A stretch of 33,981 bases of DNA from Roseomonas rosulenta. Its GTDB lineage: Bacteria; Pseudomonadota; Alphaproteobacteria; Acetobacterales; Acetobacteraceae. The position numbers were made by a program, and so were the translations under genes. Where the stretch lies: the NCBI RefSeq assembly GCF_016106005.1, contig NZ_JACADR010000017.1, positions 1 to 33,981 of the forward strand, written 5' to 3'. Below, one piece after another: positions 1 through 33,981 of this stretch; positions within the stretch are counted from its first letter, which is position 1; each line of letters opens with the position of its first letter. Below the pieces are notes generated by a model. The model was not told the origin of the DNA. It worked only from the letters and a program-made list of their open reading frames with translations, and did not search any database.

Positions 1-732
1 GGCCGCCCCGCCGGGACGCGGCAGGGAGAATTGCGCGCGGGCGCCAGGCTCGCGCTGGTCGAGACGCTGCGCGCCGCGGCACCCTGGCAGCCGATCCGTC
101 GCCGCGGCCGCAGCGGCGGGCCGCGCCTGCTGGTGAAGCGCGAGGACATTCGCCTGCGCCGTTTCGAGGCCCCGCAGGAGACCACGGCGATCTTCGTGGT
201 GGACGCGTCCGGCTCGGCCGCGATGCATCGCCTGTCGGAAGCCAAGGGCGCGGTCGAACTGCTGCTGGCCGATTGCTACGTGCGCCGCGACAAGGTGGCG
301 CTGATCGGCTTCCGCGGGCGGGGTGCGGACATCCTGCTGCCGCCGACCGCCTCGCTGGTGCGCGCGAAGCGATCGCTGGCGGGGCTGCCAGGCGGGGGCG
401 GGACGCCGCTCGCCGCCGGGCTCGATGCCGCGCGCAGCATGGCTGAGGCCTGCCGGCGCGCTGGGCGCACGCCGTTGCTGGTGCTGTTGACCGATGGCCG
501 CGCCAATGTGGCGCGCGATGGCACCGGCGGGCGGGCGCAGGCGGAGGCCGATGCGCTCGATGCCGCGAAGCCCTTGCGCATCGCCGCCGTGCCGGCGCTG
601 CTGGTCGATACCGCGCCGCGGCCGCAGCAATTCGCCAAGGACCTCGCGGCGGCAATGGGCGCGCGCTACCTGCCTCTGCCGATGGCCGATGCGGCGCGCC
701 TGTCGGGCGCCGTGCGCGACGCGGCGGCCTGA
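1..732 (+). CDS. bchD: Magnesium chelatase subunit D (3' part)
   Basis: BchD is the AAA+/VWA subunit of magnesium chelatase. With BchI and BchH it inserts Mg2+ into protoporphyrin IX using ATP, the first committed step to bacteriochlorophyll. The reading frame is already open at base 1, so the gene begins outside the window. A TTG at 31 is not a credible start because the residues before it (G-R-P-A-G) continue the conserved BchD segment. The visible 243 residues are the C-terminal von Willebrand A domain. The conserved stretch LRAAAPWQ is followed by the MIDAS motif D-A-S-G-S in the segment VVDASGSAAMHR, and later by an LLTDGRAN segment. The stop is 2 bases before the bchO start, so the two genes are co-transcribed. 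The AAA+ half and bchI presumably lie to the left. Identification is firm. Confidence 0.95.
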   Translation, partial: GRPAGTRQGELRAGARLALVETLRAAAPWQPIRRRGRSGGPRLLVKREDIRLRRFEAPQETTAIFVVDASGSAAMHRLSEAKGAVELLLADCYVRRDKVALIGFRGRGADILLPPTASLVRAKRSLAGLPGGGGTPLAAGLDAARSMAEACRRAGRTPLLVLLTDGRANVARDGTGGRAQAEADALDAAKPLRIAAVPALLVDTAPRPQQFAKDLAAAMGARYLPLPMADAARLSGAVRDAAA

Positions 733-734
733 CC

Positions 735-1619
735 ATGAGCGACCGCCCCGCCTGGCAGGTCGACGGCCGCGACTGGCCGAACCGCGATCACAGCCGCTTC
801 CTGCGCGCCGGCGGGATCGATTGGCATGTGCAGGTGGCGGGGCAGGGCCCGGTCGTGCTCTTGCTGCACGGAACCGCGGCGGCGACGCATTCCTGGCGCG
901 ACGTGCTGCCGCTGCTGGCGCGCGACGCGCGGGTGGTCGCACCCGACCTGCCCGGCCACGGCTTCACCGGCATGCCGGGCGATCAGGGGCTGACCCTGCC
1001 GGGCATGGCGCGGCTGGTGGATGCGCTGCTGGGCGTGCTGGACGTGAAGCCGGACCTCGTCGTCGGCCATTCCGCGGGTGCCGCCGTCGCACTGCGCATG
1101 GTGCTGGACGGGCGGATCGCGCCGCGCGAGGTGGTCTGCCTGAACGGTGCGCTCACGCCGCTCGGCGAGGAGCACGCCGCCTTCTTCACGCGCGCAGCGC
1201 GGCTGCTGGTGGGACTGCCCTTCGTACCGAAGCTGTTCGCCTGGCGCGCGGCGAACCGCGCCGTGGCGGAACGGCTGCTGCGGGACACCGGGTCGACCAT
1301 CGATTCGCGCGGGGTCGATCTTTACGCACGGCTGTTCCGGCGCGCGGGTCATCTCTCGGGTGCCTTGCGCATGATGGCGAACTGGGACCTGCGGCCGCTG
1401 CTGCGCGACCTGCCGCGGCTGCGCGCGGACCTGCTGCTGGTGGTGGGGGCGAATGACCGCACCATCGCGCCGGCCAAGGCGCGGCGCATCCAGGAGATCC
1501 TGCCGCGCGCGCGGATCGAGACGCTGCCGCGCCTCGGCCACCTGGCGCATGAGGAACGGTCTGGTGTCGTGGCGGAACTGCTGCTGCGCGAACTCCTTGC
1601 GGAGATGGCGGAGCCGTGA
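735..1619 (+). CDS. bchO: Alpha/beta hydrolase BchO (magnesium chelatase accessory)
   Basis: This is a 294-residue alpha/beta hydrolase-fold protein directly behind bchD, the usual place of bchO in purple bacteria. An oxyanion-type HG lies near residue 45. The nucleophile elbow G-H-S-A-G has Ser at about 113. A C-terminal histidine sits in LGHLAHEE. BchO is conserved in photosynthesis clusters, but its substrate is unknown; it is usually described as a magnesium chelatase accessory protein. The ATG at 735 follows the bchD stop by 2 bases. The 3' end overlaps the next gene in a GTGA quartet, which indicates translational coupling. The family assignment is secure, while the biochemical role is not established for the family. 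Confidence 0.92.
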   Translation: MSDRPAWQVDGRDWPNRDHSRFLRAGGIDWHVQVAGQGPVVLLLHGTAAATHSWRDVLPLLARDARVVAPDLPGHGFTGMPGDQGLTLPGMARLVDALLGVLDVKPDLVVGHSAGAAVALRMVLDGRIAPREVVCLNGALTPLGEEHAAFFTRAARLLVGLPFVPKLFAWRAANRAVAERLLRDTGSTIDSRGVDLYARLFRRAGHLSGALRMMANWDLRPLLRDLPRLRADLLLVVGANDRTIAPAKARRIQEILPRARIETLPRLGHLAHEERSGVVAELLLRELLAEMAEP

Positions 1620-2905
1620 GCCTTCCGGCCTCCCATCCGCTGCGCGTCGAGCTGAACGACGAGGTGCATGCGCGCCCGCCCGAGGCGCTGGCACCACCCT
1701 GCCGCATCTCGCACCTGGCGCTGATCCCGCCCGAGGGCGCGCCGCGCGACCAGGCGCTCTCGGCCTTGCAGGACCTGGCGCGGCGCTACGGCGCACCGGC
1801 GCCCGAGGCCGGTTCGGCCCATTACAGCGCCGACCTCGGCCCCTTCCGCCTGAAGTGGGAACGGCATACCGAGTTCAGCCGCTTCATGGTGATCGTGCCC
1901 GGCGTGGCGGCGGATCCCTTCGCCACCACCGCCTTCAATGTCCTGCCGGCCGACTGGATCGAGGCGCTGCCCGGCCAGGTGATCGCCGCGCAACATGTGG
2001 CGCTGGTGCCCGATGATGGCGCGCCGCTCGACCTCGCCGCGCTCTCGGCGCGCTATTTCGCGGGCAACCACCTGCTCGGCGCCGAGGTAAGCGGCGGGCG
2101 TGCGACGGCTGTCACCGACTTCCGCATCCAGGCCGACGGCTTCAGCCGCTTCCTGTTGCTGGATCGCGGCACCGGCGAACGCCAGGCCGGGCGCATCGTG
2201 CAGCGGCTGCTCGAGATCGACACCTACCGCGTCATGGCGCTGCTCGCCTTCCCGCTGGCGCGCGAGCTCTCGCCGGTGCTGGCGGCACATGAGCGCGAAC
2301 TCGCCGCGGTGGCCGATGCGCTGGTGGGCTGCGGGGAGAATGACGAGCCCGTGCTGCTCGACCGCCTGACGCGCCTGGCGGCCGAGACCGAGAGCGGGGA
2401 GGCGCGCAACCGCTACCGCTTCGCCGCGGCCGCGGCCTATTACGAGATCGTGCAACGCCGCATCGAGGACCTGCGCGAGGGCCGCATCGAGGGCATGCAG
2501 ACGGTGCGCGAATTCACCGAGCGGCGCCTCGCGCCGGCGATGAATACCTGCCTCGCGATGGCGCAGCGGCAGGAGATGCTCTCGCAGCGCGTGGCGCGCG
2601 CCACGCAGTTGCTCTCCACGCGCGTCGACCTCACGCGCGAGCGGCAGAACCAGGCGCTGCTGGCCTCCATGGACCGTCGCGCGCGTCAGCAGCTGCGCCT
2701 GCAGCAGACCGTCGAGGGGCTCTCGGTCGCCGCCATCACGTATTATGTGGTCGGGCTGATCGCCTATGCCGCCAAGGCGGTGTCGGATACGCGCCTGCCG
2801 CTGCGCGACGACGTCGTGACCGGCATTGCGGTCCCGGTCGTGGCTGCGCTTGTCTACTTCGCCACGCGCCGGGTCAGGCGGCGGATGGAACGGGAGGACA
2901 CATGA
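1616..2905 (+). CDS. DUF3422 family membrane-anchored protein
   Basis: This 429-residue protein begins with the HPLRVELNDEVHARPPE-type segment typical of the DUF3422 family, which is widespread in Alphaproteobacteria and of unknown function. The middle (roughly residues 200-360) is rich in charged helical sequence with many Arg, Glu and Gln, probably coiled-coil. Two hydrophobic segments lie near the C terminus (about 370-390 and 400-415), followed by an Arg-rich tail. This suggests a soluble domain held at the inner membrane by a C-terminal hairpin. The GTG start overlaps the bchO stop (GTGA) and the stop overlaps the crtB start (ATGA). The gene is therefore locked between a chlorophyll gene and a carotenoid gene, hinting at a role in the photosynthetic membrane. 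That role is inference only. Confidence 0.85.
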   Translation: MSLPASHPLRVELNDEVHARPPEALAPPCRISHLALIPPEGAPRDQALSALQDLARRYGAPAPEAGSAHYSADLGPFRLKWERHTEFSRFMVIVPGVAADPFATTAFNVLPADWIEALPGQVIAAQHVALVPDDGAPLDLAALSARYFAGNHLLGAEVSGGRATAVTDFRIQADGFSRFLLLDRGTGERQAGRIVQRLLEIDTYRVMALLAFPLARELSPVLAAHERELAAVADALVGCGENDEPVLLDRLTRLAAETESGEARNRYRFAAAAAYYEIVQRRIEDLREGRIEGMQTVREFTERRLAPAMNTCLAMAQRQEMLSQRVARATQLLSTRVDLTRERQNQALLASMDRRARQQLRLQQTVEGLSVAAITYYVVGLIAYAAKAVSDTRLPLRDDVVTGIAVPVVAALVYFATRRVRRRMEREDT

Positions 2906-3954
2906 CCGGTTTCCGGATTGCCGAGTTGGACCTCGCCCATTGCCGGCACCTGCTGGCGGGCGGGTCGAAGTCCTTCCACGCCGCATCGATGCTGCTGCCG
3001 CGGCGGATCGCGGCACCGGCCACCGCGCTCTATGCCTTCTGCCGCGTGGCGGATGACGAGATCGACCTGTCGCAGAGCAAGCAGGCGGCGATGCTGCGGC
3101 TTTCGGCCAGGCTCGATGCCGCCTATGCCGGCACGCCGCAGGATGATCCCGTGGATCGCGCCTTCGCCGCCGTGGTGCACCATTTCGGCATCCCGCGCAC
3201 CCTGCCCGAGGCGCTGTTGGAAGGCCTCGCCTGGGATTCGGTCGGACGGCGCTACGAGGACATGGCCGAGCTCGAAGCCTATGCGACGCGCGTCGCGGGC
3301 ACCGTCGGCGTGATGATGACGCTGCTGATGGGCGTGCGCGATACGGACGCGATCGCACGCGCCTGCGACCTCGGCCTCGGGATGCAGCTGACCAACATCG
3401 CGCGGGACATCGGCGAGGATGCGCGCGAGGGACGGCTCTTCCTGCCGCTGTCCTGGCTGCGCGAGGAAGGCATCGCGCCGGAGGAATTCCTCGCCGCGCC
3501 GCGCTTCACGGCGGCGATCGGGCGGCTGACCGCGCGGCTGCTGGCGGCGGCTGACGTGCACTATGCGCGTGCGAGCGCCGGCATCGCGTTGCTGCCCCGC
3601 GATTGCCGCGCCGGGATTGGCGCGGCGCGGGTGATCTACGCCGAGATCGGACGCGAGGTGGAGCGCAACGGACTCGATTCCATCAACCGCCGCGCGGTGG
3701 TGCCGGGCTGGCGCAAGGCGGTGCTGCTGGCGCGCGCGGCCGGCGCGCTGGTCGGAGGGCGCGATGGGGCAGGGGAGCCGCCCTGCGAGGCGGCGTCCTA
3801 CCTGGTCGATGCTGTAGCCGCCTCACCCCGACCGCGCGGGCTGATCCCGCGCGGCTGGGGATCGCGCCTTGTCTGGGCGCTCGAAATGATGGACCAGATC
3901 GACCGCGACGGCGGGCGGCGATCCTACAATGTGTCAACCGTCAACGCAGATTGA
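2902..3954 (+). CDS. crtB: Phytoene synthase
   Basis: CrtB condenses two geranylgeranyl diphosphates into phytoene, the first dedicated carotenoid step. The 350-residue protein shows the trans-isoprenyl diphosphate synthase head-to-head signatures. The first Asp-rich motif is D-D-E-I-D (about residues 51-55). The second is in NIARDIGED (about 165-173), followed by the GRLFLP segment. The ATG lies inside the ATGA overlap with the DUF3422 gene, so translation is coupled. In many purple bacteria crtB pairs with crtI. Here crtI is about 14 kb away and crtB instead ends the bchD-bchO-DUF3422 operon. Its last codons overlap a PpsR-like operator for bchE. Confidence 0.96.
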   Translation: MTGFRIAELDLAHCRHLLAGGSKSFHAASMLLPRRIAAPATALYAFCRVADDEIDLSQSKQAAMLRLSARLDAAYAGTPQDDPVDRAFAAVVHHFGIPRTLPEALLEGLAWDSVGRRYEDMAELEAYATRVAGTVGVMMTLLMGVRDTDAIARACDLGLGMQLTNIARDIGEDAREGRLFLPLSWLREEGIAPEEFLAAPRFTAAIGRLTARLLAAADVHYARASAGIALLPRDCRAGIGAARVIYAEIGREVERNGLDSINRRAVVPGWRKAVLLARAAGALVGGRDGAGEPPCEAASYLVDAVAASPRPRGLIPRGWGSRLVWALEMMDQIDRDGGRRSYNVSTVNAD

Positions 3955-3956
3955 CA
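3939..3956 (+). promoter_or_regulatory. Candidate PpsR/CrtJ operator before bchE
   Basis: CGTCAACGCAGATTGACA matches the PpsR/CrtJ consensus TGT-N12-ACA with one mismatch at the first base. It contains a perfect GTCAA/TTGAC inverted repeat with a 6-base centre. An additional TGTCAA half-site starts at 3932. The site covers the crtB stop codon and lies about 75 bases before the bchE start. TTGACA at 3951-3956 could be a -35 box, but I see no convincing -10 at the right distance. PpsR represses bch, crt and puc promoters aerobically in related purple bacteria. Confidence 0.6.
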
Positions 3957-4029
3957 TATCGCAAGGCGCGGGGGGCCTGAAGCACCCCAGCCTGCTCCAC
4001 GCCGCGCTGGATGCGGCGGGAGCCCAGGG

Positions 4030-5697
4030 ATGCGCATCGTCCTCATTCATCCGAACTACCATTCCGGCGGCGCCGAGATCGCGGGCAACTGGCCGCCCTC
4101 CTGGGTCGCGTATCTCTCGGGCTTCCTGAAGGCGGCGGGCTACACCGACATCACCTTCATCGACGCGATGACGAACCACCTGACGCATGACCAGGTGCGC
4201 GAACGTCTCGCGGCGCTCAAGCCCGACCTGATCGGTGCGACGGCGATCACGCCGGCGATCTACGAGGCGGAGTCGCTGCTGAAGCTGGCGAAGGAGACCT
4301 GCCCCGGCGCCGTGACGGTGCTCGGCGGCATCCACGGCACCTTCATGTACCCGCAGGTGCTGGCCGAGGCCCCGTGGATCGACGTGGTGGTGCGCGGGGA
4401 AGGGGAGCAGGTGCTGCTCGACCTCGTGCGCTGCATCGACGAAGGCCGCTGGCCGACGGGGCGCGACAGCGTGAAGGGCATCGCGTTCCTGGATGCCGAG
4501 GGCATCGTGAAGGCCACCCCCGCCTGCCCGCCGATCAAGGAGGTGGACCGCATCGTCGCCGACTGGGGCATCCTGGACTGGTCCAACTACGTCTACATTC
4601 CGATGAACACCAAGGTCGCGATCCCGAACCTCGCGCGCGGCTGCCCCTTCACCTGTTCCTTCTGCAGCCAGTGGAAGTTCTGGCGCGACTACCGGGTGCG
4701 CGACCCGCGCAAGGTGGTGGACGAGATCGAGGACCTGGTGCGCAACCACGGCGTGGGCTTCTTCATCCTGGCGGACGAGGAACCCACCATCCACAAGAAG
4801 AAGTTCGTGGAGTTCTGCGAGGCGCTGATCGAGCGCAACCTGCCCGTGCTCTGGGGCATCAACACGCGCGTCACCGACATCCTGCGCGACGAGGCGCTGC
4901 TGCCGCTCTATCGCAAGGCGGGCCTCATCCACATCTCGCTCGGCACCGAGGCCGCGGCGCAGCTCAAGCTCGACCGCTTCAACAAGGAGACCACGGTCGC
5001 GCAGAACAAGAAGGCGATCCAGCTGCTGCGCGCGAACGGCATCGTCGCCGAGGCGCAGTTCATCGTCGGCCTCGAGAACGAGACGGTCGAGACGCTGGAA
5101 GAGACCTACCGCATGGCGCTCGACTGGGATCCGGACATGGCGAACTGGGCCATGTACACGCCCTGGCCGTTCAACGACCTGTTCCAGGAGCTGGGTGACA
5201 AGGTCGAGGTGTTCGACTTCTCCAAGTACAATTTCGTGACGCCGATCATGAAGCCGGACGCGATGGACCGCGCCACGCTGCTCGACCGCACCATGCACAA
5301 CTACCGGCGCTTCTACCTGCGCAAAACCTTCCTCGGCTATCCGTGGATCCGCGACAAGGTGAAGCGGCGCTATATGCTCGGCTGCCTCTGGGCCTTCGCG
5401 AAGTCGGGCTTCCAACGCACCTTCTACGACCTCGGCAAGGTCGGCTACTGGGGGCCGCAGTCGAAGAAGAAGGTCGATTTCCACTTCGACGACTCGCGCA
5501 CGCTCACGACCGAGGCGGCGCGCGCGCCGCACAACGCGATGTGGAAGACCATGCATCGCCCGAAGGTGAAGATTCCGGCGGCGAATGCGGAGATACGCGC
5601 CTGTGGCGGCGGCGAGGAGCAGCTGACCGAGTCGCAGATGGACGCGGTCGCCGCCGCGCCGGCGGGGCGCGAAAGGGCGCCGCTGCAGGGAGACTAG
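4030..5697 (+). CDS. bchE: Anaerobic Mg-protoporphyrin IX monomethyl ester cyclase
   Basis: BchE is a cobalamin-dependent radical SAM enzyme that closes the isocyclic ring E of Mg-protoporphyrin monomethyl ester, taking oxygen from water rather than O2. The 555-residue protein has an N-terminal B12-binding-like Rossmann region (about residues 1-150). The radical SAM cluster motif C-x3-C-x2-C is at residues 205, 209 and 212 in the segment [11 protein letters not shown]. The length is close to known BchE proteins (about 560-575). The chosen ATG gives the typical N terminus [10 protein letters not shown]. bchJ follows after 4 bases. No oxygen-dependent cyclase (acsF) is in this window, although it could be elsewhere in the genome. 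Confidence 0.95.
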
Positions 5698-5701
5698 CGC
5701 C

Positions 5702-6289
5702 GTGTCCGGAGCGACGGGCCGTATCGGGCCGAATGCGGTGACGCGCCTTGCCGAGTCGCTGGACGCCCTGCGCGGGCATGCCGAGACGATCGCGGTCTTC
5801 GCGGGGGCGGGGCTTCGGGATCGCCTCGCGGAGCCGCCCGAGCGCATGGTCGATGAAGCGGAGGTGATCGCGCTGCACGCCGCGCTGCGGGCACGCCTGC
5901 CCGACCAGGCCGCCGCCATCGCCACGGATGCCGGGCGCCGCACCGCGGACTACCTGATCGCGCACCGCATCCCGCGCGTCATACGCCTGGTGCTGCCGCG
6001 GCTGCCGGCACGCATCGCCGCGCGCATCCTGCTGGCGGCGATCGGCCGCCACGCCTGGACCTTCGCCGGCAGCGGGCGGTTCAGCGTGCTGCACGGGCGC
6101 GGGGCGCGCTTCGCCATCGCGGGCGGTCCGCTCGCCCGCGGCGTGCAGGCGCCGGCGCCGGTCTGCGACTACTATGCCGCCACTTTCGAGGGCCTGTTCC
6201 GCGCCCTGGTGCATCCCATGGCGCGGGTGAAGGAGACCGCCTGCGAAGCCTGCGGCGCGCCCGCCTGCATGTTCGAGGTACGCTGGTAG
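5702..6289 (+). CDS. bchJ: BchJ, V4R-domain protein of bacteriochlorophyll synthesis
   Basis: This 195-residue protein carries a C-terminal V4R (4-vinyl reductase) domain. It includes the conserved tail with closely spaced cysteines in ETACEACGAPACMF. BchJ was first proposed as the divinyl reductase; later work in the field gives that activity to BciA, BciB or chlorophyllide reductase. BchJ may instead bind or deliver tetrapyrrole intermediates. The start is GTG at 5702, 4 bases after the bchE stop, so the two genes form one operon. The bchE-bchJ pairing is common in photosynthesis clusters. The gene ends 7 bases from a convergent DUF2189 gene. Confidence 0.9.
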   Translation: MSGATGRIGPNAVTRLAESLDALRGHAETIAVFAGAGLRDRLAEPPERMVDEAEVIALHAALRARLPDQAAAIATDAGRRTADYLIAHRIPRVIRLVLPRLPARIAARILLAAIGRHAWTFAGSGRFSVLHGRGARFAIAGGPLARGVQAPAPVCDYYAATFEGLFRALVHPMARVKETACEACGAPACMFEVRW

Positions 6290-6296
6290 CGCGGCC

Positions 6297-7088
6297 TCAG
6301 GCCACCACCACCTTGCGGTAAAGGTGCCAGGTGGCATGCCCGAGCACCGGCACCACCACGGCCAGGCCGATGAACAGCGGCAGGGTGCCGACCACCAGGC
6401 CCGCCACCACGACCATGCCCCACAGCGCCATTGCGCCCGGGTTCAGCGCAACCGCGCGGATCGAGGTGCGGATCGCGAGGCCGGGCGTGACCCCGCGGTC
6501 GAGGATCATCGGGAAGGACACCACCGTGAGCACCAGCACGAGCACCGCCAGGGCACCGCCGACCGCATTGCCGAGCAGCAGCATGCGCAAGCCCGCCGGC
6601 GTGTCGAGCACGTCGTGCAGCAGCGCGCCCAGAGTCGCATGCGGCGCCGCGCCGACCGTGCTGCCATAGATGACCTGCGCCGCGACCAGCCAGAACAGGA
6701 AGATGCCAAGCAGCATCAGCCCCAGCGCGGCGATCGACAGGATAGCGGGCGAGCGAAGCACGGCGAAGGCGTCCAGCCAGGAGACGGCGTGCCCCTGCTC
6801 GCGCCGCCGGCTGATCTCATAGAGGCCGATGGCCATCACCGGGCCCATCAGCGAAAGGCCCGCCAGCAGCGGGTAGAGCAGTGGCAGCAGCGGACCGCCC
6901 CAGGCCGCCCGTGCCGCGACGAAGCCGATCACGGGATAGAGCAGCCCGAGGAAGAAGAGCTGGGTGGGTGCGGCGAGGAAGTCATCGAGGCCGCGGGAGA
7001 GCGCGTCGCGCAGGTCGGCCACGCCGATGCGGCGCAGTTCAGGCACGGCGGGCGCCAGCGGCGCCGTCGACATCAAGGCTCGAGCCAT
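6297..7088 (-). CDS. DUF2189 family integral membrane protein
   Basis: This 263-residue, strongly hydrophobic protein belongs to the DUF2189 family. After an N-terminal cytoplasmic stretch of about 35 residues with an LRDALSRGLDDF segment, around six transmembrane helices follow. The conserved SLMGPVMAIGLYEISRRREQG segment lies between the second and third. The family has no proven function. It is the only minus-strand gene between bchJ and crtE, and it is divergent from crtE across a 234-base control region. Nothing in the sequence ties it directly to photosynthesis, and it may simply share the promoter region. Confidence 0.85.
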   Translation of the reverse strand: MARALMSTAPLAPAVPELRRIGVADLRDALSRGLDDFLAAPTQLFFLGLLYPVIGFVAARAAWGGPLLPLLYPLLAGLSLMGPVMAIGLYEISRRREQGHAVSWLDAFAVLRSPAILSIAALGLMLLGIFLFWLVAAQVIYGSTVGAAPHATLGALLHDVLDTPAGLRMLLLGNAVGGALAVLVLVLTVVSFPMILDRGVTPGLAIRTSIRAVALNPGAMALWGMVVVAGLVVGTLPLFIGLAVVVPVLGHATWHLYRKVVVA

Positions 7089-7322
7089 CTTGTCCTCCGC
7101 GATGTGCAGTGCGGATGGACCCTGCCGGCGGGTGCCGACAGGCGCTCCGCAGCAGGCAGATGGTGCGTTTCTGTCGCGAACGAAGGGGGGAGGCTGGGAA
7201 AGCCGTTGACGGCACTGTCAGAATAAGTTGACAGTTCAATCCGACAGGATGTGATGACGGACGTGTTTCGCCATCGCCGCGCGGCACCCCGCGCCCGCCA
7301 CGCCGGAGGGAAAGGTCAGACG
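7089..7322. other. Divergent control region between DUF2189 gene and crtE
   Basis: This is the longest stretch without a gene in the window (234 bases). It holds a perfect PpsR palindrome, flanked by extra TTGAC-type half-sites at about 7206 and TCCGACAG at about 7240. It also holds a plausible crtE promoter (TTGACA 7228-7233, TGTGAT 7250-7255, 16-base spacer) and the crtE ribosome site GGAGGGAAAGG at about 7305-7315. Local AT content is higher than in the surrounding coding DNA. Confidence 0.7.
7216..7233 (+). promoter_or_regulatory. PpsR/CrtJ operator before crtE
   Basis: TGTCAGAATAAGTTGACA is an exact match to TGTC-N10-GACA, and the match extends to 6-base arms CTGTCA/TGACAG. Its right half is also the likely -35 box (TTGACA), so binding would block RNA polymerase. 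The site lies 90 bases before the crtE start. By analogy with Rhodobacter it should repress the crtE-led superoperon in oxygen and light. Confidence 0.85.
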
Positions 7323-8189
7323 ATGGATCCCGCGACACGCATCGAGAGCACGTTGGCCGATTCCGTCCTGCTGGCCGAGGCCACCGGCGCACCGCCGCGC
7401 CTGGCCGCGGCCATGCGCCACGCCGTCTTCCCGAAGGGCGCGCGCATCCGCCCCCGCCTGACGCTGGCGGTCGCCATGGCCTGCGGCGACGACCGCCCGC
7501 GGCTGTCCAGCGCGGCGGCGGCCTCGATCGAGCTGCTGCACTGCGCGTCGCTCGTGCATGACGACATGCCCTGCTTCGACGATGCGGATACGCGCCGCGG
7601 CAAGCCCTCCGTGCATCGCGCCTTCGGCGAGCCGCTGGCGGTGCTGGCAGGCGATGCGCTGATCATCCTGGCCTTCCAGACGCTGGCGCGCGCCGCGCCC
7701 TGCGCGCCGGAGCGACTTGGCCATGTGATCGGCGCGGTCGGCGATGGCGTCGGCGTGCCCTTCGGGATCGTCGCTGGCCAGGCCTGGGAATGCGAACCGG
7801 CGGTGAACCTCTCGGACTACCAGCGGCAGAAGACCGGGGCGCTGTTCGCGGCCGCCGCGGTGGCTGGCGCCGCCGCCGCAGGGTCGACCGACGCCGAGGC
7901 CTGGCGCCTGCTCGGCGACCGGCTGGGCGAGGCCTACCAGGTGGCGGACGACCTGCGCGATGCGGTCGAGGACGAAGCCACCATCGGCAAGCCGGTCGGG
8001 CGCGACAAGGCGCTCGGGCGGCCGAGCGCGGTTGCGGAATTCGGGCTGAAGGGTGCGGTCGCGCGGCTTTCGATGCTGGCCGATGGCGCGGTGGCGTCGA
8101 TTCCCGACTGCCCGGGCCAAACGGTGCTGCGCGGCCTGATCCTGGCGGAGACGCGCCGCCTGTTGCCGGCGAAGCTGGCAGCGGCCTGA
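7323..8189 (+). CDS. crtE: Geranylgeranyl diphosphate synthase
   Basis: CrtE makes geranylgeranyl diphosphate from isopentenyl and shorter allylic diphosphates, supplying carotenoids and the bacteriochlorophyll tail. The 288-residue protein has the first Asp-rich motif D-D-M-P-C-F-D (about residues 80-85). The second is D-D-L-R-D (about 209-213). The ATG at 7323 is chosen because it follows a strong GGAGGGAAAGG ribosome site and gives the usual family length. An in-frame upstream GTG at 7251 falls inside the predicted -10 region. crtF follows after 11 bases. Confidence 0.95.
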   Translation: MDPATRIESTLADSVLLAEATGAPPRLAAAMRHAVFPKGARIRPRLTLAVAMACGDDRPRLSSAAAASIELLHCASLVHDDMPCFDDADTRRGKPSVHRAFGEPLAVLAGDALIILAFQTLARAAPCAPERLGHVIGAVGDGVGVPFGIVAGQAWECEPAVNLSDYQRQKTGALFAAAAVAGAAAAGSTDAEAWRLLGDRLGEAYQVADDLRDAVEDEATIGKPVGRDKALGRPSAVAEFGLKGAVARLSMLADGAVASIPDCPGQTVLRGLILAETRRLLPAKLAAA

Positions 8190-8200
8190 GCGCCCGACGC

Positions 8201-9352
8201 ATGTCGGGGGCCGACACCTTGGGCGCGGCGCCGCAGGTCTCGTGGCTCGACCGATTCCGCGCCGTCCGCGAGGGGCTGGCGGCGAAGCCCGGCTTCCGCC
8301 GCTGGGCCGCGCGCTTCCCGCTCACGCGGCCCTTCGCGCGGCGGCGGGCGCGGGCGCTGTTCGATCTCTGCGCTGGCTTCGTCTACACCCAGGTGCTGCT
8401 GGCCTGCGTGCGGCTGCGTGTGTTTGCGATCCTGGCGGAAGCGCCGCTGACGACGGAGCGACTCGCGCCGCGTCTCTCGCTGAGCCCTGAGGCGACCGAA
8501 CGACTGATGGCCGCGGCGGCGGCGCTGCAGCTCACCGCGCGGCGCAGCGATGGCGCCTGGACGCTGGGGCAGCTCGGCGCCGCGATGATCGGCAATGATG
8601 GCATCGCGGCGATGGTCGAGCACCACGCCATGCTCTACGCCGACCTCGCGGATCCGGTGGCGATGCTGCGCCGTCCGCGCGGCGGCAACGCGCTGTCGGA
8701 CTACTGGGCCTATTCCGGTGCGGAGCAGCCTGGCGCGGTCAGCGCCGATCGCATCCGCGACTACACGGCGCTGATGGCGGCGAGCCAGCCGATGGTGGCC
8801 GAGGAAGTACTGGCCAGCTACCGCTTCGACCGGCACGCGCGCGTGCTCGATGTCGGCGGAGGCAACGGCGCCTTCCTGCGCGCGGTGGCGGCTGAGACGC
8901 CGCGCATCGAGCTGATGCTGTTCGACCTGCCGGCAGTGGCCGAGGAAGCGCGTGCGCGGTTCGCCGCAGCGGGACTCGGTGCGCGCGCGAGCGTGCATGG
9001 CGGCGACTTCACGCAGGACGAGCTCCCGCGCGGTGCCGACCTGATCACGCTGGTACGGGTGCTGCACGACCACGACGACGACGTGGCACTCGGCCTGCTG
9101 CGCCGGATTCGCGCCGCGCTTCCGCCGGGCGGAGCGCTGCTGCTGGCCGAACCCATGGCGGGGACCAGCGGCGCCGAGCCGATGGGCGAGGCGTATTTCG
9201 GCTTCTACCTGCTGGCGATGGGGCGTGGCCGTCCGCGCACACCCGAAGAAATCTGCAGCATGCTTGCGGCCGCCGGTTTCTCGGAAAGTCGCATGTTGTC
9301 AACGCCGACGCCGCTGCTGACGCGCGCCGTGCTGGCGGCGGTGGCGTCATGA
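8201..9352 (+). CDS. crtF: Demethylspheroidene/hydroxyneurosporene O-methyltransferase
   Basis: CrtF is a SAM-dependent O-methyltransferase that methylates the tertiary 1-hydroxyl group made by CrtC, giving methoxy carotenoids such as spheroidene and spirilloxanthin. The 383-residue protein has an N-terminal dimerisation/winged-helix part. The Rossmann SAM motif LDVGGGNGAF is at about residues 216-225, followed by FDLPAV and the HDHDDD segment typical of the family. The order crtE-crtF-bchC is the conserved head of the superoperon. The ATG at 8201 is taken as start, 11 bases after the crtE stop. Confidence 0.93.
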   Translation: MSGADTLGAAPQVSWLDRFRAVREGLAAKPGFRRWAARFPLTRPFARRRARALFDLCAGFVYTQVLLACVRLRVFAILAEAPLTTERLAPRLSLSPEATERLMAAAAALQLTARRSDGAWTLGQLGAAMIGNDGIAAMVEHHAMLYADLADPVAMLRRPRGGNALSDYWAYSGAEQPGAVSADRIRDYTALMAASQPMVAEEVLASYRFDRHARVLDVGGGNGAFLRAVAAETPRIELMLFDLPAVAEEARARFAAAGLGARASVHGGDFTQDELPRGADLITLVRVLHDHDDDVALGLLRRIRAALPPGGALLLAEPMAGTSGAEPMGEAYFGFYLLAMGRGRPRTPEEICSMLAAAGFSESRMLSTPTPLLTRAVLAAVAS

Positions 9353-9364
9353 CGCCCGACTCGC

Positions 9365-9382
9365 TGTCAGTTTGGCTTGACA
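9365..9382 (+). promoter_or_regulatory. PpsR/CrtJ operator 1 of the bchC promoter
   Basis: TGTCAGTTTGGCTTGACA is an exact TGTC-N10-GACA match with 6-base arms CTGTCA/TGACAG. Its right end TTGACA (9377-9382) is a consensus -35 box; a possible -10 TACGCT lies 16 bases further on. Together with the second site it forms the tandem arrangement known from bchC promoters of Rhodobacter. Confidence 0.87.
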
Positions 9383-9390
9383 GTTTTTGT

Positions 9391-9408
9391 TGTCACTTTA
9401 CGCTGACT
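9391..9408 (+). promoter_or_regulatory. PpsR/CrtJ operator 2 of the bchC promoter
   Basis: TGTCACTTTACGCTGACT matches TGT-N12-ACA except for the last base. It starts 8 bases after operator 1, the spacing that supports cooperative PpsR binding in Rhodobacter. It overlaps the probable -10 region and lies about 27 bases before the bchC start. Confidence 0.72.
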
Positions 9409-9434
9409 TACAACCTGCTCCTGGGAGGGCCGCC

Positions 9435-10373
9435 GTGGATACCATCGCAGTCCTGCTGAAGGCCCCCGAGGACCTCGTGCTCAGCCGACTCACCCTCACC
9501 CCGCCTGGCGACGACGACATCGTCGTTGCCGTGGAATGGAGTGGCATCAGCACCGGCACCGAGCGCCTGCTCTGGTCGGGCCGCATGCCGCACTTCCCGG
9601 GCATGGGGTATCCGTTAGTGCCGGGCTACGAGTCGGTTGGACGCGTGATCGCCGCCGGCAGCCAGGCCACGCGTCGCCCCGGCGAGCGGGTGTTCGTCGC
9701 CGGTGCGCGCTGCTTCGGCGACGTGCGCGGGTTGTTCGGTGGCGCTGCGGCGCGGCTCGTGGTGCCGGACAAGCGGGCCGTGCTGCTCGACGACGCGACG
9801 GGGGCCGAGGGCGTGCTGCTGGCGCTGGCCGCCACCGCCTGGCACGCGATGGCTGCGCCGGGTGCGGCGCTGCCGGACCTGATCGTCGGGCACGGCGTAC
9901 TCGGGCGGCTTCTGGCACGCATCGCGGTGCTCCAGGGTGGTGCGCCGGTGGTGTGGGAACGCAACGCGGCACGCCGCGCCGGTGCGCAGGGCTATGAGGT
10001 GGTGGATCCCGACGCCGACGTGCGGCGCGACTACCGCAGCATCTACGACGTGAGCGGCGACAGCGACATCATCGACCTGCTGGTCCAGCGCATGGCGCCG
10101 GGCGGCGAGATCGTCCTCGCGGGGTTCTACAGCGACCGCATCGGCTTCTCCTTCCCGCCGGCCTTCATGCGCGAGGCGCGCATCCGGATCGCCGCCGAAT
10201 GGCAGGAGGCCGACCTGCGCGCGACACGCGACGCGATCGCGGAAGGACTGCTGCGGCTCGATGGCCTGGTGACGCACCAGGAAGCCGCCGAACGTGCCCC
10301 CCAGGCCTACGCGCAGGCCTTTACCGACCCGGCCTGCCTCAAGATGGTCCTCGACTGGAGAGATTGTGCATGA
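9435..10373 (+). CDS. bchC: 3-hydroxyethyl bacteriochlorophyllide a dehydrogenase
   Basis: BchC oxidises the C3 1-hydroxyethyl group of bacteriochlorophyllide to the acetyl group, a late step in bacteriochlorophyll a synthesis. The 312-residue protein is a medium-chain dehydrogenase-like enzyme with the typical N terminus MDTIAVLLKAPEDLVLSRL. Further family segments are SGISTGTERLLW, PGMGYPLVPGYE, and a nucleotide-binding GHGVLGRL at about residue 150. The GTG at 9435 is chosen because GGGAGGG precedes it closely and it reproduces the family N terminus. The open frame runs back to 9387 through the operator, so an earlier start is unlikely. The stop overlaps the bchX ATG. Confidence 0.94.
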   Translation: MDTIAVLLKAPEDLVLSRLTLTPPGDDDIVVAVEWSGISTGTERLLWSGRMPHFPGMGYPLVPGYESVGRVIAAGSQATRRPGERVFVAGARCFGDVRGLFGGAAARLVVPDKRAVLLDDATGAEGVLLALAATAWHAMAAPGAALPDLIVGHGVLGRLLARIAVLQGGAPVVWERNAARRAGAQGYEVVDPDADVRRDYRSIYDVSGDSDIIDLLVQRMAPGGEIVLAGFYSDRIGFSFPPAFMREARIRIAAEWQEADLRATRDAIAEGLLRLDGLVTHQEAAERAPQAYAQAFTDPACLKMVLDWRDCA

Positions 10374-11377
10374 ACGCCCCGACCGGCTTCTCTCCTGCGG
10401 CCAGCCAGGCCGCAACACTGCGCGCCGAAGCGTCGATCGAGCCCGACCCGGTGCATACCGGCGAGGTGAAGAAGCAGGCCCAGGTCATTGCCATCTACGG
10501 TAAGGGCGGGATCGGCAAGTCCTTCACCCTGGCGAACCTGTCCTACATGATGGCGCAGCAGGGCAAGCGCGTGCTGCTCATCGGCTGCGACCCGAAGTCG
10601 GACACCACCTCGCTGCTGTTCGGCGGTCGGTCCTGCCCGACCATCATCGAGACCTCGTCCAAGAAGAAGCTCGCCGGCGAGCAGGTGCAGATCGGCGATG
10701 TCTGCTTCAAGCGCGATGGTGTCTTCGCGATGGAGCTCGGCGGACCGGAAGTGGGACGCGGCTGCGGCGGGCGCGGCATCATCCACGGCTTCGAGCTGCT
10801 GGAGAAGCTGGGCTTCCATCAGTGGGACTTCGACTACGTGCTGCTCGACTTCCTGGGCGACGTGGTGTGCGGCGGCTTCGGCCTGCCGATCGCCCGCGAC
10901 ATGTGCCAGAAGGTGATCGTCGTCGGGTCGAACGACCTGCAGTCACTCTATGTCGCGAACAACGTCTGCTCGGCGGTGGAATACTTCCGCAAGCTGGGTG
11001 GCAATGTCGGCGTCGCCGGCATGGTGGTGAACAAGGATGATGGAACCGGGGAGGCCGCGGCCTTCGCCGCCGCCGCCGGCATCCCGGTCCTGGCCGCCAT
11101 CCCGCAGGATGACGACATTCGTCGCAAGAGCGCGAACTACGAGATCATCGGCACGCCCGACAGCCAGTGGGGCGCGCTGTTCCAGGCGCTGGGCGTTCAG
11201 GTGGCGGAAGCCCCGCCGCTGCGCCCGAAGCCGCTGACGCATGACGAACTGCTCGGCCTCTTCAAGGGCGAGGCGGTCGGCCGCGGCGTGGTGCTGGACC
11301 CGGCGACGATGGAAGACATGTGCGGCGCCGAGGTGATCACCAAGCCCTCCCTCGAAGTGGTCTACGAGGGCGCCTGA
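10370..11377 (+). CDS. bchX: Chlorophyllide a reductase iron protein subunit X
   Basis: BchX is the NifH-like dimeric iron protein of chlorophyllide a reductase. It hydrolyses ATP and passes electrons to BchY-BchZ, which reduces ring B. The 335-residue protein has the P-loop GKGGIGKS at about residues 44-51. The two cysteines that would bind the shared 4Fe-4S cluster are at about 132 (GCGGRG) and 167 (VVCGGFG). An N-terminal extension of about 35 residues precedes the fold, as is usual for BchX compared with BchL. The ATG at 10370 overlaps the bchC stop in ATGA. Confidence 0.96.
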   Translation: MNAPTGFSPAASQAATLRAEASIEPDPVHTGEVKKQAQVIAIYGKGGIGKSFTLANLSYMMAQQGKRVLLIGCDPKSDTTSLLFGGRSCPTIIETSSKKKLAGEQVQIGDVCFKRDGVFAMELGGPEVGRGCGGRGIIHGFELLEKLGFHQWDFDYVLLDFLGDVVCGGFGLPIARDMCQKVIVVGSNDLQSLYVANNVCSAVEYFRKLGGNVGVAGMVVNKDDGTGEAAAFAAAAGIPVLAAIPQDDDIRRKSANYEIIGTPDSQWGALFQALGVQVAEAPPLRPKPLTHDELLGLFKGEAVGRGVVLDPATMEDMCGAEVITKPSLEVVYEGA

Positions 11378-11380
11378 GTG

Positions 11381-12892
11381 ATGGACGCTCTCCCTCCTGC
11401 CGGTCCGCCGCCCGCCTCTGATGGCGGTTGCCACGGCGGTCGCGAGACCATGCTGGAGGCCGCACGTGCGGCCGGGAAGGGCGAGGCGATGGAACGCCTG
11501 GCCGCCGACTATCCAAAGGGGCCGCACGACCAGCCGCAATCCATGTGCCCGGCCTTCGGGTCACTGCGCGTGGGCCTGCGTATGAAGCGGGTGGCGACGA
11601 TCCTCTCGGGCAGTGCGTGCTGCGTCTATGGCCTGACCTTCACGAGCCACTTCTACGGTGCCAAGCGGACCGTGGGCTACGTGCCCTTCAATTCCGAGAC
11701 GCTGGTCACCGGCAAGCTCTTCGAGGACATCCGCGACGCGGTGCACGCGACGGCGAAGCCCGAGGACTACGACGCGGTGGTCATCACCAACCTCTGCGTG
11801 CCGACCGCTTCCGGCGTGCCGCTCGAATTACTGCCCAAGCAGATCAACGGTGTGCGGATCATCGGCATCGACGTGCCGGGCTTCGGCGTGCCGACCCACG
11901 CGGAAGCCAAGGATGTGCTGGCCGGTGCGATGCTGCGCTACGCCCGCACCGAGGCCGAGGCCGGCCCCGTGGCCCGTCCGCGCAACCTGATCGAGGGCGA
12001 ACCCACCGTCTCGCTGATCGGCGAGATGTTCCCGGGCGATCCGCCGGGTGTCGGCGCGATGCTGGCGGCGATGGGGCTGTCGTTGGCGCCGTCCACGCCG
12101 TGCCGCGAGTGGCGCGACCTTTACGCCGCGCTTGATTGCGTGGTCGCGGCCGCAGTCCATCCCTTCTACACGGCGAGCATCCGCGAGTTCAAAGCCGCGG
12201 GACGGCCGGTGGTGGGCTCTGGCCCTGTCGGTGTCGATGGCACGGCCGCCTGGCTGGACGCGATCGGCGGTGCGGCCGGCCTGCCGCAGGCGAAGATCGA
12301 TGGCGCGAAGCAGCGCTTCCTGCCGGCCATCGCCGGGGCGCTGGCCGCGGCGCCGGTCAAGGCCCGCGTGACGGTCTCAGGCTACGAAGGTTCGGAACTG
12401 CTGGTCGCGCGCCTGCTGGTCGAGGCCGGCGCAGAGGTGCCCTATGTGGGCACCGCCTGCCCGCGCACCGAATGGAGCAATGCCGACCGCGAGTGGCTCG
12501 AGGCGCGCGGGGTGCATGTGCAGTACCGCGCCTCGCTCGAGCAGGACCTCGCGGCGATGAAGGATGTGCGCCCCGACCTGGCGCTCGGCACGACGCCGCT
12601 TGTGCAGAAGGCCAAGGAACTCGGCATCCCCGCGCTCTACTTCACCAATATGGTGAGTGCGCGTCCGTTGTTCGGGCCGGCCGGCGCGGCATCGCTCGCG
12701 GGCATCGTCGCGGCGCAGACCGGGCAGCGCGAACGCATGTCGCGCATGGTCGGCTTCTTCGAAGGTGTCGGCACGCCCGATGGCGCGGGCTACGGTTTCC
12801 GCGCGAAGCCCTCCGATCCGCCAGGCTTCCGCGAGCGCCAGCGCAAGCTGCGCGCCGCGAAGGCCAAGGCCGAAGAAGCGGTGGGGACCTGA
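11381..12892 (+). CDS. bchY: Chlorophyllide a reductase subunit Y
   Basis: BchY is the NifD-like half of the catalytic chlorophyllide a reductase component and helps hold the iron-sulfur cluster between BchY and BchZ. The 503-residue protein shows the family segments [38 protein letters not shown] and [12 protein letters not shown], with the expected conserved cysteines. The ATG at 11381 or the GTG one codon earlier (11378) could be the start; GAGGG at 11366-11370 suits either. The gap from bchX is 3 bases and bchZ follows 2 bases after the stop. Confidence 0.95.
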
Positions 12893-12894
12893 GC

Positions 12895-14331
12895 ATGCTC
12901 GTCCTCGATCACGACCGGGCAGGGGGCTACTGGGGCGCCGTCTACGCCTTCTCCGCCGTCCGCGGGCTGCGTGTGATCATCGACGGCCCCGTCGGCTGCG
13001 AGAACCTGCCGGTCACGGCGGTGCTGCACTACACCGATGCGCTGCCGCCGCATGAGCTGCCGATCGTTGTGACGGGCCTCGACGAAGGCGCGCTGTCACA
13101 GACTGGCACCGAAGGGCCGATGAAGCGCGCGGCCGCCACGCAGGATCCAGACCTGCCCGCGGTGGTGGTGACCGGGTCGATCGCCGAGATGATCGGTGGT
13201 GGCGTGACGCCGCAAGGGTCGAACCTGCAGCGCTTCGTCCCGCGCACCATCGACGAGGACCAGTGGCAGTCGGCGGACCGCGCCATCAACTGGCTGTGGA
13301 CCGAATTCGGCTCCAAGCGCGGCAAGATCAAGCCGCGCGTGCGCAAGGATGGCGAGAAGCCGCGCGTCAACATCATCGGGCCGATCTACGGCACCTTCAA
13401 CATGCCCTCGGACCTCGCGGAAATCCGCAGGCTGGTCGAAGGCATCGGCTGCGAGATCAACCTGGTCTTCCCGCTCGGCAGCCATGTCGAGGATATCGGC
13501 AAGCTGCCCGATGCGGATGTGAACATCTGCATGTACCGGGAATTCGGGCGCCGACTGTGCGAGACGCTGGAGCGCCCGTACCTCATGGCGCCCTTCGGGA
13601 TCTTCGCCACCACGAATTTCCTGCGCAAGCTCGGTGAGCTAACCGGCCTCGATGCCGAGCCCTTCATCGAGCGCGAGAAGCACAGCACCATCAAGCCGAT
13701 CTGGGACCTGTGGCGCTCGGTCACGCAGGACTTCTTCGCCACCGCCGCCTTCGGCGTGCACGCGACCGAGACCTACAGCCGCGGCCTCACGCGCTTCCTG
13801 TCGGACGAGATGGGCGTGCCCTGCGCCTTTTCCTTCGCCCGCAAGCCCGGGGAGAAGCCTGACAACCAGGCGGTGCGCGAGGCCATCAAGGCCAAGCCGC
13901 CGCTGGTGATCTTCGGGTCCTTCAACGAAAGGATGTATGCGCAGGAAGCGGGCTGCCGTGCCGCCTACATTCCGGCGTCCTTCCCCGGCGCAATCATTCG
14001 CCGCGCCACTGGCACGCCCTTCATGGGCTACGCCGGCGCGACCTACATCGTGCAAGAATACTGCAACGCGCTGTTCGACGCGCTGTTCCACATCCTTCCG
14101 CTCGCCACCGAGATGGACAAGGTGGAGCCGACGCCGGCGCGCCCGAGCGAGCGTTGGGAGCCCGAGGCGGTCGCGCTGCTCGACCGCATGGTCGAGAGCG
14201 AGCCCTTCCTGCTGCGCATCTCGGCCGCGAAGCGCCTGCGCGAACGCATTGAACGCGACGCACGCGCGGCCCGCGAAGATTGCGTCACCGCCGAGCGCGT
14301 GGCGCTCAGCCTTGAACTGGAGGGCGCGTGA
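12895..14331 (+). CDS. bchZ: Chlorophyllide a reductase subunit Z
   Basis: BchZ is the NifK-like partner of BchY and completes the catalytic heterotetramer that reduces the C7-C8 bond of chlorophyllide. The 478-residue protein begins [20 protein letters not shown], typical of BchZ. It contains [14 protein letters not shown] with the cluster cysteine and [16 protein letters not shown]. The family C terminus carries an acidic/basic helical tail. It is the last bch gene of the superoperon. Its stop overlaps a small 48-codon frame that reaches pufB, and transcription probably continues into puf as in Rhodobacter. Confidence 0.96.
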
Positions 14332-14477
14332 TGTTCCGCGCCTGGCCACACACATCGCGCCGCCCTGCACAGGGCCGCGCCACCAGTCGACCAGGGCGGC
14401 TTGCCGCCAAGGCGATCCCAGCCGCGCGGGGTATGCGCGGTAACCGCCGAAAGGCGAATGTGGAGGTCTCCCAATGA
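14331..14477 (+). CDS. Possible 48-residue basic peptide between bchZ and pufB
   Basis: An ATG overlapping the bchZ stop (TGATG) opens a 48-residue frame that ends in the ATGA overlap with pufB. The peptide is very basic (many Arg), with no hydrophobic segment. The position is that of pufQ in Rhodobacter, but PufQ is longer (about 74 residues) and has a membrane helix, so I do not call it pufQ. It may be a translated leader coupling bchZ to pufB, or a chance open frame in GC-rich DNA. The same stretch folds into three hairpins, which may be its true function. Confidence 0.25.
   Translation: MFRAWPHTSRRPAQGRATSRPGRLAAKAIPAARGMRGNRRKANVEVSQ
14357..14440 (+). promoter_or_regulatory. Cluster of three RNA hairpins before pufB
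   Basis: Three potential stems lie in the bchZ-pufB gap. The first is 14357-14380 (GCGC-C-GCCCT, loop GCAC, mirrored, with one C-C mismatch). The second is 14395-14408 (GGCGG, loop CTTG, CCGCC). The third is 14422-14440 (CCGCGC, 7-base loop, GCGCGG). None has a following T-run, so they are not terminators. In Rhodobacter this segment of the puf transcript is a processing and stability region, and the same use here is plausible. Confidence 0.5.
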
Positions 14478-14653
14478 CCGAAGCACGTACTACGCGTCTT
14501 ACGGAGGAGCAGGCCCGCGAGGTCCACCGCCTGGTAGTCCAGGGTTGGGTCTTCGCGGTCTTCGCCTCCATGGGCGCCCATATCCTCGTCTGGCTCTGGA
14601 GGCCACTGGTCTATACCGGCCAGATGGTCCCGCCCGACTGGCGCTTCTTCTGA
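14474..14653 (+). CDS. pufB: Light-harvesting 1 beta polypeptide
   Basis: PufB is the LH1 beta chain, a single-helix peptide that binds bacteriochlorophyll a in the ring around the reaction centre. The 59-residue chain has the acidic N terminus with EEQAREVH (His18). A membrane helix follows, with the BChl ligand His36 in GAHILVWLWRP. GGAGG at 14462-14466 is a good ribosome site. Oddly, the Trp that usually sits nine residues after the ligand His (RPW in most LH1 beta chains) is Leu45 here (RPLV). The C-terminal tail YTGQMVPPDWRFF is also unusual. Confidence 0.95.
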   Translation: MTEARTTRLTEEQAREVHRLVVQGWVFAVFASMGAHILVWLWRPLVYTGQMVPPDWRFF

Positions 14654-14680
14654 AGCCGAACGGGAAGAGGGAAATAGATC

Positions 14681-14860
14681 ATGCATAAGATCTGGATGGT
14701 GATCGACGCGCGTCGCGTGGGTTTCCTCGGTGCGGCCGGTGTCATGGCCGTGGCGACGATCCTTCACTTCGTGGTCATGAGCTCGCCGCGCTACTGCGAC
14801 CACTGGGGTTGGTGCGCGACGTCGCCCACCTTCGTGCCCGGCCAGCGGGTCGGGGGCTGA
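14681..14860 (+). CDS. pufA: Light-harvesting 1 alpha polypeptide
   Basis: PufA is the LH1 alpha chain, partner of PufB. The 59-residue chain has the N-terminal KIW...DARRV signature of LH1 alpha. A membrane helix carries the AxxxH motif, with Ala25 and ligand His29 in ATILHF. The post-helix segment SSPRYCDHWGWC is odd. The position eleven residues after His29, normally Trp, is Asp40. Tryptophans instead occur at 42 and 44, and Cys39 and Cys45 flank them. The start follows an AGAGGGAAATAGATC leader, 27 bases after pufB. Confidence 0.95.
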   Translation: MHKIWMVIDARRVGFLGAAGVMAVATILHFVVMSSPRYCDHWGWCATSPTFVPGQRVGG

Positions 14861-14873
14861 TACCCGCGACCCA

Positions 14874-14889
14874 CGCCGCGTACGCGGCG
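14874..14889 (+). repeat. Perfect 16-bp palindrome after pufA
   Basis: CGCCGCGTACGCGGCG is a perfect palindrome 13 bases after the pufA stop. It can form a 6-bp stem with a GTAC loop in the mRNA. It sits directly before a larger hairpin, and the two probably act together as a 3' stabiliser of the pufBA message. Confidence 0.55.
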
Positions 14890-14893
14890 GACT

Positions 14894-14921
14894 GGGCGAG
14901 GCCCCGCATGGGGCCTCGCCC
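14894..14921 (+). promoter_or_regulatory. Strong intercistronic hairpin between pufA and pufL
   Basis: A perfect 12-bp stem (GGGCGAGGCCCC paired with GGGGCCTCGCCC) with a GCAT tetraloop lies between pufA and pufL. No T-run follows, so it is not a classical terminator. In Rhodobacter a hairpin at this place protects the pufBA segment from 3' decay or partly stops transcription. This gives more LH1 than reaction-centre protein. The position and structure support the same role here. Confidence 0.8.
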
Positions 14922-14982
14922 GCACACCCGACGGCCGTGACCGGACGGCGGAACGCAACCGCCCGAGGGAGGAGTTGAAGCG

Positions 14983-15807
14983 ATGGCCATGCTGAGTTTC
15001 GAACGCAAATACCGTGTCCGCGGAGGCACCCTGGTCGGCGGCGACCTGTTCGACTTCTGGGTCGGACCGTTCTGGGTCGGCTTCTTCGGCGTGACCACGA
15101 TCTTCTTCACCGTCGTCGGCACGGTGCTGATCCTGATGGGGGCTGCGATCCAGGGCACCTGGAATCCGTGGCTGATCAACATCGCGCCGCCGGATCTCTC
15201 CTACGGCCTGCGCCTGGCGCCGATGCGCGAAGGCGGGTTGTGGCAGATGATCACGATCTGCGCGATCGGCGCCTTCGTCTCCTGGGCCCTGCGCCAGGCG
15301 GAGATCAGCCGAAAGCTCGGCATGGGGTACCACATCCCGATCGCTTATGGTGTGGCGGTCTTCGCCTACATCACGCTGGTGGTGATCCGCCCGGTGTTGA
15401 TGGGCGGCTGGGGCCATGCCTTCCCGTACGGCATCTGGAGCCACCTCGATTGGGTGTCCAACGTCGGCTACCAGTACCTGCACTTCCACTACAACCCGGC
15501 ACACATGATCGCGGTGTCGTTCTTCTTCACCACGACCTTCGCGCTCTCGCTGCACGGCGGCTTGGTGCTCTCGGCCCTGAACCCGCCCGAAGGCGAACCG
15601 GTGAAGGCGCCCGAGCATGAGAACACGTTCTTCCGCGACTTCATCGGGTACTCGATCGGCACGCTGGGCATTCACCGCCTGGGGCTGTTCCTCGCGCTCT
15701 CGGCCGGGTTCTGGAGCGCCGTGTGCATCGTGATCAGCGGTCCTTTCTGGACGCGGGGCTGGCCCGAATGGTGGGGCTGGTGGCTGAACCTGCCGATCTG
15801 GAACTGA
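14983..15807 (+). CDS. pufL: Photosynthetic reaction centre L subunit
   Basis: PufL is one of the two core subunits of the type II reaction centre, with five membrane helices. The 274-residue sequence is offset by one from Rhodobacter numbering. His154 would ligate the accessory BChl, His174 (NPAHM) the special pair, and His191 and His231 the non-heme iron. Tyr163, equivalent to Tyr L162 near the cytochrome side, is present. GGAGGAG precedes the ATG at good distance. The gene follows the pufA hairpins and is 22 bases before pufM. Confidence 0.98.
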
Positions 15808-15829
15808 CGGGAAGGAAAGGGCAGACACC

Positions 15830-16810
15830 ATGGCCGAATACCAGAACATCTTCACCCGGGTGCAGGTCCGCGGACCGACACCCTACCCGGGCATCCCGCT
15901 CGGTCCCGACAACGACGCCCGGGACGGTACGCCGACCGAGGTCCATCTCTTTGGCCGCCTGGGCGATGCGCAGATCGGGCCGATCTACCTTGGCTACACC
16001 GGCATCCTCTCGCTGCTCTTTGGCTTCATCGCCTTCGAGATCATCGGGCTGAACATGCTGGCCTCGGTGAACTGGAACCCGCTGCAGTTCGTCCGGCAGC
16101 TCTTCTGGCTCGCGCTCGAACCACCTGGCCCTCAGCATGGGCTGCGCTTCCCGCCGATGCGCGAAGGCGGCTGGTGGCTGGTCGCCGGCTTCTTCCTGAC
16201 GATGTCGATCCTGCTGTGGTGGGTTCGCACCTATCGCCGGGCACGTGCGCTCGGCATGGGCACGCATGTGGCCTGGGCCTTCGCTGCCGCCATCTGGCTC
16301 TACCTGGTGCTGGGCTTCATCCGCCCGATCGCCATGGGCTCCTGGAGCGAGGCGGTGCCCTTCGGCATCTTCCCGCACCTCGACTGGACCGCGGCCTTCT
16401 CCATCCGATACGGGAACCTGTTCTACAACCCGTTCCACGCGCTCAGCATCGTCTTTCTCTACGGGTCGACCCTGCTGTTTGCGATGCACGGTGCGACCAT
16501 CCTCGCCCTTGGTCGCTACGGCGGCGAGCGCGAGATCGAGCTCACGCTCAACCGTGGCACCGCAGCCGAGCGCGGTGGCCTGTTCTGGCGCTGGACGATG
16601 GGCTTCAACGCCACCTTCGAGAGCATCCACCGCTGGGCCTGGTGGTTCGCCGTGCTCTGCCCGATCGCGGGCGGCATCGGGATCCTGTTGACCGGCACGG
16701 TGGTCGACAACTGGTACCTCTGGGCGGTTGATCGCCACTTCGCCCCTGCCTACCCGACGCCGTGGCCGGCGACGGTCGATCCTTCGATCACGCAGGGAGC
16801 GGCGCGATGA
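15830..16810 (+). CDS. pufM: Photosynthetic reaction centre M subunit
   Basis: PufM pairs with PufL to hold the special pair, bacteriopheophytins, quinones and iron. The 326-residue protein has His183 (accessory BChl), His203 in NPFHAL (special pair), and His220 and His267 (iron). Glu235 in GGEREIE matches the bidentate iron ligand Glu M234 of Rhodobacter. The C terminus is slightly extended, as in species whose reaction centre carries a bound tetraheme cytochrome. The stop overlaps the pufC ATG in ATGA. Confidence 0.98.
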
Positions 16811-17898
16811 GCACCTTCAACCTTAAGGTGGGCGCTGCCGTCGGCGCCCTCGTCCTCGCGGCGATCCTGGTGCCGACCTTCGAGCGGCCCCCGGTGCAGA
16901 CCACGCAGGGCGGCTTCCGCGGTACCTCGATGGGCACGGTCGTCAATCCGCGCCTGCGTGCCACCACGGTGGCGGCGAGCCAGGTGCCCGCCGCGCCCGA
17001 GGCCGCCGACAATGACGGCGACCGCGCCAGCGCGATCTATCAGAACGTGCAACTTCTTGGCGAACTGTCGAATTCCCAGTTCCTGCGGATCATGCAGTCC
17101 ATGACGGAATGGATCGTCCCGCAGGCGGTGCGCGACGAGGGCAATGGCTGCGCCTATTGCCACAACGTCGAGAACATGGCGTCCGACGAGGTCTACACGA
17201 AGGTGGTCGCGCGCCGGATGCTGCAGATGGTGCGCACCATCAACAACCATCCGCATGTCGGGCAGACGGGCGTCACCTGCTACACCTGCCACCGCGGCCG
17301 GCCCGTGCCTGCCGAGGTCTGGTCCGCGCCCGTGCTGCCGCAGCACGGCCTGCAGGCGCAGACCGGACAGAACCACCCCTCGCCGGCGGCGGGGCTGTCC
17401 TCCATGCCGGTCGATCCCTTCTCTCCCTATCTGCTGGGCGACCGCAACATCCGCGTGATCAGCCAGACTTCGCTGCCACGCTACAACACGACCAGCATCC
17501 AGCAGACCGAGGGCACCTACGCGCTGATGATGCACATGTCCTCGAGCCTCGGGGTCAACTGCACCTTCTGCCACAACAGCCGGTCCTTCGCGGCGTGGGA
17601 GAGCAGCCCGCCGCAGCGTGTGACCGCCTGGCACGGCATCCGCATGGTGCGCGACGTGAACATGTCCTACATCGCGCCGCTCACCCCGCTCTGGGCCGCC
17701 AATCCGAATGGCCCGCCGGAAGCGGGCCCTCGCGTCGCACGCCTCGGACCGGCCGGCGACGCACTCATGGTCAACTGCGCCACATGCCATCGGGGCCTGA
17801 ACAAGCCACTCAACGGGGCCCCGATGCTCCAGGACTATCCCGAACTGCGTGCAATCAGCGGCGGACCTGCCAGGTCGGCAGCTCTCGTTCCGCAGTGA
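16807..17898 (+). CDS. pufC: Reaction centre tetraheme cytochrome c subunit
   Basis: PufC sits on the periplasmic side of the reaction centre and re-reduces the oxidised special pair. The 363-residue protein has exactly four heme motifs: CAYCH (115-119), CYTCH (158-162), CTFCH (252-256) and CATCH (324-328). Methionines placed in helices before the motifs are the likely axial ligands for three hemes. The N terminus has a single hydrophobic segment (about residues 8-23). No lipobox cysteine is seen, so it is probably held by an uncleaved membrane anchor rather than a lipid. The start at 16807 overlaps the pufM stop. A strong terminator follows. Confidence 0.97.
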
Positions 17899-17942
17899 TG
17901 ACGGCGGCGGCGCCACTCCCCGGTCGCCGCCGGGGATAGGTA

Positions 17943-17975
17943 GGGGGAGCGGCTCGTCCGCTCCCCCCTTTTTTT
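17943..17975 (+). terminator. Intrinsic terminator after pufC, just before crtI
   Basis: A 10-bp stem GGGGGAGCGG/CCGCTCCCCC with a CTCGT loop is followed by one C and seven Ts. This is the clearest rho-independent terminator in the window. It closes the puf operon 44 bases after the pufC stop. The T-run ends 18 bases before the crtI start codon, so any message for crtI must read through it or start inside pufC. Confidence 0.92.
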
Positions 17976-17993
17976 CTTTCGGAGGCATGCAGC

Positions 17994-19520
17994 ATGGCGC
18001 GCGACGGCAACGAGACACCACGCGACTCACGACCGCATGCCGTGGTGATCGGCTCCGGCTTCGGCGGGCTCGCCGCTGCGATCCGCCTCGGTGCGCGGGG
18101 CTGGCGCGTGACGGTGCTCGAGAAGCTCGATGCGCCGGGCGGCCGCGCCTACGTGTTCCGCCAGGACGGCTTCACCTTCGATGCGGGCCCCACCATCATC
18201 ACCGCGCCCTACCTGCTCGAGGAATTGTGGTCGCTGGCCGGGCGGCGCCTGTCGGACGATGTCGACCTGCGGGAGATGAACCCCTTCTACTTCATCCGCT
18301 TCGACGACGGCACGGTGATGCGCTGTTCCGCCGACCTCGAGGCCACCCGCGCCGAGATCCGCCGCATTGCGCCCGAGGATCTGGCCGGCTTCGAACGCTT
18401 CATCCTCGAGAGCGAGAAGATCTACAAGGTCGCCTTCGAGGAACTCGCCGATCGGCCCTTCCACCGCTTCGGCACGCTGCTGAAGGCCGCGCCGGACATG
18501 ATCCGGCTGCAGGGCTACCGCACGGTCTATTCGCGCGTCAGCGACTACTTCTCGAACGAGAAGCTGCGCATCGCCTTCTCCTTCCACCCGCTGCTGATCG
18601 GCGGCAACCCGCTGACCACGACAGCCTATTACTGCCTGATCGCGCATCTGGAGCGCATGCATGGCGTGCACTACGCGATGGGCGGCATGGGTTCGCTCGT
18701 GCAGGGTATGGTGGGGCTGATCGACCGGCTCGGCGGCAGCCTGCGCTGCAACGCCGAGGTCGCACGCATCGAGGTCGACCAGGGCCGCGCCACCGGCGTC
18801 ACGCTCTCCTCCGGGGAGCGGATCGACGCGGACATCGTCGTCTCGAACGCCGATGTCGCCTGGACCTATTCGAAGCTGCTCGGCCACCACAAGCGTCGCC
18901 GCTGGACCGACCGCAGGATCGCCCGCGCGCGATACTCCATGAGCCTCTTCGTCTGGTACTTCGGCACGAAGCGCCGCTACGACGACGTCTACCATCACAC
19001 CATGGTGCTCGGCCCGCGCTACGGCGACCTGCTGCGCGACATCTTCACCCACAAGCGCCTGTCCGAGGATTTCAGCCTCTACCTGCATCGGCCGAGCGCG
19101 AGTGATCCTTCGCTGGCGCCGGAGGGCTGCGATTCCTTCTACGTGCTGGCCCCCGTGCCGCATCTGGGCAGCGGCACCGACTGGACGGCGAAGGCGGAAT
19201 CTTATCGTGCGGCCATCCAGCAGCGGCTCGAGCAGACCGTGCTTCCGGGCCTGGGGGATGCGCTCGTCACCTCCCGCGTGATGACGCCGCAGGATTTCCG
19301 CGACCGGCTGCTATCGGTCAACGGCGCGGCCTTCGCACTGGAGCCGCAGCTCTTCCAGAGCGCCTGGTTCCGTCCGCACAATGTCAGCGAGGAGGTTACT
19401 AACCTGTTCCTCGTGGGCGCGGGCACGCATCCCGGCGCAGGCGTTCCGGGGGTGATCTCCTCGGCCAAGCTGCTCGACCAGGTGGTGCCGGACGCCGTGG
19501 CCTTCGCCCGGACCGCATAG
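17994..19520 (+). CDS. crtI: Phytoene desaturase
   Basis: CrtI is an FAD enzyme that introduces the double bonds turning phytoene into neurosporene or lycopene. The 508-residue protein has the N-terminal dinucleotide motif VVIGSGFGGLAAAIRL, then EKLDAPGGRAYVF and FDAGPTIIT. The family C terminus is FLVGAGTHPGAGVPGVISSAKLL. GGAGG at 17981-17985 is a strong ribosome site for the ATG at 17994. The immediately preceding terminator leaves no room for a separate promoter. The gene converges on crtD with only 15 bases between the stops. Confidence 0.96.
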   Translation: MARDGNETPRDSRPHAVVIGSGFGGLAAAIRLGARGWRVTVLEKLDAPGGRAYVFRQDGFTFDAGPTIITAPYLLEELWSLAGRRLSDDVDLREMNPFYFIRFDDGTVMRCSADLEATRAEIRRIAPEDLAGFERFILESEKIYKVAFEELADRPFHRFGTLLKAAPDMIRLQGYRTVYSRVSDYFSNEKLRIAFSFHPLLIGGNPLTTTAYYCLIAHLERMHGVHYAMGGMGSLVQGMVGLIDRLGGSLRCNAEVARIEVDQGRATGVTLSSGERIDADIVVSNADVAWTYSKLLGHHKRRRWTDRRIARARYSMSLFVWYFGTKRRYDDVYHHTMVLGPRYGDLLRDIFTHKRLSEDFSLYLHRPSASDPSLAPEGCDSFYVLAPVPHLGSGTDWTAKAESYRAAIQQRLEQTVLPGLGDALVTSRVMTPQDFRDRLLSVNGAAFALEPQLFQSAWFRPHNVSEEVTNLFLVGAGTHPGAGVPGVISSAKLLDQVVPDAVAFARTA

Positions 19521-19535
19521 GCCGGGGATCGCGCG

Positions 19536-21065
19536 CTACCGGCCCACCTTCATCGCGATCACGCTGCGGCGCCGGCCGGCACGGTCTTCCAGCAGCCGTG
19601 CCGCTGCCAGACGGCCGGACATGGTCGCCATCGGCACGCCCGGGCCGGGATGGACGCCGCCGCCGGCCAGGTACAGGCCCGCCACGCCGCTGCGTGCCCC
19701 GGGCCGCGCGAAGCTGCCGTTGAAGCCGTGCCCGAGCCGGCCATAGAGCGCCCCGCCCGTGGCGGGAAACAGCGCATGGAAGCCGGCAGGTGTCGTCGCC
19801 ACCTCCGCGCCCGCTTCGCGCCGCACCGTCAGGCCGCAGTCGCGCAGCACGGCGAAGGCGCGCTCGCCCACGGCTTCGGTCGCGGCGCGGTCCATCGGCG
19901 CGCGGTCGCCATCCGGCGGTGCGTTGACCAGCAGCAGCAGGCGTTCGCGCGCGCCGGGGGTCGGGCGTTCCGCGCCGCCGCGATCCTGCGCGCAGACATA
20001 GACGGTCGGCGCCGGCACGATCGCGCGGCGGCGGAAGATCGTCTCGAACTCCGCCTGGTAGTCCTCGGCGAAGAAGACATTGTGGTGGTCGAGCGCAAAG
20101 CCCTCGGTGGGGGCGTGCATGCACCAGGTCACGGCGGAAAGCGTGCGCGCCTCGCGCGGCACGGGCTCGGCCGCGGCGCGCGCGCCGTCGCCGAGCAGCC
20201 CGGCCGCCAGCGCATCCGGCGCGCCGTTGAACACCACGGCGTCGGCCTCGATGCGCTCCCCATCGGACAGCTCGACACCGGTGGCGCGGCCGCGTGCCAC
20301 AAGGATGCGCCGCACCTCGACGCCGAAGCGGAACGTCGCCCCCTGCGATTCCGCGAGGCCACGCACGGCCTCGGCCACGCGCCGCATGCCGCCCTCGACC
20401 AGCCAGACGCCGTCCTGTTCGACATGCGCGATCAGCATCAGCGTGGCGGGGGCGAGGAAGGGGGAGCAGCCGACATAGGTGGCGTAGCGGGCGAACAACT
20501 GCCGCAGCCGCTGGTCGGCAAAATGCTCGCCGAGCGCGTTCCACAGCGTCGCGAAGGGCGATGTGCGCACCAGCCGGTCCACATGCGCGAAGCCGATCCG
20601 CCGCACCAGGTCGAACTGCGACGGACGTTCCGAGGCGATGAAGGGGCCGACCAGCGTGCGGTAGATGCCCTGTGCGCGCGTGCAGAAGGCGCGATAGGCC
20701 GCGGCTTCGCGCGCGCCGGCGAAATCGCCGATCGCCTCGGCGGACCGCGCCACGTCGGCAAACAGGTCGAGCTGCCCGCCGCGCCGCCAGGCATGCCGGG
20801 CGATGATCCCCGCCTCGTGCAGGACCAGGTGATCCTCCAACCGCTGCCCGGCGTCGCCGAACAGCCCGTCGAAGATCCACTTCATCGTGAAGACGGTGGG
20901 GCCGCCGTCGATGCCCACGCCATCGACCTCGACCCGGCGCATCTTGCCGCCGGGGGCGGATGCGCGGTCCAGCACCGTCACCCGTGCCCCGCGCCGTGCG
21001 AGGTCGGCGGCGGCCGCGAGCCCGCCCATGCCCGCACCGACGACGATGACTCGCGGTTCAGCCAT
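19536..21065 (-). CDS. crtD: Methoxyneurosporene/hydroxyneurosporene dehydrogenase
   Basis: CrtD is a CrtI-related FAD enzyme that adds the C3,4 double bond to 1-hydroxy carotenoids in the spheroidene/spirilloxanthin route. The 509-residue protein has the FAD motif VVGAGMGGLAAAADLARRG, the segment APGGKMR, and DGGPTVFTM, which is more CrtD-like than CrtI-like. The C terminus is YLAGGGVHPGPGVPMATMSGRLAA. It lies 6 bases downstream of the DUF2306-like gene, so the two are co-transcribed. Unlike in Rhodobacter, it is not next to crtC, which is 3.4 kb away. Confidence 0.92.
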   Translation of the reverse strand: MAEPRVIVVGAGMGGLAAAADLARRGARVTVLDRASAPGGKMRRVEVDGVGIDGGPTVFTMKWIFDGLFGDAGQRLEDHLVLHEAGIIARHAWRRGGQLDLFADVARSAEAIGDFAGAREAAAYRAFCTRAQGIYRTLVGPFIASERPSQFDLVRRIGFAHVDRLVRTSPFATLWNALGEHFADQRLRQLFARYATYVGCSPFLAPATLMLIAHVEQDGVWLVEGGMRRVAEAVRGLAESQGATFRFGVEVRRILVARGRATGVELSDGERIEADAVVFNGAPDALAAGLLGDGARAAAEPVPREARTLSAVTWCMHAPTEGFALDHHNVFFAEDYQAEFETIFRRRAIVPAPTVYVCAQDRGGAERPTPGARERLLLLVNAPPDGDRAPMDRAATEAVGERAFAVLRDCGLTVRREAGAEVATTPAGFHALFPATGGALYGRLGHGFNGSFARPGARSGVAGLYLAGGGVHPGPGVPMATMSGRLAAARLLEDRAGRRRSVIAMKVGR

Positions 21066-21071
21066 GCGGCC

Positions 21072-21809
21072 TCAGGCAGCGACGGCGCGGCGCGCGGCGA
21101 ATTGCCGGTCCACCGCGCGCCAATGCCACAGGATGATGCCGATGCCCGTGGCGCATGGGATCGCCCACATGATGGGATGCAGCGCCAGCTCCGGCAGGAT
21201 GCGCACCGAACCGAATGCCATGAAGGCGGTGTAGACGGAGATGCCCGCGCCGACCAATGCCTTCACGTGTTCCTTCAGCCAATAGGTCGGCCCGGGCGAC
21301 GAGGCCCATAGGAAGCGCAGATTGGTCACCACCGTCGCGACGCCCACGACGGCGATGCCGTACATCAGCGGCTGTCCGATCAGCCAGCCCTGCAGCGCGC
21401 AGTTCAGCGCGGCGAGCAGCAGCAGGTACTGCAGCGCGATGTTGAGCGGCGTGCGGTTGCGCTCATGCCCGCCGCGCTTGTTCAGCACCGCGAGCCAGCC
21501 ATACCAGGCGAGGTTCACGGTCAGCAGCCCGGTGGTGAGCATCATCCAGCCGAAGATGCCGCGCAGGAAGGATGGCTCGAAACGGCCTTCCAGGTTCGGA
21601 TGCGTGCCGATCGGGTCGATCAGCGTGAGGCTCGCCATGCACATCGCAAGGCAGCCGGTAACGAGCATGCAGCGGTTGAACAGCCGCCCCCACCAGCGGT
21701 GATTGGCACCGCCCTTGCGGCCGATCACCGGGACCCAGAAGGCCAGTGCACCCGTCGCGCCCGTCACGATGTGGGCGGCGACCAGGCTGTGGAACAGGAG
21801 AAGTTCCAT
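21072..21809 (-). CDS. DUF2306-like multi-pass membrane protein upstream of crtD
   Basis: This 245-residue protein has about seven hydrophobic segments. The first part has the pattern H-x3-G-x2-G-A-L (His13) and then GRKGGANHRWWGRLF (His37), like the DUF2306 family, which has no assigned reaction. The paired conserved histidines in or next to membrane helices could bind a metal or heme. The ATG at 21809 is chosen because GAGGG precedes it and the protein then starts with a membrane helix. The frame stays open a further 49 codons across the inverted repeat, which is unlikely to be coding. crtD follows after 6 bases. The call is by pattern only. Confidence 0.6.
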   Translation of the reverse strand: MELLLFHSLVAAHIVTGATGALAFWVPVIGRKGGANHRWWGRLFNRCMLVTGCLAMCMASLTLIDPIGTHPNLEGRFEPSFLRGIFGWMMLTTGLLTVNLAWYGWLAVLNKRGGHERNRTPLNIALQYLLLLAALNCALQGWLIGQPLMYGIAVVGVATVVTNLRFLWASSPGPTYWLKEHVKALVGAGISVYTAFMAFGSVRILPELALHPIMWAIPCATGIGIILWHWRAVDRQFAARRAVAA

Positions 21810-21844
21810 CTTCGATGGCCCTCGCGCTTTGGGCCGACAATCAG

Positions 21845-21868
21845 GCTTGACAGATGCGGCTGTCAAGC
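21845..21868. promoter_or_regulatory. 24-bp inverted repeat in the divergent DUF2306-crtD / P450 control region
   Basis: Nine-base arms GCTTGACAG and CTGTCAAGC flank the centre ATGCGG, giving a perfect inverted repeat. Each arm carries a consensus -35 hexamer (TTGACA), one on each strand, 8 bases apart. The hexamers TGACAG and CTGTCA are those of the PpsR sites before crtE and bchC, but in opposite order. It lies 36 bases before the DUF2306-like gene and about 87 before the chosen P450 start, so it can serve both directions. Confidence 0.7.
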
Positions 21869-21955
21869 AACGGAATGGCGCAGTTGCAAGGGACGTGCGC
21901 CGGTCGTGAAGCGCCCAGAAAGCGGCGGTTCGCCGCGTCGTGCGAGACGGCCGCA

Positions 21956-23338
21956 ATGAGCGCGGCGCTCGCGGTCACCACGGCGCCCTGGGCGCCCTTC
22001 GAGCCGCCGCATCCGCGCTCCCTGCCGGCGGTCATCGCGCTCATCCGCGCCATGCTCGAGGGGGAGGGCAACCTGCTCGGCCTGCTGCCGGCCGAGGCCT
22101 ATCGCATGCCGATCGGCCCGCTGGGATGGTCGCGGCGATCGACCATCATCGTGAACCGGCCGGACCTCGTGCGGCATGTGCTGGCCGATCCGGAAGGCAT
22201 CTTCCCGAAATCCGACCTCATGGTGGAGGCACTCGACCCGCTGATCGGCGATTCGATCTTCGTCTCCTCCGGCGACACCTGGCGGCGCCAGCGCGCCATG
22301 ATCGACCCGGCGCTGACCATGATGCGCGTCAACCGCGCCTTTCCCGCGATGGAGGCCGGCGCGGCTGCGGCGGAGGAGACGCTCGCGCGCAGCGCCGCGC
22401 CCTTCTCCCTCGACCTGATGATGAGCCACCTCACGGCGGACATCATCTGCCGCACGGTCTTCTCCACCAGCCTCGAGAGCCAGGTCGCGCACGAGGTCTT
22501 CGACGCCTTCACCGACTTCGAGCGCTCGGTCGCGCAGGTCGAGATCCGCCGCCTGATCATGGACCGCGCCTGGACGCGCATTCCGCAGAAGCAGCATGTG
22601 CTGGATGCCTGCACGCTGATCCGCGGACATCTCGGCGCGCTGCTCGACACGCACCTGGCTGAAGGTGCGTCCTTCGACGACATCTGCCAGGCGGTGATCG
22701 AGGCGCGCGACATCGAGGGCCGTGCCTTCACGCGCGAGGAACTGATCGACCAGCTCGGCGTGCTGTTCCTGGCAGGGCACGAGACGAGTGCCAGCGCGCT
22801 GACCTGGGTGTTCTTCATCCTGGCCACCCAGCCTGCGCTCGTCGCGCGCCTGCGCGCGGAGATCGCGGAGGTGTGCGGCGATGGGCCCATCACCTTCGAG
22901 CACACGCGCAAGCTGCCCTTCATCCGCAACATCTTCCGCGAGACGCTGCGGCTCTATCCGCCGATCACCTTCCTGCCGCGCGTGGCGAATGTCGCGACCT
23001 CGCTGGACGGGTACCGCGTGAAGCGCGGCGCCCTGGTGATGGTCGCGCCCTGGGTGCTGCACCGCCACAACGCCTACTGGCGCAACCCGCACATCTTCGA
23101 CCCCGACCGGTTCGACCGCGAGGCCGAGATGACCACGGGCGCCTACATCCCCTTCGGCATCGGCCCGCGCGTCTGCGCTGGCGCGGCCTTCGCGCAGGTG
23201 GAGGCGGTGCTGCTGGTCGCGCGCCTGTTCCGCCGCTTCGACTTCCATGTGGCCGCGCCGGAGTCGGTGCGCCCGGCGGCCCGGCTGACCACGCGCCCGG
23301 TCGGGCAGATCATGGTCACCGTGACGCCGGCGCGATGA
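21956..23338 (+). CDS. Cytochrome P450 in the photosynthesis cluster
   Basis: This 460-residue heme monooxygenase is complete. The C-helix segment GDTWRRQR is near residue 106, the I-helix oxygen-activating motif AGHETS at 273-278, the K-helix E-T-L-R at 329-332, and the heme loop FGIGPRVCAG at 400-409 with ligand Cys407. No membrane anchor is seen, so it should be soluble and need ferredoxin-type partners encoded elsewhere. The ATG at 21956 gives a normal length. Earlier in-frame starts at 21854 and 21875 lie in or beside the inverted repeat. The stop overlaps the next ATG (ATGA). Its substrate is unknown; carotenoid is a reasonable guess from context. No crtA-type oxygenase is in the window. 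Confidence 0.93.
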   Translation: MSAALAVTTAPWAPFEPPHPRSLPAVIALIRAMLEGEGNLLGLLPAEAYRMPIGPLGWSRRSTIIVNRPDLVRHVLADPEGIFPKSDLMVEALDPLIGDSIFVSSGDTWRRQRAMIDPALTMMRVNRAFPAMEAGAAAAEETLARSAAPFSLDLMMSHLTADIICRTVFSTSLESQVAHEVFDAFTDFERSVAQVEIRRLIMDRAWTRIPQKQHVLDACTLIRGHLGALLDTHLAEGASFDDICQAVIEARDIEGRAFTREELIDQLGVLFLAGHETSASALTWVFFILATQPALVARLRAEIAEVCGDGPITFEHTRKLPFIRNIFRETLRLYPPITFLPRVANVATSLDGYRVKRGALVMVAPWVLHRHNAYWRNPHIFDPDRFDREAEMTTGAYIPFGIGPRVCAGAAFAQVEAVLLVARLFRRFDFHVAAPESVRPAARLTTRPVGQIMVTVTPAR

Positions 23339-24489
23339 GAACCGTCCTCCTTACCCTGGGACGGCTGCCCAAGGCGCTGGACCTGGCGCGCGCCTTCCAT
23401 GCGGCGGGCTGGCGCGTCGTGGTCGCGGAACCCTTCAAGCGGCATCTGGCCGGCGCGTCGAATACCGTGGCGCGCAGCGTGCAGGTCACCGCGCCGGCGA
23501 CGGACCGCGAGGCCTATCTGCGCGACCTGCTGCGCGTGGTGGAGGAGGATGCCGTCGATCTGGTCGTGCCGGTCTCGGAGGAGGTGGTGCACGTCGCCGC
23601 GCTGCATGGCCGCCTGCCGGCGCGCACGCGGCTCTTTGCCATGCCGCAGGACGCCGTGCTCGCCGCGCACGACAAGGGCAGTTTCGCCGCGCAGTCGGCG
23701 GCCTGGGGGCTGTCCGTGCCGCGCACCCATCCGCTCGGCAGCGAGCAGGCCGCCGCACTGGCCGCGGAACAGGACGTGGTGGTGAAGCCGCTGCATGCGT
23801 GTTCGGGGCGCGGCGTGCGCCTCATCGCGCGTGGTGCGGCGCTGCCACCCGCCGAACCCGATGCGCCAGCGATCGTGCAGGCGCGCGTCCTCGGCATCGA
23901 GCGCAGCACCTGCTCCCTCGTGCATGACGGCTTGGTCAGCGGCACCGTCGTCTACCAGGGCGTGATGCAGTCGGGCTCGGTCAGCATCGCCTTCGAACGC
24001 GTGCAGGACCCGCTGATCGAGGCCTTCGTGCGCGACTACGCCGCCGCCACGCGCTGGACGGGCTTCCTCTCCTTCGATTTCATGCTGGATGGACGGGGGC
24101 AGCCCTTCGCGATCGAGTGCAACCCGCGCACCACCAGCGGCCTGCATTTCTTCGAGGTCGAGGACCTCGCGCGCGCCGTGATCGACCCGGCGCATCCGCT
24201 GCGCCACCGCGCATCGCCGCGCCTGCAGCAATTCTATTCCTGCCTGACCGAGACGCAGCTCTCGCTGTTCCGCGGCGGCGGCTTCCTGCCCAAGCTACGT
24301 GCGCTGGTCACCACGCCCGACGTGACCTGGAGCGCGCGCGACCCGATGCCCTTTCTGACCATGACCTTCACCACCTGGCCGATCATCCGCGCCGCCATGG
24401 CGCAGCGCGCGACCTTCGGGGAGGTCGCGACCCTCGATGTCGGCTGGCGCGCCGAGCACGCGCTCAGCGCAGCGTCCGGGGCACCCTGA
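23335..24489 (+). CDS. ATP-grasp family enzyme coupled to the P450
   Basis: This 384-residue protein has a Rossmann-like pre-ATP-grasp domain (about residues 1-100). An ATP-grasp fold (about 105-290) follows. Lys114 and Lys151 are likely ATP-binding residues, a glycine-rich loop SGRGV spans 157-161, and the metal-binding E-C-N-P-R is at 261-265. The last 95 residues are a separate, hydrophobic-rich tail I do not recognise. ATP-grasp enzymes join a carboxylate to an amine, thiol or similar nucleophile through an acyl phosphate. The ATG overlaps the P450 stop, so the two act together. The 3' end overlaps the convergent crtC by 26 bases. The fold is clear but the substrate is unknown. Confidence 0.85.
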   Translation: MRTVLLTLGRLPKALDLARAFHAAGWRVVVAEPFKRHLAGASNTVARSVQVTAPATDREAYLRDLLRVVEEDAVDLVVPVSEEVVHVAALHGRLPARTRLFAMPQDAVLAAHDKGSFAAQSAAWGLSVPRTHPLGSEQAAALAAEQDVVVKPLHACSGRGVRLIARGAALPPAEPDAPAIVQARVLGIERSTCSLVHDGLVSGTVVYQGVMQSGSVSIAFERVQDPLIEAFVRDYAAATRWTGFLSFDFMLDGRGQPFAIECNPRTTSGLHFFEVEDLARAVIDPAHPLRHRASPRLQQFYSCLTETQLSLFRGGGFLPKLRALVTTPDVTWSARDPMPFLTMTFTTWPIIRAAMAQRATFGEVATLDVGWRAEHALSAASGAP

Positions 24490-25399
24490 AGGGCAGCATC
24501 GAATACAGGATCGGCGAGCGGAAGCGCCGCAGGTTCAGGTATTCATGCACCGCCGTCGCGTCCTGGCCGAGCAGCCGCGTGCGGATTTCCGATCGCGAAT
24601 AGAAGGGTGCATCGACCAGCGTGCGCGTCGCGGTGGCCTGGCCGCCCTCGGCGCGCGTGGGGCGTGGCAGGCGCCATAGCGTCTGCGTCATGCGGGCCGG
24701 TGGCGGCGGTTCGAAATCCTCCACGCTGCCGTCTTGCCCGACACGCAGCGCCAGCGACTGATGCGAACCATTGCGCCGCGTCGCGTTGTAGAGCACCGCC
24801 GTCGCATCGCGCATCGGCGCGCGGCACCAGTCCCATTCGGCGAAGTCGTCCTCGAGCGGCGCGGTGCCGGTGTTGGTGTCGAAATAGGCCGGCCCGGACC
24901 AGGACAGGGCGGGGTGCGTCAGCGCCACCTCCACCCGCGCCCGCGCGGCGATGGGCTGCCAGCGGTGCCGCCCGGCGCCATCCAGGACGAAGGCGCGATC
25001 CGACACGGCATCGGGCAGCACGCGCACCGTGCCTGACAGGCGGGAGGGGATCGGCGCCGTCACTTCCTCGATGCCGATCGTCAGCGCCGTGCCATCCCAG
25101 CGCAGCGACGACGGGCCAATGGCGAGCGTATCCGCATCACGCTTCAGCGCGCTGGCGCGGCGGTCCGTCATCGCCCAGCGCTTCGGCGTGCCATAGAGCG
25201 CCACGTTCATGCAGCAATGCTCGGCCGGGTCCACCTCGCCGCGCCGATGCGCCCAGGCATACCAGGGCGAGAACACCGTGCCGATGAAGGCGATGATGGT
25301 GATGCCATGCGTCCCGTCATCGGACAGCGCATCGACATACCACCAGCGATACCCGCGCGAGGCGACGGGCTGGTCGAAGGACCAGGGGCGGGCGCTCAC
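24464..25399 (-). CDS. crtC: Carotenoid 1,2-hydratase (hydroxyneurosporene synthase)
   Basis: CrtC adds water across the terminal 1,2 double bond of acyclic carotenoids, making the tertiary hydroxyl that CrtF methylates. The 311-residue protein shows the family N terminus with GYRWWYVDALSDDG and IIAFIGTVFSPWYAWA, then HCCMNVALYG. In the middle it has YFDTNTGTAPLEDDFAEWDWCRA. The GTG start at 25399 overlaps the stop of the GMC oxidoreductase gene in GTGA, so crtC is read from that operon rather than with crtD. The last 26 bases overlap the convergent ATP-grasp gene. Assignment is strong. Confidence 0.93.
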   Translation of the reverse strand: MSARPWSFDQPVASRGYRWWYVDALSDDGTHGITIIAFIGTVFSPWYAWAHRRGEVDPAEHCCMNVALYGTPKRWAMTDRRASALKRDADTLAIGPSSLRWDGTALTIGIEEVTAPIPSRLSGTVRVLPDAVSDRAFVLDGAGRHRWQPIAARARVEVALTHPALSWSGPAYFDTNTGTAPLEDDFAEWDWCRAPMRDATAVLYNATRRNGSHQSLALRVGQDGSVEDFEPPPPARMTQTLWRLPRPTRAEGGQATATRTLVDAPFYSRSEIRTRLLGQDATAVHEYLNLRRFRSPILYSMLPFRVPRTLR

Positions 25400-27039
25400 G
25401 CCGCTTCCGCCGCCGGCAGGGGCGCCCGGCCGCGGATGAAATCCGAGGCCTTCTCCGCGATCATCATCGTCGTCGCATAGGTGTTTGCCGAGGGCATGGT
25501 GGGCATCACGGAGGCATCAACCACGCGCAGCCCTTCCAGTCCATGCACGAGCAGCCGGTCGTTCACCACCGAGGTCGTGTCGGTCTCCGGCCCCATGCGG
25601 CAGGTGCCGATCAGGTGATAGGTCGTGGTGCCGTTGCGGTAGGCGAAGTCGAGCAGCTCGTCGTCGCGCTCGACATTCACGCCCGGCAGGGTCTCGCGTT
25701 CCAGGAACCGCATCATCTGCGGCGTGTGCAGCAGGCGGCGGATCAGCCGGATGCCGCCCAGGTGGACGCGGCGATCGTTCTCGTCGCTGAGGTAGTTCGG
25801 CTGGATCTCCGGATCCTCGAAGACATCGGCCGATTTCGCGCGCACCCAGCCGACGCTGTCGGGGCGGTGCTGCCAGGCGCCGGCGGTGCAGCCCGGATAG
25901 TCGTCCAGCACATAGACCTTGCCCTCGGCATAGGAGCCGGGGGTGAAGACGCCCTGCAGGTCCGGCTCGTCCAGCCCCTCGAAGGACTTCCAGAACAGGT
26001 GCACATGGGATGGCGCGGTCGCGAGGATGGACGGCTTGCCGGTCGCCCAGCGTGCGAGCTGCTTCACGAGGCCGAGGCCCCGCCCGAGCTGGTTCAGCGT
26101 CTCGACGCCCGGCTTCGCGCGCATGACCAGGCGCGAGGCGTAGTGGTCGCGGAAATTCTCGCCGACCGGCAATTCGTGGAAGACCGGCACGCCGATGCGC
26201 GCCAGCGTCGCGGCCGGGCCGATACCCGAGAGCTGCAGCAGCCGCGCCGTGTTCGCCGTGCCGGCGGAGACGATCACTTCGCGCCGCGCCCGCACCTCGA
26301 TGGGCGTGCCGCCGCGCTCGGTCAGGTAGCGCACGCCCACCGCGCGGCGACCCTCGAAGACGATGCCACAGGCGCGCGCATTGGTGCGCACCTCGAGTTC
26401 CTTGCGCACCATGGCCGGGTGTAGGAAGGCGCGCGCGGCCGAGACGCGCCAGCCCCCCTGGATGACGCGCTGGAAGTAGCCCACGCCGGCCTGGTCGCCG
26501 CTGTTGTAGTCGGGCGCGCGGGGCACGCCGGCGCCGATGCAGCCCTCGATGAAGGCCTCGCTCAACGGGTGGATCCAGTCCATGTCGGTCACCGGCAGCG
26601 CGCCCTCGCGCCCGCGGCGGTCGTCCCGGCCGACGCCGATCCGCTTCTCGGTGCGCATGTAGTAGGGCAGGCAGTCGGCATAGCCCCAGCCCCGATTGCC
26701 ACGCTGCGCCCAGGAATTGAGGTCGTTGGGCTGTCCGCGATTGTAGATCATGCCGTTGACGGAAGATGATCCGCCCAGCGTGCGCCCCTGCGTGGTGGCG
26801 ATGCCGCGCCCGCCGGTGCGTTCGGTCGGCGCGGTCTTGAACTGCCAGGTGACCGAGGGGTCCACCAGCGTCTTGATGAAGCCGGCCGGCAGGTGGATGA
26901 AGAAGTTGCGGTCGGGCGGCCCGGCCTCCAGCACGCAGACGGTGACGCCGGGGTCCTCGGTCAGGCGTGCGGCCAGGATGGACCCGGCGGCGCCGGCGCC
27001 GACGATGACGTAGTCGAAGCTGTCGGGCGTGCTGGCCAT
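25396..27039 (-). CDS. GMC family FAD-dependent oxidoreductase
   Basis: This 547-residue glucose-methanol-choline oxidoreductase has the N-terminal FAD motif VGAGAAGSILAARL at about residues 13-26. The family signature GRTLGGSSSVNGMIYNRG and the second signature ending GIGP (SAGTANTARLLQLSGIGP) follow. The catalytic His lies in TYHLIGTCRMG and the Asn region in MPSANTYAT near the end. It resembles the choline/alcohol dehydrogenase branch. No signal peptide is seen. Substrates of this family are alcohols and cannot be read from sequence. Its stop overlaps the crtC start, so it leads a two-gene operon with a carotenoid gene. This could mean action on a carotenoid alcohol, or chance adjacency. 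Confidence 0.88.
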   Translation of the reverse strand: MASTPDSFDYVIVGAGAAGSILAARLTEDPGVTVCVLEAGPPDRNFFIHLPAGFIKTLVDPSVTWQFKTAPTERTGGRGIATTQGRTLGGSSSVNGMIYNRGQPNDLNSWAQRGNRGWGYADCLPYYMRTEKRIGVGRDDRRGREGALPVTDMDWIHPLSEAFIEGCIGAGVPRAPDYNSGDQAGVGYFQRVIQGGWRVSAARAFLHPAMVRKELEVRTNARACGIVFEGRRAVGVRYLTERGGTPIEVRARREVIVSAGTANTARLLQLSGIGPAATLARIGVPVFHELPVGENFRDHYASRLVMRAKPGVETLNQLGRGLGLVKQLARWATGKPSILATAPSHVHLFWKSFEGLDEPDLQGVFTPGSYAEGKVYVLDDYPGCTAGAWQHRPDSVGWVRAKSADVFEDPEIQPNYLSDENDRRVHLGGIRLIRRLLHTPQMMRFLERETLPGVNVERDDELLDFAYRNGTTTYHLIGTCRMGPETDTTSVVNDRLLVHGLEGLRVVDASVMPTMPSANTYATTMMIAEKASDFIRGRAPLPAAEAA

Positions 27040-27140
27040 GGCGGGCGGGCGGCTCTCTGCTGTTTCCGGTCCGGCCAGCCTAGGCGCGCGCGCCGCCTCC
27101 CGCCAGACTGCGCCCCGGTTCGCGACTCTGGAGAATCCCC

Positions 27141-27857
27141 ATGTCCAAGACAGCCCTGGTGGTGTCCGCCCATTCCGCCGATTTCGTCTGGCGCGCCGGC
27201 GGCGCGATCGCGCTCCATGCCGCCCAGGGCTGGAAGGTGACGGTAGTCTGCCTGTCCTATGGCGAGCGGGGCGAATCCGCGAAGCTGTGGCGCGTGCCGG
27301 GCATGACGCTGGAACGCGTGAAGGCCGAGCGCGAGGCCGAGGCGAAGAAGGCCGCCGAGGTGCTGGGCGTGCACGACATCCAGTTCTGGGACCTGGGCGA
27401 CTACCCCATCACCCTCACCAATGAGTCGCTGTTCCGGCTGGTGGATGTGTACCGCGACATCCATCCCGCCTTCGTGCTGACCCACAGCAAGGAGGACATC
27501 TACAACCGCGACCACCCGGCGGTGACCGACTTCGCGCAGCACGCGCGCATCACCGCGCAGGCGCATGGCCATAATCCCGGCCAGAAGGTGCTGGGCGCCC
27601 CGCCGGTCTTCCTGTTCGAACCGCACCAGCCCGAGCAATGCGGCTGGAAGCCCGACGTGCTGCTCGATATCGGCCCCGCCTGGCCGCAGAAGCGCGCCGC
27701 CATCGAATGCATGGCCGGGCAGGAGCATCTTTGGGAGTACTACACCCGCGTCGCCCAGCAGCGTGGCGCCCAGGCGGCGCGCAACTCCGACAAGAAGATC
27801 ACCTGGGGCGAGGGCTACCAGTCGGTCTTCCCGCATGTCGTGGAGAGCCTCGCGTGA
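27141..27857 (+). CDS. galB: PIG-L family hydratase, 4-oxalomesaconate hydratase-like
   Basis: This 238-residue PIG-L fold protein begins TALVVSAHSADFVWRAGG, in which the usual AHPDD metal motif is replaced by AHSADF. This form is characteristic of GalB, the 4-oxalomesaconate hydratase of gallate degradation in Pseudomonas putida. Further metal-site sequence is in THSKEDIYNRDHP. GalB hydrates 4-oxalomesaconate to 4-carboxy-4-hydroxy-2-oxoadipate in the gallate and protocatechuate 4,5-cleavage routes. The gene opens a three-gene coupled operon, ending in a GTGA overlap, and is divergent from the GMC gene across 101 bases. The specific function is inferred from motif similarity. Confidence 0.75.
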   Translation: MSKTALVVSAHSADFVWRAGGAIALHAAQGWKVTVVCLSYGERGESAKLWRVPGMTLERVKAEREAEAKKAAEVLGVHDIQFWDLGDYPITLTNESLFRLVDVYRDIHPAFVLTHSKEDIYNRDHPAVTDFAQHARITAQAHGHNPGQKVLGAPPVFLFEPHQPEQCGWKPDVLLDIGPAWPQKRAAIECMAGQEHLWEYYTRVAQQRGAQAARNSDKKITWGEGYQSVFPHVVESLA

Positions 27858-28690
27858 GCTTCGCCGCACCGCCGCGCCGCGCCGGATGGATCGAGCGCCC
27901 CGATGCGCGCATCCGCTACGAGGTGACGGGGCAGGGGCCCGCCATCGTCTTCGCGCATGGGCTGGGCGGGTGCCTGTTCTCCTGGTGGCAGCAGGCGGCG
28001 CATTTCGCGACGCGCTACACCTGCGTGGCCTTCTCGCATCGGGGCTTCTTCCCCTCGACAGCGCCGGCGGGCGGGCCGGACCCGGCGGAGTATGCGGGCG
28101 ACGTGGCCGCGCTGGTGGATGCGCTGGAACTCGGCGATATCCGCATGGTCTGCCAGTCCATGGGCGGCTGGTCGGGGGTGGAATACGCGCTGCTGCGCCC
28201 CGGGCGGGTCAAGGCGCTGGTGCTGGCCGCGACGACGGGTTCGCTCGACCCGCGGCAGATGCGCCAGCCCGAGCGCGGCCGACTCGAGACCTGGTCGCGC
28301 GATAGCGCCGCCGCGCGGTCGGACCTGCTGGCGCGCGACATCCTGCCCGCCGCTGGGGCCCGCATGGCGGAGGAACAGCCTGCGCTGCACCAGCTCTACA
28401 CCCACATCAACGGCCTGACGCAGGGCTTCGACCGGGAGGCGGTGCGCGCCCGCCTGCACGCCGCGCGCAACCGCCCGCCCGCGGCCTTCGCCGCCGCGCA
28501 GACGCCCGTGCTCTTCGTGCCCTGCGAGGAGGACGTGGTGATCCCGCCCTTCGCCCCGGCCGGCATGGCGCCGGAGATTCCCGGCGCGCGTGTCTCGCCG
28601 CTGCCCAAGGCAGGCCATTCAGGGCATTTCGAGCACGCCGCCGCCTTCAACGCCAAGGTGGAGGCCTTCTTCGCCGAGGTCGGCGCGTGA
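27854..28690 (+). CDS. Alpha/beta hydrolase
   Basis: This 278-residue alpha/beta hydrolase has an HGLGG oxyanion segment near residue 35 and the nucleophile elbow C-Q-S-M-G. An acidic residue lies in CEEDVVIPP and a C-terminal histidine in AGHSGHFEH. It resembles 3-oxoadipate enol-lactonase-type and ring-cleavage hydrolases. Substrate cannot be assigned. The GTG start overlaps the galB-like stop (GTGA), and its own stop overlaps the next GTG start. This places it in the same aromatic-acid operon, where it may cleave an ester, lactone or carbon-carbon bond of an intermediate. Confidence 0.85.
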   Translation: MSFAAPPRRAGWIERPDARIRYEVTGQGPAIVFAHGLGGCLFSWWQQAAHFATRYTCVAFSHRGFFPSTAPAGGPDPAEYAGDVAALVDALELGDIRMVCQSMGGWSGVEYALLRPGRVKALVLAATTGSLDPRQMRQPERGRLETWSRDSAAARSDLLARDILPAAGARMAEEQPALHQLYTHINGLTQGFDREAVRARLHAARNRPPAAFAAAQTPVLFVPCEEDVVIPPFAPAGMAPEIPGARVSPLPKAGHSGHFEHAAAFNAKVEAFFAEVGA

Positions 28691-29493
28691 GCGCGCGCGT
28701 GCTCAGCGCCGCGCTCGGCGACTATCCGCACACCGCGGCGCTGCCGGTCTCCGATCTCGTGCAACTCGATCGCGTGACGGTGAAGCCCATCAGCCGCGCC
28801 TTCGCGCCGATGGTGCGCGAGGCGCGCTACGACGTCAGCGAGATGGCGATCGCCACCTTCCTGATGGCCAAGGCCGCCGGCATTCCCATCGTGCTGCTGC
28901 CGGTGGTGATGGCGGCACGCTTCCAGGAGGGCGCGCTGCTCTGCCGCGCCGAAAGCGCCATCCGCGGGCCCGCCGACCTGGCCGGCAAGCGCGTGGGTGT
29001 GCGGGCCTACAGCCAGACCACGGGGATGTGGCTGCGCGGCGTGCTGGCCGAGGCGCATGGCGTGGCCCCCAAGTCTATCGCCTGGACCACCTTCGAGGAG
29101 GCGCATGTCCCGGGCTTCACCGACCCGCCCTTCGCGCGGCGCGCGCCGGCCGGCGCCGACATGACGGCGATGCTGCGCGACGGTGCGTTGGACGCCGCGA
29201 TCTTCGGCGCGGAGCTGCCCGCCGGGAATGAGTTCCGCCCGGTCTTCCCGGATGTCGCGGCAGCGGGGCGCGACTTCCAGGCGCGCCACGGCTTCGTGCC
29301 GGTGAACCACCTTGTGGTGGTGCGCGCGGAGATCGCCAAGGACGCGGCTGTCATGGCCGAACTGCTCCGGATCTTCGGGCCCGCGACGACGACACGCGAG
29401 GCGCTGGCCCCGGCGATTGACCTCGCCTCGCGCTGGTGCGCGGCGCAGGGGCTGATGCCGCGCCCGCTTACGCTCGAGGAAGCCTGGGCCTGA
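28687..29493 (+). CDS. 4,5-dihydroxyphthalate decarboxylase-like protein
   Basis: This 268-residue protein has a periplasmic-binding-protein type fold of the kind shared by NMT1-like solute-binding proteins and 4,5-dihydroxyphthalate decarboxylase. Typical segments are VSEMAIATFLMAKAAGIPIVLLP, LAGKRVGVRAYSQTTGMWLRG and NHLVVVRAEIA. There is no signal peptide or lipobox and no transporter gene beside it. An intracellular enzyme role therefore fits better than a transport role. Decarboxylation of dihydroxyphthalate would give protocatechuate, upstream of the GalB step. The GTG start overlaps the hydrolase stop. The true substrate is uncertain. Confidence 0.7.
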   Translation: MSARVLSAALGDYPHTAALPVSDLVQLDRVTVKPISRAFAPMVREARYDVSEMAIATFLMAKAAGIPIVLLPVVMAARFQEGALLCRAESAIRGPADLAGKRVGVRAYSQTTGMWLRGVLAEAHGVAPKSIAWTTFEEAHVPGFTDPPFARRAPAGADMTAMLRDGALDAAIFGAELPAGNEFRPVFPDVAAAGRDFQARHGFVPVNHLVVVRAEIAKDAAVMAELLRIFGPATTTREALAPAIDLASRWCAAQGLMPRPLTLEEAWA

Positions 29494-29526
29494 CGCCCGA
29501 GCCGCCGCCGCGGCGCGGCGACGCGA

Positions 29527-31236
29527 TCACGCCGCGCGCAGCGGCCCACGCACCAGGCGGCCGGGCAGGGCCCCGGTCGCCTCGCCCTCGCGGTAGGTGA
29601 CGGCGCCGGACAGTACCGTGGCGACATAGCCTTCCGCCTCCTGCACCAGGCGCTTGCCGCCGGCGGGCAGGTCGTAGCGCATCTCGGGCGCGCGCATGCG
29701 CAGCCGCGCGAAGTCGATCACGTTGAGGTCCGCCTTCATGCCCGGCGCGACAACGCCACGATCCGCCAGCCCCATTGCCACCGCATTGTCGCGGCTGATG
29801 CGGCGCACCGCCTGCTCGATCGGCAGGCGCGGCCCGCGCGTGCGATCCCGCGCCCAGTGCACCAGCATATGCGTCATGCAGGAGGCGTCGCAGATGTAGC
29901 CGACATGCGCGCCGCCATCGCCAAGGCCCATCAGCGTGTGCGGGTGCGTCATCATCTCGCGGATCGCGGCCAGGTCGCCATCGGCATAGTTCAGCAGCGG
30001 GCGGTTCAGGATGGCGCGGCCGTCGCGCTCCAGCATCAGGTCGTAGCACAGCGCCTCGGCCGTCATGCCGCGCGCGGCCGCCATGGCGGCGACGGATCGC
30101 TCCGGCGGCGGCTCGTAGTCGGGCGGGTCGCCGAGCGGGAAGATCTTGTCCCAGTTGTTCAGCCGCGCCTTCAGCGCCGGATCCTCGGTGGCTTCCGCCA
30201 GGATGCGCGCACGCCGCGCCGGGTCACGCAGCGCGGCGATCCGCTGATCGAGCGGCAGATGCGCCACCTCGCGGAAGGACGGGCGCGTCAGGAAGGGGTG
30301 CTGCGACAATTCGAAGCCGAACATCAGCCCGACCGGGCGGCCCATCACCTGGCCGAGCATCGTCACGCCCGATGCATTCGCCTCGTCCACGCGCTCCAGC
30401 AGCCAGCGCCAGAAGCGCGGCTTCGATTCCCGCTGCAGCAGGGAGAAGGTGAGGGGGCGGCCCGCCACCGCCGCGACGCGCTTCAGGCGCGCGAATTCCT
30501 CCTCCGCCGGGTCGTCGAAATCCGAGATCACCTGCAGCCAGCCGCTGCCATGCGCGCGCAGGGCGCCGGCCAGGGCTTCGAGCTCGGCCTCGGGCGCGCC
30601 GAGCGTGGGAATATGCCGCCCATCCAACGTACGATGCGCCAAGGCACGCGAGGTCGAGATGCCGACCGCGCCCGCGGCCAGCCCTTCGGCTGCAAGCCGC
30701 GCCATCTCCGCGCATTCGGCGGGCGTGGCTTCCGCATGGGCTTCCGCCCGCTCGCCCATCACGTGAACGCGCAGCGGCGCATGGGTGACCATCGCGGCAA
30801 TGTCGGTGTCGAAGCGGCGCCGGCCGAGGAAATCCAGGTAGTCGGGGAAGGATTCCCAGGCCCAGGGCAGGCCCTCGGTCAGCACGACCTCGGGCAGGTC
30901 CTCCACACCCTCCATGAGCTTGACCAGTGCCTCGCGCTTCTCCGGCCGGCAGGGTGCGAAGCCCACGCCGCAATTGCCGATCAGCGCGGTGGTGACGCCG
31001 TTGATGGACGACGAGACCAGTCGCTCGCTCCATGTCGCCTGCGCGTCGTAATGCGTGTGGATGTCGACGAAGCCGGGGGTCACCAGCAGGCCCTTGGCGT
31101 CGATCTCCTCGGCGCCGCGATCCGCGACGCGGCCGACCGCCACGATGCGTCCGCCCGCGATCGCGACATCGGCTTCGATCGGCGGCGAGCCGGTGCCATC
31201 CACCACCGTGCCGCCGCGGATCACCAGGTCATGCAT
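29527..31236 (-). CDS. D-aminoacylase-type amidohydrolase
   Basis: This 569-residue metal-dependent amidohydrolase belongs to the N-acyl-D-amino-acid deacylase branch. It shows the N-terminal beta domain [14 protein letters not shown], then the metal-binding H-T-H in [11 protein letters not shown]. The branch-specific segment [15 protein letters not shown] is followed by [12 protein letters not shown] with a further catalytic Asp/His region. The C-terminal beta strands end near [15 protein letters not shown]. The family hydrolyses N-acyl-D-amino acids or related amides. Many members in Acetobacteraceae and Bradyrhizobium are annotated this way without proof of substrate. The gene lies 12 bases after the quinone oxidoreductase-like gene in the same direction. 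Confidence 0.85.
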
Positions 31237-31248
31237 GGCGCGAACCCC

Positions 31249-32232
31249 TCAGATGGACAGCGCGATCTTGCCGAAATGCCGGTTGGCCTTCATGTGGGCC
31301 AGCGCCTCGACGGCCTGCTCGAGCGGGAAGACGCGGTCGATCGGCAGCGCGAAGCGGCCGTCCTGCACGGCCCCCCACAGGTCACGCTTCATGGCGGCGT
31401 ATTCGGCGCGGATCTCCTCGCGCGACCGCGTGCGATGCGTGACGCCGATATAGGCGATGCGCCGATTGGCGTGCAGGTCGAAATCGAATTCCGCGCGGCC
31501 GCCGCCGAGGCGACCGACATTCACGATCCGCCCGGTGATGGCGGTGGCGCGCATCGCGGCATTGATGAGCGCGCCGCTGACCTGATCTACCACCACATCC
31601 ACGCCGCGCCCGCCGGTCGCGGCCAGCACCTGGTCCACCCAGCCGGCATCCTTCGTGTCCACCGCGACGTCGGCGCCGAATTCGCTGAGCCGCGCGCGCC
31701 GCGCCGGGTCGGTGGAGGTGCCGACCACCACCGTCGCGCCGAGGAACTTCGCGATCTGCATCCCCATCAGCCCGACGCCCGACGACGCGCCGAGGATCAT
31801 GGCACTCTCGCCCGCCTTGAACCGCCCGTTCACCACCAGCGCGTCGTGCATGGTGGCGAGCGCGACGGGCAGCGTCGCCGCCTGTTCCCAGGAGAGGTTG
31901 CGGTCCGGCACCGGCAGCACGCGCCCGATATCGGCCACGGCGTATTCGGCATAGCCGCCCGCACCCGAGCAGGTCACGCGGTCGCCTTCCTTCACGCCGG
32001 TCACGGCGCTGCCCACCGCGGCAACCTCACCGGCAAAATCCAGGCCGAGGATGGTGCCCGCGCCGCCCATTGAACCGTGCGAGCCACCCGCCGCCACGCC
32101 AAGGTCGGCACGGTTCAGCGTGGCCGCGCGCACGCGCACCAGCACTTCTTCCGGGCCTGGCGTGGGGCGCGGTGCCTCCTGCACCTTCACGCCCTCAGCC
32201 GTCACCACTGCCGCGCGCATCGTTCCACTCAT
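31249..32232 (-). CDS. Zinc-free medium-chain dehydrogenase, quinone oxidoreductase-like
   Basis: This 327-residue medium-chain dehydrogenase/reductase is of the NADPH:quinone oxidoreductase type. It has LNRADLGVAAG and GLDFAGEVAAVGSAV in the catalytic domain. The nucleotide-binding ILGASSGVGLMGMQIAKFLGA follows, and GTSTDPARRARLSEFGADVAVDTK comes after it. Zinc-ligand cysteines of alcohol dehydrogenases are missing. The ATG at 32232 (MSGTMRAAVV) gives the normal N terminus; the frame remains open further upstream into the solute-binding protein gene. It starts 1 base after that gene's stop, so the genes are co-transcribed. The substrate is unknown. Confidence 0.85.
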   Translation of the reverse strand: MSGTMRAAVVTAEGVKVQEAPRPTPGPEEVLVRVRAATLNRADLGVAAGGSHGSMGGAGTILGLDFAGEVAAVGSAVTGVKEGDRVTCSGAGGYAEYAVADIGRVLPVPDRNLSWEQAATLPVALATMHDALVVNGRFKAGESAMILGASSGVGLMGMQIAKFLGATVVVGTSTDPARRARLSEFGADVAVDTKDAGWVDQVLAATGGRGVDVVVDQVSGALINAAMRATAITGRIVNVGRLGGGRAEFDFDLHANRRIAYIGVTHRTRSREEIRAEYAAMKRDLWGAVQDGRFALPIDRVFPLEQAVEALAHMKANRHFGKIALSI

Positions 32233-32233
32233 C

Positions 32234-33733
32234 TCAGCGTGTCCCCCGCATTCCCTGCACGCGAATGAGGCCATCCGGCACCACGCGCAAGCCCTGAACG
32301 CCGGCCAGCGCGCCATGCAGCGTGAGCGGCTGCCAGAGATTGATGTAGGGCCGGTCCGCCAGGTAGATCCGCGCCGCGCGGTCATAGGCCGCGGCGCGCA
32401 CCGCCGGCTCCACGCTGCGCCGTGCCTCGGTCAACGCCGCATCCACCGCCGGATTGCAGTACTTCCCGCCGTTCAGCGGCACGTTGCAGGTGTAGAAGGC
32501 GAAGATGTTGCCATCGAGGTCGACGCGCCCCGACCACTGGATCATCAGCGCCTCGAAATCCCCCACGCTCCACTGGTTGAGCAGCGTCGCCGTCTCGACC
32601 TGCTGGATCTCGATGTCGATGCCGGCCTCGGCCGCCATGGCCTGGATGACTTCCGAGGCCTGCGCGTAATCGGTGGTGTTGGGCACGGACAGGCGGATGC
32701 GCACGCGCTGGTGGCCGGCTTCGCGCAGCAATGCGCGGGCGCGCGCCACGTCGCGCCCGGGCATGGGCACGGACCGCGCATAGAAGGGATGGTCCGGCGG
32801 CACGGCCTGGTTGGCCGGCACCCAGAGTCCCTCGAAGGCCACGTTCACCAGTGCCTGGCGGTCGATGCTGCGCTCCAGCGCCTCGCGCACGCGGGCATCC
32901 TGGCCGAGCGGCGTCTGCGACCGCGGTTCGTTGCCGACATTGATGGCGATGTAGAAGGTGGCGAGCGAGGGCCCCTGGTGCAGCCGCACCCGCTGGTCGC
33001 GCCGGACGTCCCCGACATCGGAGGGGCTGATGCGCTCGATGACCTCGAGGGCGCCGGCGCGCAGGTTGGCCAGCCGCACGGTGGCGTCGGTCACGGGGCG
33101 ATAGGTGACGCGCTCGTAGTGGATGTTCGCGCGGTCCCAGTAGCCCTCGAAGCGTTCGAGCTCCATCCGGTCCTGCGCCACGCGGCGGGTCAGGCGGAAG
33201 GGGCCGGCGCAGGCGGGCTCGCGCTGGAAGTCCGCGCCGGTGACGCGCGCCTGGCGCGGGGAGACCAGCATGCCCGCGCGGTCCGACAGGGCCGCCAGCA
33301 GCGGCGCGAAGGGCTCGGAGAGGCGCAGCGTGACTTCCATCGGGCCAGTCGCGACCACCTCGGTCACCGGGCCCATCTCGGCGCGGCGGGTGGAGCCCGG
33401 GGTCTCGAGGTGCCGGCGGAGACCGATTGCCGCCGCCTCGCCGGTCAGCGGCTCGTTGTCGTGGAAGCGCACGCCCTCGCGCAGCGTGAAGACCAGCGCG
33501 CGGCCATCCTCCGCCCAGCGCCAGGCGGTGGCGAGCTGCGGGACGATTTCGAGCCGCTCGTTGATGTCGACCAGCTTGTCGCACATGGCGGCGAAGACCT
33601 GCCGGCCGGCCACGGTGCGCGACAGGGTCGGGTCCAGCACGTCCGGGTCGGAGGTCAGGCCGATCCGCAGATGCTGCGCCGCGGCGGGCATCGCCAGGCA
33701 ACAGGCGACAAGCAAGGCAAGGAGGCGAGGCAT
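32234..33733 (-). CDS. ABC transporter solute-binding protein, family 5
   Basis: This 499-residue extracytoplasmic solute-binding protein is of the peptide/nickel/opine type (SBP_bac_5). A cleavable signal peptide covers about residues 1-20 (MPRLLALLVACCLAMPAAAQ). The mature part has DPDVLDPTLSRTVAG, then LREGVRFHDNEPLTGE, and PFAPLLAALSDRAGMLVSP. Later it has VREALERSIDRQALV and YCNPAVDAALTEA. The ATG at 33733 is chosen because it starts the signal peptide. No permease or ATPase gene is in view. Co-transcription with the dehydrogenase and the D-aminoacylase suggests import and processing of a peptide-like or acyl-amino compound, which is inference. Confidence 0.9.
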   Translation of the reverse strand: MPRLLALLVACCLAMPAAAQHLRIGLTSDPDVLDPTLSRTVAGRQVFAAMCDKLVDINERLEIVPQLATAWRWAEDGRALVFTLREGVRFHDNEPLTGEAAAIGLRRHLETPGSTRRAEMGPVTEVVATGPMEVTLRLSEPFAPLLAALSDRAGMLVSPRQARVTGADFQREPACAGPFRLTRRVAQDRMELERFEGYWDRANIHYERVTYRPVTDATVRLANLRAGALEVIERISPSDVGDVRRDQRVRLHQGPSLATFYIAINVGNEPRSQTPLGQDARVREALERSIDRQALVNVAFEGLWVPANQAVPPDHPFYARSVPMPGRDVARARALLREAGHQRVRIRLSVPNTTDYAQASEVIQAMAAEAGIDIEIQQVETATLLNQWSVGDFEALMIQWSGRVDLDGNIFAFYTCNVPLNGGKYCNPAVDAALTEARRSVEPAVRAAAYDRAARIYLADRPYINLWQPLTLHGALAGVQGLRVVPDGLIRVQGMRGTR

Positions 33734-33803
33734 GGCGCTGTGTTCCCGACCGTCGTGCCCGGCTAGTCTTCTCCGAAGCCCGCCAGTGCGCAATGGAGCC
33801 GCG

Positions 33804-33981
33804 ATGCCCGCCTGCCGCAGCCTGCGCCTCGTCCTCGGCCTCTGCGCGATGCTGCTCGCCGCCTGTGTCGGGCAGGGGCCCGCACCCGGCGCCGCGGCGC
33901 TGCCCGACCTGGCCGTCGCCGCCGAGGCCACGCGCCTGCGCGACGCCATGCTGGCCGAGGTGCCCGGCGCCGCACGGCCCG
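33804..33981 (+). CDS. Putative lipoprotein (5' part)
   Basis: An ATG at 33804 after a GGAG ribosome site opens a frame that runs off the right edge. The first 21 residues are a lipoprotein signal: basic start, hydrophobic stretch, and lipobox L-A-A-C with Cys21. The visible mature part is rich in Ala, Pro and Gly and cannot be assigned to a family. It is divergent from the solute-binding protein gene across about 70 bases that must hold both promoters. Confidence 0.6.
   Translation, partial: MPACRSLRLVLGLCAMLLAACVGQGPAPGAAALPDLAVAAEATRLRDAMLAEVPGAARP

Follow-up and report, generated by a model that had tools for sequence, protein, structure and literature searches.

The stretch between the carotenoid genes crtD and crtC of Roseomonas rosulenta holds part of a gene module that encodes a cytochrome P450, an ATP-grasp ligase and a seven-transmembrane protein (TMP), usually together with a 1-hydroxycarotenoid 3,4-desaturase of its own (CrtD-A). 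The module is real, conserved, linked to phototrophs and to crt genes, and overlooked; its enzymes have intact catalytic motifs, its promoter is conserved, and the mechanism proposed for it is plausible. We propose, at just under an even chance, that anoxygenic phototrophs use it for oxygen-dependent carotenoid tailoring, in which the P450 would oxidise the end of a C40 carotenoid and the ATP-grasp enzyme would carry out a ligation.

Gene order and conservation of the module

The window, meaning the whole 33,981-nucleotide stretch of DNA analysed, is contig C79 of an assembly of 5.28 Mb in 671 contigs, and close relatives of its locus come from Roseomonas and Neoroseomonas (L026-L031). A family search of the window identified crtB, a crtF-like gene, pufM, crtI, crtD and crtC, with crtB, the crtF-like gene and crtC scoring below the model cut-offs. 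The photosynthetic reaction centre genes pufL, pufM and pufC (14983..17898, forward strand; PufM, Pfam Photo_RC 2.2e-105; PufL and PufC named by reading of the protein and by synteny) lie upstream of a gene for a crtI-type phytoene desaturase (17994..19520, forward strand; TIGR02734, 631 bits, cut-off 238). By reading of the proteins, the window also contains the end of bchD, bchO, bchE, bchJ, crtE and bchCXYZ, as well as open reading frames resembling LH1 beta and alpha. Three genes fill the interval between crtD, which encodes the module-linked CrtD-A (19536..21065, reverse strand; NCBIfam NF045637), and crtC, which encodes a carotenoid 1,2-hydratase (24464..25399, reverse strand; NF045922 2.7e-95, 319 bits, below the cut-off of 400): the gene for TMP (21072..21809, reverse strand; 245 residues) and, divergent from it, those for the P450 (21956..23338, forward strand) and the ATP-grasp ligase (23335..24489, forward strand). 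The last of these is convergent with crtC, and the 3' ends of the two genes overlap.

The P450 matches its Pfam family at 1.1e-70 (239 bits, cut-off 22.8), and its haem cysteine, ExxR and I-helix threonine motifs are invariant in all nine aligned sequences. Likewise, family profile, motifs and structure model all indicate an intact ATP-grasp enzyme, so that an initial sequence-only reading of a complete P450 and a complete ATP-grasp enzyme, joined by an ATGA overlap within a photosynthesis cluster, is borne out by profiles and motifs. That reading had further described the two as fused, when they are in fact separate genes that overlap by ATGA, and had treated the pair as the whole unit, which overlooked the TMP gene and, usually, a CrtD-A gene. 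What it took for an unrecognised C-terminal tail of the ATP-grasp protein is a conserved region that is ordinary for the ATP-grasp family: model NF005315 (PRK06849) aligns over residues 2-375, with a score of 242.5 bits that is under the equivalog cut-off of 406. Distant PRK06849-type ATP-grasps were also observed at three plasmid loci (L176-L178), in a recurring operon with KAS III, NAD(P)-oxidoreductase, MBL and F390-synthetase-like genes and, in two of the three, GNAT.

To place the module in a wider setting we used a pattern-based scan of a species-genome collection (84,980 species), which returned 536 relatives of the ATP-grasp protein; the best 80 were kept as loci, two of them from one MAG. 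Among these best 80 of 536, the P450 gene adjoins and precedes the ATP-grasp gene in all 78 loci in which the latter does not start at a contig end, and TMP is present in all 68 in which the P450 is uncut by a contig end. Of 30 P450/ATP-grasp gene pairs, 20 share a 4-nt overlap; in one locus (L098) a 64-nt gap separates the two genes. Within the family, the ten other carriers all encode a P450 ortholog 72-78% identical to that of the window, directly beside the ATP-grasp gene and adjoined by TMP. PIG-L, GMC and further neighbouring genes of the window behave as chance passengers of the photosynthesis cluster, occurring in 0 of these 10 family loci and in 5 or 6 of the best 80 of 536, all close relatives, and the pair might be read in the same way. 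This reading is largely refuted, and we consider it extremely improbable: conservation spans three classes, the mean P450 identity is 72.7%, the pairwise distances of the four module proteins are congruent (correlations of 0.854-0.920 over 46 loci), and the promoter is conserved.

The promoter region in question is the 146-nt intergenic interval between the divergent TMP and P450 genes (21810..21955, assigned to neither strand). It carries the element GACA-N8-TGACA-N8-TGTMA (21836..21865, forward strand), which is present in 43 of 69 orthologous TMP-P450 intergenic regions, the window included, and has only 44 matches on both strands of the best 80 of 536 loci plus the window (2.7 million positions). 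The spacing is strict, as TGACA-N8-TGTMA occurs in 45 of the 69 regions and in none with spacings of 4-7 or 9-12. A second motif, TGTN12ACA, which we take to be the PpsR/CrtJ consensus, is absent from the window promoter, which carries the longer element instead. It occurs in 21 of 69 promoters (mononucleotide shuffling predicts 1.13 and local density 0.87; the next best spacing gives 6), a count that overstates independence because related species repeat the same site. Neither motif is found in 8 of 69 regions. GACA-N8-TGACA-N8-TGTMA could be a differently arranged operator of the PpsR-like type, or may represent overlapping promoters. Elsewhere in the window, TGTCA-N8-TGACA, presumably a PpsR/CrtJ-type site, lies upstream of crtE and bchC (7216-7233 and 9365-9382), two occurrences against 1.76 expected by chance, although both are well positioned.

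TMP is only weakly DUF2306-like: the window protein scores 10.1 bits, under the Pfam gathering score of 31.6, and of 41 members examined 31 give a weak match, the strongest at 6.5e-5. Its structure model contains seven long helices (pLDDT 90.7), and a search with this model returned no informative structural relative. His13, His70 and Glu180-His181 are invariant. As guesses, TMP could be a helper of the P450, a redox partner or a carotenoid carrier.

The window CrtD scores 669.3 bits against NF045637, above the equivalog cut-off of 580. In a tree whose backbone is weakly supported, the CrtDs encoded next to TMP, 50 of 50, group together in a clade (support 1.0, or 0.999 after two further sequences were added) that spans alpha-, beta- and gammaproteobacteria. 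Outside it fall the crtC-adjacent CrtDs of module genomes, 15 of 17 of which form a clade of their own (0.993), as well as 19 CrtDs from phototrophs that lack the module. The quartet crtD-TMP-P450-ATP-grasp occurs by itself among unrelated genes in Plastoroseomonas arctica (L058) and a Rhodovarius MAG (L096); both of these lone quartets belong to the promoters with neither motif, and the photosynthesis cluster of P. arctica contains another crtD together with crtC. The loci of Paracraurococcus, Dankookia and Paeniroseomonas comprise a TMP/P450/ATP-grasp trio, with a sole CrtD of the crtC-adjacent type, indicating that CrtD-A is a usual but not universal member of the module.

Distribution and association with phototrophy

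The best 80 of 536 loci come from alpha-, beta- and gammaproteobacteria. Carriers include Paracraurococcus ruber, Dankookia rubra, Rubritepida flocculans, Roseococcus suduntuyensis (L105) and Falsiroseomonas, and further Novosphingobium fuchskuhlense, Rhabdaerophilum, betaproteobacterium UKL13-2 and a Steroidobacteraceae MAG. The sequence-only reading had linked the pair to photosynthesis, a claim that synteny and co-occurrence support, and had held that finding it mostly outside photosynthesis clusters would speak against this link. Among the best 80 of 536 loci, the fetched DNA contains crt genes in 75, crtC in 40 and puf or bch genes in 38, and a whole-genome search for pufM covering 35 loci (5 with local puf/bch) was positive in 31 of 34 genomes; however, many carriers have the pair away from puf/bch genes, and the outcome thus favours that reading in part. 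The three carrier genomes in which pufM was not found (L067, L070, L085) are all MAGs. Together these tests covered 67 of the best 80 of 536 loci, 64 with and 3 without phototrophy genes.

Genomes were also drawn at three taxonomic ranks. In the family draw the ATP-grasp gene was found in 11 of 150 genomes, the window's own included, with pufM in 10 of the 11 carriers versus 52 of 150 overall; the eleventh carrier, whose genome is 80% complete, shows bchO together with crt genes on its contig. The association has a Fisher p of 2.8e-4 with the window's own genome excluded, or 1.4e-5 when the eleventh carrier is counted as a phototroph, values that kinship among the genomes makes too optimistic. 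In the order draw the gene occurs in 46 of 395 genomes, which represent 10 of 84 genera. No fewer than eight genomes of the genus to which the window belongs lack it, including the pufM-positive G104. The class draw yielded pufM in 25 of 385 genomes and the ATP-grasp gene at ortholog level in the window's own genome only. As most of the drawn phototrophs are without the module, it is not essential for phototrophy.

At Novosphingobium-type loci (L051, L086 and others) the module lies away from puf/bch together with a CrtY-like cyclase (by reading), a divergent crtI (about 45%) and, at 8 loci, a divergent crtB (39-41%), hinting that the substrate there may be monocyclic or cyclic.

Candidate substrate and chemistry

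If the module tailors carotenoids, CrtC and the module CrtD would generate an acyclic 1-hydroxy (or methoxy) 3,4-didehydro C40 carotenoid, one end of which the P450 would oxidise, aided by TMP in the membrane. The most likely route would take a terminal methyl through the alcohol and aldehyde to a carboxylate, which the ATP-grasp enzyme would activate as an acyl phosphate and couple to some small nucleophile such as an amine, leaving a polar conjugate in, or next to, the light-harvesting membrane. P450s can turn a methyl group into a carboxylate, and ATP-grasp enzymes activate carboxylates and ligate them; oxidation followed by ligation would be natural chemistry for the pair. The steps of this scheme differ in strength. 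That the P450 acts on a carotenoid is probable; that it yields a carboxylate we suggest tentatively, at somewhat less than an even chance, and the same holds for ligation of that carboxylate by the ATP-grasp enzyme.

The best evidence for a carotenoid substrate comes from two pufM-positive genomes of the family, G103 and G109, which encode a P450 57-58% identical to that of the window and in which no ATP-grasp match was found at 1e-10. G109 (L180:6795-11281) has crtD, crtC and the P450 gene, the latter two overlapping by 4 nt (GTGA), followed by a convergent TMP gene; G103 (L181:788-4657) has crtD, crtC and the P450 gene on a 4.7-kb contig on which TMP is not seen. The P450 thus accompanies crtC and crtD where the ATP-grasp gene is missing, which ties it to an acyclic carotenoid, and the ATP-grasp enzyme looks like an addition to a P450/crtC/crtD set. 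Along with synteny and co-occurrence, this crtC-coupled variant supports the initial suggestion that the P450 may oxidise a carotenoid.

The same two phototrophs imply that the P450 product is useful alone, which favours a different outcome: that oxidation of the carotenoid by the P450 stops at a hydroxyl, aldehyde or keto group, the P450 being an aerobic stand-in for CrtA or for the rhodopinal oxidase, with no carotenoic acid formed and with the ATP-grasp enzyme carbamoylating or carboxylating the product or building a small donor molecule. Among proteins of solved structure, the one nearest in sequence to the ATP-grasp protein, the carbamoyl-phosphate-synthase-like 2pn1 (3.8e-6), fits such a role. 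So would PurK and biotin carboxylase, which match its structure model, as does PurD, all three within one Z unit (24.7 to 24.0; PylC, 22.8), so that the fold does not indicate substrate or bond type. In the sections consulted, a 2023 review of carotenoids states that the rhodopinal genes are unknown (PMC10604819). The 4-nt overlap in two-thirds of the P450/ATP-grasp pairs fits consecutive steps on one molecule better, and we think this outcome rather unlikely.

The best solved sequence relatives of the P450 are CYP97 carotene hydroxylases, a likeness that did not hold up against controls as evidence of substrate: the P450 scores 170 bits with CYP97A3, against 119, 137 and 166 bits for three unrelated P450s from related genomes. 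A profile of P450 orthologs reached 207 bits, higher than the single sequence, the controls being single-sequence. This lack of specificity, the very wide substrate ranges of P450s and ATP-grasps, the position of the P. arctica and Rhodovarius quartets outside the photosynthesis cluster, and the distant ATP-grasp relatives in KAS III/F390-synthetase-like operons all favour action on another molecule of the photosynthetic membrane (a quinone, a hopanoid, the bacteriochlorophyll tail or a lipid), with crt adjacency reflecting co-regulation only. Yet the lone quartets still include a CrtD of their own, and in the genomes lacking the ATP-grasp the P450 remains beside crtC; we judge a non-carotenoid substrate unlikely.

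Carried a step further, the carotenoid-tailoring proposal would have the products be carotenoyl amides: acyclic C40 carotenoic acids that the ATP-grasp enzyme has coupled to an amine or amino acid. Their synthesis would fall to a portable module of four genes with a promoter control of its own, and they would serve in the LH1 of aerobic phototrophs or around it. We offer this as a speculative extension, conceivable but on the improbable side. A blue-shifted LH1 (854-856 nm) is described for P. ruber, Roseococcus thiosulfatophilus and a Roseomonas strain in the portion of a 2025 review of aerobic anoxygenic phototrophs (AAPs) that we consulted (PMC12654162), and carotenoyl amides may bear on it; of these organisms, only P. 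ruber was seen to have the P450, ATP-grasp and TMP genes.

Relation to known systems

The enzyme families are known, and as a carotenoid-tailoring unit the module appears new to the literature searched. A literature search for such a module gave no description among the matches listed, and no paper was found under the name NF005315/PRK06849. The consulted part of the 2023 review names no P450 as a pathway enzyme (PMC10604819), and the word P450 is absent from the main texts of two gemmatoxanthin papers (PMC8342508, PMC7844134), an AAP gene-cluster study (PMC3176799), a study of Sphingomonadales carotenogenesis (PMC5989583), an Acetobacteraceae phylogeny (PMC10715153) and the 2025 AAP review (PMC12654162). 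If our proposal is true, many bacteriochlorophyll-containing bacteria have an extra, unnamed carotenoid branch that is absent from the literature searched, many light-using bacteria may make an undescribed pigment, and amide-type conjugation would enter photosynthetic pigment chemistry.

Among the closest known systems is the spirilloxanthin pathway of purple bacteria (crtBIECDF), to which the window has counterparts in crtB, crtI, crtC, CrtD, the crtF-like gene and crtE (by reading), but which is without a P450, an ATP-grasp enzyme or a seven-transmembrane protein. The CYP97 enzymes are plant proteins that act on ring ends, and the likeness of the module P450 to them is no sign of a common substrate. 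NF005315/PRK06849 proteins have their distant plasmid relatives in the KAS III/MBL/F390-synthetase-like operon, a setting unlike that of the module.

Staphyloxanthin-type C30 acids, made by CrtN/CrtP-like FAD enzymes, an acyltransferase and a glycosyltransferase, resemble the proposed module product in being oxidised and then conjugated; they differ in the use of FAD enzymes and in that the locus read as such is a separate one in the window's own genome. No carotenoid carboxylate is known in carriers except possibly one in P. ruber and a C30 carotenedioate reported for the genus Roseococcus, and this scarcity speaks against the tailoring proposal. It could be imagined that the module makes the C30 carotenedioate and its reported diglucosyl ester, as R. 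suduntuyensis carries the module and the dioate is stated for Rc. thiosulfatophilus in the consulted portion of the 2025 review (PMC12654162). However, a tandem pair of CrtI-family genes lies elsewhere in all six Acetobacteraceae genomes searched (a seventh genome, a Novosphingobium, had none), and the best model for the window crtB is a C40 enzyme, with a score below its cut-off. In the window's own genome, the tandem pair on contig C26 (L139:6364-11417) is followed by an acyltransferase-like gene (so labelled by reading only, with no family match) and a glycosyltransferase gene; this is probably a staphyloxanthin-like C30 carotenoid set, of which the models name the CrtI family only. Such a separate locus argues against a role of the module in making the C30 dioate, which is better explained by the tandem pair, and we regard that role as very unlikely.

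A further parallel is gemmatoxanthin of Gemmatimonas phototrophica, according to the consulted part of its description a linear C40 caroten-16-oic acid with 1'-methoxy and 3',4'-didehydro groups that is bound in the photosystem, with an unknown oxidase for which the authors propose CruH-like proteins (PMC8342508). It thus sets a precedent, within a photosystem, for a linear C40 carotenoid that ends in a carboxylate, as proposed for the module. If our proposal is true, the module would in turn supply candidate genes for the terminal carboxylation of acyclic carotenoids, a step still lacking an assigned enzyme in the case of gemmatoxanthin.
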